The translations under genes were made by a program, and so were the position numbers. From Deltaproteobacteria bacterium (GTDB lineage Bacteria; Desulfobacterota; GWC2-55-46; JADFVP01), in contig JAJRZX010000014.1 of NCBI GenBank assembly GCA_024275045.1, positions 1-52,951 of the forward strand: 52,951 bases of DNA, written 5' to 3'. Below, in pieces: positions 1 through 52,951 of this stretch; the first letter of the stretch is position 1; each line of letters opens with the position of its first letter. A model generated the notes under the pieces. It did not search any database. It worked only from the letters and a program-made list of their open reading frames with translations, and was not told where the DNA came from.

Positions 1-7
1 ATACATC

Positions 8-387
8 ATGGCAGGTGGTGACAAGGATAAAGAGATAGATTATGTCGCCTTAAGGGCCAACAGGCGTGTGAACCTGCGGAGCCAGCTCCTTGTCCTCAAG
101 ATAAGGGGAGAGGACTCCTGCGGTGTTTTTTCTGGTTATGCCAAGACTATCGGCAAGGGCGGCATGTTCATCGCCTCGGTAACCCACGGGAAGTTGGAGA
201 GCAGATGGAGATAAGTTTTATGCTGCCAGGAGAAGGCAAGGAGACACGGTGCGGCTGTGAGGTTGTATGGCGAAGAGGTTTTGAGCCTGGCTTCAGGGCA
301 GAACCCGGTATGGGCATCAGGTTTACCTCTATCTCACCGGAAGTGGCCGAGGGCATTGAGAACATGGTGCGTAGCGAGAATTACTGA
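8..387 (+). pseudogene. PilZ-domain protein, broken by a 1-base frameshift
   Basis: Seen: the frame opening at 8 encodes a PilZ-like N-terminus (basic R-R-V-N-L-R box, then G-K-G-G-M-F-I) and stops at 214. The frame that contains 205-387 continues the fold (E-I-S-F, C-E-V-V-W-R, G-M-G-I-R-F) and ends at 387. The two halves join smoothly if one C is added to the CCC run at 183-185, giving V-T-P-R-E-V-G-E-Q-M. Known: PilZ domains bind cyclic di-GMP through an RxxxR box and a D/NxSxxG box; the second box is degenerate here. Inference: either a recently disrupted c-di-GMP effector of about 126 residues or a homopolymer sequencing error. The window edge hides the promoter, and an upstream start cannot be excluded. 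Confidence 0.75.
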
Positions 388-461
388 GGTCTTTTATATT
401 TATCCGTACATCCCCCCCCCGCTGTTTTTCCTGATTTTTAATATCGCATAAAACCTTGCTT

Positions 462-1919
462 TTAAATATCTGTCTTCAGGCTCCAGCGTGTGCCATCGCG
501 GTTATCTTCCAGCTCAATGCCGCGCTCAAGAAGGCCCATCCTTATCTCATCGGCCTTCTTAAAGTCTTTATTCTGCCGCGCCTTTTTTCTCTCCTCAATA
601 AGTCTCTCTATCTCTTCGGCCTTAACAGGGGGCGAAGCCTTTCTTTGATTCAGATAAGACTCGGCCTCTGTTGTAAAGAGACCTAAAAAGCCGCCTGCCT
701 CCCGGAAGAGGGCGAGGATTACACCAAGCTCATCACGGTTATCCGCGCTCAGACCTTCGACGCCTGCGTCCCTTGCCTCATCAAGTATACGGTTGGCGCG
801 GGTTATCTCCTTAAAGAGCAGCCCTATGACGCCGGCGGTGTTAAAGTCATCATCCATGGCCTCTACTATGGGGGTCATTTTTTTCTGCAGCGCCTCGGCA
901 GCCGGGGAGCTCTCAGGCGCGACCTGGCCCTCAAGGTGAATCCTCTCCACAGTCTTATAAAATCTCTCTATAGCAGCCCCGGCCTCTTTTAGAGACTCGG
1001 CACTGTAATCCACAGGTGAGCGGTAGTGATTTGAGAGGAGAAAAAACCTTATGGCCTCACCCGTGTTGGTCTCAAGGGCATCGTGGATGTTCAGGATGTT
1101 GCCAAGAGATTTACTCATCTTTACTTTATCGATATTTACAAAGCCGTTATGAAGCCAGTACCGCACAAAGGGTTTTAATCCTGTTGCCGACTCGCTCTGC
1201 GCGATCTCATTCTCGTGGTGGGGGAATATAAGGTCTTTTCCGCCGCCGTGTATGTCTATGGTACTGCCGAGCCACTTCATGCACATGCACGAGCACTCTA
1301 TGTGCCAGCCTGGCCGTCCTTTACCCCAGGGGCTCTCCCATGAGGGTTCGCCTTCTTTGGCGGCCTTCCAGAGGGCGAAATCAAGGGGATCTCTTTTTCT
1401 TGTATCAACGTCCACACGGGCGCCAGCCTCAAGGTTGTCTATGTTTTTGCCCGAGAGTTTGCCGTAGTCACTGAGTTTTCTTATGGCAAAATAAACGTCT
1501 CCCTCAAGCTCATAGGCAAACCCCTTGCTGATGAGGTCCTCGGCAAGGCTGATAATCTCCGCCATGGTCTCAGTAGCCTTTGGCCTTATTGGCGGCAGCA
1601 GCACTCCAAGGGCACCCATATCAGAGTCAAAGGCTACAATGTTGTCTTCAGCCAGTTTCCCGGACTCAATGCCAAGCTCATTGGCGCGGGCAATAATCTT
1701 GTCGTCAACATCTGTGTAGTTGCGCGCATATGTGACATCAAACCCCCTGTACCTCAGGTAGCGGTAGATTACGTCAAAGGATACGGCGCTTCTTGCGTGT
1801 CCGATATGGGCGGGGGCATAGACCGTGGGCCCGCATACATACATCTTAACCTTGCCTTTTTCAGCCGGCAAAAAATCTTCTTTTTTTCTTGAGAGAGAGT
1901 TAAAGACTTTAAGTCCCAT
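462..1919 (-). CDS. cysS: cysteinyl-tRNA synthetase
   Basis: Charges tRNA-Cys with cysteine in the cytoplasm (class I synthetase). Seen: 485 residues, close to the usual length. C-G-P-T-V-Y begins at residue 29, the HIGH motif is at 38-41 and K-M-S-K-S is at 267-271. The four expected zinc ligands are present: C29, C209, H234 and E238. The C-terminal anticodon-binding region is intact and ends with a W-S-L-K stretch. It lies 47 bases downstream of gltX on the same strand and is the last gene of the carD-ispD-ispF-gltX-cysS run. There is no clear hairpin terminator after it, and the convergent PilZ remnant ends 74 bases away. Confidence 0.97.
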   Translation of the reverse strand: MGLKVFNSLSRKKEDFLPAEKGKVKMYVCGPTVYAPAHIGHARSAVSFDVIYRYLRYRGFDVTYARNYTDVDDKIIARANELGIESGKLAEDNIVAFDSDMGALGVLLPPIRPKATETMAEIISLAEDLISKGFAYELEGDVYFAIRKLSDYGKLSGKNIDNLEAGARVDVDTRKRDPLDFALWKAAKEGEPSWESPWGKGRPGWHIECSCMCMKWLGSTIDIHGGGKDLIFPHHENEIAQSESATGLKPFVRYWLHNGFVNIDKVKMSKSLGNILNIHDALETNTGEAIRFFLLSNHYRSPVDYSAESLKEAGAAIERFYKTVERIHLEGQVAPESSPAAEALQKKMTPIVEAMDDDFNTAGVIGLLFKEITRANRILDEARDAGVEGLSADNRDELGVILALFREAGGFLGLFTTEAESYLNQRKASPPVKAEEIERLIEERKKARQNKDFKKADEIRMGLLERGIELEDNRDGTRWSLKTDI

Positions 1920-1966
1920 GTGACCCCTTTATGTTTTTTATTATTATGATTTAAGTAGTATTTTTT

Positions 1967-3388
1967 TTAGTGCGGATCTTCTGATTCTGAGGTAATTGCC
2001 TCTACTTTACCGGGAGTCAGTACAGCTTTTATCCTCTCTTCAACTTCATTTACTCCGAGTATACTAAATATTTTATCAAGCTCAATGCCTTTTTTGGTCC
2101 CTGTAAGGGCGCACCTTAATGGCATGAAAAGTGTGGGGCCCTTAAACCCTGTACTCACCTTTATGCGGTTGATAAGGGCGTCATATGTCTTAACGCCATT
2201 ATCAAGTTCCTCCATAACAGCCTCAAGGAGGGCCTTTGATTCTCCGGCCTTTAAAATAAGAACGGCCTCTGCCTCAGGTGCCGCTCTTGTAAGCAGAGGG
2301 GTTAGAAGGGACCTGAATTCTCTTAGCGTAAAGGCGTTGTTCCTTACGGCCTCCACGGCTTTATGCAGGAGAGTTGTATCTTCAGTAAGGTCCTGCAGCT
2401 GCGAGAGTTTTATAATCTCACGGGTCTTGAGCCTGGAGATGGCTTTTTTGTTAAGGTTTTTTAAATGAGAGGGCTCGAATATGGAAGGGCTTTTTGATAT
2501 TTTTTTTATCCTAAAGTCCGCGGCCATCTGAGCAAGGGTCTGAAGGCCCTCTTTTTGGGCAAGGCCAAGCCTTGCGGCGGCGTTAAGCACGGCCTCGGGC
2601 AGGTACCCCTTATCCCGCAGTTCGGCTACTCCCGAATCTGCTTCTCTCTTACTTAGAGGCTTTTGGTCCGCGCCAAGGACAAGGGGCACATGGGCATATA
2701 ACGGTGGGGTGAGGCCAAGGGCCTCCATGATGAGAATCTGTCTCGGCGTATTTGATAGATGGTCATCGCCTCTTATTACATGTGAAATTTTCATGAGCCC
2801 GTCATCAACGGCAGAGGCGAAGTTATAAGTGGCCTCGTCCTCTGTGTTCATGATGATAAAATCTCCGTATGCCTTATTGTCAAAGGTGAGGGCACCGTGA
2901 ACAAGGTCAACAAAACCTACTTCTTTATCGGGAATAATAAAACGCAGGACAAACTTGCCTCTCTCAGTGGTACCGGTCTTATCCCTGCATCTTCCGTCGT
3001 AACGCGGCGGTAGTTTTGTCTCTCTCTGTTTATCTTTAAGTTCCTGAAGCCTCTCTTTTGTGCAGAAGCATCTGTATGCAAGGTTTTTTTCAAGGAGTCT
3101 TTTCGCGAGTTTTCTGTAAATATCACCACGTTCGGATTGTCTGTAAGGGCCGTACTCGCCGTACTCAATCTGCGGGCCTTCGTCCCACTCCAGCCCAAGC
3201 CAGCGCATATCCTCGATTAAGGCATCCTCAAACTCAGGCCTTGAGCGCACCCTGTCCGTATCCTCCATCCTGAGAATAAAGGTGCCGCCCCTGCTCCGTG
3301 CGAAGAGGTAGTTGAAGAGGGCCGTTCTTGCACCTCCCACATGCAGTAGCCCTGTGGGGCTTGGCGCAAAACGGGTCCGTACCTTCAC
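1967..3388 (-). CDS. gltX: glutamyl-tRNA synthetase
   Basis: Attaches glutamate to tRNA-Glu (and possibly tRNA-Gln if the organism uses the amidotransferase route). Seen: 473 residues. The N-terminal class I signature F-A-P-S-P-T-G-L-L-H-V-G-G has the HIGH-equivalent H-V-G-G at 16-19. The KMSKS equivalent is P-L-S-K-R-E near residue 245. An alpha-helical anticodon-binding domain follows. The start codon overlaps the end of ispF by 4 bases, which suggests translational coupling. Bacterial GltX and GlnS share the fold; the H-V-G-G and L-S-K-R motifs and the length favour a bacterial GluRS. Confidence 0.96.
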   Translation of the reverse strand: MKVRTRFAPSPTGLLHVGGARTALFNYLFARSRGGTFILRMEDTDRVRSRPEFEDALIEDMRWLGLEWDEGPQIEYGEYGPYRQSERGDIYRKLAKRLLEKNLAYRCFCTKERLQELKDKQRETKLPPRYDGRCRDKTGTTERGKFVLRFIIPDKEVGFVDLVHGALTFDNKAYGDFIIMNTEDEATYNFASAVDDGLMKISHVIRGDDHLSNTPRQILIMEALGLTPPLYAHVPLVLGADQKPLSKREADSGVAELRDKGYLPEAVLNAAARLGLAQKEGLQTLAQMAADFRIKKISKSPSIFEPSHLKNLNKKAISRLKTREIIKLSQLQDLTEDTTLLHKAVEAVRNNAFTLREFRSLLTPLLTRAAPEAEAVLILKAGESKALLEAVMEELDNGVKTYDALINRIKVSTGFKGPTLFMPLRCALTGTKKGIELDKIFSILGVNEVEERIKAVLTPGKVEAITSESEDPH

Positions 3389-3867
3389 GGTCTTGTTATC
3401 TCCTCAATCAGGACAACGGCATAGGTGGCCATGCCCTCGCCTCTGCCGGTAAAACCAAGTCTTTCTTCAGTAGTTGCCTTGATGTTTATAAGGTCCTGCG
3501 GGCAGGAGAGAGTGCGGGCGATATTGCCCCTCATGGCAGGGATATGATCCTTGAGTTTTGGGGCCTCGCAGACAATGGTAGAGTCTACATTTGAGAGAAT
3601 GTAGTTCTTTTCTCTAAGTACCTCGGCTGTATGAGCAAGGAGTGTAAGGCTTGAGATATCTTTATACGCGGGATTATCAGGGGGGAAATGCATGCCAATA
3701 TCACCGAGAGAGGCGGCTCCGAGGAGCGCGTCGATTATGGCGTGAAGGAGTACGTCGGCATCGGAGTGCCCTGCGAGCCCCTCTTTAAAGGGCACGGTTA
3801 CACCGCCCAGTATTAACGGTCTCTCAAGGGCGAACCTGTGAACATCATAACCAAATCCAATTCTCAT
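3385..3867 (-). CDS. ispF: 2-C-methyl-D-erythritol 2,4-cyclodiphosphate synthase
   Basis: MEP isoprenoid pathway enzyme that cyclises CDP-methylerythritol 2-phosphate with loss of CMP. Seen: the protein begins M-R-I-G-F-G-Y-D-V-H-R-F, with metal ligands D8 and H10; the third ligand is the H of S-D-A-D-V-L-L-H. The C-terminal T-T-E-E-R-L-G-F-T-G-R-G motif is present. I place the start at the ATG at 3867 because the family N-terminus begins there; a TTG 18 bases upstream would add six residues unlike the family. Neither start has a strong Shine-Dalgarno. It follows ispD by about 34 bases and overlaps gltX by 4, so ispD-ispF-gltX-cysS is probably one operon. Confidence 0.96.
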   Translation of the reverse strand: MRIGFGYDVHRFALERPLILGGVTVPFKEGLAGHSDADVLLHAIIDALLGAASLGDIGMHFPPDNPAYKDISSLTLLAHTAEVLREKNYILSNVDSTIVCEAPKLKDHIPAMRGNIARTLSCPQDLINIKATTEERLGFTGRGEGMATYAVVLIEEITRP

Positions 3868-3901
3868 AGCCGTATCAAGATACAATATGGGAGGCGGGCT
3901 T

Positions 3902-4660
3902 TCAACCTTTTTTGTTTGCCTCGTCTGTAGCAGACCCGTCTTTTAAGGCCGCTCTTCTTTGCAGGATGGACTCCGCGATGAGCATATCCTCAGGTGTTGT
4001 TATCTTTATGTTCTCATATGACCCCGGAAACAGACCTACCGGTACGGCCAGCCTCTCCACAAGGGATGCCTCGTCTGTGCCTGTGAAGTCCTCTCTCACG
4101 GCCTGCGTATAAGCACGCAGGAGTAAATCAGCGCAAAAGGCCTGCGGGGTCTGCACAGCGCGGAGCGAGCTGCGCGGGGGTGCGTTTTTTATAACCCCGT
4201 CTGCAACCTCTTTAATGGTGTCCTTTACCTCAACCACAGGTACAACGGCTCTCTGTTTGGCGGCTTCTTTAATGGCAGCGGTAATGATGGCTGAGCTCAC
4301 AAGGGGGCGCGCTCCATCGTGCACAAGGACGATATCATACTGTGGTCCTGTTTTTTTAAGGGCATTGTACACAGAGGACTGGCGTGTAGTCCCGCCTCGT
4401 ACAGGGGCGAGTACTTTATCAAAGGCAGGGTTCTCTGTAATATTATCCTTGCAGAACTCTTCCGTATCATCTGAGACTGCCAGGACAATGGCGGTGACAA
4501 GGGGGCAGCTCTGAAAGACCTCAATGGTGCGTTGTAGAATCGGGCGCTCAAGAAGAGGGAGGAGGAGTTTGTTTGTTCCGCCCATGCGCAGCCCGCGGCC
4601 AGCTGCCGGTATGATGACAATAGTTTTTAAGGGGGCCTTGGATGATATCAGTGTTTTCAT
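3902..4660 (-). CDS. ispD: 2-C-methyl-D-erythritol 4-phosphate cytidylyltransferase
   Basis: Transfers CMP from CTP to methylerythritol 4-phosphate, the step two before IspF. Seen: 252 residues, slightly longer than the usual 225-235 because of a polar C-terminal tail (D-G-S-A-T-D-E-A-N-K-K-G). The nucleotide-binding A-A-G-R-G-L-R-M-G-G motif is near residue 19, followed by the conserved N-K-L-L-L-P-L. V-H-D-G-A-R-P-L and the T-D-E-A-S-L-V-E segment complete the family signature. The 337-base region upstream holds a nested hairpin and phased A/T-tracts and separates ispD from carD, whose terminator lies in between. ispD therefore probably has its own promoter. Confidence 0.97.
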   Translation of the reverse strand: MKTLISSKAPLKTIVIIPAAGRGLRMGGTNKLLLPLLERPILQRTIEVFQSCPLVTAIVLAVSDDTEEFCKDNITENPAFDKVLAPVRGGTTRQSSVYNALKKTGPQYDIVLVHDGARPLVSSAIITAAIKEAAKQRAVVPVVEVKDTIKEVADGVIKNAPPRSSLRAVQTPQAFCADLLLRAYTQAVREDFTGTDEASLVERLAVPVGLFPGSYENIKITTPEDMLIAESILQRRAALKDGSATDEANKKG

Positions 4661-4697
4661 GTAAAATATGGCTCTTTATGCCCAAAAACATTGGATA

Positions 4698-4748
4698 ATG
4701 AGTTGTTTTGGTGTGAAAAGACTTTTCAGCTCAGTAAGAGCAACTCAT
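4698..4748. other. Nested inverted repeats upstream of ispD
   Basis: Seen: outer arms ATGAGTTG (4698-4705) and CAACTCAT (4741-4748) are perfect complements. Between them lie a 7-bp inverted repeat TGAAAAG/CTTTTCA (4714-4728, one-base loop) and a 4-bp hairpin GCTC/GAGC (4729-4741). Folded, this would be a three-way junction in the ispD 5' leader on the minus strand, or an operator-like palindrome in DNA. Its function is unknown. The gene-free stretch 4661-4997 also holds phased A/T-tracts and the carD terminator. Confidence 0.5.
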
Positions 4749-4763
4749 CTTTTTGCACTCACG

Positions 4764-4846
4764 TTTTTGCGATAAAAGAGGGCTTTTTAAGCGATAATTG
4801 GCCTTTTTTTCAATAAAAGCCTCTTTTTCAGCGATATACGGCTTTT
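4764..4846. other. Phased A/T-tracts (probable curved DNA)
   Basis: Seen: homopolymer tracts TTTTT 4764-4768, AAAA 4774-4777, TTTTT 4784-4788, T7 4804-4810, AAAA 4815-4818, TTTTT 4824-4828 and TTTT 4843-4846. Their centres fall close to multiples of 10 bp, with two positions skipped. GCGATA recurs at 4769, 4791 and 4831. Known: A-tracts in helical phase bend DNA. Inference: an intrinsically curved segment between ispD and carD. Confidence 0.45.
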
Positions 4847-4870
4847 ATGGTGAGAAGAGAGTTTAGTGTT

Positions 4871-4902
4871 AAAAAACCGGTTCCTTTTTCAGGAAACCGG
4901 TT
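4871..4902 (-). terminator. Rho-independent terminator of carD
   Basis: Read on the minus strand, an AACCGG-type stem (4897-4902 with 4875-4880) and an inner AGGAA/TTCCT stem flank a 5-base loop, with one bulged base at 4896. Six T's follow (plus-strand A-run 4871-4876). It lies about 95 bases past the carD stop. Confidence 0.85.
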
Positions 4903-4997
4903 CATGTAAACAGGGTAGTATTAGGTTTTTTTGGAGAGGTCTTCTCATCTGAGCCAACCGAGTATTTACTCCTGCCTCTCTTCTATAGAAACAGCCT

Positions 4998-5528
4998 CTA
5001 TGCGTCTTTGGTCTTCAGGACCTCTGTCTTCAGCAAGCTGTAGAGCTCTTCTTCTATGGTGTCTTCGTTGGCTTTTTGAGCTACTGAGAGCTCTTTTACA
5101 AGCAGAGTCTTTGCCGTATCAAACATTTTTCTCTCACCAAAGGAGAGCTCTTTATCGAACTTCAAGATATAGAGGTCTCTTAATACCTTGGCAAGCTCCA
5201 TTACGCTGCCGCTCTTGATCTTTTCCGTATACTCACGGTAGCGTCTGTTCCAGGTCTGTGTATCTACGGTGCTGTCATCGCGGTCTTGCAGTATGGCGTA
5301 GACCTGCGGGACCTGGCTTTTTTTCATGACCTTTCGAAGTCCCACGTGGTTTGCGTTCTGCACGGGAACCATAATGGTTGCGTCTGTATCAAGAACCTTG
5401 ATGATGTAAAAACATGTGCCTACCCCGGAGACCTCGCGGGTTTCCACTCCAACAACCTTGCCCACGCCATGGGCGGGGTATACAGCCAGGTCGCCGGCTT
5501 TAAATAATTGATTTATGTCTTTTGGCAT
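4998..5528 (-). CDS. carD: CarD/CdnL-family RNA polymerase-binding regulator
   Basis: Known: CarD/CdnL proteins bind the RNA polymerase beta subunit through a Tudor-like N-terminal domain and stabilise open complexes at rRNA and other promoters. Seen: 176 residues. The N-terminal domain begins near residue 11 with G-D-L-A-V-Y-P-A-H-G-V-G-K-V and includes T-I-M-V-P-V-Q-N-A. The C-terminal half is helical with W-N-R-R-Y-R-E-Y and a conserved E-R-K-M-F-D-T-A-K segment. A Shine-Dalgarno AAGGAA precedes the ATG. It has a near-consensus promoter (5582-5610) and its own terminator, so it is probably a monocistronic, strongly expressed gene. CarD next to ispD/ispF is a common deltaproteobacterial arrangement. 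Confidence 0.93.
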   Translation of the reverse strand: MPKDINQLFKAGDLAVYPAHGVGKVVGVETREVSGVGTCFYIIKVLDTDATIMVPVQNANHVGLRKVMKKSQVPQVYAILQDRDDSTVDTQTWNRRYREYTEKIKSGSVMELAKVLRDLYILKFDKELSFGERKMFDTAKTLLVKELSVAQKANEDTIEEELYSLLKTEVLKTKDA

Positions 5529-5581
5529 GAAGTTCCTTTTTTTGAGGGGCGTAAGCCGGGTGGTCTTGATTGTGTACGTTA

Positions 5582-5610
5582 TTTATATCATAAAAAAACC
5601 TGATAGTCAA
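5582..5610 (-). promoter_or_regulatory. Strong sigma-70 promoter of carD
   Basis: Minus strand: -35 TTGACT (5610-5605), 17-base spacer, -10 TATAAA (5587-5582), preceded by an extended -10 TGA. It lies about 60 bases upstream of the carD ATG. Confidence 0.85.
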
Positions 5611-5629
5611 CTCTGAAAGTTTTTTTGAG

Positions 5630-6247
5630 TTAACGTGTTGTTTTAAAATAAGAATTATTTATCTCAGGGTTTACATTCACCTTTGTGTATTTCACAAGCA
5701 ATTTATAATCCTCGCCCTCTACGGAGATGGTGTAGGGAAGATGGACCCCTGAGATTGTCTTGTAATCGCTCATGGTGGCCCTGTAGAGCAGGTGATTATT
5801 TATACGTCTTGTGATAACCCTGCCCCGGGGCAGGGCTTGTGTCTCAAAGCCCTTATTATCACGAGGCGGAAAGTCTCTGGATCCAAGGAGCAGAGAGACG
5901 AGCTCAGCAGCCCTTATATTAAGAGGCAGAGACTTGTTCTCCCCAGGTGTGTATGTTGTGCTCTCGCCTCTGTAGAGCAGTGTAATGCTGTCCTTGCTCC
6001 CCGTTATAAGGGCAGTAGTAATTCCAATGGGGCCCTTTATCTCAATCCTGAATAAATCCGGTGAACTTATCGTAATAAGGGCACGCCCCTTTTCAGTACT
6101 CTTGTTTGTAAACTCTACTACAGCCGCTGCCCTTAATGTCTTAATGCCCTTTGCGGGGTCCTGTGTGCTCAGGGGCACTTTGTGGGCGCATCCGGCGGTA
6201 AGTAGAATAAGGGGGGCAAGGGCGAGAATCAGGCGCAGATGTCTCAC
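5630..6247 (-). CDS. Lipoprotein with LolB/LolA-like fold (probable)
   Basis: Seen: 205 residues with a lipoprotein signal peptide ending in L-L-T-A-G-C (C at about residue 20). The mature part has alternating beta strands such as R-A-L-I-T-I-S-S-P-D-L-F-R-I-E-I-K-G-P-I-G and ends in a strand-rich tail. Known: the 'P-x-x-x-R-x-E-x-x-x-P-x-G' pattern is typical of the LolB/LolA/DUF4292 half-barrel, which holds acyl chains of lipoproteins. Inference: an outer-membrane lipoprotein possibly helping lipoprotein insertion; the true LolB role is not proven. It starts 4 bases after the upstream TPR gene's stop, so the two are co-transcribed. Confidence 0.7.
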   Translation of the reverse strand: MRHLRLILALAPLILLTAGCAHKVPLSTQDPAKGIKTLRAAAVVEFTNKSTEKGRALITISSPDLFRIEIKGPIGITTALITGSKDSITLLYRGESTTYTPGENKSLPLNIRAAELVSLLLGSRDFPPRDNKGFETQALPRGRVITRRINNHLLYRATMSDYKTISGVHLPYTISVEGEDYKLLVKYTKVNVNPEINNSYFKTTR

Positions 6248-6251
6248 GCTT

Positions 6252-7994
6252 TTATTTTGTCCCTGCCGCTGGTATTGCTTTTTTAAGCGCCTCTATCTTT
6301 GTCTTTATCTCCCTGTTGTTGGAGTCAAGGTTAGAGGCGTTCTTATAAAAGGTGAGGGCCTTTTCCTTGAGATTTTTTTTAAGATAGGCGTCTCCCAGAT
6401 GCTCCACTATAAGCGGATCCTCGGGAAGTATCCTCACTGCCTCGGCAAGGTTTTTAATGGCCGTATCATAATCGCCTTTTTTGTAGTAGATCCATCCCAG
6501 GCTGTCAAGGTAGTAGCCGTTGCCGGGGGTTATCTCAAGGGCCTTCTTGAGGTACCGCTCTGCTTTATCCAGCTCAATGCCCCGCTCAGCGTAACTGTAT
6601 CCCATGTAGTTAAGGGCCTTACTGTGACGGGGGTCCAGCTTGATGGCCTTTTCCATGGCATCGAATATTAGCTTGTCCTTGCCCATGTCATCGTATATGA
6701 CGCCAAGGGTAAAGTAAAAATCAGCGTTGTTAGGGTCATTGCTTATGGCCTCTTTAATGATAGAGACGGCCTCTTCGGGTTTATCGGATTCTCTCAGAAC
6801 CGTGATAATAAGGTGTATCAGATCAGGGTCGTTTTTTTTCACTACCAGGGCGTCTTTCAGCTCCTTAATGGATTTATCTCTCTTGCCCTGCTGCTCGTAC
6901 ATGTACGCAAGGTGAACCTTGGAGTCAACGTAACTTGAGTCCTCGCCTGGAATGAGGGAGAATTCTTCAATGGCTTTTTTGAGGTCTCCTTTTGACTCGT
7001 AGCTTGTAGCGAGGTAGTAACGTATTTTGTTGAGCTTGGGGTTCTCGTCAAGCAGCTCGGTGAACTTTTTTATGGCGCCCTCGTAGTCTTTTTGTTCAAA
7101 ATAGATTAGCCCTATCTTGGTCATGGCCCTGTATCTGGTGCTGCTGTACTTTTCCAGCTGCTCGTATATCTCAAGGGCCTCGTCCATCTTGTTCTGCTTC
7201 AGGAGCAGAGAGGCGAGCCTGGACATGAAGTCTTTTGGAGACTGCAGGGTGGAGATGGCTTTTCTGTAGGTCTTTTCCGCCAAGTCCGGTTTTTTGTCGG
7301 CCTCGTAGGTCATGGCAAGCTCTGAGTAAGCCGGTGCAAAGCCGCGGCTAAGGGCAATCGCTTTATTGTAATACTTTTCAGCCATCGCAAGCCTGTCTCG
7401 CTTAACCTCTATCTTGGCCATGTAGTAATAGGCCATTACAGATTCGGGGTCTTTCTTCAGCAGTCCTTTGAGGACGTTTATGCCTTTGTCGGATTTGTTG
7501 ATTCTCGCGTAGAAAGTGGCGAGGTAGAGGTAGATGCTCTGGTTATCAGGGTCAAGTTTAATGGCCCTGTTATAACTCTCCGCCGCTTTATCGTTCTCTT
7601 TGATAATAGTGTACAGCTCAGCAAGAAGCACGTGGGTGTGTGATTTGTTACCGTCTTTTTTAACTGAGGCAAGGAGGTGCTTCTTGGCCTTTGCGTAATC
7701 GCCGAGGCGCAGGTACAGTTCTGCTGTCTCGTCGTTAAGCACCGTAGAGCTGCTGTCTATTTCCAGGGCTTTTTTGTAGAGCTCAAGGGCGTCTTTGGTG
7801 TACCCGCTTGCTTTCAGGGTATGGCCAGTCATGTAATAGTAATAGACCTGTCCCTTTAGAACCATTGACTCATCGTTTTTGCCAAGAGCGCTGCCTCCGG
7901 CCGTAGATGTGGAGGTGATGATGAAGGATGAGATAAGGAGGACAAGAAATAGATAAAATGTTTTTTGCAGATAAGGTTTTTTATTCATCACCAT
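6252..7994 (-). CDS. Exported tetratricopeptide-repeat protein
   Basis: Seen: about 580 residues. After a short basic N-terminus there is one hydrophobic segment (F-Y-L-F-L-V-L-L-I-S-S-F-I-I), probably a signal peptide or membrane anchor. About fifteen TPR units then run nearly to the C-terminus, with the usual W/L-G-Y-A-F-A-P pattern (for example Y-N-K-A-I-A-L and Y-R-K-A-I-S-T). I chose the ATG at 7994 because GGAGAG lies 7 bases upstream; a GTG at 8009 would put that site inside the gene. Known: TPRs are protein-protein scaffolds. Inference: a periplasmic scaffold working with the LolB-like lipoprotein encoded 4 bases downstream. The specific partner is unknown. Confidence 0.88.
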   Translation of the reverse strand: MVMNKKPYLQKTFYLFLVLLISSFIITSTSTAGGSALGKNDESMVLKGQVYYYYMTGHTLKASGYTKDALELYKKALEIDSSSTVLNDETAELYLRLGDYAKAKKHLLASVKKDGNKSHTHVLLAELYTIIKENDKAAESYNRAIKLDPDNQSIYLYLATFYARINKSDKGINVLKGLLKKDPESVMAYYYMAKIEVKRDRLAMAEKYYNKAIALSRGFAPAYSELAMTYEADKKPDLAEKTYRKAISTLQSPKDFMSRLASLLLKQNKMDEALEIYEQLEKYSSTRYRAMTKIGLIYFEQKDYEGAIKKFTELLDENPKLNKIRYYLATSYESKGDLKKAIEEFSLIPGEDSSYVDSKVHLAYMYEQQGKRDKSIKELKDALVVKKNDPDLIHLIITVLRESDKPEEAVSIIKEAISNDPNNADFYFTLGVIYDDMGKDKLIFDAMEKAIKLDPRHSKALNYMGYSYAERGIELDKAERYLKKALEITPGNGYYLDSLGWIYYKKGDYDTAIKNLAEAVRILPEDPLIVEHLGDAYLKKNLKEKALTFYKNASNLDSNNREIKTKIEALKKAIPAAGTK

Positions 7995-8074
7995 TGATAA
8001 TCTCTCCACAGGTTTAATTCAAGCGCCTTTATGAAAACGCTCTTGTAATAAAATGTTTGTATGCCTTTATGTAT

Positions 8075-8321
8075 CCACGCTGCGTCGCAGGAAAACTATC
8101 CAGGTTTTTCCCTTCTCGTGGTCTTGATTCTCTGTTGAGATCCAGGTTGAGTTTTACCCCGGCTGCGGCAGAGGCACTTGGCCGTATAGGGTATGGTACG
8201 CAGGGTCCGGTTGCCTCCGTCCGGTCTTCAAAGTGAGTTTCTCCTTGTTGATAGAGGCTCCCGGGATTCTTGGGTGGGGCAATACTGCCTCTGAATGGAT
8301 TTAATTAAAATTCCATCTTTT
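8075..8321 (+). other. Gene-free, hairpin-rich stretch; candidate structured RNA
   Basis: The interval 8010-8392 holds no convincing ORF. Several complementary arms are seen within it. CCACG/CGTGG (8075-8079 with 8117-8121) enclose CTGCG/CGCAG and GGAAAA/TTTTCC hairpins. CCGG+CTGCG (8159-8167) pairs with CGCAG+CCGG (8199-8210, with a 3-base bulge). AGAGGC/GCCTCT pairs at 8253-8258 with 8287-8292. ATGGA/TCCAT (8295-8299 with 8312-8316) is followed by CTTTT, a weak plus-strand terminator. I could not match it to 6S, tmRNA, RNase P, SRP RNA or a known riboswitch. It could equally be the 5' leader of the minus-strand TPR gene. Strand and existence of a transcript are inference. Confidence 0.3.
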
Positions 8322-8392
8322 ATAGTTTATCATTTTTTATGTACTAAGTAAAGGCATAAGCAGGCAGAGGCAGCGGCAGCGGTGAAGGCGGG

Positions 8393-8662
8393 TCATGGCT
8401 TTCGCGAACCCTCGATTCTTTTTCTTACGGCATCAGGCAGGTGCAGGGACTCGGTATCAAGTATTGATAGGAGGCCAAGCAGCACCGCGACACGGTCCTT
8501 CAGGGAGAGTTTCTTGTGAATAAGTATGCGCTGCTCGCCTTTCAGGGTAAATATACCTCCGTTGGTGCGTATATCACCCTTGTGCAAGTCGTCGTAGTCT
8601 ACCTTTATGGAGAGCTTTCCGGCCGTCTCTTCGAGTTTTTCAAGAAGCAGTTCATCTTTCAT
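8393..8662 (-). CDS. Small protein of unknown function
   Basis: Seen: 89 residues, no signal peptide or membrane segment. The N-terminal half is acidic-amphipathic (L-L-E-K-L-E-E-T-A), followed by a short beta-rich centre (G-I-F-T-L-K-G-E-Q-R-I-L-I-H) and a leucine-rich C-terminal helix (V-A-V-L-L-G-L-L-S-I-L). I recognise no family. It is divergent from trxA and downstream of a promoter whose -10 lies only about 8 bases before the ATG. No good Shine-Dalgarno is visible. The residue pattern and codon use match the neighbouring genes, so it is probably real. Confidence 0.6.
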   Translation of the reverse strand: MKDELLLEKLEETAGKLSIKVDYDDLHKGDIRTNGGIFTLKGEQRILIHKKLSLKDRVAVLLGLLSILDTESLHLPDAVRKRIEGSRKP

Positions 8663-8669
8663 GTCTTGT

Positions 8670-8698
8670 ATTGTCCATCTTCATGGTTTTCATGTCAA
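8670..8698 (-). promoter_or_regulatory. Candidate promoter for the 89-residue protein
   Basis: Minus strand: -35 TTGACA (8698-8693), 17-base spacer, -10 GACAAT (8675-8670). Transcription would start at or next to the ATG at 8662, implying a leaderless or very short-leader mRNA. Confidence 0.4.
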
Positions 8699-8743
8699 GA
8701 GGATTAAGTATGCCCTTATGTCCGGCAGATTAAAAATAAGAGG

Positions 8744-8772
8744 TTGACAGGGTATGTACATTTATCTATATT
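8744..8772 (+). promoter_or_regulatory. Sigma-70 promoter of thioredoxin gene
   Basis: -35 TTGACA (8744-8749), 17-base spacer, -10 TATATT (8767-8772), about 60 bases before the trxA ATG. Confidence 0.85.
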
Positions 8773-8834
8773 ACAGTAAGACTTAAATATTTCCCATATT
8801 TGTACGGTAAATAAGTTTGAAAGGAGACATCTCT

Positions 8835-9164
8835 ATGTCAGATAAGGTTATTCACGTCACTGACTCAAATTTTGAGAGTATAGTACTCTCATCAGATGTG
8901 CCCACGCTTGTAGACTTCTGGGCCAGCTGGTGCGCGCCCTGCAGGGCCATTGCGCCGGTGGTGGAAGAGATTGCCGGTGAGTACGCAGGTAAACTCATAG
9001 TAGCCAAGATGAACGTTGATGAGAACCCGGCCACACCCGGTAAATTCGGCGTAAGGGGCATCCCAACGCTTATTCTTTTCAACGAGGGCAAGGTCGTTGA
9101 CCAGGTCGTTGGAGCCGTGCCAAAGAAACAGATAACAGACCTTGTGGATAAGGCCGCAGGCTAA
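8835..9164 (+). CDS. trxA: Thioredoxin
   Basis: Cytoplasmic dithiol-disulfide reductase. Seen: 109 residues, the usual length, one thioredoxin domain. The active site W-C-A-P-C has its cysteines at 33 and 36 (the canonical motif is W-C-G-P-C, so the Gly is replaced by Ala). The cis-proline loop is G-I-P-T-L near residue 75 and F-N-E-G-K-V-V follows. The start is the ATG at 8835 because AAGGAG (8821-8826) sits 8 bases upstream; the open frame extends to a TTG at 8817, which would overlap that site. It has its own near-consensus promoter. A second thioredoxin-fold protein is encoded 107 bases downstream. Confidence 0.96.
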   Translation: MSDKVIHVTDSNFESIVLSSDVPTLVDFWASWCAPCRAIAPVVEEIAGEYAGKLIVAKMNVDENPATPGKFGVRGIPTLILFNEGKVVDQVVGAVPKKQITDLVDKAAG

Positions 9165-9271
9165 TAATAAGCTCTTTACCCCTTTACGGACTTAGTGCGC
9201 AGGCAAGGGCAGTGCAAGTGGCTGTCCTTGTTTTATCTTTTCCGCTCTCTTTTTAATCTTCTAATCATCCC

Positions 9272-9844
9272 ATGATAATCAAGAGGAACATGAGGTCTTA
9301 CTCTCAGCTTATACCCACCAGATACCGCCTGGTATGCAGTCTTTTTGTCCTGTTGGCTTTTTTCTCACTTGCCGGTTGTTCCCAAGAGCCCGGGGGCGAT
9401 AATACCGCTTCGGCTATCCCCGCCAACACCCTTGGCGGTCCTGTAACTGATTTCACCATTAAGACCTTCAAAGGAGAGGATTTCACACTCTCTGCTCACA
9501 GAGGGCACACGGTGCTGATTAACTTCTGGGCCTCATGGTGCGGCCCCTGCAGGCTGGAAGGCCCTGCACTTGAGCGCCTGTATAAGAGGTTCGGGCCTCA
9601 GGGCGTGGTATTTGTAGGTGTAGCCGTGGATGATACGGAGAAGGGCTCTCTCAGGTATCTTGAAGAGATGGGCTGGACCTTTCCGGCCGGCCCGGACAGC
9701 GGGTCTCTGGCAGATCAGTTTTTTGTAAGCGGTATACCCAAGACCTATATTGTAAAGAGTGACGGCATTATAAGTTACATCCAGAGCGGTGTAAGGGATG
9801 AGGAGTTTCTTGCCCGAAAGATAGAAGAGGCCATGGGGAGATAG
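9272..9844 (+). CDS. TlpA/ResA-like thiol-disulfide lipoprotein
   Basis: Seen: 190 residues. The signal peptide ends L-A-G-C, placing the lipid-modified cysteine at residue 36. A thioredoxin-like domain follows with W-C-G-P-C (C90, C93) and cis-proline G-I-P-K-T-Y near residue 160. The insert before it (V-A-V-D-D-T-E) is typical of the AhpC-TSA/Redoxin TlpA group. Known: TlpA/ResA proteins reduce or oxidise disulfides of exported proteins, for example apocytochrome c. Inference: periplasm-facing and membrane-anchored; the substrate is unknown. Start uncertain: the ATG at 9272 lacks a Shine-Dalgarno, while a second ATG at 9290 has AGAGGA very close to it. Confidence 0.88.
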   Translation: MIIKRNMRSYSQLIPTRYRLVCSLFVLLAFFSLAGCSQEPGGDNTASAIPANTLGGPVTDFTIKTFKGEDFTLSAHRGHTVLINFWASWCGPCRLEGPALERLYKRFGPQGVVFVGVAVDDTEKGSLRYLEEMGWTFPAGPDSGSLADQFFVSGIPKTYIVKSDGIISYIQSGVRDEEFLARKIEEAMGR

Positions 9845-9899
9845 TTTTTTCTTCCTGTTTTTTTCATTATAAAATACTTGTACTTATTAAGAGGAACTT

Positions 9900-10556
9900 A
9901 TGAAGATATCACCATCAATGCTCTCGGCCGACTTTACCAGACTTGCCGAGGAGGTTCGCGATATTGAGGCGGCAGGAGCGGATTATCTCCATGTAGATGT
10001 TATGGACGGCCGCTTTGTCTCCAACATCACAATAGGCCCCTTTGTGGTAGAGGCCATTAAAAGCGTTGCCACCGTGCCTCTTGATGTGCATCTTATGATA
10101 GAGGAGCCCGAGCGTTATGTCTCTGAGTTCGCAGCCGCGGGCGCAGGCATTATAACCGTGCATGCCGAGGCCACTCGCCACCTTCACGGCACAATTCAGA
10201 TGATAAAAGCCACGGGCGCTCGCGCTGGCGTCTCCATCAACCCCGCCACCCCCGTAGGCGTACTTCATGATATTATAGAAGACCTTGACCTTGTCCTTGT
10301 GATGAGCGTTAACCCGGGGTTTGGGGGACAGAGTTTTATACGCGGCGCCTTAAAAAAGGTAGCGGCAATTCGTTCTATTATTAAAGAGTCCTGCCTCTCT
10401 ACGGAGCTTGAGGTAGACGGCGGCATTAAGGTAGATAATATCGCGGAGGTGGCTCTTGCCGGGGCGGACGTTGTTGTAGCGGGCTCGGGTATATTCAAGA
10501 CGCCTTCTTACGCTGATACCATAACTCAGATGAGAGAGGCCGTAGCGGGAATATAA
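9900..10556 (+). CDS. rpe: Ribulose-phosphate 3-epimerase
   Basis: Interconverts ribulose 5-phosphate and xylulose 5-phosphate in the pentose phosphate pathway. Seen: 218 residues, family length. The TIM-barrel begins S-P-S-M-L-S-A-D-F. The metal/catalytic motif H-V-D-V-M-D-G is at 31-37, followed by V-H-L-M-I, the M-S-V-N-P-G-F-G-G-Q phosphate loop, and the second catalytic Asp in E-V-D-G-G-I. A GAGG Shine-Dalgarno precedes the ATG. The strong hairpin at 10594-10629 ends the transcript. It lies 55 bases after the TlpA-like gene. Confidence 0.97.
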   Translation: MKISPSMLSADFTRLAEEVRDIEAAGADYLHVDVMDGRFVSNITIGPFVVEAIKSVATVPLDVHLMIEEPERYVSEFAAAGAGIITVHAEATRHLHGTIQMIKATGARAGVSINPATPVGVLHDIIEDLDLVLVMSVNPGFGGQSFIRGALKKVAAIRSIIKESCLSTELEVDGGIKVDNIAEVALAGADVVVAGSGIFKTPSYADTITQMREAVAGI

Positions 10557-10593
10557 CCCTTATTTTTCAGGCAGACATAAGTACGTATTTCAA

Positions 10594-10629
10594 AACCCTC
10601 TCCTTAATTTAACAAGGAGGGGGTTTTTT
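10594..10629. terminator. Bidirectional intrinsic terminator between rpe and HDOD gene
   Basis: A 12-bp stem, AACCCTCTCCTT (10594-10605) with AAGGAGGGGGTT (10614-10625) including one G-T pair, with an 8-base loop. On the plus strand it is followed by T6 (10624-10629), on the minus strand by TTTTG. It serves the convergent genes on both sides. Confidence 0.9.
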
Positions 10630-10694
10630 ATATCAGCTTACTATTGTCTGCGTCTATTAGGGCAGGCGGAGTGATGGGGTAATTTAAAAAATAT

Positions 10695-11561
10695 TTACGC
10701 TACAAGCAGAGGGGATTGCTGCAGGTGCTCTCGTACTGATTTAATAATCTCCGGGATATCCTCTGTGGTAATACTGAGCTCCTGCCACGCCGAATCATTA
10801 AAGTCCATGGACACGGTCTCAAGCCCGCCGTTTATTCCCTCTTGCACGCAGGTGTAGTCCGCAGCGTGGATAAGCTGCGCCACGGGCGGGTCTGCCTGCT
10901 CAATACAGTGCCTGTGATGACTCTCCACCCCTACGATTATCTCTTCGGGAAGATGCCATCTTCGCAGCAGAAATGCCCCTGCATCGGCGTGCGTAATGCC
11001 AAAGGCCTTTTCTTCAAGTACGGAGATTGGGATTGAGTCATCATCTGCCCGTACCTCCATTATCTTCTCATAGATACCGGGTTTGTATTTATTAAGTATG
11101 AGCATGCCTATGTCATGTAAGAGGGCCGCGGTAAATGCTGCGTCTGCAACTGGTTTTGTAAAACCTCCGCCGCGTTCTGATGAAATTGAGATAATGGCCT
11201 TTGCGGCATGGGCTACTGATATGCTGTGATTCCAGAAACGGGTGTAGTCAATACCTGCTCCGCCTCTCATGATATCGCACATGGCAGTGGAGAGCACGAT
11301 TTCATATATCTCCTTCAGACCCATGCGTATAGTGGCGTCTGAGATGCTGACAATCTTGCGCATGGCGCGGTACATAGGGGAGTTGACGACCTTTAAAACC
11401 TTCAGCGCTATGGGGGGGTCCTCGTTGATAATTCGCGCCACGGTATCAATGCTTACCTCCGCGCGGTTCATCTCCTGCTGAAGCCTTATTACCACCCTTG
11501 GCAGAGAGGGCAGGTCTTGAATCTCGTCAAGGTCTTGCAGTATCTCCTCACGTGTCTTCAT
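10695..11561 (-). CDS. HDOD-domain signalling protein
   Basis: Known: HDOD domains are non-catalytic relatives of HD phosphohydrolases, found in bacterial signalling and motility or stress regulation. Seen: 288 residues, essentially one HDOD domain. It opens with L-P-S-L-P-R-V-V-I-R-L, then I-I-N-E-D-P-P-I-A-L-K-V-L-K-V-V-N-S, and keeps an L-L-H-D-I-G motif near residue 150. There is no fused receiver, GGDEF or EAL domain. A GGAGAGGA Shine-Dalgarno precedes the ATG at 11561. The next gene upstream on this strand (Slp) is 177 bases away. Whether it interacts with the c-di-GMP pathway suggested by the PilZ remnant is unknown. Confidence 0.9.
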   Translation of the reverse strand: MKTREEILQDLDEIQDLPSLPRVVIRLQQEMNRAEVSIDTVARIINEDPPIALKVLKVVNSPMYRAMRKIVSISDATIRMGLKEIYEIVLSTAMCDIMRGGAGIDYTRFWNHSISVAHAAKAIISISSERGGGFTKPVADAAFTAALLHDIGMLILNKYKPGIYEKIMEVRADDDSIPISVLEEKAFGITHADAGAFLLRRWHLPEEIIVGVESHHRHCIEQADPPVAQLIHAADYTCVQEGINGGLETVSMDFNDSAWQELSITTEDIPEIIKSVREHLQQSPLLVA

Positions 11562-11737
11562 GCCTTTGTCCTCTCCCTGTAATTGTTTTTTGCTCCAAGG
11601 CGCACCGCAGCAAACCTCTGGCGCATATGTGACACTATTATTATCGCAGAAATTCCTTATTCCTTTAGTCTGAAGCCATAGAGTGTCTATACATGGGCCT
11701 TGAGCGGGGAGGGTGGGATATGGGGGGGGTGCCTTAC

Positions 11738-12244
11738 TCAGTATCCGCCAGAGAGCCCTAAGCCTATGCCGAAACTCACGGGCGGTGAGTTATCATTGCC
11801 CATGCGCCAGAGATAATCTTCCTTTGCCTCTATCACAGGGTATGTGTAATCTCTCTTGTTAATGGGCCTTGTAATGGGCGCTTCTTGTACACCTGCTACT
11901 GTTATGAGCTTATCCATATATACAAGAGGGTCGATAAACCCCTTAAAACGGATGAGGAAACGGCCCCTGGACTTATTCTCGGGAAGGGGTTTCAGGTTGC
12001 GCCTCAGCGGAGACTGCAGAACCTCTACGAGGGTTCCATCTTTTGTGTTCGTAACATTTATAACCTTGCCGCCAAGTAACACCAGACCCTTATGCGCTGT
12101 AGAGGGGTCTTTTTTTATCTCCTCAAAGGTAATGGCTCTGTCCACCTCATTTAAGACGGGCCGTGATATGACAGGGGCGCAGCCTGTTATGAGTAGAAAG
12201 AGTACAAAGACGGGGAGCAAGTATCCTGGTGTGGGTTTCATCAT
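11738..12244 (-). CDS. slp: Slp-family outer-membrane lipoprotein
   Basis: Seen: 168 residues. The signal peptide ends L-I-T-G-C (C at 22). The Slp pattern follows: G-G-K-V-I-N-V-T-N-T, T-L-V-E-V-L-Q-S-P-L, S-R-G-R-F-L-I-R-F, G-F-I-D-P-L-V-Y, I-T-V-A-G and a tyrosine-rich Y-T-Y-P-V-I segment. The C-terminus is a Gly-rich G-I-G-L-G-L-S-G-G-Y tail. Known: Slp is an outer-membrane lipoprotein induced by starvation or stationary phase in enterobacteria; its molecular role is unclear. A GGTGAGG site precedes the start. It lies 48 bases after the uridine phosphorylase gene. Confidence 0.88.
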   Translation of the reverse strand: MMKPTPGYLLPVFVLFLLITGCAPVISRPVLNEVDRAITFEEIKKDPSTAHKGLVLLGGKVINVTNTKDGTLVEVLQSPLRRNLKPLPENKSRGRFLIRFKGFIDPLVYMDKLITVAGVQEAPITRPINKRDYTYPVIEAKEDYLWRMGNDNSPPVSFGIGLGLSGGY

Positions 12245-12292
12245 GGGACCTCACCTTAATTAGTATTTGTCAGGCGGGTTAGGGGTTTTTTT

Positions 12293-13063
12293 TTAGAGAA
12301 AGCGCAGTCCGCATACCGCGGCCCTTATGACGTTACTCTCGCCTTCTTCAAGGATCTTGGCCGTTATACGGCCGTCCTCGGCTCGGTTGATAACCCCTGT
12401 AATACACCCTCCCTCAAGGCCCATTGAGGCCGTTGCCGTAAGTAGAGTTGCCGACTCCATCTCGTAGTTAAGCACATGCAACATGCGCCATTCTTCTGTA
12501 GAGCCTTTTATATCCTTAATGGCGTATTTTCTGTAGGACTCTGCCTTTTCCTCACCCTGATAAAAGGTATCTGATGAGGCGGTAATGCCGGTGTAAAAAG
12601 GCACCCCGGCCTGCTCTGCCCCTGCCACAAGGGCGTTTGTTACGCGTAGACTCGCTACTGCCGGGTATGAGATAGGCGCGTAATGGCGTGAGGCGCCGTC
12701 AAGGCGCACGGCCCCTGTTGTGATGACGCAGTCGCCGTTCTTAAGGTATTTTTGAATGGCCCCTGTTGTGCCCACTCGTATAAAGGTGCGCACACCGAAA
12801 CGGGCAAGCTCTTCTACGGCTATGGAAACAGAGGGTCCGCCTATGCCCGTTGAGGTGACAAGAATGGGGGTATTATTATCAGCAGCGGTTATAAATGTCG
12901 TGTACTCTCTATTTGTGGCAAGCTCAGCAGTCGAGGTTCCAAAGGTCTTTGCTACCTCTCGCGCTATCTTACCCGCCCTTGCCGGGTCTCCGGGCATAAG
13001 GACTACGGAGGCACCGCGTATGGCCTCTTCTGTAAGGTTGAGGTGGTATAATTTATCGCTCAA
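12293..13063 (-). CDS. udp: Uridine phosphorylase (nucleoside phosphorylase family)
   Basis: Cleaves uridine with phosphate to uracil and ribose 1-phosphate (pyrimidine salvage). Seen: 256 residues. The phosphate loop is M-P-G-D-P-A-R near residue 23, then G-I-G-G-P-S-V-S-I-A, R-V-G-T-T-G-A-I-Q, and the nucleoside-binding N-Y-E-M-E-S-A-T-L. The G-T-T-G and F-Y-Q-G-E features favour uridine over purine phosphorylase, though substrate range needs assay. The start is a TTG at 13063, 4 bases past the TusA-like gene, with a G-rich site (GGGGTAGGG) upstream. The pair is probably co-transcribed. Confidence 0.88.
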   Translation of the reverse strand: MSDKLYHLNLTEEAIRGASVVLMPGDPARAGKIAREVAKTFGTSTAELATNREYTTFITAADNNTPILVTSTGIGGPSVSIAVEELARFGVRTFIRVGTTGAIQKYLKNGDCVITTGAVRLDGASRHYAPISYPAVASLRVTNALVAGAEQAGVPFYTGITASSDTFYQGEEKAESYRKYAIKDIKGSTEEWRMLHVLNYEMESATLLTATASMGLEGGCITGVINRAEDGRITAKILEEGESNVIRAAVCGLRFL

Positions 13064-13066
13064 ACC

Positions 13067-13315
13067 CTACCCCTTCTGCACGTATATGGTAATGGCTTCG
13101 CTGCCCTCAAGAGTCCCTTCTTGTATACCAAGCACGGTGTTTCCCGATGCCCGTGCCCAGACAGGGAGGTCTGTCTTAGATACAGGGTCGTCGGTAATAA
13201 CCTCAAGCACCTCACCTGTCTTCATATCCTCAAGCATGAGGGCCGTCTTTACCGATGGCATGGGACAGGTCATGCCGCGCGCGTCAAGGCGTCTTTGCGT
13301 CTCTATCTTTTCCAT
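13067..13315 (-). CDS. TusA/SirA-like sulfur-carrier protein
   Basis: Seen: 82 residues, one TusA-like domain. The sulfur-accepting motif D-A-R-G-M-T-C-P-M-P has its cysteine at 17, followed by the V-K-T-A-L-M-L-E-D-M helix, G-E-V-L-E-V-I-T-D-D-P and the final beta strand. Known: TusA relays persulfide sulfur from cysteine desulfurases to tRNA thiolation or molybdenum-cofactor pathways; SirA-like relatives have other sulfur roles. Inference: a persulfide carrier. The gene diverges from the Sec-rhodanese gene, 140 bases away, so two sulfur-transfer proteins share one control region. Here the active site is a normal cysteine codon, not TGA. Confidence 0.88.
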   Translation of the reverse strand: MEKIETQRRLDARGMTCPMPSVKTALMLEDMKTGEVLEVITDDPVSKTDLPVWARASGNTVLGIQEGTLEGSEAITIYVQKG

Positions 13316-13393
13316 GCCTGCATTATAGAGGATTTTATACTCTCATACCACATATAAAATGCCTTGAAGCCCTGCGTTGCGCTCTTTGGGGCT

Positions 13394-13422
13394 TTGATTT
13401 TTAAGGACAATTGTGTGATAAT
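13394..13422 (+). promoter_or_regulatory. Sigma-70 promoter of the rhodanese gene
   Basis: -35 TTGATT (13394-13399), 17-base spacer, -10 GATAAT (13417-13422) with an extended TGT in front. AAGGAGG and the ATG at 13456 follow. Confidence 0.7.
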
Positions 13423-13455
13423 GTGCCATTATAACTTCTAAGGAGGTCTGAATAT

Positions 13456-13857
13456 ATGAAAAAAATAATACTGGCACTTGTTCTTGTATTCGCCATCTCC
13501 ACATTGGCCTCAGCCGTTACAATTCAGGACGTTGTAAGGGTTACGCCTGAAGAAGTGATGGCCGATATGAAGGCCGGGCACAAGATACTTATACTTGATA
13601 TACGCTCAAAGGGCGCCTATGAATCAATGGATATCAGGATAAAAGGCGATAAACGCATCGCACCTGATGACCTTGAGGCCAGGATGTTTGAGCTGCCAAT
13701 GGGCACGGAGATAGTTACATACTGTACGTGACCACATGAGGCATCGAGCGCAGGTGCTGCGTTCTATCTCATGAAAGCGGGTTTTAGAAGAGTAAAGGCA
13801 TTAGACGGCGGTCTTGCCGCCTGGGTAAAGGCCGGAGGGCCTATAGAGAAAAAATAG
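13456..13857 (+). CDS. Exported rhodanese-domain selenoprotein (in-frame TGA read as Sec)
   Basis: Seen: an ATG preceded by AAGGAGG opens a frame with a signal peptide (cleavage near A-S-A|V at about 20). The rhodanese fold follows (D-I-R-S-K-G-A-Y, active loop Y-C-T). Codon 92 is TGA (13729-13731). The same frame then runs 41 more codons, P-H-E-A-S-S-A-G-A-A to the rhodanese hallmark D-G-G-L-A-A-W, ending at TAG 13855-13857. One base change (TGA to TGT or TGC) would give the common C-x-C-P-H-E loop, so selenocysteine replaces the second cysteine. A SECIS hairpin begins 4 bases later, and a terminator overlaps the TAG. Known: Sec-containing rhodaneses have been reported from bacterial metagenomes. 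Inference: a periplasmic C-T-U redox or sulfur-transfer protein of 133 residues. Alternative: a nonsense mutation or sequencing error. Confidence 0.85.
13735..13773 (+). promoter_or_regulatory. Bacterial SECIS element
   Basis: Outer stem CATGAG (13735-13740) pairs with CTCATG (13768-13773). The upper stem GAGCGCAG (13746-13753) pairs with CTGCGTTC (13757-13764), all eight pairs formed including one G-U, and the loop is G-U-G. The loop G is 23 bases after the UGA. Known: bacterial SECIS needs an apical G in the loop 16-37 bases after UGA on a stable stem. The GCAGGU...CUGC top resembles the E. coli fdhF element. Confidence 0.85.
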
Positions 13858-13864
13858 GCTTTTT
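13839..13864 (+). terminator. Intrinsic terminator overlapping the rhodanese TAG
   Basis: GCCTAT (13839-13844) pairs with ATAGGC (13854-13859) around a 9-base A-rich loop, followed by TTTTT (13860-13864). It overlaps the TAG at 13855-13857, so the transcript's natural end is at the downstream stop, not at the TGA. Confidence 0.65.
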
Positions 13865-13925
13865 ATCCTTTTGGTGATTTTCAGGTGTATTTCGGGGCTT
13901 TTTTTGTCCAAAAAAAGGGCTTTTT
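13860..13925. other. Phased A/T-tracts before aroC (probable curved DNA)
   Basis: Tract centres lie at about 13862, 13870, 13879, 13891, 13902, 13913 (A7) and 13923, a mean step of about 10 bp. T7 at 13899-13905 and A7 at 13910-13916 can also form an A-U hairpin. Curvature is inference. Confidence 0.5.
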
Positions 13926-13974
13926 CGTTATTGTGCATTTCAACGAGAGGGCCTGAAAAGAGGAATTCTACGAT

Positions 13975-15177
13975 ATGTTAAGATACCTGAACGCAGGTGA
14001 ATCTCACGGAAAAAATCTCACAGCTATACTGGAGGGGCTGCCGGCGGGGCTTCGTCTCAGCAGCGCCTTTATAGACAGGGAGCTGAAGAGGCGCCAGTGC
14101 GGGTACGGACGTGGCGGGCGCATGGCAATAGAGAGCGACCATGTAGACGTTACCTCAGGGCTTCGCGGGGGGTTTACTCTTGGTTCACCTCTTACCATGG
14201 TTGTTAATAACCGCGACTGGGAGAACTGGCAGGGCGTTATGGGCGCGGACGGCCCCTTAAAGGGTATTAATACAAAGGTTCTTACAAAACCCAGGCCCGG
14301 TCACGCGGACCTTGCCGGCGGGCTCAAATACGGGCACCGCGATCTTCGTAATATCCTTGAGCGTTCAAGCGCCCGTGAGACGGCCACAAGGGTTGCCGTT
14401 GGCGCGGCGGCAAGAAGGCTCCTCGAGGAGTTTGGGATTAACGTCTACAGCTGGGTAGAGACACTTGGCGGCGTCTCCTGGAAGGCGCCGAAGACGTTAA
14501 ACCCTGAGCAGCTCTTTGAGAAGGCCGAGAGGTCTGCGGTGCGGTGCCCTGGCTGCACTGCCACGGATAAGATGAAAAAACGTATTGACGAGGCCAAGGC
14601 CGCGGGAGACAGTCTTGGCGGAGTGTACAGAGTGGCCGTAACAGGCGTGCCTCCGGGGCTCGGCAGCCATGTGCAGTGGGACAGAAAACTTGACGGTCGC
14701 CTTGCAGGGGCCATCACGAGCATACAGGCCATGAAAGGCGTTGAGATTGGTGTTGGTTTTACTGCGGGTTTTGTACCCGGCTCTCAGGTTCATGATGAGA
14801 TTTTTTACAGAAAATCCGAGAAAGCCGTTCCCCCATACTTCTGGCCTGCCAAACACCCTTATTACAGAAAGACCAATAACGCCGGGGGCATAGAGGGCGG
14901 CATGTCCAACGGTGAGACCATACTTCTGCGCGCTGTAATGAAACCCATACCCACGCTTTATAAGCCCCTTCGCTCCGTGGATATCCTCACGGGAAAGGCT
15001 ATAAAGGCAGGCGTGGAGAGGAGTGATACATGCGCCCTTCCAGCGGCCACTGTTGTTGCAGAGGCCACTGTGGCTTTTACCATTGCATGCGCTTTTCTTG
15101 AAAAGTTCGGCGGTGACTCCATAAGCGAGTTAAAGAGAAACGTCACTTCTTATATAAGGCAAACGCTTAAATACTAA
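13975..15177 (+). CDS. aroC: Chorismate synthase
   Basis: Final step of the shikimate pathway: 5-enolpyruvylshikimate 3-phosphate to chorismate, using reduced FMN. Seen: 400 residues. Signature 1 is G-E-S-H-G-K near residue 8, followed by the R-R-Q-C-G-Y-G-R-G-G-R-M loop, K-P-R-P-G-H-A-D (signature 2) and R-S-S-A-R-E-T-A (signature 3). The C-terminal R-S-D-T-C-A-L-P-A-A motif is complete. GAGGAATT lies upstream of the ATG. The gene leads aroC-aroK-aroB. No aromatic leader peptide or attenuator is visible upstream. Confidence 0.98.
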   Translation: MLRYLNAGESHGKNLTAILEGLPAGLRLSSAFIDRELKRRQCGYGRGGRMAIESDHVDVTSGLRGGFTLGSPLTMVVNNRDWENWQGVMGADGPLKGINTKVLTKPRPGHADLAGGLKYGHRDLRNILERSSARETATRVAVGAAARRLLEEFGINVYSWVETLGGVSWKAPKTLNPEQLFEKAERSAVRCPGCTATDKMKKRIDEAKAAGDSLGGVYRVAVTGVPPGLGSHVQWDRKLDGRLAGAITSIQAMKGVEIGVGFTAGFVPGSQVHDEIFYRKSEKAVPPYFWPAKHPYYRKTNNAGGIEGGMSNGETILLRAVMKPIPTLYKPLRSVDILTGKAIKAGVERSDTCALPAATVVAEATVAFTIACAFLEKFGGDSISELKRNVTSYIRQTLKY

Positions 15178-15244
15178 CCTGCCGTGGCGCTCTTCTCTAC
15201 GTAGACCTAAGTCTGTGTAGAGCTCTCTGCTTTTGCATGGCAGG
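15178..15244 (+). other. Long nested hairpin in the aroC-aroK gap
   Basis: It begins on the base after the aroC stop. Outer arms CCTGCCGTG (15178-15186) and CATGGCAGG (15236-15244) form 9 pairs with one G-U. CTCTAC/GTAGAG (15195-15200 with 15217-15222) and AGAC/GTCT (15203-15206 with 15211-15214) nest inside. There is no immediate U-run; T7 lies about 16 bases later. It may be a processing or stability element, or a Rho-independent pause. Confidence 0.55.
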
Positions 15245-15332
15245 CCGGGCGCTGGTTATTTTTTTAGATGGAAGGGAGAGAGGGGCTTGAACCGGTCTTC
15301 TTGTGCCGCTGGCGGTTGCCCTTTTTTTTGAT

Positions 15333-15890
15333 ATGAAAAACATAGTCCTATCAGGCTTTATGGGTACAGGTAAATCAACTGTGGGGTACCGCCTTGCCCG
15401 CGAGTTAGGTATGACCTTTGTAGACCTGGACAGCCTTATTGAGGATGGGGCCGGAAAGTCGGTTAAGGAGATTTTTGCCGAGCTTGGCGAGGGTGCTTTT
15501 CGAGTCCTTGAGAGTGAGGCCGTAGAGCGTGTGGTATCAGGGGCTGTTGGAGACTCCATCGTCCTTGCCACAGGCGGCGGCACAGTGGTAAACCCGCGAA
15601 GCAGGGCCCTTCTTAAGGAGTGGGGTTTTATTATCTGCCTTACTGCCTGTGTTGAGACTATTCTGGATAGAACAAGCAGGGATCTGCCCGAAGGCGTGGT
15701 GGCCAATAGGCCGCTCCTTGATATGGAAGAGAGAGAGGACGCGGTAAAGAGGCTGCTTGCCGAGAGAAACGAGGCGTACTCTGATTGTCATATGAGTATT
15801 GATACCACGGAGGACGGAGTTGCCGAGGTGGTTGAAAAAATAAAAGCCTTTATAATAGATGTGAAAAAGAGCAGGAGCTGTACTGATTAA
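15333..15890 (+). CDS. aroK: Shikimate kinase
   Basis: Phosphorylates shikimate with ATP. Seen: 185 residues. The P-loop G-F-M-G-T-G-K-S-T-V-G is near residue 7, D-L-D-S-L-I binds shikimate near 32, A-T-G-G-G is the substrate-binding glycine triplet near 80, and the lid arginine region R-P-L-L follows. I start at the ATG 15333 (M-K-N-I-V-L-S-G-F-M-G), which fits the family; a GTG at 15303 would add ten unconserved residues. No good Shine-Dalgarno is seen, so translation may depend on the upstream gene. It sits between aroC and aroB, 42 bases before the latter. Confidence 0.96.
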   Translation: MKNIVLSGFMGTGKSTVGYRLARELGMTFVDLDSLIEDGAGKSVKEIFAELGEGAFRVLESEAVERVVSGAVGDSIVLATGGGTVVNPRSRALLKEWGFIICLTACVETILDRTSRDLPEGVVANRPLLDMEEREDAVKRLLAERNEAYSDCHMSIDTTEDGVAEVVEKIKAFIIDVKKSRSCTD

Positions 15891-15932
15891 AAGTTTTATA
15901 TCTGTAACCCCAAGGATCTCGGAGAGTCTCAG

Positions 15933-17012
15933 ATGTCTCATAAGATTATTGTAGAGCTTAATAATAGAAGCTACCCCATTGAGATAAAGCGGGGGCTTAT
16001 TTCAGAGGCGGGAGAGCGTCTTAAGTCCCTGGGGTTTAGCGGTAAATGCGCTATTATAAGCAACCCCCTTGTTTACTCATTATACGGCGAGGGACTGCAT
16101 GAGAGCCTTTGTCTCGGAGGTTTTGAGCCCCTGCTCATAACCGTGCCTGACGGCGAGCAGTATAAGAGCCTTACAGAACTTAAGAAGATATACGACGTGC
16201 TCGTAGAGAACCGCTTTGAGAGGGGTTCGCCGATCATCGCCCTTGGCGGCGGCGTAATAGGTGATATCGCGGGTTTTGCCGCGGCTACGTACCTACGGGG
16301 AGTCCCTTTTGTGCAGGTACCCACAACGCTTCTTGCAGAGGTGGACAGCTCCGTAGGCGGCAAGACAGCGGTAAATCATATCGGCGGAAAAAACCTTATC
16401 GGCAGTTTTTATCAGCCACGGTGCGTTCTTATTGACCCTGATACGCTTAAGACACTTGAGGAGAGGGATATTAAGACAGGGCTTGCCGAGGTGGTAAAGT
16501 ACGGCGTAATACTGGATAAAGAGTTTTTTAAATTTCTTGAGCAAAACGCTGCGGGCTTACTTGCTTTAAAGGACGTTATCATAAAGGCCATCAGCCGCTC
16601 ATGCGCCATTAAGGCAGAGGTTGTATCCGCCGATGAGTTTGAGACATCAGGCAAGAGGGCCGTGCTTAATCTTGGGCACACCTTTGGTCATGCCATAGAA
16701 TCAATCGCAGGGTACGGTGTCTACAGGCACGGCGAGGCCGTTGCCATGGGTATGGTAATGGCCGCGAGGTTCTCAGTAAAACTTGGGCTCTGCAAGAGCG
16801 AGACCGCAGAGCGCATAGAGGCCCTCATCAGCGCCATGGGTCTTCCCACGGAGCCGCCTGAGATAAAAGCAGAGGCATATATCAAGGCCATGAGGCATGA
16901 TAAAAAAGTCAGCGGCGGACGTATGCGTTTTATCCTTATAAGGGATATAGGCGAAGTTCTCTTACGTGATGTGAGTCTTCGTGAGCTTGAGGATTTTTTC
17001 TCCATTTCTTAG
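15933..17012 (+). CDS. aroB: 3-dehydroquinate synthase
   Basis: Converts DAHP to 3-dehydroquinate, the second shikimate step, using NAD and a divalent metal. Seen: 359 residues. The NAD-binding part contains V-P-D-G-E-Q-Y-K, A-L-G-G-G-V-I-G-D and P-T-T-L-L-A-E-V-D-S-S-V-G-G-K-T. Metal ligands are E in G-L-A-E-V-V-K-Y and the histidines in N-L-G-H-T-F-G-H-A-I-E and R-H-G-E-A-V-A-M-G-M. GGAGAG precedes the ATG. A strong terminator at 17053-17093 closes the aroC-aroK-aroB unit. Confidence 0.98.
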   Translation: MSHKIIVELNNRSYPIEIKRGLISEAGERLKSLGFSGKCAIISNPLVYSLYGEGLHESLCLGGFEPLLITVPDGEQYKSLTELKKIYDVLVENRFERGSPIIALGGGVIGDIAGFAAATYLRGVPFVQVPTTLLAEVDSSVGGKTAVNHIGGKNLIGSFYQPRCVLIDPDTLKTLEERDIKTGLAEVVKYGVILDKEFFKFLEQNAAGLLALKDVIIKAISRSCAIKAEVVSADEFETSGKRAVLNLGHTFGHAIESIAGYGVYRHGEAVAMGMVMAARFSVKLGLCKSETAERIEALISAMGLPTEPPEIKAEAYIKAMRHDKKVSGGRMRFILIRDIGEVLLRDVSLRELEDFFSIS

Positions 17013-17052
17013 GTCTCTGATTTTTTGTTTCCCCGGTTATCCAACCAGCCGC

Positions 17053-17093
17053 AATCATGGTGGAGAACTTTAACTCTCCCCCATGATTTTTTT
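17053..17093 (+). terminator. Rho-independent terminator of aroCKB
   Basis: AATCATGGTGGAGA (17053-17066) pairs with TCTCCCCCATGATT (17075-17088) with one mismatch, around an 8-base loop. Seven T's end the element (17087-17093). Confidence 0.93.
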
Positions 17094-17108
17094 CAGAAAA
17101 GAATCTTC

Positions 17109-17137
17109 TTGACTTGCCCCTTATTCTGCAATAATGT
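17109..17137 (+). promoter_or_regulatory. Promoter of the small TPR-like gene
   Basis: -35 TTGACT (17109-17114), 17-base spacer, -10 TAATGT (17132-17137). It overlaps the ATG at 17134, so translation must begin further on. Confidence 0.55.
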
Positions 17138-17196
17138 TTAATTTATGGACATTTTTAGTCTGTTTTGGCCTTTTTTCGCGAAATTGCGAGGTCCTT

Positions 17197-17409
17197 TTGA
17201 GAGAGATAAAAGCAGGCGATGATATGTATTTTACAAGGACCATGGCAGAGGTCCTTGAAGAGCAGGGTTTTCTTGAAGACGCCCTGATGATATACAATAT
17301 CCTTGCCCTTACAAGCCCCTCTGATGAGGAAATAGGCCGGAAAATAAAAAAACTCAAGGACTATGCCCTTACCAGAAGACGGAAAAAGGGTATTTTTAAA
17401 GATAAGTAA
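17197..17409 (+). CDS. Small TPR-like helical protein
   Basis: Seen: about 70 residues. One helix-turn-helix resembling a TPR unit (R-T-M-A-E-V-L-E-E-Q-G-F-L-E-D-A-L-M-I-Y) is followed by a basic C-terminus (T-R-R-R-K-K-G-I-F-K-D-K). The frame is open from 17134, but a promoter -10 covers that ATG. I choose the TTG at 17197, which has GAGG 5 bases upstream; an ATG at 17224 is the other option. Known: short single-TPR proteins of this kind occur beside aromatic-biosynthesis genes in deltaproteobacteria. No function can be assigned. It lies in its own unit between the aroB terminator and a phased T-tract region. Confidence 0.55.
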   Translation: MREIKAGDDMYFTRTMAEVLEEQGFLEDALMIYNILALTSPSDEEIGRKIKKLKDYALTRRRKKGIFKDK

Positions 17410-17416
17410 AATAGGC

Positions 17417-17481
17417 TTTTTTAGTTTTTTTACGGGTTTTTTAAGGTTTTTAGGTGCTTTTTAGCTTGTTTTGGGCTTTTT
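17417..17481. other. Seven T-tracts phased at about 10 bp (probable curved DNA)
   Basis: T-tracts at 17417-17422, 17425-17431, 17437-17442, 17447-17451, 17458-17462, 17469-17472 and 17477-17481. Centre-to-centre steps run 8.5-11.5 bp, mean close to 10. The whole segment reads as serial RGG(C)TTTTT units. It lies just in front of the M24 peptidase gene. Confidence 0.6.
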
Positions 17482-18598
17482 GTTAAGTCGGGAGAAGGTT
17501 ATTATAAAGGTCACCGGGGATTATAAAAAACGCTCTCATGTTATGCTTCTTGCCATGCGCCGCAGACGCATCAAGGTCTTTGTAGAGACCGGTCTTGAGA
17601 ATATCCGCTACTTAACAGGTTTTACGGGCTCAAGCGCCTTTCTGATTATGAGTGAGAAAAAGTCTACGCTCCTAACAGATTCAAGATACACCTCACAGGC
17701 CAGAGAAGAGGTAAAAAAACACGGTTTTACAGTAAAAATATACAAAAAAGAGGTTTTTTCGGCAATTGCCACGGAGATAAAAAAGCTCTCTTTTACCGGC
17801 AGCGTTGGTGTTGATGGGAGCGCGATGAGTTATGTAGCATTTGGCAAACTAAAGGCCGCCTTAAAACCCATTAGGCTCCGTGCTCTACCCAATATAACGG
17901 GACCGCTTAGGATGGTAAAGGAGGGGGCTGAGTTAGAGCTTATAAAAAAAGCCGCCTCTATTCTTGAGGGCGGGTTCAGGCGGGCCCGGAGGTTCTTGCG
18001 GCCCGGCGCCGTAGAGCGGGTCGTAGCGCGTAAAGTGGAGGACTACTTTGTATCTCGCGGAGCAGAGGGCGTATCATTTGAGTCCATCGTTGCCTCGGGG
18101 CACCGCGGTGCGCTGCCTCACGGCAAGGCATCGGAAAAAGAGATACAAAGAGGTGAGCTTGTGGTAATGGACATGGGCGTATCGTACAAGGGGTACTGCT
18201 CTGATGGTACGAGAACCTTTGCCGTGGGTAAGGCAACGGCCTTACAGAAAAAAATATATCGTATCGTAAAAGAGGCGCAGCTCTCTGCCATAGAGAAAAT
18301 AAGCGACGGCGTCTCGGCTTCCTCTGTAGACTCTGCCGCACGAACTCATATAAGAAAAGCAGGTTACGGCAAGTATTTTGGTCACGGCACGGGCCACGGT
18401 ATTGGTCTGGCCGTTCATGAAGGCCCGGGTCTTGGCCCCAAGAGCACGGACGTGCTTACCGAGGGCATGGTGGTTACCGTGGAGCCGGGTATATACCTCC
18501 CCGATTGGGGAGGGGTAAGGATTGAGGACATGGTTCTTGTAAAAAAAGAGGGCTGTGAGTTGATTACCAATTCGCCGGAAAAACTTCTCTGTATTTAA
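17471..18598 (+). CDS. pepP: M24-family Xaa-Pro aminopeptidase
   Basis: Releases N-terminal residues preceding proline (cytoplasmic metallopeptidase). Seen: up to 375 residues. An N-terminal creatinase-like domain contains N-I-R-Y-L-T-G-F-T-G-S-S. The pita-bread catalytic domain carries metal ligands D-M-G-V and C-S-D-G-T (near 230-242), H in G-H-G-T-G-H-G-I-G, E in V-E-P-G-I-Y and E in V-R-I-E-D-M. The start is unresolved: the frame opens with TTG at 17471 inside the T-tracts. The family N-terminus should lie near D-Y-K-K-R (about 17516), and the best Shine-Dalgarno (GGAG, 17490-17494) points to an ATT at 17501. It runs 12 bases ahead of accB, so the two are probably co-transcribed. Confidence 0.9.
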   Translation: MGFLLSREKVIIKVTGDYKKRSHVMLLAMRRRRIKVFVETGLENIRYLTGFTGSSAFLIMSEKKSTLLTDSRYTSQAREEVKKHGFTVKIYKKEVFSAIATEIKKLSFTGSVGVDGSAMSYVAFGKLKAALKPIRLRALPNITGPLRMVKEGAELELIKKAASILEGGFRRARRFLRPGAVERVVARKVEDYFVSRGAEGVSFESIVASGHRGALPHGKASEKEIQRGELVVMDMGVSYKGYCSDGTRTFAVGKATALQKKIYRIVKEAQLSAIEKISDGVSASSVDSAARTHIRKAGYGKYFGHGTGHGIGLAVHEGPGLGPKSTDVLTEGMVVTVEPGIYLPDWGGVRIEDMVLVKKEGCELITNSPEKLLCI

Positions 18599-18610
18599 TC
18601 AGGAGGCATG

Positions 18611-19084
18611 ATGAACATAAAAGAGTTAAAGGCCCTGTACAGATTTTTAAGAAATACAGACATAGTTGAGCTTGAGTCCGAGGATAGCGAGGGGCGGCTG
18701 AAGATAAAAAGACGTTTTCCCGCCGGCAGTGAGGGCGGGGCAACTCATGTGCCTGTCTCAGAGCTTACTCTTGTGCCTGCTTCAGTGCCTGCACCTGCCC
18801 CTGTAGAGACAGCGGACAGTTCCGAGACCAAACCTGCCAAGAACATCAAGACAGTAACCTCACCAATGGTGGGCACCTTTTACGGGGCCCCTGCCCCTGA
18901 TTCCGATGCATATGTGGAGGTGGGCCGCCGTGTCAGCAAGGGGCAGCCCCTCTGTATAATAGAGGCCATGAAACTTATGAACGAGGTGGAGTCGGAGTTT
19001 AGCGGTGTTATTACATCTATCCTTGTGGAAAACGGCCAGCCCGTGGAGTACGGAGAGCCGCTCTTTTACATTGAGGTCTCATAA
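18611..19084 (+). CDS. accB: Acetyl-CoA carboxylase biotin carboxyl carrier protein
   Basis: Carries biotin between the carboxylase and carboxyltransferase of acetyl-CoA carboxylase, the first step of fatty acid synthesis. Seen: 157 residues. The N-terminal part is followed by an Ala/Pro-rich flexible linker (about 45-75), then the biotinyl domain from T-S-P-M-V-G-T-F-Y. The biotin lysine lies in E-A-M-K-L-M-N-E near residue 120. AGGAGG at 18601-18606 is too close to the ATG at 18608; the second ATG (18611) is better spaced and matches the family M-N-I-K-E-L start. Directly upstream of accC. Confidence 0.96.
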   Translation: MNIKELKALYRFLRNTDIVELESEDSEGRLKIKRRFPAGSEGGATHVPVSELTLVPASVPAPAPVETADSSETKPAKNIKTVTSPMVGTFYGAPAPDSDAYVEVGRRVSKGQPLCIIEAMKLMNEVESEFSGVITSILVENGQPVEYGEPLFYIEVS

Positions 19085-19204
19085 GGGCCGGGCGCGGGAC
19101 AGGATGAAAGTAAAAGGCAATGTGTTATAGTGGCGCTCTCGGGGCATTGCCGGGAGAGTGGGCTTTTACATTTTGTTCCATGACAACAGGAGTTTGAGTT
19201 AGCC

Positions 19205-20539
19205 ATGTTTAATAAAGTACTGATAGCCAACAGGGGCGAGATAGCCGTAAGGATAATCAGGGCCTGCAGAGAGCTTGGCATAAAGACACTTGCCGTATAC
19301 TCAGAGGCCGACAAAGAGTCTCTTCATGTAAAGTTCGCCGACGGCGCGATATGCATAGGCTCTGCCAGGGCCGTTGACAGTTATCTTAATATGATAAACC
19401 TCATCAGCACCATGGAGGTGGCTGATGCCGAGGCCATGCACCCGGGATATGGTTTTCTGGCCGAGAACGCGGCCTTTGCCGAGGCATGTGAGAAATGCGG
19501 AATTAAGTTCATAGGTCCGTCATCGGCCATAATCAAACTCATGGGTAACAAGGTGCAGGCGAAAAAGCTGGCAGAGGGCGTAAAAGTCCCTGTGCTCCAG
19601 TGGAGTAACGCCCCTATTGAGACTGAGACTGAGGCCGTGGAGGTGGCCAAGAAGATTGGTTTTCCCGTGCTTTTAAAAGCCTCAAGCGGCGGCGGCGGCA
19701 GGGGCATGAAGCTTGTTCATACTCAGGCGGCCATGGCAAGCTCATTTCACATGGCACGCAGAGAGGCCATTACGTCTTTTGGAGACGGCGAGGTCTTTAT
19801 AGAGAAGTACTGCGAGCTGCCGCGTCACGTGGAGATCCAGATTATTGCCGATGACGCAGGTAACGTGGTGCACCTTGGCGAGAGGGAGTGCTCCATACAG
19901 AGGCGCCATCAGAAAATCATAGAGGAGTCTCCAAGCCCGGCCGTGGACGCCAAGCTGCGTCAGAAGATGGGAGAGGCCGCGGTAAGGCTTGCCAAGGCCA
20001 TTGGTTATACCAATGCCGGCACTGTGGAGTTCTTACTTGATAAAGACAAAAAATTCTACTTCATGGAGATGAACCCTCGTATCCAGGTGGAGCATCCTGT
20101 GACGGAGATGGTTACCGGCATAGATATAGTAAAGGAGCAGATAAAGATAGCCGCCACGAAAAAAATGCGCTTGAGGCAGCGCAATATTAAGATGGAAGGA
20201 CACAGCATTGAGTGCCGTGTCAATGCCGAGGACCCGGTGACCTTTGTGCCCTCGGCAGGCAAAATCACAGAGCTTGTCCTGCCCGGAGGCCCGGGCGTAA
20301 GGGTTGATACCGCCATATACTGCGGTTGCACGATCTCGCCCCATTATGACAGCCTGCTTGCCAAGATTATAGTCTACGCAGATACCAGAGAGGCGGCCAT
20401 AACAAAAATGAGCATGGCCCTCGGGGAGTTCCACCTGAAGGGCATTAAGACCAATGTTCCGCTCCTCATAAAGATAATGAAAAACCATGATTTTATCGCC
20501 GGAAAAATAGATATAGATTTTCTCTCCAGATTTACCTAA
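19205..20539 (+). CDS. accC: Acetyl-CoA carboxylase biotin carboxylase subunit
   Basis: ATP-dependent carboxylation of the biotin on AccB with bicarbonate. Seen: 444 residues, family length. N-terminal K-V-L-I-A-N-R-G-E-I-A-V-R, ATP-grasp domain with the glycine-rich S-S-G-G-G-G-R-G-M-K, the E-R-E-C-S-I-Q-R-R-H-Q-K segment, and E-M-N-P-R-I-Q-V-E-H carrying catalytic metal/base residues. The C-terminal domain is complete. It follows accB by 120 bases containing a CTCTC...GAGAG hairpin. accA/accD are not in the window. A weak palindrome lies just after the stop. Confidence 0.97.
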   Translation: MFNKVLIANRGEIAVRIIRACRELGIKTLAVYSEADKESLHVKFADGAICIGSARAVDSYLNMINLISTMEVADAEAMHPGYGFLAENAAFAEACEKCGIKFIGPSSAIIKLMGNKVQAKKLAEGVKVPVLQWSNAPIETETEAVEVAKKIGFPVLLKASSGGGGRGMKLVHTQAAMASSFHMARREAITSFGDGEVFIEKYCELPRHVEIQIIADDAGNVVHLGERECSIQRRHQKIIEESPSPAVDAKLRQKMGEAAVRLAKAIGYTNAGTVEFLLDKDKKFYFMEMNPRIQVEHPVTEMVTGIDIVKEQIKIAATKKMRLRQRNIKMEGHSIECRVNAEDPVTFVPSAGKITELVLPGGPGVRVDTAIYCGCTISPHYDSLLAKIIVYADTREAAITKMSMALGEFHLKGIKTNVPLLIKIMKNHDFIAGKIDIDFLSRFT

Positions 20540-20553
20540 AATAGGAGTTAAGT

Positions 20554-20569
20554 AAAAGGGTACCCTTTT
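20554..20569 (+). terminator. Weak hairpin after accC
   Basis: AAAAGG (20554-20559) pairs with CCTTTT (20564-20569) around GTAC. It is short and A/T-rich; it could be a partial terminator of the accBC unit. Confidence 0.3.
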
Positions 20570-20658
20570 CTGAGACCATCTCTTCGTATCCTGCGCTCCT
20601 CGTTCTGTTATCTCTTTTTGTTTCTTTTAAGATTAAACATTTTTTTAATTACTCGATT

Positions 20659-21474
20659 ATGGAGAAGTGGAGGCTAATCATAGACCCGCCTCACGGGGGT
20701 GTTGAGAACATGGCCGTTGATGAGGCGCTGCTTGGAAGCGCCTCTGCGGATAACGCCTTCAGGCCCACTCTCCGTGTATACGGCTGGAGTGAGCCAAGTC
20801 TCTCACTGGGGTATCTTCAGAAATCCGCCCCTTTCTCCGGCCTTGGCCTGCCTCTGGTGCGGCGTATTACCGGTGGGCGCGCACTGCTCCATGATATTGA
20901 GTTTACATACTCCATAACCGCCGGAGCAGGGAGCGCCCTATACTCACAGGGCATTATTCCCTGCTACTCGGTTATAAGCCGGGCCATTGTACTTACACTT
21001 CAAGAGTTTGGTATTGAGGCCGTATTTTCCCGTCCCAGATCTTCAACTGCTTACAGAAAGAGCGGTGCCTGTTTTGCCAGCTCTGCCCGTTACGAGGTGC
21101 TTGTGGGGGATAAAAAAATAGCCGGAAGCGCGCAGAGGCGTGTAAAGGGCGGACTCCTGCAGCACGGCTCCATAATATTTGGCCTTAACCGGGCACTCTG
21201 GAGCAGTGTTTTTGGTGATATCATTGTGCAAAAGACCGCTACGGTACTGGAATTTTGTGCTGTAGAGCCGGAGTCTTTTCAGCAGGTCTTTGTGGAAAAG
21301 CTAAGTAGAGAGCTGCAGGTCTCTTTTATTCCCGGCACCTTGACAGGACCTGAAGAGGAGTTGAAGAGAAGGCTTGAGAGAGAAAAATACTCACAAAAAG
21401 AGTGGAATGAGCAGCCTGCTCTTCGCAAAGGTACACATAGGCCGGGCGCTTTTACGGCTGTGGGCGGGATATAG
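20659..21474 (+). CDS. lipM: LipM-like octanoyltransferase / lipoate-protein ligase family
   Basis: Seen: 271 residues of the biotin/lipoate A/B ligase fold. R-R-I-T-G-G-R-A-L-L-H-D is near residue 68. A cysteine (C138) in G-A-C-F-A-S-S-A-R-Y-E sits where LipM-type octanoyltransferases keep their acyl-accepting cysteine. The conserved lysine lies in D-K-K-I-A-G-S-A-Q (K153), with L-L-Q-H-G-S-I after it. Known: LipM transfers octanoate from acyl carrier protein to GcvH; LplA uses free lipoate and lacks this cysteine. Inference: an octanoyltransferase for endogenous lipoylation. It follows accBC by 119 bases and precedes the giant TPR gene by 34. No clear Shine-Dalgarno is visible. Confidence 0.78.
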   Translation: MEKWRLIIDPPHGGVENMAVDEALLGSASADNAFRPTLRVYGWSEPSLSLGYLQKSAPFSGLGLPLVRRITGGRALLHDIEFTYSITAGAGSALYSQGIIPCYSVISRAIVLTLQEFGIEAVFSRPRSSTAYRKSGACFASSARYEVLVGDKKIAGSAQRRVKGGLLQHGSIIFGLNRALWSSVFGDIIVQKTATVLEFCAVEPESFQQVFVEKLSRELQVSFIPGTLTGPEEELKRRLEREKYSQKEWNEQPALRKGTHRPGAFTAVGGI

Positions 21475-21508
21475 TGAAAGGTAATAATAAAGGCAAAACA
21501 ACGCTGCC

Positions 21509-24500
21509 ATGAGTCAGAAGGATAAAATACTTAAGAAGGCCCTGAAGTTTGTTCAGAAGGGCGCCTATGATAAGGCTGTGGCAGAGTACAGGTCTTTAAT
21601 AGACATGGACTCTGATGACGTATCTCTGCGTCTGCGCCTCGGTGATCTCTTTGTCAAGACAGGCAGGCTTGAGGAGGCCGTAAAGGAGTACACCAGCGCG
21701 GCCAAGTATAACGCGAGGCGCGGTTTTTACCTTAAGGCCATCGCTGTCTATAAGAGGGCCCTCACCATAGAGTCCGGCAGCAGCACTGATACTCATTACA
21801 AGCTGGCCGAACTTTACACAAAACAGCGTCTTATCGCCGATGCCATGAGCCAGTACACCATTATCCTCAATACCTTTGAGCAGAAGGGCATGGATAATGA
21901 AGAGCTGGATATTCTGAAAAAAATGGTGGAGCTTGACCCATCGAATCTAAGCATAAAGCTCAAGCTTGCTGATATGTACAGAAAGCTTGATTTCTTAGAT
22001 GACGCACTTGAGGTCTACCGTCTTGTATGCGGCAAATTATTTGAGTCAGGCAACCTTAAAAAGGCCGAGGATATATACCTGGAGCTTTACGGCCATTACC
22101 CCGAGGAGCCCCGCGTTCTTACGGGGCTTATGGATATATACAGGGAAAAAGGCGAGGATGATGGGTTTATTAAGTACGCCTCCAGCCTGCTGAGACTACA
22201 TGTTCAGTCCGGGGAGCTTGAAGAGGCCCTGGGTGTAAGTAAGGCCATTCTTTCCCGTAGCCCCGATCACGGCGAGAGCCTGAGTTTTATTGAGTCCTAC
22301 GGCGCTGAGGAGTTATCAGATGAGCTCACTGAGCAAGACCTTCATGAGAGAGATGAGGCAACAGGCGTAGACGAGGTAGCTGAGTTTGTTGATGACCTTG
22401 TAGGCAAAGAGGTTGAAGAAGAGGTAAGCGCAGAGCAGGATCTTGTGGAGCAGGAGGAAGTCGAGGTTGGGCTTGATGAATCAGCGGATGAGGATATAGA
22501 GATATCCCTTGAGGGTTTTGAGTGTGAGCAGGGCCAGGAGGACGGGCAGCCCGTGGAGGGTGAGCAGCCCTCTGAAGAGGAGCAGGGCAATGAGGGCGAT
22601 GAGGAGTATGTAAGCTTTCATATACCCGGCCTTGATGAAGGAGGGGATAAGGACCTATCTCACACAGCGTCCGGCTCAGATGATGAGCCTGCACTTAATG
22701 AAGAAGATATAGAGGGTGAGGAGCCATCTGAAGAATCTCAGCCCTCTCTTGCGGAGGAGAGTGATGATGTGGAGTCTGTCCTCGCATCCTCTGCAGATAA
22801 AGAGAGCGGTGAGGCAGAGTCTCTTCCTCTTGAGTCTGAGCCTTCTACTGAAGAAGATTCTCCTAATGAGTTAGAGGTTCAAGGTGATGAAAATATTTCT
22901 GATGAGCAAAGCGCCGCAGATGAGGAGTTTGCCGAGATTCTGCGGTCCTCACTCTCTTTTATTGATGAAGGCGCCTCAGAGGAGGAAGAGTTAAGGGAAG
23001 TTGAGACCTCTTCTCCTGAGGATGAAGAGGATGAAGCTGTAATTGATATCCTTGAAGAGGGTTTTGATGGTGCAGAGGTTTTGCCTGATGAGCCTGTTGC
23101 CGAACAAGATGCGGCCTCTGAACCTGAGTCTGACGACACCTTTAATGAGGTAGAGTTAGAGAAGTCTGCAGACGAGGCAGGTCTTGAAGTTGAAGAGGAT
23201 AATCTAAGCCCTCATGAGTTGTCTCTTGAAGGAGATGAAGAGACTGGGCTTGAGGATGACAATGCCTCTATAGAAGATGGTATTGAAGAGGCAGAGATTG
23301 TAATCTCCCTTGAGGGTTTTTCCGAGACCGTATCTTCTGAAGAGAAAGACCTATCCTCAGAGGCTGAACCCTTTTCTGAGGGTGAGTCCAATGAGGGGGT
23401 GGAACTCGAAGATGAGCCGGAGAGTGCTGAGGGTCCTGAAGATGAGTCTGAACTCTCTGCTGATATTGAGCCTGAAAATGATTTAGATTCTGATGAAGAG
23501 TTGGAGAGCACGGAGCCTCTTGATATTGAAGCGCCTTCTTCCGAGGTCGAGCCTGAAGAGAATTTAGATTCTGCAGAAGATACTGAGGCCGCAGGTGAAA
23601 GGGAAGCTTCTCTTGAAGAACCCTTAACCGAAGAAGAGAGCGTAGATGCCGTTGATATGTTTGATGAGGAGTCAAGTACTGAGGAGCCTGAGGGTTCCGA
23701 TGATTCTCATGAGGCGGAAGAGTTTTCTTCAGCTGCTGATTCTTTTGAAGTGGAAGAGTCCTCTGTTGATATCGAGGCTGATGAGGTTGTGGATTCTGCA
23801 GAAGAGATAGAGAACGTGGAGTTTGTTGATGAGGAGGCTACCTCTGTTGATACCGAGTCTGAAGAGGATTTGGATTCTGTAGATGATATTGAGAGTACAG
23901 AGCCCCTTGATATTGAAATGCCTTCTGTTGATACCGAGGCTGATGAGGATGTGGATTCTGCAGAAGAGATAGAGAACGTGGAGTTTGTTGATGAGGAGGC
24001 TACCTCTGTTGATACCGAGTCTGATGAGGATTTAGATTCTGTAGATGATATTGAGAGTACAGAGTTTGTTGATGACGAGCTCACTTCTGCAGAGGTGGAG
24101 TCTGAAAATGATTTAGAGTCTGATGAAGAAGTTGATAGTACGGAGCCCTCTCAGGATGAAGATATTTTTCTTGAGACCCGGTCCCCTGCTCATGAGATCG
24201 AGTCTGTAGAAGAGGCAGAGGAGCAGGAGACCTCATTGGAGGAATCCTCAGAACAAGTAGAACAAGAAGAACAAGAAAATTCCTTGGAGACAATTGATGT
24301 ATTGGATGAGGAGTCAGGCACAGACCGTCCTGCCGATGAGCTGGAGGCTTCCTGGGCCTTTGGTACTTATGAGGTGCCTGAGGTTAAAGGTGAGGGCGAG
24401 GAGGATGTGCCTTCTGTCGAGGCCGATGATGGAGTAGAAGATACTCGGGCGGTTCTTGATTCTGAAGATGAATTCTCCGCGGCTGCTGATAATATCGGTG

Positions 24501-27016
24501 ATGATACCTCAATTGAAGAGCTTGAGAGTGATAGAGCAGTCTTGGAAGAACCGGAGACCGCGGAGCCTTCTGAAACTGAAGAGTCTGAGACCGCGGAAGA
24601 ACCTTTTGTTGAAGAAGAAGTATCCGAAGACCATGAATTTTTTCATGCTTCCGTTGAGTCAGATATCTCTCTTGAAGGTGAAGGCGAGCCCTCAGATGAG
24701 TCAGAGCCTTCTGATGAACCTGGGCCCTCTGATGTCTTAAGTGAGACACTTGCTGCCTCTGAAGACGAGCCCTCAGATGAGTCTGAGTTTTCTGAAGAAC
24801 CGGAGACCGCCTTTAGCGAGGAGGCTTCTGATGCAGAGACCACAGACCATCATACAGAACCAGCCGAAGTTCTCGGCGATGAAGATACCTCTCATGGTGA
24901 GTCAGCGCCCTCTTTTTATACAGAGAGTTCAGACGAGACCCCTGTGGAGGCCCAAGTCCTTGACACCACCCCTGATGAGGATAAGAGTGCCCCTGATGAG
25001 GGCGAGGGTTTGCCTGTAGAGCTTGAATCATCAGAGCCTATCATTGAGGAAGAGACCCCTCTTGAGAGTGAGCCTGGAGGGGAGTCAGATGAGGCGGATT
25101 TATCTCATGCAGCCGCTTCCGAGAATGGCGGGAGTGAATCTGGTATAGAGCCAACAGATGAGCCTTATCTTACAGAGGATGTTTTTGATGGTGCACCCAT
25201 AGATGAGATAGAGACAGACGAAGATAATGAAGATGCAGGAGAATTTTTTGATGAGTCTGAGTCTTCCCATGCCCTGGAGAGACCTGAGGAGGAGAGACCT
25301 GATGATGGTGACTCTGCCGATGGGGGTCCGGATACTTCTCAAGCACTAAATGAGGAAGAAGAAGCAATAGACGTGACTGAGAGCCTTGATGAGGTAGCTG
25401 ATGATGTAGATACTTCGCCTGAAGATGAGCCCTCTTACGCGGCCGCGTCTTTCACCGAGGAGGCCCATGAGGCGGAATCCTCTCTTGAAGAGCCTCATGA
25501 GGATGAGGGGATACCTGTAGATCTTGAGTTCCCGCAACCTGTTATGGAGGAAGGCGGTACGCCTCTTGAAGATGAGAATACAGATGTACCTGAGACTTCT
25601 GATGAGGCGGAGCCATCAGAGTTTATTGAGGAGGAGAAGGCCCCTGTTACGGAAGAGGTGGACGAAGAGCCTTCTGAGACAGAACCTTCCCACGAGCTCG
25701 GCGGGGATGCCTTCCTTATTGAGGACGAGAGTGCTGTCTCTGAAGACGCATCTAATGAGGCAGAACCTTCCCGGATCTTTGATGGGGCAGAAGCCCTCTC
25801 TTTTAATATCGAGCCGTCTGGTGAGACCTTTGTTGAGACAGATAATTTTGATATCAGTACTGATGAGGCTGAGTACTCTGAAGCAGAAGAGCCTCTTATA
25901 AATTCGGAGGTTTTCACTGAAGAGAGTGAAGATACAGAGATCGCGTCTGAAGACCCTCTTGATGTTGAAGATATTACTGATGATAATACCTCTCTTGCAG
26001 AGGAGGTATCTGAATCTGAAGAGACCTCTCTTTTGGAAGAGACTTCTTCTGCTGCTGATGATGATGCTGCTTCCTCTGATTTAGAGGCAGATGAAGAGCT
26101 TGAGTCTTCACCTGCCCCTGCTCTTGAGGAGAGCCTTGCCGGGTTAGACGAATCCGCTGATGACAAAACCACCCGGGAATTGGATTCCAGTGATTCTTTT
26201 GGTACCCATGATAGAGCTGCTGATGAAGAAGTCTTTGCTGATGAAGAAACTTCCCATGTACTTGAGTCTGCCCATGGTTCAGGCAAAGACGAGAGCCCTA
26301 CACATGAAGAGAGCTCTTATGAGGAACCTGACGTAACATCAGATATTTTTACTGAAGACCGTACTTCTTATGATAAAGAGGTCTCTATTGATGAAGACCC
26401 CACTGTTGACTCAGGGCCCGCGGAGGAACCCTCTGAGGATACTGAGAACACTGAGTCGCAAGAGCCTGCCGAGCCCATAGGCATATACACGGAGCCTGAG
26501 CTTGAAGAGGCCATTCAGAACCTTGCCAGAAGCAGCGCAGCAGGCGATGTCTTTGAGACTTATGAAGAGTTGAAGACCGGTTTTGAGAAGCAGCTCAGCA
26601 CCGAGGACGCGGGAACGCATTTTAATCTCGGCAAGGAATACCTTGAGATGGAGCTCTTCAAGGAGGCCGCGAGGGAGTTTAAGATTGCCCTTAAGGACAA
26701 GAGCCTGGGGCTGGATTGTTACATAAATCTGGCCTCCTGTTCAATGGCAGAGGCTAATTTCGAGGAGGCCATTATATATTACCTGAAGGTCTTAAAGGCA
26801 TTTCACGGCTCTGATGCGCAGAGAAAGGGTTTTCTCTACGACCTTGCCATGTCCTATGCCGCATCAGGGCAGGAGCGCGAGGCGCAGGGAATCTTCAGCT
26901 CTATTTACGAGACAGACCCCAGGTTCAGGGATGTGGAGAAAAAAATTAAAAAGTCCGAGGCCCATAAGACCGCCATCCCTCTTGCGGACTCTATGCTGGA
27001 GGTTGAACTTCTGTGA
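21509..27016 (+). CDS. Giant TPR protein with a very long acidic central region
   Basis: Seen: 1835 residues. Residues 1-264 form about six TPR units (Y-D-K-A-V-A-E-Y, A-I-A-V-Y-K-R-A-L). Residues about 265-1655 are almost entirely D, E, S, A, T, P with very few K or R, so strongly negative and predicted disordered. Residues about 1656-1835 return to TPRs (F-N-L-G-K-E-Y-L-E-M and A-I-I-Y-Y-L-K-V-L). There is no signal peptide or membrane segment, so it is probably cytoplasmic. Five 27-residue repeats occupy 756-890. An I-S-L-E-G-F motif appears near 330 and 600. Known: TPRs bind proteins; FimV-like proteins have comparable acidic spacers between domains. Inference: a long flexible scaffold. 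The stop overlaps the cca start (GTGA). Confidence 0.9.
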   Translation: MSQKDKILKKALKFVQKGAYDKAVAEYRSLIDMDSDDVSLRLRLGDLFVKTGRLEEAVKEYTSAAKYNARRGFYLKAIAVYKRALTIESGSSTDTHYKLAELYTKQRLIADAMSQYTIILNTFEQKGMDNEELDILKKMVELDPSNLSIKLKLADMYRKLDFLDDALEVYRLVCGKLFESGNLKKAEDIYLELYGHYPEEPRVLTGLMDIYREKGEDDGFIKYASSLLRLHVQSGELEEALGVSKAILSRSPDHGESLSFIESYGAEELSDELTEQDLHERDEATGVDEVAEFVDDLVGKEVEEEVSAEQDLVEQEEVEVGLDESADEDIEISLEGFECEQGQEDGQPVEGEQPSEEEQGNEGDEEYVSFHIPGLDEGGDKDLSHTASGSDDEPALNEEDIEGEEPSEESQPSLAEESDDVESVLASSADKESGEAESLPLESEPSTEEDSPNELEVQGDENISDEQSAADEEFAEILRSSLSFIDEGASEEEELREVETSSPEDEEDEAVIDILEEGFDGAEVLPDEPVAEQDAASEPESDDTFNEVELEKSADEAGLEVEEDNLSPHELSLEGDEETGLEDDNASIEDGIEEAEIVISLEGFSETVSSEEKDLSSEAEPFSEGESNEGVELEDEPESAEGPEDESELSADIEPENDLDSDEELESTEPLDIEAPSSEVEPEENLDSAEDTEAAGEREASLEEPLTEEESVDAVDMFDEESSTEEPEGSDDSHEAEEFSSAADSFEVEESSVDIEADEVVDSAEEIENVEFVDEEATSVDTESEEDLDSVDDIESTEPLDIEMPSVDTEADEDVDSAEEIENVEFVDEEATSVDTESDEDLDSVDDIESTEFVDDELTSAEVESENDLESDEEVDSTEPSQDEDIFLETRSPAHEIESVEEAEEQETSLEESSEQVEQEEQENSLETIDVLDEESGTDRPADELEASWAFGTYEVPEVKGEGEEDVPSVEADDGVEDTRAVLDSEDEFSAAADNIGDDTSIEELESDRAVLEEPETAEPSETEESETAEEPFVEEEVSEDHEFFHASVESDISLEGEGEPSDESEPSDEPGPSDVLSETLAASEDEPSDESEFSEEPETAFSEEASDAETTDHHTEPAEVLGDEDTSHGESAPSFYTESSDETPVEAQVLDTTPDEDKSAPDEGEGLPVELESSEPIIEEETPLESEPGGESDEADLSHAAASENGGSESGIEPTDEPYLTEDVFDGAPIDEIETDEDNEDAGEFFDESESSHALERPEEERPDDGDSADGGPDTSQALNEEEEAIDVTESLDEVADDVDTSPEDEPSYAAASFTEEAHEAESSLEEPHEDEGIPVDLEFPQPVMEEGGTPLEDENTDVPETSDEAEPSEFIEEEKAPVTEEVDEEPSETEPSHELGGDAFLIEDESAVSEDASNEAEPSRIFDGAEALSFNIEPSGETFVETDNFDISTDEAEYSEAEEPLINSEVFTEESEDTEIASEDPLDVEDITDDNTSLAEEVSESEETSLLEETSSAADDDAASSDLEADEELESSPAPALEESLAGLDESADDKTTRELDSSDSFGTHDRAADEEVFADEETSHVLESAHGSGKDESPTHEESSYEEPDVTSDIFTEDRTSYDKEVSIDEDPTVDSGPAEEPSEDTENTESQEPAEPIGIYTEPELEEAIQNLARSSAAGDVFETYEELKTGFEKQLSTEDAGTHFNLGKEYLEMELFKEAAREFKIALKDKSLGLDCYINLASCSMAEANFEEAIIYYLKVLKAFHGSDAQRKGFLYDLAMSYAASGQEREAQGIFSSIYETDPRFRDVEKKIKKSEAHKTAIPLADSMLEVELL
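23774..24178 (+). repeat. Five tandem 81-bp (27-residue) coding repeats
   Basis: Units begin at 23774, 23855, 23936, 24017 and 24098 within the acidic region. Consensus: E-(S/A)-(D/E)-(E/D)-D-L-D-S-(V/A)-(D/E)-(D/E)-I-E-(S/N). Units 1-2 and 3-4 are near-identical, so a 162-bp block was duplicated recently; unit 5 is more diverged. Two older copies lie near 23468-23628. Confidence 0.8.
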
Positions 27017-28521
27017 AGACCCCTTTGCCGCCGCAGGGTACAGCTGCTGATAAGGGCCCTGAAGGGCCCCTTTTTTTTGAGAGGTTTCACCTTCTTGGTA
27101 AAGATATTTTTTTATCCGCTGTCTTTCGTCTGGCCCGTGCAAGGTCTATCTCTATCCACCTTGTTGGCGGGATGGTACGAAATGTTCTGCTAAATGAGCC
27201 TTTGGGCCATGATTATGATTTTCTCTGCAGCGGCGAGACCGCCGCCCTTGCCGGTGATGTTGCCGAAGAGCTTGGAGGCAGCGCCTTTGTCCTTGATATA
27301 GAAAACGGCCTCTACAGGGTAGCCCTGAAAGTACGGGAGGCGCTTATTACTCTGGATTTTCTGCCCCTTCGATTTCCATGCCTGGAGGACGACCTTCTGG
27401 AGAGAGATTTTACCGTTAATGCCATGGCCCTGCCCCTTGAGGTTCTTTTTAACGCAACCCCCCCCTCTCCCCCTCCATCCTCTGCCCTTATCGACCCTCT
27501 TGGAGGCCGCCGTGACTGTGAGAAAAAAATCCTCTCACTTGTCTCTGCCAGAGCACTGGCGCAAGACCCCTTAAGGTGCCTGCGAGCCGTGCGCCTTGGT
27601 GAGAGGTACGCCCTTACCATAGATAAGCCTACGTTGGGGCTTATAAAAAAACACGCACCCCTTATAGAGACAAAACCCGTCTCACGGGAGAGGGTAAGAG
27701 ATGAGCTCAGCCTTATCTTTACCGCGCCGCGCACCTCAGAGGCGATAGCTATGCTGATTGAGCTTGGCCTTATGAGTGTGACCATGCCACGGCTTAAATC
27801 CGTGACAGGCCCTGATTTTTTACTTAAACCTCCCGATGCCCTTAAGACCCTTGATGAGGCGGAGAGGCTCATGAGTGAGATTGAGTCAGGTTCTTTTTCC
27901 TGCTGCTCCCATGAGTTCAGCTCTTATTTTAAGCACAGCAGCGCCATGCCTTCAGCCCTACTTACCCTTAAGATGGGTGCTTTTTTTCACGACCTCCTGA
28001 TAGGTGCGAGGCGGTTAAATATTGAAAGAGACCCTTCTGAAGATGCGCGCAGGCTTACTCTTATATTAAAAGACATGGTCCTTGGCAATAAAACCGTAAG
28101 GGCTCTTACAGGAACGCTCTGCGCCCTTGAGAGGTTTTCTAAGATGCCTCCTGCCGTATGTGAGCGTCCCGTGGTAATGGGACTTTTTTTTGATAAACTC
28201 ATTGAGAGCGCCGGTCCTGTTGTTCCTGTTTTTCTGGTGCTTGCGCTGGCAGAGGCGAGGGCTTGTAAGGAGGCGGCCTTTGCAGAGAGATTAAGTCTTC
28301 TTATGACCATGAGCAGGTACTACTTTCATGATTATCTTTCAGCTCCGTCACTGCCATTTTTTACCGGAGAAGAGATAATGAGCGTCTTTAATCTCTCTGA
28401 AGGCGAGAGAGTGGGGGCAGTGAAGGCCATGATTGAGGAGGCACTGCTTCAGGGGGTTGTGCGGGATAAGGCAGAGTGTGCGGCTTATATAAAAAAGCGC
28501 ATTTATGAAAGATGGGGTTGA
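27013..28521 (+). CDS. cca: CCA-adding / poly(A) polymerase family nucleotidyltransferase
   Basis: Class II nucleotidyltransferase adding CCA to tRNA 3' ends or poly(A) tails. Seen: 502 residues, longer than the usual 380-450. The GGS-like motif is V-G-G-M-V-R-N (51-57), where the usual V-R-D aspartate is replaced by asparagine. The metal pair D67-x-D69 in G-H-D-Y-D-F is intact. L-E-R-D-F-T-V-N-A-M-A is the nucleotide-recognition region. An HD-like C-terminal part (F-F-H-D-L) follows. It starts with GTG overlapping the TPR stop by 4 bases, so it is translationally coupled. CCA addition versus poly(A) cannot be told from sequence alone. Confidence 0.88.
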   Translation: MKTPLPPQGTAADKGPEGPLFFERFHLLGKDIFLSAVFRLARARSISIHLVGGMVRNVLLNEPLGHDYDFLCSGETAALAGDVAEELGGSAFVLDIENGLYRVALKVREALITLDFLPLRFPCLEDDLLERDFTVNAMALPLEVLFNATPPSPPPSSALIDPLGGRRDCEKKILSLVSARALAQDPLRCLRAVRLGERYALTIDKPTLGLIKKHAPLIETKPVSRERVRDELSLIFTAPRTSEAIAMLIELGLMSVTMPRLKSVTGPDFLLKPPDALKTLDEAERLMSEIESGSFSCCSHEFSSYFKHSSAMPSALLTLKMGAFFHDLLIGARRLNIERDPSEDARRLTLILKDMVLGNKTVRALTGTLCALERFSKMPPAVCERPVVMGLFFDKLIESAGPVVPVFLVLALAEARACKEAAFAERLSLLMTMSRYYFHDYLSAPSLPFFTGEEIMSVFNLSEGERVGAVKAMIEEALLQGVVRDKAECAAYIKKRIYERWG

Positions 28522-28546
28522 CAAATGTATAAAAAAAACCTTTTAT
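28518..28546 (+). promoter_or_regulatory. Promoter of the cyclophilin gene, overlapping the cca stop
   Basis: -35 TTGACA (28518-28523, containing the cca TGA), 17-base spacer, -10 TTTTAT (28541-28546), about 50 bases before the ATG. Confidence 0.65.
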
Positions 28547-28599
28547 AAAGGGATACCCAACATTGAAGTTTAAGACTGACAAAAAAGGAGAGCATGGGC

Positions 28600-29094
28600 A
28601 TGAGTGAAGATAATGGAGTAAAGGCGATAATAGATACAGGGTACGGCGAGATTGAGCTGAAGTTTTTTCCGGATTCCGCTCCCGGCCATGTTAATAATTT
28701 TACCGACCTTGCAAAGGAAGGCTTTTATGACGGCACTATCTTTCATAGAGTCATCCCGGGTTTTATGATTCAGGGCGGAGACCCCAACACAAAGGGTACC
28801 AATAAAGGTTCTTACGGCATGGGCGGCCCTGACCATCAGGTAAAGGCCGAGTTTAACGAGAGATCGCACAAAAGGGGCATCGTCTCAATGGCACGCTCGC
28901 AGGACCCTGACAGCGCGGGTTCGCAGTTCTTTATCGTGGTAAAGGACTCCCCTTTTCTTGATAACCAGTACACAGTCTTTGGTGAGGTTACCTCAGGCAT
29001 GGACGTAGCCGATAAGATAGTGAATCTGCCCCGCGACCCCAGAGATCTGCCTGATGAGAGGGTCGAGATGAAGATAAGGATAGTAGAAGGATAA
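28600..29094 (+). CDS. ppiB: Peptidyl-prolyl cis-trans isomerase, cyclophilin type
   Basis: Catalyses proline isomerisation during protein folding. Seen: about 164 residues, no signal peptide, hence cytoplasmic. The catalytic F-H-R-V-I-P-G-F-M-I-Q-G-G-D is present, followed by M-A-R-S-Q-D-P-D-S-A-G-S-Q-F-F-I and the loop Y-T-V-F-G-E-V. AAGGAG precedes two ATGs; the second (28600) is better spaced than the first (28594), which would add M-G. It has its own promoter, and a terminator follows at 29177. Confidence 0.95.
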   Translation: MSEDNGVKAIIDTGYGEIELKFFPDSAPGHVNNFTDLAKEGFYDGTIFHRVIPGFMIQGGDPNTKGTNKGSYGMGGPDHQVKAEFNERSHKRGIVSMARSQDPDSAGSQFFIVVKDSPFLDNQYTVFGEVTSGMDVADKIVNLPRDPRDLPDERVEMKIRIVEG

Positions 29095-29176
29095 TCGAGA
29101 GATTACCCTTGTTTTCACTTGAAAAAGAAATAAAAGTATGATAGTTTTTGATGATACGACTCATTAAGGTGTTAAG

Positions 29177-29199
29177 GTGGGCTAATGAGCCCACTTTTT
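29177..29199 (+). terminator. Rho-independent terminator after ppiB
   Basis: GTGGGCT (29177-29183) pairs perfectly with AGCCCAC (29188-29194) around AATG, followed by TTTTT (29195-29199). Confidence 0.88.
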
Positions 29200-29203
29200 C
29201 TTT

Positions 29204-29537
29204 ATGAGGAAGTGGCCTCTGAGGGGAAGGGTGCAGTTAAAAAATGCGCCTACACGGGGCATATGGGGGAGTCCTGCTGTATCGTGGCTCACGGGAAGCA
29301 GGGGAAGGGTGCAGGGTTCTTTTACGCTCCATGAAAGGGGCGCAGAGGCAGCATCTTAAAGGCCGTATGGTGATTGCATGAGCACGATGCAGGCCATGGG
29401 GCTCTTTGTTTTGCAGATTAAAAACAGGGGCTTACTGCCTTAAGGGGTGATAAGGCCGCGTGGAGCCGGGCATACTTGATTTTAAGTCCCTCTTGCAGGG
29501 GGGGTAGCCTTACAGGCATTGTCACGGGCAGCTTGTT
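29204..29537 (+). other. Gene-free leader upstream of rimP with direct repeats and hairpins
   Basis: No convincing ORF or tRNA. The 14-base sequence GGGGAAGGGTGCAG occurs twice (29223-29236 and 29301-29314). Between them, CCTGCT/AGCAGG arms enclose a CGTG/CACG hairpin. Further on, TGCAT/ATGCA arms sit inside GGCC/GGCC. It may be the 5' leader of the rimP-nusA operon, where NusA autoregulation is common, but no known element is recognised. Confidence 0.3.
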
Positions 29538-30014
29538 ATGAATGATATAATAGAGAGCGGTTCCCTTACGGAGAGGCTGGAAAAGATAGCGGAGCCGGTA
29601 GTCACAGGGGCGGGTTGTGAGCTTGTTGATATAACCTCTCTTGTAGACCACGGCAGAAGTGTACTCCGTGTTTTCATAGATAAACCCGGAGGCGTTACCA
29701 TAGACGACTGCACCGTGGTAAGCCGTGAGCTTGGCGCCGTGCTTGATGTTGAGGACCTTCTGCCCGGCAGATACTCCCTTGAGGTATCATCACCGGGGCT
29801 TGACAGGGTCTTAAAAAAAGAAAAGGACTTTGTAAGGTTTATGGGTAAGCAGGTAAAGATAACCACCTGCGAGCCAATTGAGGGCATACACCACTTCAAG
29901 GTCCGCCTTGATGCCCTTAATGACGGGGCCCTTGAGGTAACGGACGATATGGACAAAAAGTGGGTTATAAAGCTGGATAATATTCGCAGGGCCAACCTTG
30001 TAGCCGAGTTTTAA
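29538..30014 (+). CDS. rimP: Ribosome maturation factor RimP
   Basis: Binds the maturing 30S subunit. Seen: 158 residues. The N-terminal alpha/beta domain contains the G-x-E-L-V-D motif and R-V-F-I-D-K-P-G-G-V-T-I-D-D-C. The C-terminal SH3-like part includes Y-S-L-E-V-S-S-P-G-L-D-R-V-L. Residues and length fit the family closely. It heads the conserved rimP-nusA-ylxR-infB block, 46 bases before nusA. Confidence 0.96.
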   Translation: MNDIIESGSLTERLEKIAEPVVTGAGCELVDITSLVDHGRSVLRVFIDKPGGVTIDDCTVVSRELGAVLDVEDLLPGRYSLEVSSPGLDRVLKKEKDFVRFMGKQVKITTCEPIEGIHHFKVRLDALNDGALEVTDDMDKKWVIKLDNIRRANLVAEF

Positions 30015-30060
30015 GACGATTTTTTATTACTGAAAATAGACGAATAAAGGAGCTGTATAA

Positions 30061-31392
30061 ATGCCTGTTAATCTTTCCCATCTCATCGACCAGGTCGGCA
30101 GAGACAAGGGTATTACCAAAGAAGTACTTATAGATGCCCTTGAGGCCGCTGTAATGAAGGCCGCTGAGAAGCGTTTTGGAGCAAACAAAGACATAGAGGC
30201 CCATTATCAGGAGGAGTCCGGAGAGATAGAGCTCTTTCTCTTTAAGGACGTTGTTGAGACAGTTACTGATGAGGACCTTGAGATATCCCTGGAGGACGCC
30301 CGTGAGCTTGACCCCGAGAGCGTGCTTGGAGACGTGCTTGGAGTAAAACTGGACTCTAAGAAATTCGGGCGCATAGACGCGCAGACCGCCAAGCAGATTA
30401 TTATACAGAAAGTGCGAGAGGCTGAGCGCAATGTTGTCTTTAACGAGTTCAGCGATAAGAAGGGCGAGATAGTCTCAGGTGTTGTGCACCGCTTTGAGCG
30501 CGGTGATATAATAGTTGATATAGGCAGAACAGAGGCCCTTCTCAGCAAAAAAGAGCAGGTAAGGCGCGAGGGCTACAGGCAGGGAGACAGGATAAGGGGC
30601 CTTATCGTAGATGTCTGCAACGATGTGAAGGGGCCTCAGGTAATGCTCTCAAGGGCTCAGTCAGCCTTTCTGATAAAACTCTTTCAGATGGAGGTGCCTG
30701 AGATATACGAGGGCATAGTAGAGATTAAAGGGGCCGCCCGCGAGCCCGGTGAGAGGGCCAAGATCGCTGTTATGTCTCACAGCGCCGATGTTGACCCCGT
30801 AGGGGCCTGCGTTGGAGTAAAGGGATCAAGGGTTCAGGCCGTTGTGCAGGAGCTCAAGGGCGAGAAGATAGATATAATTCACTGGTCTGAGGACCCGGCC
30901 ATTTTTGTTAAGAATACCCTGTCTCCGGCGGAGATTTCACGTGTTATTGTTGATGAAGAAGAGCATGCCATGGAGGTTATCGTACCTGATGACCAGCTCT
31001 CTCTGGCTATAGGAAGAAAGGGTCTTAATGTAAGGCTTGCCGCGAGAATCAGCGGCTGGAAGATAGACATACATACGGAATCTGATTTCGGCGATGACTC
31101 TCCCGCTGCGCTCTCGCCCGATGAGGTGCTTAAAAAAGAGATGGCGGCCATGGTTGCAAGCGAAGAGGCTGATAGCGATGCGGCAGCGGCAGAGGCCGAG
31201 GCTGCTTCTTCCGGGGATACTGATGAGGTCTCCACGAGCGGGGCCGATGGCGGAGATGAGGCCGCTGATGATACTGCGGATAAGTCCGAGGAGGCGCAAG
31301 GCGAGGTAGAGCCTGCGGAGGAAGACAAAGAAGACAAAGAGACTGCGCCCTCAGCCGAGGCTGAGGCAGGGCCTGATACAGGAAGTGAGTAA
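30061..31392 (+). CDS. nusA: Transcription termination/antitermination protein NusA
   Basis: RNA polymerase-bound elongation factor controlling pausing, termination and antitermination. Seen: 443 residues. The N-terminal polymerase-binding domain spans about 1-130, S1 about 133-200 (G-V-V-H-R-F-E-R-G-D-I-I-V-D), KH1 with G-V-K-G-S-R and KH2 with A-I-G-R-K-G-L-N-V-R. After about residue 350 comes a tail of roughly 90 residues, almost all A, E, D, S, T and G, replacing the usual C-terminal repeats. Known: acidic C-termini of NusA can mask RNA binding. Inference: autoinhibitory or protein-contact tail. Confidence 0.97.
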   Translation: MPVNLSHLIDQVGRDKGITKEVLIDALEAAVMKAAEKRFGANKDIEAHYQEESGEIELFLFKDVVETVTDEDLEISLEDARELDPESVLGDVLGVKLDSKKFGRIDAQTAKQIIIQKVREAERNVVFNEFSDKKGEIVSGVVHRFERGDIIVDIGRTEALLSKKEQVRREGYRQGDRIRGLIVDVCNDVKGPQVMLSRAQSAFLIKLFQMEVPEIYEGIVEIKGAAREPGERAKIAVMSHSADVDPVGACVGVKGSRVQAVVQELKGEKIDIIHWSEDPAIFVKNTLSPAEISRVIVDEEEHAMEVIVPDDQLSLAIGRKGLNVRLAARISGWKIDIHTESDFGDDSPAALSPDEVLKKEMAAMVASEEADSDAAAAEAEAASSGDTDEVSTSGADGGDEAADDTADKSEEAQGEVEPAEEDKEDKETAPSAEAEAGPDTGSE

Positions 31393-31431
31393 AAGGAACT
31401 CGCCTTACCTCAGTGGGGGTGAGAATCTCCT

Positions 31432-31785
31432 TTGAAGAAGCCGCTAAAGGGGGCATCCGGTAGGCAGGTACTTAGGACGTGTGTAGCCTGCAGGGCCGTT
31501 AAACCAAAAGCAGAGCTCTTGAGGTTTTTTCTAAAGGGCGGTGAGATTAAGGTTGATCTTAATAAGCGCGGCGCAGGAAGAGGCGCTTATATCTGCGCTA
31601 AGATAGAGTGCCTTAATAAAGTACAGACAAAAAAAGGCGCCTTTGCCCGCGCTTTTAAAGCGAATCTGCCTCAGAAGGGGCTTTGCGGTGTTTATGCTGA
31701 GATAAGTGAGATGCTTACTGCCGGTACCGGCAGTGAAGCTACGGATGAAAACAAACTTAAGTTACAGGATAAGAGACATAACTGA
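31432..31785 (+). CDS. ylxR: YlxR family (DUF448) RNA-binding-like protein
   Basis: Seen: 117 residues with the family core R-T-C-V-A-C-R, K-A-E-L-L-R-F, R-G-A-G-R-G-A-Y-I-C and a second cysteine near 59. The C-terminal 30 residues are a polar, family-unlike extension. The start is a TTG at 31432. Known: YlxR is a nucleic-acid-binding-like protein almost always between nusA and infB and proposed to affect RNase P or transcription. Nothing in the sequence specifies its role further. Its stop is 3 bases before the infB ATG. Confidence 0.9.
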   Translation: MKKPLKGASGRQVLRTCVACRAVKPKAELLRFFLKGGEIKVDLNKRGAGRGAYICAKIECLNKVQTKKGAFARAFKANLPQKGLCGVYAEISEMLTAGTGSEATDENKLKLQDKRHN

Positions 31786-31788
31786 GAT

Positions 31789-34218
31789 ATGGTAACGGAA
31801 AAAACAGAAGAAGAAAAAAAGCCCGAGCTTATTGAGAAGCGGATTAAACCATCTGTAATTCGTCGAAGGCGTGCCGTTAAGGTAAAGCCCCCGGAGCAGG
31901 CGCCGCCTGAGGCGAGCGCTGCGGCCGTGGAAGGTGAGGCAGCCCCGGTATCTGCAACGGCTGCTCCGCCCGGAAAGAAAGATACAAAAAAAGAGACCTC
32001 CAAAAAAGAGACCCCCGTAAAAGAGGTCGCGCAAGAACAAACTGCCTCCGCCGCAGAGGCTGAGACAGAGAAAGCGCCTCTTAAGCAGGCCGCCAAGAAG
32101 GGCGTGAAAAAGGCCGTTAAAAAGGCCGGCAAAAAAGCTGCAGAGAAAGCCCCTGATGAGCCACTTGAGAGCAAACCTGCCGAAAGCGCGGCGGCTGAAA
32201 AGAAAAAGGTCCCTGAGGCCCCTGTAGCTGCAACGCCTTCGGCGAAGAAAAAAGAGGCCGCGACACCTGCGGCCAAACCCGTGGTTAAGGACGTAAAGGT
32301 CTTTGAGAAACCGCGTACGCCTGCCCCGCCCAAGAACTTCTTCACCCCCGGCGGCGGACGCCGTAAGAGAGGCAAACGCTTTCAGAAACCAAGACAGCGT
32401 TTTGGCAAACCCGTAATCAATCCCTCAAGACAGCTTATGAAGACGGAGATAACCGTACCCAAGGGCGCCAAGAGGGTTCTGCGTATAGCCGAGGCCATTA
32501 GTGTAGCCGGCCTCTCGCAGAGACTTGGCGTAAAGGCCGGAGAGTTGATTAAAAAACTCATGGCCATGGGTGTAATGGTTACTGTCAATCAGTTTATAGA
32601 TATAGACGCGGCAACTCTCATAGCACAGGACTATAACTACGAAGTTGAGAATGTTACCATATCTGAGGACGGGCTTATCAACCTTCCCGTTGCCGAGGGT
32701 ACGCTCGTAGAGCCGCGGGCGCCTGTGGTAACTGTTATGGGCCACGTTGACCACGGTAAAACATCCCTCCTTGATGCCATAAGAGAGACAAATGTTGCAA
32801 CCGGCGAGGCCGGAGGCATTACACAGCATATAGGCGCCTATCACGTTCATCTTCCAAAGGGCGATGTTACTTTTCTTGATACCCCGGGCCATGAGGCATT
32901 TACCTCTATGAGAGCCAGAGGGGCAAAGGCCACTGATATAGTCGTACTCGTGGTAGCCGCAGATGACGGCGTTATGCCTCAGACCGTAGAGGCCATAAAT
33001 CATGCCCGTGCCGCTGAGGTGCCCATCATAGTGGCTGTTAACAAGATAGACCTGCCTCAGGCAGACCCGGAGAGGATTAAGACAGAGCTCTCGGGGCGCG
33101 GCCTTGTAGCCGAGGAATGGGGCGGTGATACCATCTTTATGGAGGTATCGGCCAAGCAGAGGACGAATATTCAGGAGCTCCTTGACATGATACTGCTTCA
33201 GGCAGAGGTACTTGAGCTTAAGGCCCCGGTAGACGGCCCGGCAAACGGCGTTATTATTGAGGCCAAGCTCGATAAGGGCCGCGGCCCCGTGGCAACGGTG
33301 CTTATTCAGAGCGGAAAGCTTAAGGCCGGAGACGCCTTTGTAGCGGGTTTCCACTCAGGGCGGGTTCGTGCCATGCTTGATGATACGGGAAAAAGAGTAA
33401 AAGAAGCCGGCCCATCCATGGCCATTGAGATACTGGGTTTATCCGGCGTGCCCATGGCCGGAGACACCTTCAGCGTTGTAAAGGACGAGATTACCGCAAA
33501 GCAGATAACCTCCATCAGAGAGAGAAAGAACCTTGAGAAGGACCTTCAGGGCAGCGCCAAGGTAAGCCTTGAAGACCTCTATGAGAAGATAACCATGGGC
33601 GAGGTGCAGGAGCTTAATATAATCCTCAAGGCCGATGTGCAGGGCTCTATTGAGGCCGTGAAGGAGTCCATTGAGAAGCTCTCCACTGATGCTGTTAAGC
33701 TTAAGATACTCCACAACGCTGTTGGCGGTATTAACGAGGGCGATGTCATGCTTGCCGCTGCCTCTAATGCCATTATAATCGGTTTTAACGTAAGGCCCGA
33801 GACCAAGGCCCGTGAGCTGGCCATTGAGCAGAACGTGGATATAAAACTCTACAACGTGATATATCACCTTGTAGATGAGATAAAGTCCGCCATGGAAGGG
33901 CTCCTTAAACCAATTATAAGCGAGGAGATAATCGGCACCGCCGAGGTGCGCGAGATCTTCCGCGTAAGCAAGGTAGGCAATGTTGCCGGCTGCTACATGA
34001 CCTCCGGCAAGGCCATAAGGGCCTCCAAGGCCCATCTCATAAGGGATAATGTCGTAATCTATGACGGCAAACTCGGAACCCTGAGGCGCTTTAAGGACGA
34101 TGTAAAAGAGGTCCAGTCCGGGTACGAGTGCGGTATGACCATTGAAGGTTATAACGACATAAAGGTAGGCGACGTTATAGAGCTTTATGTGGAAAAAGAA
34201 GAGGCCGCCAAGCTCTAA
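31789..34218 (+). CDS. infB: Translation initiation factor IF-2
   Basis: GTPase that delivers initiator tRNA to the 30S subunit. Seen: 809 residues. A low-complexity A/K/E/P-rich N-terminus (about 1-200) contains blocks such as [14 protein letters not shown]. One IF2-N-like domain sits near 225-270. The G domain has G-H-V-D-H-G-K-T (from 318), D-T-P-G-H-E-A-F and N-K-I-D. Domains II-IV follow and are complete. The usual first IF2-N domain at the extreme N-terminus is not evident. Translation is probably coupled to ylxR, because no good Shine-Dalgarno lies before the ATG. Confidence 0.97.
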
Positions 34219-34288
34219 GTGATTGCAACGCATCATGGTGCGGAGCTCAGCCTCAGCTGCGGTTTTTTTCTTAAGCGGTATTAAACAT

Positions 34289-34576
34289 ATGGTAGTAGGA
34301 CTCTGCCTTATAAGTCTCAGGCTTCACGGCAACGCCTCTTTAAAAGGCAAGAGACGTATCGTTAAAAGCATTAAAGAGAGGGTGCGCAGCAGCTTTAACG
34401 TCTCCGTGGCAGAGGTGGCGGAGCTGGACACTCTGCAGAGGGCCGAGATAGGGTTTGCCGCCGTAGGTAATGAGCGGGCCTTTATAAACTCTGTTATGGA
34501 TAAGGTGATTCTAAAGATAGAAGGTTTTAATATGGCGGAGATAATCGAGAGCCGTATTGAGATTATGAATATATAA
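34289..34576 (+). CDS. DUF503 family protein (YlxP-like)
   Basis: Seen: 95 residues from ATG 34289 (M-V-V-G-L-C-L-I-S-L-R-L). The family core S-L-K-G-K-R-R-I-V-K-S follows, then F-N-V-S-V-A-E-V and C-terminal E-I-I-E-S. The open frame continues upstream to 34223, but those residues are unlike the family and M-V-V-G is the normal N-terminus. Known: DUF503/YlxP proteins occur between infB and rbfA in many bacteria; the molecular role is not established. It lies 25 bases before rbfA. Confidence 0.88.
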   Translation: MVVGLCLISLRLHGNASLKGKRRIVKSIKERVRSSFNVSVAEVAELDTLQRAEIGFAAVGNERAFINSVMDKVILKIEGFNMAEIIESRIEIMNI

Positions 34577-34601
34577 GGTTTTTTACGGAGTTAATATTGT
34601 T

Positions 34602-34955
34602 ATGCATGGATACAAGCGGGCGGACAGAGTTGGAGACAGTATCCTGCGTGAAATAGCCTCCATGATAACGCGCGGTGAGATACGGGACCCGCGAATAGGT
34701 TTTATAACCATTACGCATGTAAAGCTGAGCCCTGACCTGAAAGAAGCCAAGGTTTATTTCAGCCAGATAGGGACAGATGAAGAAAAGACAAACTCCGCTG
34801 AAGGTCTTAAGAGCGCCGTTGGTTATATAAGACGCTGCCTTGGCAGCCGTCTGCAGCTACGGTCTGTGCCCACTCTGCGTTTTTACCTTGATGAGACCGT
34901 GGAGTACGCCGAGCATATAGATGAACTCCTGCGGGGAATAACAGAGGAGCAATAG
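34602..34955 (+). CDS. rbfA: Ribosome-binding factor A
   Basis: 30S assembly and cold-shock factor acting on the 16S 5' helix. Seen: 117 residues. R-A-D-R-V-G-D-S-I-L-R-E-I near residue 6, D-P-R-I-G-F-I-T-I-T-H-V, A-K-V-Y-F-S and L-R-F-Y-L-D-E-T-V-E match the KH-like fold. No extended C-terminal tail. It ends the infB-DUF503-rbfA run; 218 bases separate it from nrnA. Confidence 0.96.
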   Translation: MHGYKRADRVGDSILREIASMITRGEIRDPRIGFITITHVKLSPDLKEAKVYFSQIGTDEEKTNSAEGLKSAVGYIRRCLGSRLQLRSVPTLRFYLDETVEYAEHIDELLRGITEEQ

Positions 34956-35173
34956 GGGCGAGAATCCCTGGTCACAGGGGACATGTTTTTTTTGGTGGGG
35001 TGAGGGTGTCCTATAAGAGATATGCGCGGGGTGCGATGCAAAGGCGGTAATACCCGGCGTGGCCCTGTGTATAATGCCTGTACTGGTACGAGAGGCGGAC
35101 AGGGCAGGTATATATAAGTGTTCTGAGTCATGCAGGCTCCTTATGAGCAAATGGGTCTGTAGAGGAATTGGTT

Positions 35174-36172
35174 ATGGAAAAGAGATTTGATAAGATAATA
35201 GAGAAGATTAGAGAGGGGCAGAGGTTTTTAATAGCCTCACACGTTAACCCCGAGGGTGACGCCGTGGGCTCTTTACTGGGCCTTACGCTGGTCCTTCGCA
35301 CCATGGGCAAGGACGTAACGCCTTATCTTGAGGACCCGGTGCCGGGTATATACGACTTTTTACCGGGCGCTGAGACAATTGTTCACGACCTTAAGGGCCT
35401 TGGCCGTTTTGATGCACTTATTGCCGTTGACTGCGGTATGAAGGACAGGCTGGGAGACATGCTTAACGCCTTTGACCACGGCGGGCTGCTCATTAATCTT
35501 GATCATCATGCCACGAACGACCACTACGGCGACCTTAACGTGGTAGACGCCGATGCCAGCGCCACCGGCGAGGTGATTTACGACCTCTGCCGTGCCGGAG
35601 GCATTGATATAACAAAAGAAGCGGCCATAAACCTTTACGTGGCCATACATACGGATACAGGTTCCTTTCGGTACTCTTGCACATCTGCCGAGTCTCTTAT
35701 AAAGGCAGGCGAGCTCGTTCGGTGCGGCGCAGACCCATCGGATATCTCCATGCGAGTCTACGAGAACTACCCTCCGGTGAGGTTTCGTCTTCTTGCCCTT
35801 GTGCTCTCTACCCTTGAGGTGATAAAGGCCTGCGGTAAGGGGCATGGCGGAGATATCGCCACCCTTACGGTTAGTACGGATATGTTTGATAAGACAGCTG
35901 CCGAGCCTGATCAGGCCGATGGTTTTGTAAATTACGCCCGTGGTATAGAGGGCGTTGAGGTAGGGGCTCTTTTCAGGGAATGCCCTGGAGACGAGTACAA
36001 GATAAGCCTTCGGTCCAAGAGCTACATGGATGTTGGCGCTGTTGCCATGTCCCTTGGAGGCGGCGGCCACGCCCGCGCCGCGGGATGTACGCTGAAGGGC
36101 AGCCTTGAAGATGTTAAGAGCAAGGTCCTTGGTGTTGTTAATGAGGCTATGCAGAAGAGCTGCACTCCGTGA
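35174..36172 (+). CDS. nrnA: DHH/DHHA1 phosphoesterase (NrnA-type nanoRNase / pAp phosphatase)
   Basis: Known: NrnA degrades very short oligoribonucleotides and in some bacteria hydrolyses pAp. Seen: 332 residues. DHH domain motifs are N-P-E-G-D-A-V-G-S, V-D-C-G, N-L-D-H-H-A-T-N-D and H-T-D-T-G-S-F. The DHHA1 domain ends with G-G-G-G-H-A-R-A-A-G. AGAGGA lies 8 bases before the ATG at 35174, so I prefer it over the TTG two codons upstream. The stop overlaps the truB start by 4 bases. Substrate specificity is inferred. Confidence 0.9.
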   Translation: MEKRFDKIIEKIREGQRFLIASHVNPEGDAVGSLLGLTLVLRTMGKDVTPYLEDPVPGIYDFLPGAETIVHDLKGLGRFDALIAVDCGMKDRLGDMLNAFDHGGLLINLDHHATNDHYGDLNVVDADASATGEVIYDLCRAGGIDITKEAAINLYVAIHTDTGSFRYSCTSAESLIKAGELVRCGADPSDISMRVYENYPPVRFRLLALVLSTLEVIKACGKGHGGDIATLTVSTDMFDKTAAEPDQADGFVNYARGIEGVEVGALFRECPGDEYKISLRSKSYMDVGAVAMSLGGGGHARAAGCTLKGSLEDVKSKVLGVVNEAMQKSCTP

Positions 36173-37137
36173 ACGGAGTCTTTGTAGCCGATAAACCCTC
36201 GGGCTGGAGCTCTCATGATGTGGTAAAAAAGGTGAAGCGTGTTCTTGGAGCCGCCAAAGTAGGGCACCTTGGCACACTTGACCCGGCGGCAACAGGGGTG
36301 CTGCCCCTTGTAATAAACAGGGCTACGAAGTTTGCTCCCTGGCTTGAGAAGGGAGAAAAAGAATACGCCGTTGAGATGACCCTTGGCGCGGAGACTGAGA
36401 CCTATGACTCCGAGGGTTGTATTATCCGAGAGTCTGATACCGCCTCTATTACGGCAGATGATATTGAGAGTGCTTTAGCTCGTTTCAAGGGGCGCATCTC
36501 GCAGGTTCCGCCCATGTTCTCGGCGGTAAAACGCGGGGGCAGACCCCTTTACAAACTTGCAAGAAAGGGCCTTACAGTAGAGCGGGCCCCAAGGGATGTT
36601 GAGGTCTTTGCCATTGAGATGACGCGCCTCAATATGCCGGTAGTCTCATTTACCGTGCGGTGCGGCAGGGGTACATATATAAGGTCCATCTGCCACGATG
36701 TTGGCCAAGTCCTTGGCTGCGGCGCGTATATGAGCGGATTAAGGCGCACGCAGAGCGGGGCCTTTCATATAAGCGAGGCCCTTGACCCGGCGGCCCTTGA
36801 GAGGGATGCTCTTGAAGGCGCTGTTATTCCACTTGAGGAGGCGCTTTTACGCACAGTAGATGTCTTTCGTGGAGTGAGCCTTGACGGCAGGGCCGTACAG
36901 ATAGAGGGTACGGATGATTATATCACCCTCTCTGATGAGATGGACCTTTCCATTGGCATGAGACTTATACTGGCACCGGATAAGGGGTTTTGTGCTTTTC
37001 AAGACAAGGGGGAGATGATAAGGTTGACCCTTAATGGTGTGAACCTGGCTCTGGCCGTACATATCTCAGGGCAGTTATGCAAGATAAAATGGGTCTTTGA
37101 GGACCCTTCTGAGTCCCGGCGGCGCAAGGCCTTTTAA
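36169..37137 (+). CDS. truB: tRNA pseudouridine-55 synthase
   Basis: Modifies U55 in the tRNA T-loop. Seen: 322 residues. Catalytic D38 in G-H-L-G-T-L-D-P-A-A-T-G-V-L, K-P-S-G-W-S-S-H-D near 9, and the conserved R-G-T-Y-I-R-S-I. The C-terminal PUA-like region is present. It starts with GTG overlapping the nrnA TGA. It lies 110 bases before rpsO, which has its own promoter. Confidence 0.97.
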   Translation: MNGVFVADKPSGWSSHDVVKKVKRVLGAAKVGHLGTLDPAATGVLPLVINRATKFAPWLEKGEKEYAVEMTLGAETETYDSEGCIIRESDTASITADDIESALARFKGRISQVPPMFSAVKRGGRPLYKLARKGLTVERAPRDVEVFAIEMTRLNMPVVSFTVRCGRGTYIRSICHDVGQVLGCGAYMSGLRRTQSGAFHISEALDPAALERDALEGAVIPLEEALLRTVDVFRGVSLDGRAVQIEGTDDYITLSDEMDLSIGMRLILAPDKGFCAFQDKGEMIRLTLNGVNLALAVHISGQLCKIKWVFEDPSESRRRKAF

Positions 37138-37159
37138 TCCGTCTCCCGGTTACCTTTAG

Positions 37160-37188
37160 TTGCAGTTATTTAAGGTTTTTTTTATACT
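37160..37188 (+). promoter_or_regulatory. Promoter of rpsO
   Basis: -35 TTGCAG (37160-37165), 17-base T-rich spacer, -10 TATACT (37183-37188); a TATAAT follows at 37189. AGGAGGAG precedes the rpsO ATG. Confidence 0.65.
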
Positions 37189-37247
37189 ATATAATATGAT
37201 AATAATGCAGTTAACGGAATTATACATATAAGCAGGAGGAGAAGAAA

Positions 37248-37514
37248 ATGATAGATACAGAGAGCAAGAAGCAGATAGTAAGTGAGTACAGCGTACATGG
37301 TACGGACACGGGCTCGCCTGAGGTTCAGGTAGCTCTGCTCAGCGCCAGAATAAAAGACCTTCAGGACCACTTCAAGGCCCATAAGCACGATCACCACTCA
37401 AGGCGCGGACTCCTTAAGATGGTTGGACGCAGACGCAGGCTCCTTGCTTATGTTAAGGGTAAGGATGTGAATCGCTATAAAGACCTTATCGCAAGGCTTG
37501 GTCTCAGGAAATAG
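37248..37514 (+). CDS. rpsO: 30S ribosomal protein S15
   Basis: Primary 16S rRNA-binding protein of the central domain. Seen: 88 residues, exact family length. [13 protein letters not shown] near 24, [11 protein letters not shown] and R-R-R-R-L-L-A-Y-V complete the fold. AGGAGGAG gives a strong ribosome-binding site. Own promoter plus an intergenic hairpin before pnp is the common rpsO-pnp arrangement; S15 autoregulation through the leader is typical elsewhere but not visible here. Confidence 0.98.
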
Positions 37515-37542
37515 ATTTTTGTGACTACCGCCCACGGGGGCT

Positions 37543-37572
37543 GCAGGCAGTGTGTGAGAGTGCGCCTGCCTG
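37543..37572 (+). other. Intergenic hairpin between rpsO and pnp
   Basis: CAGGCAG (37544-37550) can pair with CTGCCTG (37566-37572); a shifted GCAGGC/GCCTGC pairing is also possible. In many bacteria an RNase III-type hairpin lies here and controls pnp; that role is inference. Confidence 0.4.
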
Positions 37573-37615
37573 ATGTTGATGATGGTATATAATAAATCAG
37601 GAGAATTGATATAGG

Positions 37616-39709
37616 ATGGTAAGAACATACGAGATTGATTATGCCGGAAGAAAACTTACTATAGAGACTGGCAAGATGGCCAAGCAGGCCGGCGGTTCAT
37701 GCACACTGCGTTACGGAGACACCGTTGTCCTTGTAACGGCGTGCCGAGCCGGCTCACCTGTTGAGGGCAGGGACTTTCTGCCCCTTACGGTAAATTATCA
37801 GGAAATGACATATGCCGCCGGTAAGATACCGGGCGGTTTTTTTAAACGCGAGGGCCGTCCCAGCACAAGAGAGGTACTCTTGTCCCGTCTTATTGACAGG
37901 CCGCTGCGTCCTTTATTCCCAAAGGGTTTTGCCTACGAGACGCAGGTCATAGCCACGGCCCTATCAGTAGACCACGAGAACGATGCCGAGCTTATTGCCT
38001 TAATCGGCGCCTCAATCGCACTTGGCATATCCGATATCCCCTTTGCAGGCCCCATAGCGGCCTACAGGGTAGGGGCCATGGACGGTGAGTTTATAGAAAA
38101 CCCCACACTGGAGCAGCAAAAGTCCGGTGACCTCGACCTTATTGTAGCAGGCGGCGAGGGTTCCATTAACATGGTGGAGTGCGGAGCCAACTTTGTCTCC
38201 GAGGACTTTATGGTTAAGGCCCTTGTACTTGCACAGGAAGGCATGGCAGGTGTGCTTGAGCTGCAGAAGCAGATCGTTGAGGAGATAGGCAAAGAGAAGA
38301 TTCCCGTCACACTCGTAGAGGTAGAGGACGAGCTTCGTACACGCGTTGAGGAGAGGGCCGCCGAGGGGCTTAAAAAGTGTCTGGTTATCCCGGAGAAACT
38401 CCCGCGCTACGCAGCGCTTGACGCCTTTAAAAAAGAGGTTGTTGAGGAGCTCTCCGAGGAGTTTGAGGATAGAGCAAAGGATATCTCCAAGGTGTTTAGC
38501 AGTACCAAGAATACGATTATGCGCGATATGATAGTCTCTGAGAAGAAGCGGGTTGACGGCAGGGGCCCAAGAGACATCAGGGAGATAACCTGCGAGGTAG
38601 GGCTGCTGCCCCGTACGCACGGCTCCGCGCTCTTTACGCGCGGCGAGACGCAGGCCCTTGTTAATACCACACTTGGCACCTCTGATGACGAGCAGAAGAT
38701 AGACGCCCTCAGCGGCTGGGAGTACAAGCGCTTTATGCTACATTACAACTTCCCGCCTTTTTGCGTGGGCGAGGTAAAGTTCCTGCGCTCTCCGGGAAGA
38801 CGCGAGATTGGCCACGGCACACTTGCCGAGAGGGCCGTTAACAAGGTCTTCCCCGGCCCTGATGATTTCCCCTATACAGTGCGCGTGGTCTCCGATGTCC
38901 TCGAGTCCAATGGTTCGTCTTCCATGGCCACGGTCTGCGGAGCCTCCTTATCCCTTATGGACGCAGGCGTGCCCACAAAGGGTCATATCGCAGGCATAGC
39001 CATGGGTCTTATTAAAGAAGGCGATGAGGCCGTAATACTCTCTGATATTCTCGGCGACGAGGATCATCTCGGGGACATGGACTTTAAGGTAGCGGGTTCC
39101 GAGGACGGCATTACCGCCCTTCAGATGGATATTAAGATAGGCGGCGTTACCGCAGAGCTTCTTACCGAGGCACTTGGTCAGGCCCGTGAGGGCAGGCTTC
39201 ATATACTTTCCAAGATGAACGAGGCCATAAGCGAGCCGCGGACAGAGATGTCCTCATACGCCCCGCGTATAGTAACCCTTATGGTTAAACCCGAGCGCAT
39301 CAAGGACGTAATCGGCCCGGGCGGCAAGAACATCAAGGGTATTATCCTTGCAACAGGCGTAAAGATGGATGTTGACGATACCGGCAAGGTGAGCATCGCC
39401 AGCAACGATGACGAGGCCGCCAAAGCCGCTGTTAAGATGGTAAAGGAGCTTACTCAGGAGGCTGAGATAGGCAAGATTTATATGGGCACCGTGCGTAAGA
39501 TAATGGACTTTGGGGCATTTATCGAGATTTTACCAAAGACCGACGGCTTATGCCATATCTCCGAGCTTGCCGAAGAGAGGGTAGCCAATGTCACGGATAT
39601 ACTTAAAGAAGGCGACAGGGTACGCGTAAAGGTACTTAACGTGGACCGCGGCGGTAAGATAAAACTATCGAGAAAGGCCGCCCTTAATGAGAAAGACCCC
39701 GTTGATTAA
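37616..39709 (+). CDS. pnp: Polyribonucleotide nucleotidyltransferase (PNPase)
   Basis: Phosphorolytic 3'-5' exoribonuclease, degradosome component. Seen: 697 residues. Two RNase PH-like domains: the first with R-E-G-R-P-S-T-R-E and the second with R-T-H-G-S-A-L-F-T-R-G-E-T-Q. Then a KH domain (I-G-P-G-G-K-N-I-K-G) and an S1 domain (G-T-V-R-K-I-M-D-F-G-A-F). Complete, family length. A GGAGAATTG region precedes the ATG. A terminator sits 10 bases past the stop. Confidence 0.98.
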   Translation: MVRTYEIDYAGRKLTIETGKMAKQAGGSCTLRYGDTVVLVTACRAGSPVEGRDFLPLTVNYQEMTYAAGKIPGGFFKREGRPSTREVLLSRLIDRPLRPLFPKGFAYETQVIATALSVDHENDAELIALIGASIALGISDIPFAGPIAAYRVGAMDGEFIENPTLEQQKSGDLDLIVAGGEGSINMVECGANFVSEDFMVKALVLAQEGMAGVLELQKQIVEEIGKEKIPVTLVEVEDELRTRVEERAAEGLKKCLVIPEKLPRYAALDAFKKEVVEELSEEFEDRAKDISKVFSSTKNTIMRDMIVSEKKRVDGRGPRDIREITCEVGLLPRTHGSALFTRGETQALVNTTLGTSDDEQKIDALSGWEYKRFMLHYNFPPFCVGEVKFLRSPGRREIGHGTLAERAVNKVFPGPDDFPYTVRVVSDVLESNGSSSMATVCGASLSLMDAGVPTKGHIAGIAMGLIKEGDEAVILSDILGDEDHLGDMDFKVAGSEDGITALQMDIKIGGVTAELLTEALGQAREGRLHILSKMNEAISEPRTEMSSYAPRIVTLMVKPERIKDVIGPGGKNIKGIILATGVKMDVDDTGKVSIASNDDEAAKAAVKMVKELTQEAEIGKIYMGTVRKIMDFGAFIEILPKTDGLCHISELAEERVANVTDILKEGDRVRVKVLNVDRGGKIKLSRKAALNEKDPVD

Positions 39710-39719
39710 AGTATCCATG

Positions 39720-39750
39720 CAGGGGCGGTTTTAATTTAAACCCCTGTTTT
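39720..39750 (+). terminator. Intrinsic terminator of pnp
   Basis: CAGGGG (39720-39725) pairs with CCCCTG (39741-39746) around a 15-base A/T-rich loop, followed by TTTT (39747-39750). Confidence 0.75.
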
Positions 39751-39930
39751 GTGGTAACGCGGCGGGAAGGGGCGAAAGCAGGTACTTACGCCTTATTGCA
39801 GCCGGGCAGGGAGGGGAGTCATGATTATCCTCTTACCCGGGCCCTCATGCTTTACGCGGCTGACAGCGCCTGGGCTGTATGTACTGCGGGCTCTTTTGCC
39901 CTTTGATGAAGAAGAGTTTTTTAGGAGAGT

Positions 39931-41196
39931 ATGTCAATAATAACAAAGTCAACGCTAAAGAGCGGTTTAAAGGTAATTACAGAGGAGATGGCGGATTCCG
40001 AGTCCACCTCCATTGGTTTCTGGGTAAATACAGGTTCGAGGTTTGAGACCAAAGAGCTTGGCGGCATATCTCATTTTATCGAGCATATGCTCTTTAAGGG
40101 TACTGATAAGAGAAACGCACATGAGATCTCCCGTGAGATAGAGTCCGTGGGCGGCATACTTAACGCCTTTACGAGCAGGGAATATACCTGCTTTTACGCC
40201 AAGGTACTTAACCGTGACGTGGGCCGTGCAGTAAAGATACTTGCGGATATGTTCCTCAACTCCAAGTTCTCAACAAGGGAGATGAAGAAGGAAAAGATGG
40301 TGGTGGGCCAGGAGATTAAGATGGTCCAGGACACACCTGATGATCTTATCCACGATGTCTTTGCCGAGAAGTTTTTTAACGGCCACCCACTTGGACGCTC
40401 CATACTCGGTACTGAGCAGACCCTTGAGTCTATGACCCGCGGTACGCTCCTGAAGTACGTGAACCGCCATTACCGCACGCAGGGTGTCTTTGTAGCCGCC
40501 GCAGGCGGCATCAGCCACAAGAAAGTGGTGAGACTTCTAAGCAGGACATTTGATACCCTTGGTCCCGCGCCTGAGGCGGCCGGCGCCCCGCTGCCAGCCG
40601 AGGGGCCCGCTCTCACCCTTGTGGAAAAAGACCTTGAACAGGCCCATCTCTGCCTTGGAGTCCCTGTGCCGAAACAGAACAACCCGAAGAGGTTCAGCCT
40701 TTACCTCTTAAACACCATACTCGGCAGCGGCATGAGCTCAAGGCTCTTTCAGAAGATACGGGAAAAAAGAGGTCTTGTGTACTCCGTATACTCTTATCTT
40801 AACCTTTACAGCGATGCCGGCGCCCTTATTGTCTACGCAGGTACAACCGCTGAGAACTTCAAAGAAGTGATTGATCTTGTTACAAAAGAGTTCTCCTCGG
40901 CAGCCAAAAACATTACCGCCGAAGAGCTCAGAGAGGCAAAGTCTCACCTCAAGGGCTCGCTCCTGCTGGGGCTTGAGGCATCGGACAGCAGGATGGCAAA
41001 GCTTGCCAAGGACGAGCTCTATTACGGCGAGTCTCTGCCCATTAAAAAGGTAGTAAGAAGCATAGACAGAGTCTCTGTAGAGGCCGTAAAAGAGGCCGCT
41101 GCAACTTATCTTCGCCCTGAGAACATGACGCTTGCCGCCATAGGCAAGGGCCTTGATAAAGAGCTGCCAGCTTTATTCGCGCCGTCACTTAAATAA
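39931..41196 (+). CDS. M16-family zinc metallopeptidase (processing-peptidase type)
   Basis: Seen: 421 residues with an M16 N-terminal domain. The inverted zinc motif H-F-I-E-H lies at 48-52, and the third ligand glutamate is near 128 (V-V-G-Q-E-I). The C-terminal M16 domain carries G-M-S-S-R-L-F and R-G-L-V-Y-S-V-Y. No signal peptide. Known: the group includes bacterial PqqF/MPP-like peptidases; the natural substrate is usually unknown. It follows pnp by 221 bases, as in many deltaproteobacteria, and is 14 bases ahead of the response regulator, so the two are probably co-transcribed. Confidence 0.92.
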   Translation: MSIITKSTLKSGLKVITEEMADSESTSIGFWVNTGSRFETKELGGISHFIEHMLFKGTDKRNAHEISREIESVGGILNAFTSREYTCFYAKVLNRDVGRAVKILADMFLNSKFSTREMKKEKMVVGQEIKMVQDTPDDLIHDVFAEKFFNGHPLGRSILGTEQTLESMTRGTLLKYVNRHYRTQGVFVAAAGGISHKKVVRLLSRTFDTLGPAPEAAGAPLPAEGPALTLVEKDLEQAHLCLGVPVPKQNNPKRFSLYLLNTILGSGMSSRLFQKIREKRGLVYSVYSYLNLYSDAGALIVYAGTTAENFKEVIDLVTKEFSSAAKNITAEELREAKSHLKGSLLLGLEASDSRMAKLAKDELYYGESLPIKKVVRSIDRVSVEAVKEAAATYLRPENMTLAAIGKGLDKELPALFAPSLK

Positions 41197-41210
41197 CTTC
41201 GGTACTAATT

Positions 41211-41879
41211 ATGAGAATACTCGTAGTCGAGGATGAGAAAAAAGTTGCCTCCTTTATAAAACGCGGACTTGAGCAGGAGTCCTATGCCGTGGATATTGTC
41301 TATGACGGCATTGAGGGAGAGCATTTTGCCACGGTTAACGACTATGACGCCATTATCCTTGATATAATGCTGCCCAAGAAAAACGGCCTTGATGTGCTGC
41401 AGAGCATAAAAGAGGCCGGTGTAGAGACACCGGTTATACTGCTCACGGCGCGCGACTCTGTTGATGACCGCGTAAAGGGGCTTAACCTCGGGGCCGATGA
41501 TTACCTTACAAAACCCTTTGCCTTTGAGGAGCTTACTGCGCGGCTGAATGTAATGATGAGACGCGGCGGCTCAGGTATACCTGTGCTGAAGTTTTCTGAC
41601 CTCAGCCTTGACCCTGCTACGCGAAGGGCCAAGAGGGGGGATGTAGAGGTTGAGCTGACGGTAAAAGAGTACGCCCTTCTTGAGTATCTCCTTCGTAACC
41701 CCAACAGGGTGCTTACAAGAACCCTTATCGCCGAGCATGTCTGGGATCAGTGTTTTGACAGCGAGACCAATGTTGTTGATGTATACATAAATCACCTTCG
41801 CGGTAAGGTTGACAGCGATGCCTCCAAGCGCCTTATCCACACCGTAAGGGGCGTGGGTTATGTCCTGAAAGACGAGTAA
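41211..41879 (+). CDS. OmpR-family response regulator
   Basis: Seen: 222 residues. The receiver domain has the acidic pocket E-D, phospho-acceptor D51 in I-I-L-D-I-M-L-P, and T-K-P-F with the conserved lysine near 101. The winged-helix DNA-binding domain (D-L-S-L-D-P-A-T-R-R, then V-R-G-V-G-Y-V-L) ends the protein. Known: OmpR regulators are normally paired with a sensor kinase. None is encoded next to it here; the downstream 327 bases hold no ORF. The nearest partner is the M16 peptidase upstream. Inference: an orphan regulator served by a kinase elsewhere. Confidence 0.95.
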   Translation: MRILVVEDEKKVASFIKRGLEQESYAVDIVYDGIEGEHFATVNDYDAIILDIMLPKKNGLDVLQSIKEAGVETPVILLTARDSVDDRVKGLNLGADDYLTKPFAFEELTARLNVMMRRGGSGIPVLKFSDLSLDPATRRAKRGDVEVELTVKEYALLEYLLRNPNRVLTRTLIAEHVWDQCFDSETNVVDVYINHLRGKVDSDASKRLIHTVRGVGYVLKDE

Positions 41880-42094
41880 GGCGGGGCGTGATGTTACAGG
41901 GTGCTGAGCTTTTGAGTGGAGATGTATGGGGGAAAGGGGTAGGGGGCGGCGAGCCTTAATCTTTTGCGTTATCTTTGACCGGTTTATATTTAATATGTTT
42001 TTCTCTTTGGGCCAGGTTTATTTGGTCCTTTTTTTTTGAACAAAATCTCACCTCTTTTAAGTCATACTCCTCTTGTTTTTACATGCCCGTTGGT
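41880..42094 (+). other. Gene-free interval after the response regulator
   Basis: No ORF, tRNA or terminator-like hairpin recognised. It is T-rich between about 41960 and 42060, with several T-runs whose spacing is only loosely regular. The 3' part leads into the glcD promoter. Confidence 0.3.
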
Positions 42095-42129
42095 TGGACT
42101 TTGTCCACTTTCTTTGCTACCCTTATAAT
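42095..42129 (+). promoter_or_regulatory. glcD promoter with a palindromic operator candidate
   Basis: -35 TTGTCC (42101-42106), 17-base spacer, -10 TATAAT (42124-42129). A perfect palindrome TGGAC-TTT-GTCCA (42095-42107) covers the -35. The leader holds a CCTCTTC/GAAGAGG hairpin (42147-42170). Inference: a repressor site. Confidence 0.7.
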
Positions 42130-42206
42130 ATAAGGTTTTAGTTGAGCCTCTTCCTCTAAGGATGAAGAGGACGATGGAAAGGTTTACCCGTAGAAGGGGT
42201 TTTTTT

Positions 42207-43622
42207 ATGATTACCGAAAAGGTCAAAAAGCAGCTCACGTCTATTGTTGGTAAGGCTAACGCCACATTTACCGCCGAAGACTTAATATGTTACGCATATG
42301 ACGCTACGAACAAGTCATATCGTCCCGAGGGTGTGCTCTTTGCGGGCACCGCCTCTGAGGTCTCTGAGATATTAAAGCTTGCCAACGTTGAGGGGTTTTT
42401 TGTCGTACCCAGAGGCGCGGGTACGGGTTTTACAGGGGGAAGTCTACCCGTAAAGGGAGGCATTGTCTTATCCCTTGAACGCATGACAAAGGTCCTTGAT
42501 ATAGACAGGGAGAACCTTACGGCAACGGTAGAGCCGGGCGTAATTCCCTGGGAGCTTGGTCAGGCCCTTGCGCCGCTGGGTCTATTTTATCCTCCGGATC
42601 CGACGAGTTATAAGTTCTCCACCATAGGCGGAAATATCGCGGAAAACGCCGGCGGCCCGAGCGCCGTAAAGTACGGCGTTACACGCGATTATATCTTATC
42701 TCTTGAGGTTGTTCTGCCAAGAGGTGAGATAATACGCACAGGAACAAAGACCATGAAGGGCGTGGTTGGTTATGATCTGACAAGGCTCCTTGTGGGCTCA
42801 GAGGGTACTCTTGGGGTAGTTACAGAGGCTACTCTGCGGCTGCTGCCTCTGCCTGAGTCAAAGAAGACCCTTCTTGCTGTTTTTCCGGGCCTTATGGCCG
42901 CGGCCGGTACTGTTGCCGATATTACGGGGGCAGGCATCATACCCGCTACTCTTGAGATTATGGACCCCGCCAGCGTAAAGTGCGCAACTGAGTTCACGGG
43001 CAGCACACTGGCCGAGGACAGCGCGCTGCTCCTTATTGAGGTTGACGGCACTGCCGAGAGTGTGGAAAAAGACAGTGAGTCTATAAAGAAGATTGCATTT
43101 GACGGAGGGGCCAGTGAGGTGCGAAGCGCCTTTGAGAAAAAAGAGGTAAAAGACCTCTGGAAGACACGCCGCGCCATGAGCGCCGCGCTATTCAGGCTTA
43201 AACCCAATAAGATTAACGAGGACGTAGTGGTGCCGAGGTCTCGAATTGCCGATCTTATAAAAGGCATAAGAGAGATTACAGATAGGTCAGGGCTCCTTAT
43301 CGTCTCTTTCGGCCATGCCGGTGACGGTAATATCCATGTAAATATCATGTACGACAAGAACGACGCTAATGAGTCAGAGGCCGCTGAAAAGGCCGTTGCC
43401 GAGGTCTTTGAACTTACACTCGGCCTTGGCGGTACCATATCAGGTGAACATGGCGTTGGCACAAGCAAGGCTAAATACATAGGCATGGAGCTCTCATCAG
43501 AGACGCTCTGCCTTATGAAGGGCATAAAAAAGGTCTTTGACCCACAGGGAATCCTAAATCCCGGAAAGATATTTCCTTCTCATGAAGAAGAAGGGTATGA
43601 GAGGGCCGGGGTCGTGAGATAA
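42207..43622 (+). CDS. glcD: FAD-linked 2-hydroxyacid oxidase, GlcD type
   Basis: Seen: 471 residues from the ATG at 42207. The FAD-binding PCMH domain has P-R-G-A-G-T-G-F-T-G-G-S-L, G-G-N-I-A-E-N-A-G-G, G-V-V-G-Y-D-L-T and V-G-S-E-G-T-L-G. The FAD oxidase C-domain has F-G-H-A-G-D-G-N-I-H, G-E-H-G-V-G and N-P-G-K-I. The ATG at 42162 would add 15 basic residues not seen in the family, and GAAGGGG lies 7 bases before 42207. Known: such proteins oxidise glycolate or D-lactate with a partner Fe-S subunit. Inference: pairs with the Fe-S protein at 43763; glycolate versus lactate is open. No glcE is present. Confidence 0.9.
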   Translation: MITEKVKKQLTSIVGKANATFTAEDLICYAYDATNKSYRPEGVLFAGTASEVSEILKLANVEGFFVVPRGAGTGFTGGSLPVKGGIVLSLERMTKVLDIDRENLTATVEPGVIPWELGQALAPLGLFYPPDPTSYKFSTIGGNIAENAGGPSAVKYGVTRDYILSLEVVLPRGEIIRTGTKTMKGVVGYDLTRLLVGSEGTLGVVTEATLRLLPLPESKKTLLAVFPGLMAAAGTVADITGAGIIPATLEIMDPASVKCATEFTGSTLAEDSALLLIEVDGTAESVEKDSESIKKIAFDGGASEVRSAFEKKEVKDLWKTRRAMSAALFRLKPNKINEDVVVPRSRIADLIKGIREITDRSGLLIVSFGHAGDGNIHVNIMYDKNDANESEAAEKAVAEVFELTLGLGGTISGEHGVGTSKAKYIGMELSSETLCLMKGIKKVFDPQGILNPGKIFPSHEEEGYERAGVVR

Positions 43623-43762
43623 AGGGGCTGATAAGTCTCTAAGAGGGTGAAAGTCTCCTCTGCACAACAAGGATAAGACGAGAGTGCCGAGGCGCTCAGG
43701 TGTTGGATCTTAAAAATGAGTGCAGAGAGCAGAATCTCGTTACAAAATAAAAGAAGGAAAAG

Positions 43763-45046
43763 ATGAAAAGACTTGCTTCGCTTGCCGGCGATTTAAATAA
43801 ATGTGTAAAATGCGGCACCTGCCGCTCCATATGTCCCACTTTCAGGGTAATAGGGCGTGAGAGCGCTGCGGCAAGGGGCAAACTCTCTCTTATTCGCGCC
43901 TATATAAACGGCGATATGGGCCTTGGAGATGATTATCTAAGGCACATTAAAGAGTGCACCATGTGCGGGGGATGCCGTGACAGCTGTCCCGCGGGGGTGG
44001 ATACGGTGCGGATAATCAACGCCGCCCGCGCAGAGCATGTTGAGAAGGAGGGGGTCTCTTTTGCAGCTTCCTTTATGATGAAAAATCTCCTTGATTACAA
44101 AGGGGTTATGCCGAGGGCCCTTCGGTATGTATCAAAATTCAGAGGTCTGCTCTTTAAGGACTCGCCTACGGAGAACGGGCTGGTATCACGTTTCTCACTC
44201 CCTGTGATTGGCTGCGGCCGCCTTGTGCCGGAGCTTGCAGGCACCTTTTTTCTTGATACCGCTGAGGCCAAAACCCTTGATGCCGCCCCTGATATTAATG
44301 AGGCAAAGGTAGCCTTTTACTCGGGCTGCGGCGTTAATTTTTTAATGCCTGACGTGGGTCTTAAATCCATAAAGGCCCTTGAAAAGTCCGGACCCGTACT
44401 CGTTCCCGGAGCGCAGGTCTGCTGCGGCATGCCCGCCTATTACTCAGGCGATGTGGAGACGGCAAAAAAACTCGCCATAAAGAACATCAAGGTCTTTGAG
44501 TCCTATGACCTTGATTATATTATTACCTCCTGCGCCACATGCAGCCATGCCCTTAAGAACGTCTTTAAAGACATTATCGCCGAGACTGGCGATAAGGCCC
44601 TTATGGAGCGTGCCGGGAAGTTTGCCGCAAAGGTGCGTGATATTACTGAGTTTCTGCCCATTAAATCTCCCTCCGCTCTAACGGAAGGGCAGGATGAAAA
44701 TCAGAGTGCAGGCGGCAAAAAAACCGTAGTCACCTATCACGACCCCTGTCACCTTAACCGTAATCAGGGCATCAGGGACGCCCCGCGTGACTTAATAAAA
44801 TCACGCACTGACCTTGAGTTCAAGGAGATGAGGTTCCCGTGCAGCTGCTGCGGTCTTGGCGGAGGGCTTGCCATGAATAACTACGAGTTATCCGTAAAGA
44901 TAACAGAGCGAAAGGCCGATAGTATTCGTGACTCTGAGGCGGATATCGTGGCCACGGCATGTCCGGGCTGTATAGTTCAGCTCCGTGACGGGCTCCATAA
45001 GTACGGTGTTAAGGCAAAGGTGGTTCATGTTGTAGACCTGCTCTGA
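43763..45046 (+). CDS. glcF: Fe-S oxidoreductase, GlcF/LldE-type CCG-domain protein
   Basis: Seen: 427 residues. Two N-terminal 4Fe-4S motifs: C-V-K-C-G-T-C-R-S-I-C-P and C-T-M-C-G-G-C-R-D-S-C-P. Two C-terminal CCG modules contain S-G-C-G-V, Q-V-C-C-G-M-P, H-D-P-C-H-L and C-S-C-C-G-L-G-G-G. GAAGGA precedes the ATG. Known: GlcF-type subunits pass electrons from the FAD subunit to a quinone or heterodisulfide-reductase-like acceptor. It is 140 bases after glcD in the same direction, so they form one oxidase. LutA/LutB relations are possible but the domain order fits GlcF. Confidence 0.9.
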   Translation: MKRLASLAGDLNKCVKCGTCRSICPTFRVIGRESAAARGKLSLIRAYINGDMGLGDDYLRHIKECTMCGGCRDSCPAGVDTVRIINAARAEHVEKEGVSFAASFMMKNLLDYKGVMPRALRYVSKFRGLLFKDSPTENGLVSRFSLPVIGCGRLVPELAGTFFLDTAEAKTLDAAPDINEAKVAFYSGCGVNFLMPDVGLKSIKALEKSGPVLVPGAQVCCGMPAYYSGDVETAKKLAIKNIKVFESYDLDYIITSCATCSHALKNVFKDIIAETGDKALMERAGKFAAKVRDITEFLPIKSPSALTEGQDENQSAGGKKTVVTYHDPCHLNRNQGIRDAPRDLIKSRTDLEFKEMRFPCSCCGLGGGLAMNNYELSVKITERKADSIRDSEADIVATACPGCIVQLRDGLHKYGVKAKVVHVVDLL

Positions 45047-45187
45047 TTTATTTATAAGAAATTCACTCTTAATGCTCTTTTTATCTGCCTAAAAGGGTAT
45101 TTTTTTGTATACTCATTATAGAATTTTATTATATACGGGGTTTGTCGAGATAATTCCCCCGCCACCGCTCTAAAGGGTTTTTTACCC

Positions 45188-47311
45188 ATGATATATCTTC
45201 CTTTCTGTATTCATAATCATCAGCCCGCAGGTAACTTTGATTTTGTCCTTGAAGACGCCTACAAGCAGTCTTACTGGCCTTTTTTAAAGCTGCTCCATGA
45301 GTTCCCGGGCATTAAGATGACTATTCACAACACGGGTTTTCTCCTTGACTGGATAGCTACGGTTCATCCCGAGTACATTGAGCTGCTATCTATTATGGTC
45401 AATAGAGGTCAGGTGGAGGTAATGGGCGGTGGCTTTTTTGAGCCAATCCTGGCCGTTATACCTGATAAAGACCGTGTTGCGCAGATTCAGATGATGTCAG
45501 AGCTCATTGAGGATTTATTCGACGTGCGCCCCGCGGGGCTGTGGCTTGCCGAGAGGGTCTGGGAGCCCACGCTTCCAACCTCACTTAATAAGGCGGGCGT
45601 GGAGTACGTGCTTGTAGATGACTTTCATTTTATAAAGGCAGGGCTTACCCGTGAGGAGCTTGGCGGTTATTATATTACAGAAGACAGGGGCCGCTCCGTA
45701 AAGGTTTTTCCCGGAAGCGAGGCCCTGAGGTACCTTATACCATTTCGTACCGTACCTGAGTTAAAGGCGCATCTTCAGGGCCTCGGCGGTGAGCTCAAAG
45801 GCGGTAACGCCGCCATATACGGCGATGACGGAGAAAAATTCGGCGTATGGCCGGGCACGCATAAACTTGTATTCAAGGACAACTGGCTGAAGAGGTTTTT
45901 TCAGATGATAGTTGATACCGAGGGCGTAACACCCGTTACCCTTGGTGAGTATGCTGCCATGGAAAAACCCCTTGGAAGGGTATACCTGCCAACATGCTCG
46001 TACATGGAGATGGGCGAGTGGTCTTTGGCCCCGCAGGCCGGAAGAGATTACAGCGCTCTCATGGAGTCCTTTAAGGACAATAGAGGTGGCACGCGGTTTA
46101 TTCAGGGCGGCACGTGGAGGGGGTTTTTCGCAAAGTATCCCGAGTCCAACTGGATGCATAAGAGGATGCTCATGGCAAGCGCTCTGCTTCATAAAAAACG
46201 CTCTGAGAAGGCCCTGCCGAAAGAGACCCTTGATAAGGCCGCTCTCGCTTTATATGCATCTCAGTGTAACGACGCCTACTGGCACGGCATATTTGGTGGC
46301 CTGTACCTGCCCCATCTTCGCACAGAGGTGTACAGGAACATCCTCAAGTGCGAGTCTCTGCTTACGGCAGAGAGCGGGGCCGGGGAGGGAGCTGAGCGAG
46401 TGGATGTAGACGCTGACGGCCTGCCGGAGATTATTGTAAGCTCAGCAGACTCAAGGCTCTTTATAAGCCCCGAGCATGGCGGTGCGGCCTTTGAGCTTGA
46501 CTCACTCTCCCTTGGTATTAACGCAATGAATGTACTTACAAGGTGGCCCGAGGGGTATCATCACAAGGTGCTGGCCCTTGATGACGGGGACGGTACAGGG
46601 GGGGTGCAGAGTATTCACGACTCAGTAAAGTCCAAGGAAAAAAACATTAAGCGCTTCCTTGTGACGGATTCCCATAGAAAGGGCTCACTTGTGGACCGTT
46701 TTATCCCCTGTGACGAGACAATGGACTCTTTTGTACAGGGAAACCTTGTAGATGACGGAGATTTTGCAGACGCACCTTACGGGGTTATGCTTGATAAAGA
46801 AGGTCTGGAATTATCAAGGTCCGCCTCTGTAGGCAATAACACGGTCTCAATTACAAAAGATATCCAGCCCCACGGCAGCGGCGGTTTTGCCCTTACGAGT
46901 ACTCTCAGCCCAAGCCATCCCGGCCAGACCCGTCTTCCCGCGGGATACTCTTACGGCCTTGAGTTTAATATACTCTTGCCGGGCTGCGATGGTCCGCGCT
47001 CCTGCTTTGAGGTTACGTCCTCAGCGGGGGCACTTGAGCGTGCAGGGTTAAAAAAACCTCACGAGTTCCATGATGTACGTACCATTACTGTGGGAGATGG
47101 TTTTACCGGGGCAGCCTTCAGCCTCAGCCTTGATGCCGCTGCTGCCCGTATATGGTCGACTCCAATCTATACGGTGACACTCTCTGAGGCGGGTTTTGAG
47201 AGGTGTTTTCAGGGCAGCTCACTCCTGCTGCTCTTTCCCATAGAGTCCGCAGGCGAGGCCGATGCGGTCTTTAATCTGCGTTTTTCTCTACATGATACCG
47301 CCTCTTCTTAG
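45188..47311 (+). CDS. Glycoside hydrolase family 57, 4-alpha-glucanotransferase-like
   Basis: Seen: 707 residues, cytoplasmic (no signal). The GH57 barrel opens I-H-N-H-Q-P-A-G-N-F. The catalytic nucleophile lies in W-L-A-E-R-V-W-E-P (E122), and the acid/base in Y-G-D-D-G-E-K-F-G-V-W (D213/D214). Known: the archaeal 4-alpha-glucanotransferase model has E123 and D214, very close to these. The C-terminal half has beta-sandwich domains typical of GH57 glucanotransferases. Inference: rearranges or trims alpha-1,4-glucans. No glycogen genes are adjacent, so it stands alone. The AT-rich region in front may carry its promoter. Confidence 0.9.
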   Translation: MIYLPFCIHNHQPAGNFDFVLEDAYKQSYWPFLKLLHEFPGIKMTIHNTGFLLDWIATVHPEYIELLSIMVNRGQVEVMGGGFFEPILAVIPDKDRVAQIQMMSELIEDLFDVRPAGLWLAERVWEPTLPTSLNKAGVEYVLVDDFHFIKAGLTREELGGYYITEDRGRSVKVFPGSEALRYLIPFRTVPELKAHLQGLGGELKGGNAAIYGDDGEKFGVWPGTHKLVFKDNWLKRFFQMIVDTEGVTPVTLGEYAAMEKPLGRVYLPTCSYMEMGEWSLAPQAGRDYSALMESFKDNRGGTRFIQGGTWRGFFAKYPESNWMHKRMLMASALLHKKRSEKALPKETLDKAALALYASQCNDAYWHGIFGGLYLPHLRTEVYRNILKCESLLTAESGAGEGAERVDVDADGLPEIIVSSADSRLFISPEHGGAAFELDSLSLGINAMNVLTRWPEGYHHKVLALDDGDGTGGVQSIHDSVKSKEKNIKRFLVTDSHRKGSLVDRFIPCDETMDSFVQGNLVDDGDFADAPYGVMLDKEGLELSRSASVGNNTVSITKDIQPHGSGGFALTSTLSPSHPGQTRLPAGYSYGLEFNILLPGCDGPRSCFEVTSSAGALERAGLKKPHEFHDVRTITVGDGFTGAAFSLSLDAAAARIWSTPIYTVTLSEAGFERCFQGSSLLLLFPIESAGEADAVFNLRFSLHDTASS

Positions 47312-47444
47312 GGCGAAGGGCACAGAGCCATGGGAGAGTTAAAGGGGCGAGCGCAAGTTCTTGAGGCGGGTGCCGGAGAGGTACGAGGCGGTTGGTGTGG
47401 CAGGGTGAGGTTGAGGTATTTTAAAAACTTAAGCAGGCGGTCTT

Positions 47445-47999
47445 ATGAATAATAAACATAGAGAGAAGGTTCTTGACGTCACACTTGCAGATAAGATTTC
47501 AAAGATAAAACTCCTTCTCCTTGATGTTGACGGAGTGCTTACTGACGGCTCCATCATATACAGCGATAAGGGCGGTGAGATAAAGTCCTTTAACGTATGC
47601 GACGGGCACGGCATTAAACTGCTTATGAGGGGCGGTATAGACGTTGGCATTATAACGGCGCGTGAATCAAGGGTAGTGGCCACAAGGGCCCGCGACCTTG
47701 GTATCACACTGCTATATCAGGGTAAAAAAGATAAACTTGCCTGCTACAGAACCATACTCAGCCAGGAGTCCCTTGAGTCTGCGGAGACGGCCTTTGTAGG
47801 CGATGACCTTGTGGACCTGCCCGTGCTCTCAAGGGCGGGGTTCTCCGTATCAGTGCCGGGAGGGGCTGCCGAGGTGCTTGATAAAGTGGATTATGTCACC
47901 GCTGCCGCTGGCGGGCACGGTGCGGTGCGGGAGGTCTGTGAGCTCATACTAAAGACCCGCGGGCTCTGGGACGGGCTTATCGCAAGGTATCTGGAGTAA
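47445..47999 (+). CDS. kdsC: 3-deoxy-D-manno-octulosonate 8-phosphate phosphatase
   Basis: Removes the phosphate from Kdo 8-phosphate, giving Kdo for LPS core. Seen: 184 residues of the HAD superfamily (C0 type, no cap domain). L-L-D-V-D-G-V-L-T-D-G carries both aspartates, then D-G-H-G-I-K, the T-A-R-E-S loop and V-G-D-D-L-V-D-L-P. Length and motifs fit KdsC, with a short N-terminal extension. It heads the kdsC-lptC-lptA-lptB-rpoN-hpf-ptsN cluster that is widely conserved in proteobacteria. Confidence 0.95.
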   Translation: MNNKHREKVLDVTLADKISKIKLLLLDVDGVLTDGSIIYSDKGGEIKSFNVCDGHGIKLLMRGGIDVGIITARESRVVATRARDLGITLLYQGKKDKLACYRTILSQESLESAETAFVGDDLVDLPVLSRAGFSVSVPGGAAEVLDKVDYVTAAAGGHGAVREVCELILKTRGLWDGLIARYLE

Positions 48000-48107
48000 G
48001 GCCGCAGTGCAGGGGCTTTCATACACTCTGCTTTTTCTGAATTTACATGTAAGTTTTTGATTTAATGATTCTTTTGTCGGTCCTGTCCTTCCCCTTTTAT
48101 AAAGGGC

Positions 48108-48137
48108 TTTACACCCTCTTTATGGTGGTGGTATAAT
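48108..48137 (+). promoter_or_regulatory. Promoter of lptCAB
   Basis: -35 TTTACA (48108-48113), 18-base spacer, -10 TATAAT (48132-48137). A short AGTCTT/AAGACT hairpin lies in the 40-base leader. Confidence 0.7.
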
Positions 48138-48177
48138 TTTTGCATATATCAGTCTTGTAAAGACTCAGGATGTTTTT

Positions 48178-48747
48178 ATGAAAAAAATTGCACAACTTGT
48201 ACTTCCGGCCTTTATCATTATATCATTAGCAGGACTCGTTATATTAGTCAGTCTTTATTACAGGACAAATAGCGGCAAGAAAGAGGTTATCTTAACAGAG
48301 GATAAGGATATAGGGGTCAAGATAGACGATCTTAATTACTCCAATACCCGCGATGGCCGTACCGTCTGGAAGCTAAAGGCAAAAGAGGCCACTCGTTTCA
48401 AGAGCAGGGAGTCAATGGTGCTTAACGGCATAAAACTCCTCTTTTACGCGAAAGACGGCGGTGTCTTTACCATGAAGGCCCGTGACGGCACCTATAATGA
48501 GTCAAAAAAACTCCTTCTGGCCGGCGGCGATGTTGTAGTATTATCGCCTGAAGGTTTTACCCTTAAGACAGATAGTATCCGCTACGAGACCGCATCGGGA
48601 CGTATCACCTCAAAGGACCCCGTATCAATCACAACGAAATCCATGGATGTTCAGGGTGTGGGTTTCAGCGTGAATATTGAGAGTGGCAATATGTTTATTA
48701 AACATAATGTAAGGGCCGTTATAAGAGATGAGAGGTTTGATGGATAA
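48178..48747 (+). CDS. lptC: LPS export protein LptC
   Basis: Inner-membrane-anchored part of the Lpt bridge carrying LPS from LptB2FG to LptA. Seen: 189 residues. One N-terminal membrane segment (P-A-F-I-I-I-S-L-A-G-L-V-I-L) then a beta-jellyroll with V-W-K-L-K-A-K-E-A and G-V-F-T-M-K-A-R-D-G. Fits LptC length. Its stop overlaps the lptA start by 8 bases, so translation is coupled. Confidence 0.93.
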   Translation: MKKIAQLVLPAFIIISLAGLVILVSLYYRTNSGKKEVILTEDKDIGVKIDDLNYSNTRDGRTVWKLKAKEATRFKSRESMVLNGIKLLFYAKDGGVFTMKARDGTYNESKKLLLAGGDVVVLSPEGFTLKTDSIRYETASGRITSKDPVSITTKSMDVQGVGFSVNIESGNMFIKHNVRAVIRDERFDG

Positions 48748-49339
48748 TCTTAAAGTAAAGTTACGTTCATGCGGGTTTGTGGTTTTTGCACTTCTGGTTC
48801 TGGTCTTGTTCTCAAGCTGGTCTGCCTGTAATGAGGTGCTTGCAAAAGAGGGGGGCAAGGCAAAGAAGGAAGTGGGCAGCAGCGGCCCTATTGTCATAAC
48901 GTCCAGGACCATGAAGGCCGACAGGACCGCTCGTACCGTTGTTTTCAAGGGCGATGTGGAGGCCAGAGAGGATTTTCTGTTATGCTCTGATGAGCTCTAT
49001 ATGAATTACTCCAAGACCAATGACGTGCAGAAGATAGACGCCCGTGGACATGTGAGGATTTTCAGGGATACGGGTATAGCAAGAGCGGATAAGGCCGTTT
49101 ACAACAGGCAGGATCACATACTGATATTATCGGGAAACGCCGTAGTTGAGCGTTGCGCTGATATTGTCACCGGTGATAAGATAACACTGTATCTTGATGA
49201 TGACAGCGCCCTTGTAGAGGGCTCTGAAAATGGTCGAGTAAAGGCAGTCATTGTGCCGGATAAAGAATGCGCCGGTACCTTCGGCGAGAAAGGCGTAGAG
49301 GTAAATGCCAAGGATTCTCTCTGCAAGAGCCCTCGTTAA
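48740..49339 (+). CDS. lptA: Periplasmic LPS transport protein LptA
   Basis: Forms the periplasmic beta-jellyroll bridge for LPS. Seen: 199 residues. N-terminal hydrophobic segment (V-V-F-A-L-L-V-L-V-L-F) acts as a signal peptide. The OstA-like core has I-V-I-T-S-R-T-M-K-A-D, V-F-K-G-D-V-E-A and I-L-S-G-N-A-V-V-E. I start at ATG 48740, with GAGAGG 4 bases upstream; the ATG at 48728 is further into lptC. lptB begins 35 bases before its stop. Confidence 0.92.
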   Translation: MDNLKVKLRSCGFVVFALLVLVLFSSWSACNEVLAKEGGKAKKEVGSSGPIVITSRTMKADRTARTVVFKGDVEAREDFLLCSDELYMNYSKTNDVQKIDARGHVRIFRDTGIARADKAVYNRQDHILILSGNAVVERCADIVTGDKITLYLDDDSALVEGSENGRVKAVIVPDKECAGTFGEKGVEVNAKDSLCKSPR

Positions 49340-50030
49340 GTCTTACAAAAAAAGACGCGTTGTTGACGGTGTAAGCATTGTTATTGAGCCGGGTAACATT
49401 GTTGGACTGCTGGGCCCAAACGGGGCCGGCAAGACCACTACTTTTTATATGATAGTGGGGCTTGTGCCCCCGGATTCCGGCAGCGTTACCCTGGGTGATG
49501 ACGACCTTACCGGCCTTGCCATGTATGAGAGGGCGAGGATGGGCCTTGGTTACCTTGCTCAGGAGCCATCTGTCTTTCGTAAACTTACCGTAGAGGACAA
49601 TATAAGGGCCGTGCTTGAGTATCAGAATATCTCAAGAGAGGAGATAGAGGTGCGTCTTAAGGGGCACCTTGAGGACCTTGGCATATCACACCTTGCCGGG
49701 GTAAAGGCGTATTCGCTCTCAGGCGGAGAGAGGCGCAGGGTGGAGATTGCGCGTGCCATGGTGAACTCGCCGCGCATACTGCTTCTTGATGAGCCTTTTT
49801 CGGGCATAGACCCTAAGGCGGTATGCGATATTCAGGATATTATGGTGGAGCTTAAGACAAAAGGCATGGGCGTTCTTGTGACAGACCATAACGTGGGGGC
49901 AACCCTTGGCATATGTGACCATGCGTATATCATTGATAACGGAAAGATGTTAATGTCAGGTACGCCTGAGGAGATACTGGCTCACAGGGGTGTGCGTGAC
50001 GCCTATCTTGGCGAGAGGTTCAGCATATGA
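49305..50030 (+). CDS. lptB: LPS export ABC transporter ATPase LptB
   Basis: Cytoplasmic ATPase that powers LPS extraction with LptF/LptG. Seen: 241 residues. Walker A G-P-N-G-A-G-K-T-T near 38, signature L-S-G-G-E-R-R-R-V-E, Walker B I-L-L-L-D-E-P-F-S-G-I-D-P and H-loop D-H-N. L-V-K-S-Y-K-K-R-R-V-V fits the LptB N-terminus. The start lies within the last 35 bases of lptA in a different frame. Confidence 0.96.
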   Translation: MPRILSARALVKSYKKRRVVDGVSIVIEPGNIVGLLGPNGAGKTTTFYMIVGLVPPDSGSVTLGDDDLTGLAMYERARMGLGYLAQEPSVFRKLTVEDNIRAVLEYQNISREEIEVRLKGHLEDLGISHLAGVKAYSLSGGERRRVEIARAMVNSPRILLLDEPFSGIDPKAVCDIQDIMVELKTKGMGVLVTDHNVGATLGICDHAYIIDNGKMLMSGTPEEILAHRGVRDAYLGERFSI

Positions 50031-50104
50031 TGAGTGTCTTTAACGCCTTAACCCTGCGGTTGGGCCGCTATGTCCTTATATTAGATAAGAAAAGGTTTTT
50101 TTAA

Positions 50105-51553
50105 ATGGCATATGAGTTAAAACAATCCTTAAAGCTCTCTCAGAGCCTTGTGATGACCCCGCAGCTGCAGCTCGCCATAAAGCTGCTGCAGATGTCGAGG
50201 CTGGACCTTATCGAGACGGTCAGGGACGAGATGGAGCAGAACCCTGTGCTTGATGACGGCACCACCACAGTGGATGAGGGGCCGCAGCCAGAGGCCGAGC
50301 CCGAGGTGACTGACGCGGGCATGGTGGAGTGGCAGAATTACCTTGCCGAGGGCGGGGATTACGGTCCGGGCTCAGGCAATTTTGTAAATAGAAGCAATGA
50401 TGATTACGATGTCTTCCGCAACATCGCCTCTGCCGAGGACGGGCTTCAGGAGTATCTGCTCTGGCAGCTTAAGATGACAGAGATAACCCCCGGGGACAAG
50501 GCGCTGGCGGAATTTATCATAGGTAATATTGACGATGACGGCTACCTCAGGGTTATTGAGAGGGACGCCCTTGATGATGCCGCATATGAGGCAGCCGTTG
50601 TAAAGGAGATATCAAGGTGCGCCTCTGAGTCAGAGGAAAAGGTGCTTGAGGCCCTTGCGCTTATTCATGGTTTCGACCCTCCTGGCTCTGGGGCGAGAAC
50701 CGCGCGTGAGTGCCTGCTTATTCAGGCACGCCTTCTGCCCGAGAGGTCAGAGGTGGCCGAGGAGATAATAACCCATCACCTCAAGGCCTTTGCGGCGCGC
50801 AACATCAAGTCCATTGCCCGCGCGCTCTCAGTATCCGAAGAAGAGGTACGCGTTGCCGCGCGGCTTATAACCAGCGCCCTTAACCCCACGCCGGGCTCGG
50901 GTTTTGGCGGGACTGCTCCGCGTCATATAGTTCCTGACGTATATATAAGCAAAGTGGGTGATGAGTACGTAATTACCCTTAATGATGACGGCATGCCCAA
51001 ACTGAAGATTAGCCGACAGTACAGGGAGATGTTATCAGGCGAGTCAGAGGTAAAGGGGCAGGATAAGAGTTATCTGCAGGAAAGGGTGCGCAGCGCCATG
51101 TGGCTTATTAAGAGCCTGCACCAGAGGCAGAGGACCATATACAGGGTGGTGGAGTGTATTGTTGATTTTCAGAGGGAGTTTCTTGATAAGGGCCTGAAGT
51201 ACATGAGACCCCTTGTATTGAAAGACGTTGCCGCCATACTCAGCGTTCACGAGTCCACTGTGAGCAGAGTGACCTCCAATAAGTACGTTGATACACCAAG
51301 AGGGCTCTTTGAGCTTAAGTATTTTTTTTCAAGCAGTATACCCGGCGAAGACGGCGGTGATATTACATCAGAGTATATTAAACTTAAGATTCGCGGTATC
51401 ATAGAGAACGAAGACTCGGCAAAGCCGCTAAGCGACCAGGATATAGTGCTCTGTCTCAGCCGCTCGGGAATAAAAGTCGCGCGGCGCACTGTGGCCAAAT
51501 ACAGAGAGGCCCTGGGGTTTGCATCATCAAGCAGAAGAAAGGCATGTTTTTAG
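50105..51553 (+). CDS. rpoN: RNA polymerase sigma-54 factor
   Basis: Directs polymerase to -24/-12 promoters, activated by AAA+ enhancer-binding proteins. Seen: 482 residues. The N-terminal activator-interacting region (L-K-L-S-Q-S-L-V-M-T-P-Q-L-Q) is followed by an acidic region II, the core-binding domain, helix-turn-helix (V-A-A-I-L-S-V-H-E-S-T-V-S-R) and the RpoN box A-R-R-T-V-A-K-Y-R-E (459-468). Complete. It follows lptB by 74 bases. A CCCTCT/AGAGGG hairpin without a U-run lies after the stop (51584-51599). Confidence 0.97.
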   Translation: MAYELKQSLKLSQSLVMTPQLQLAIKLLQMSRLDLIETVRDEMEQNPVLDDGTTTVDEGPQPEAEPEVTDAGMVEWQNYLAEGGDYGPGSGNFVNRSNDDYDVFRNIASAEDGLQEYLLWQLKMTEITPGDKALAEFIIGNIDDDGYLRVIERDALDDAAYEAAVVKEISRCASESEEKVLEALALIHGFDPPGSGARTARECLLIQARLLPERSEVAEEIITHHLKAFAARNIKSIARALSVSEEEVRVAARLITSALNPTPGSGFGGTAPRHIVPDVYISKVGDEYVITLNDDGMPKLKISRQYREMLSGESEVKGQDKSYLQERVRSAMWLIKSLHQRQRTIYRVVECIVDFQREFLDKGLKYMRPLVLKDVAAILSVHESTVSRVTSNKYVDTPRGLFELKYFFSSSIPGEDGGDITSEYIKLKIRGIIENEDSAKPLSDQDIVLCLSRSGIKVARRTVAKYREALGFASSSRRKACF

Positions 51554-51630
51554 CCGCCGCAGGGGTGTTAGGGAGATTTTCCGCCCTCTATCGAGAGGGT
51601 AAGAATGCTTATGATATTGGTAGACTTTCT

Positions 51631-51659
51631 TTGACTTAATAAGTGTTTTTTGGTATAAG
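51631..51659 (+). promoter_or_regulatory. Sigma-70 promoter of hpf
   Basis: -35 TTGACT (51631-51636), 17-base spacer, -10 TATAAG (51654-51659), about 110 bases before the hpf ATG. Confidence 0.8.
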
Positions 51660-51770
51660 TACACTTCCTGCGTAATATCAAAAAAGAAGGTTTTATAAGC
51701 ACCGGAGATAGATATAATCAGACATGCCCATAGCATGGGTTGATGTCATTTCTTTTACTGGAGGTAAAAA

Positions 51771-52322
51771 ATGCATGTGAGCGTTACGTTCAGACACATG
51801 GATAGTTCAGACGCGCTGAGAAAGTATGCCGAAGAAAAAAGCGAGAGGGTGGCGAAGTTTCTCTCCCCCCCTGTTGAGATCCACTGGGTCCTCTCCGTGG
51901 AGAAGATCCGTCACATAGCCGATGCCGTTATTACGGCCAACGGTGTGACCATAAAGGCTCAGGAGGCCACTCAGGACATGTACTCTGCTATTGATAATGT
52001 CCTTGATAAACTCTATATTCAGGTAAAGAAACACAAGGACAGGGTAAAGGGGCACAAGAACGGAGAGACCCTCTCCTCTGCCGTCTCTTACAGCGCTGGA
52101 CCTGCCGAGGGCAGCCCCTCTAACGCCGAGTCGCAGCCCCTCAGGATTATCAAGCGTGAGAATCAGTTTTTAAAACCCATGTCCGTTGAAGAGGCGGCCA
52201 TGCAGCTTGATGTTACAGAGAGTGAGTTCCTTGTTTTTACAGACCCCGATACAAGCAGTGTTAGTGTTATCTACAAAAAAACAGGCGGAGACTTCGGCCT
52301 CATAGAGACCCGCACAAGATAA
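51771..52322 (+). CDS. hpf: Long-form ribosome hibernation promoting factor
   Basis: Known: long HPF dimerises 70S ribosomes into inactive 100S particles in slow growth. Seen: 183 residues. The N-terminal RNA-binding domain (about 1-95) is followed by a low-complexity linker (about 97-122) and the C-terminal dimerisation domain from I-I-K-R-E-N-Q-F-L-K-P-M to G-L-I-E-T. Longer than short HPF/YfiA (about 110), as expected for the long form. GGAGG precedes the ATG. Its own promoter allows uncoupling from rpoN. Confidence 0.96.
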   Translation: MHVSVTFRHMDSSDALRKYAEEKSERVAKFLSPPVEIHWVLSVEKIRHIADAVITANGVTIKAQEATQDMYSAIDNVLDKLYIQVKKHKDRVKGHKNGETLSSAVSYSAGPAEGSPSNAESQPLRIIKRENQFLKPMSVEEAAMQLDVTESEFLVFTDPDTSSVSVIYKKTGGDFGLIETRTR

Positions 52323-52567
52323 CTCTCCTCTCGTCATCTCCACGTCCGGAGGGCTTCTGGACAGTGTGGTAGGATGAGGTGGTGCTGGAGTCTGAGCCCA
52401 TGGCAGGGGCAGAGCAGGTTTTGTTACGGCCTCTTCCCCAAGCTCTGCAGCTGAGTTGTACGGGTCTCTGTAGTCTCTAATATATAGTCCTTTGTTTGCG
52501 CCATGCACGGCAACTCTCTGCACGGCTCTTATTCTATGCAGGTAATCAGGCAGGGTAACCAATAGCT

Positions 52568-52951
52568 ATGAAGCTTGTAGATGTATTGCATGAAGACTGT
52601 ATAATCCCTTCCCTTAAGGCTACGGATAAGGAAGGTCTGCTCTCTGAGATGGTGGATTACCTTAAGGGTGTGATGCCGGAGCTTGAGAGGGAAAGGACCT
52701 TGAATGCCCTGTTTGCCAGAGAGCGCCTCGGCACCACGGGTATCGGGCATGGTGTGGCTCTTCCTCACGGCAAGCTAAAGGGTGTTAATGAGATAAGGGT
52801 TTTTTTCGGTCGCAGCACTAAAGGGGTAGATTTTAACGCAATAGACAATAAGCCTGTTCATCTGGTCTTTCTTATTATCGCCCCTGAGAACTCGGCGGCG
52901 GCCCACCTTAAACTACTTGCCTGCATCTCACGGATTCTAAAAAGTGAGGAC
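52568..52951 (+). CDS. ptsN: PTS IIA-like nitrogen-regulatory protein PtsN (3' end cut by window)
   Basis: Phosphorylated regulator of the PTS-Ntr chain, often next to rpoN. Seen: 128 codons before the window ends. N-terminal M-K-L-V-D-V-L, then the active-site G-I-G-H-G-V-A-L-P-H with phosphorylatable H67. The last 25-30 residues are missing. GTAACC precedes the ATG; no strong Shine-Dalgarno. It follows hpf by 245 bases that hold no gene but could include a promoter (TTGTAC-16-TAATAT near 52457-52484). Confidence 0.9.
   Translation, partial: MKLVDVLHEDCIIPSLKATDKEGLLSEMVDYLKGVMPELERERTLNALFARERLGTTGIGHGVALPHGKLKGVNEIRVFFGRSTKGVDFNAIDNKPVHLVFLIIAPENSAAAHLKLLACISRILKSED

Follow-up and report, generated by a model that had tools for sequence, protein, structure and literature searches.

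An exported CxU rhodanese with a predicted selenocysteine in a Deltaproteobacteria genome

Our analysis indicates that a gene of Deltaproteobacteria bacterium (assembly GCA_024275045.1, contig JAJRZX010000014.1) encodes a rhodanese in which an in-frame UGA, codon 92, is almost certainly decoded as selenocysteine (Sec) by the SelA, SelB, SelC and SelD machinery, directed by a hairpin located just 3' of the codon. Taken as a whole, an exported single-domain Sec rhodanese that uses Cys90 and Sec92 in a sulfane-sulfur mechanism is a quite probable explanation of the locus. The gene lies in a window of 52,951 nt, the whole stretch of DNA analysed, from an assembly fragmented into 156 contigs, and its main features are the following:

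13067-13315, minus strand: TusA-family sulfurtransferase gene, a divergently transcribed neighbour (Pfam TusA, 7.9e-22)
13394-13422, plus strand: sigma-70-like promoter match TTGATT-17-GATAAT with TG before the -10 (9/12 match, not significant)
13440-13446, plus strand: Shine-Dalgarno AAGGAGG, seen in the sequence 5' of the ATG
13456-13857, plus strand: predicted coding sequence of the exported CxU rhodanese selenoprotein, 133 residues including Sec92, stop TAG
13456-13515, plus strand: signal peptide M1-A20, with KK, a hydrophobic core and an A-S-A cleavage site (LASA/VT)
13723-13725, plus strand: Cys90 codon (TGT), the catalytic rhodanese Cys position by alignment
13729-13731, plus strand: UGA codon 92, read as Sec from the frame and from conservation among relatives
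13735-13773, plus strand: putative SECIS hairpin, outer stem 13735-13741/13767-13773 and apical stem 13746-13753/13757-13764
13746-13764, plus strand: conserved apical SECIS stem-loop, with the invariant loop G at 13754

An in-frame UGA conserved among relatives

The frame contains a single TGA, two codons past Cys90 in the motif Y-C-T-U-P-H-E, and then continues for 41 codons to its TAG. An initial annotation, made from the letters of the window, had described this passage through TGA92 to an intact rhodanese C-terminus, and its coordinates, codon number and tail length all proved exact. By itself a tail of this size carries little weight, since readthrough of the window's other TGA-ended genes would add 0-58 codons. 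The Shine-Dalgarno and the signal peptide that had been noted are also clearly present, and the signal peptide layout is common to nearly all exported orthologues; in an AlphaFold2 model its residues 1-20 have a pLDDT of about 62, compared with >90 thereafter. The promoter, which had been called good, is weaker than that, as the one match found has to be set against 1.5 expected from shuffled sequences. Besides the TusA-family gene, the other neighbour is a chorismate synthase gene.

Conservation in relatives is the decisive evidence for the proposed Sec reading. Of 97 related genomes, 45 have a form with TGA at the aligned codon. The surrounding motif is usually Y-C-[TSA]-U-x-x-E, and these forms are mostly exported proteins of about 133 residues or cytosolic ones of about 110. 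A collection of named genomes added 80 loci from other genomes, labelled Deltaproteobacteria, Acidobacteria, Rokubacteria, Methylomirabilota, Myxococcota and Chloroflexi, of which 75 carry TGA and 5 Cys (74 CxU, one UxU and 5 CxC, with locus L163 classified by eye). At codon 92 the homologue alignment holds TGA or Cys (the latter in L078, L128, L138, L139, L140 and L149) and no unrelated residues, in line with the Sec position first proposed. Protein identity is 20-26/40 past the TGA, compared with 16-23/40 ahead of it, and third codon positions vary most. In a gene tree built on few columns and with many unresolved forks, the window protein falls in one group with its family's exported orthologues (support 98/89) and the CxC forms are scattered. 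A search for relatives on viral contigs found none encoded there.

The distribution of the TGA form also follows that of the Sec machinery. SelA or SelB scored above cut-off in 45/45 genomes with the TGA form (SelA in 41, SelB in the other four, which are fragmented assemblies). SelA is missing from five close relatives, of which one is a complete genome in a single contig; all five also lack SelB above cut-off, and the rhodaneses they have are canonical or distant ones, with no TGA form among them. This co-occurrence is significant overall (Fisher p = 0.003) and within the class (p = 4.8e-5). Of the checks proposed early on, all those that could be run favoured Sec. The presence of sel genes in the genome itself, one of these checks, was borne out: selA (541 bits), selB (326 bits) and selD (371 bits) each exceed their curated cut-offs, and tRNA-Sec (selC) was found with Infernal (69.5 bits) and also called as tRNA-SeC by ARAGORN. 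The selD gene (L051, contig C5:9470-10390) lies beside selB and has one in-frame TGA, so SelD is probably a Sec-containing protein as well. In addition, the genome has a second CxU rhodanese (L010:1507-1839, contig C107) with an in-frame TGA in Y-C-T-U-T-D-E and no signal peptide, which falls in a well-conserved cytosolic clade; the SECIS stem did not appear in its minimum-energy fold.

The hairpin that had been described as SECIS-like folds as claimed, with an upper stem of 8 pairs and its loop G 23 nt past the UGA. Its predicted energy is -17.5 kcal/mol (z -3.2), equal stability was reached in 1/200 shuffles, and pairing this good arises in only 0.14% of synonymous recodings. The outer stem, which had been regarded as perfect, does form 7 pairs in the window; it is however specific to the window, most relatives forming 2-4 of the 7, and its conservation among relatives, tested in the register of the window, was not found, the apical stem being conserved instead. 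Across 61 TGA loci, with five core pairs each in the apical stem, 298 of 305 pairs form, compared with 182.6±6.4 in synonymous shuffles (z ~18, a value that overstates independence because the loci are related and a few near-identical, with an excess far beyond what kinship explains). The loop G is found in 61/61 of these loci and is followed by U in 58/61, and among further TGA loci, which overlap partly in genomes with the first set, all five core pairs form in 72/74 and the loop G is present in 74/74. These comparisons point to selection on the apical stem of the putative SECIS that goes beyond what the protein code requires. An Rfam search of 13400-13900 gave no match even at E = 5, and thus the SECIS assignment rests on comparative pairing and not on a library model. 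The CxC homologues retain 3-5 of the 5 core pairs, so that Cys forms contrast only mildly with TGA forms in stem loss; it is the synonymous-codon test that carries the argument.

These data bear directly on the other ways in which TGA92 could be explained. With translation table 11 the open reading frame ends at TGA92, as it would if the codon were a true stop and the gene a 91-residue truncated rhodanese or a pseudogene, but we judge this very improbable: the same codon is kept across phyla, protein conservation continues beyond it, the SECIS stem is conserved, the genome has sel genes and truncation would delete the helix that follows the catalytic loop. The fragmented assembly, and the single base that separates TGA from TGT or TGC, could also suggest a sequencing or assembly error of a Cys or Trp codon (TGT, TGC or TGG). 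Such an error is indirectly ruled out by the SECIS and by the recurrence of this TGA, both in the paralogue within this genome and in dozens of genomes assembled independently of one another, and we assign it a negligible probability. Equally negligible is a genome-wide reassignment of UGA, for example to Trp, Gly or Cys, which would likewise account for readthrough of an in-frame TGA; the code is not reassigned, given that 7/39 large genes of the window end at TGA as an ordinary stop, and the genome also encodes a dedicated tRNA-Sec and SelB.

Rhodanese fold and proposed chemistry

The Pfam Rhodanese family (PF00581) matches residues 31-125 of the readthrough protein, spanning the TGA (6.5e-11, 43 bits, cut-off 22.2), and the AlphaFold2 model is a confident rhodanese fold with a mean pLDDT of 90.6. 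In the PDB the fold matches rhodaneses of a single domain as well as rhodanese domains that belong to larger proteins, CoA-disulfide and persulfide reductases among them. According to the alignment and the model, Cys90 directly follows the strand 85-89 and occupies the place of the catalytic Cys, where the central strand ends, and a helix starts at residue 93, right after the predicted Sec92, so that the loop bordered by Cys90 and Sec92 is very short. The single-domain thiosulfate sulfurtransferases GlpE and PspE share the rhodanese fold (1gmx is a fold match), their catalytic Cys aligns with Cys90 and the GlpE profile gives 42 bits; they differ in having no Sec and a six-residue loop, C-x-x-G-x-S/R, whereas the window protein has C-T-U-P-H-E-A. 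The canonical GlpE-type loop (C-x-x-G-x-[RST]) is therefore absent, and sulfurtransferase activity is not to be presumed.

We propose that, like its orthologues, the product would leave the cytoplasm by means of its signal peptide, with the Sec translocon as the most likely route. In the periplasm, Cys90 could pick up or attack sulfane sulfur (a persulfide, polysulfide, thiosulfate or related chalcogen) and Sec92, at the start of the following helix, would resolve the Cys90 intermediate. This resolution would free sulfide or hand the sulfur on, leaving a Cys-Sec selenenylsulfide that a periplasmic electron donor would re-reduce. The assignment of persulfide or chalcogen chemistry to Cys90, with Sec92 resolving, is drawn from the short loop that places the two residues between strand and helix, and we advance this periplasmic sulfane-sulfur and redox mechanism tentatively, with a little less than even confidence.

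In class-level relatives (L102:2158-3968, L103, L107, L098 and L106) the exported CxU rhodanese is encoded beside SoxA/TsdA-type and multihaem c cytochromes, a context consistent with redox work on sulfur in the periplasm. In order-level relatives (L088-L095) the gene follows those of a CheR methyltransferase and a Cache/HAMP hybrid histidine kinase, which suggests a signalling operon. Neither the cytochromes nor the CheR and histidine kinase genes adjoin the gene in the window, and because neighbours vary between families, the context fixes no substrate or redox partner. TusA was considered as a conserved partner; among the genes that recur beside this one in relatives it was not conspicuous, and it was not counted as evidence.

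The protein could also be a Sec protein that is no sulfurtransferase, either a periplasmic thiol/selenol redox protein active in disulfide or peroxide reduction or a component of selenite, tellurite or metal reduction, a role proposed for the ExtH rhodanese operon of Geobacter. We regard this as a real though minority possibility, roughly one chance in three. CxC and CxU pairs are redox motifs that would also suit a thiol:disulfide oxidoreductase, the canonical rhodanese loop is missing, and in Geobacter ExtH is a rhodanese-family lipoprotein encoded in a cytochrome operon in which ExtI affects selenite and tellurite reduction (PMC6148476, PMC5877670). Furthermore, in class-level relatives the gene lies beside that of a multihaem cytochrome distantly like ExtKL; this likeness, however, is far under the cut-off (67 bits, cut-off 250), neither cytochrome nor ext-type genes were recognised immediately next to the window gene, and its nearest sulfur-related neighbour is the TusA-family gene.

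Relation to catalogued selenoproteins

CxU rhodaneses already have an entry among the selenoprotein families, as 'rhodanese-like domain-containing protein form 3' (NF041203, CxU, example TKB26178.1; PMC13188914), also listed as 'COG0607 form 2, CxU' (PMC9312934). The view that a periplasmic C-T-U form is unusual did not survive this comparison, as the family was already catalogued and the exported form is common in the lineage. Nor is the export of a Sec protein unusual, since others are known, for instance ExtKL, a periplasmic cytochrome with predicted Sec encoded in the extHIJKL operon (PMC6148476). NF041203 (rhodanese_LYCAU) is the nearest NCBIfam model, and the window protein shares with this family the fold, the CxU position and a single domain with an N-terminal extension; it differs in having YCTUPHE and not LYCAU, and in its score of 91.8 bits, below the curated cut-off of 115. 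Exported orthologues pass the same cut-off, with 118.9 and 122.8 bits in the same order and 162-171 in the phylum. By orthology, the window protein is thus very probably a divergent member of the NF041203 family that misses its formal cut-off.

Other systems are more distant. ExtH of Geobacter sulfurreducens (extHIJKL), likened here by description only, is likewise an exported rhodanese of a deltaproteobacterium, but it is a lipoprotein from a cytochrome/porin operon, whereas the window protein has no lipobox Cys near A20 and no ext operon. TsoB (NF045694, a rhodanese/DsbD fusion-like selenoprotein) also combines a rhodanese domain with Sec; it differs in its fused DsbD-like domain and its UxxxxU motif with two Sec (PMC13188914), and the window protein scores only 10.9 bits against it.

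UxU and fused rhodaneses in relatives

Some relatives carry TGA both at the catalytic Cys and at the +2 position. These candidate UxU rhodaneses (L171/L095 in genome G008, L168/L076 in G069, L169 in G406 and L170 in G385) come from four genomes of four different families and are scattered on the gene tree. Their motifs are LYUTUPDE, LYUTUPNE, LYUAUPDE and LYUAUPNE, with a SECIS-like stem behind each. The UxU pattern gave five hits, one of them spurious, against 2 hits for a reversed-pattern control in 395 genomes; the spurious one, L172, was discarded as a chance match in a 19-residue frame that is no rhodanese. In addition, roughly every second named locus encodes the C-terminal portion of a longer protein. 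Membrane proteins of Acidobacteria and Rokubacteria fuse DedA (VTT) to a rhodanese with TGA at the CxU position and a SECIS stem, a few having Cys (L104:3395-4357 and L143:647-1633, the two tested, and many of L104-L167), and proteins of similar length also occur in Methylomirabilota and Myxococcota. Trypsin-like protease-rhodanese fusions with TGA in CxU were seen in Rokubacteria (L144:2747-4381, assigned from Pfam, and also L155 and L157).

No description of UxU rhodaneses, or of Sec in DedA- or protease-rhodanese fusions, was found in the literature searched, which does not by itself prove novelty; from their sequences, these predicted proteins are possibly new. It is quite possible, at somewhat less than even odds, that CxU rhodaneses are a broad and mostly unrecognised Sec superfamily with exported, cytosolic, DedA-fused and protease-fused members, several lineages of which would be UxU and work via a diselenide. 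If true, this would be a diselenide chemistry of which no case is described for rhodaneses in the literature searched.

The gene of the window is, for its part, a secure and divergent addition to an already catalogued selenoprotein family, and the finding is largely an expected one. The protein would go undetected by the curated family model, and plain table-11 gene finding would shorten it to 91 residues. Lastly, as natural versions of one small domain, the CxC, CxU and predicted UxU forms offer a ready enzymology series on why a rhodanese needs selenium.
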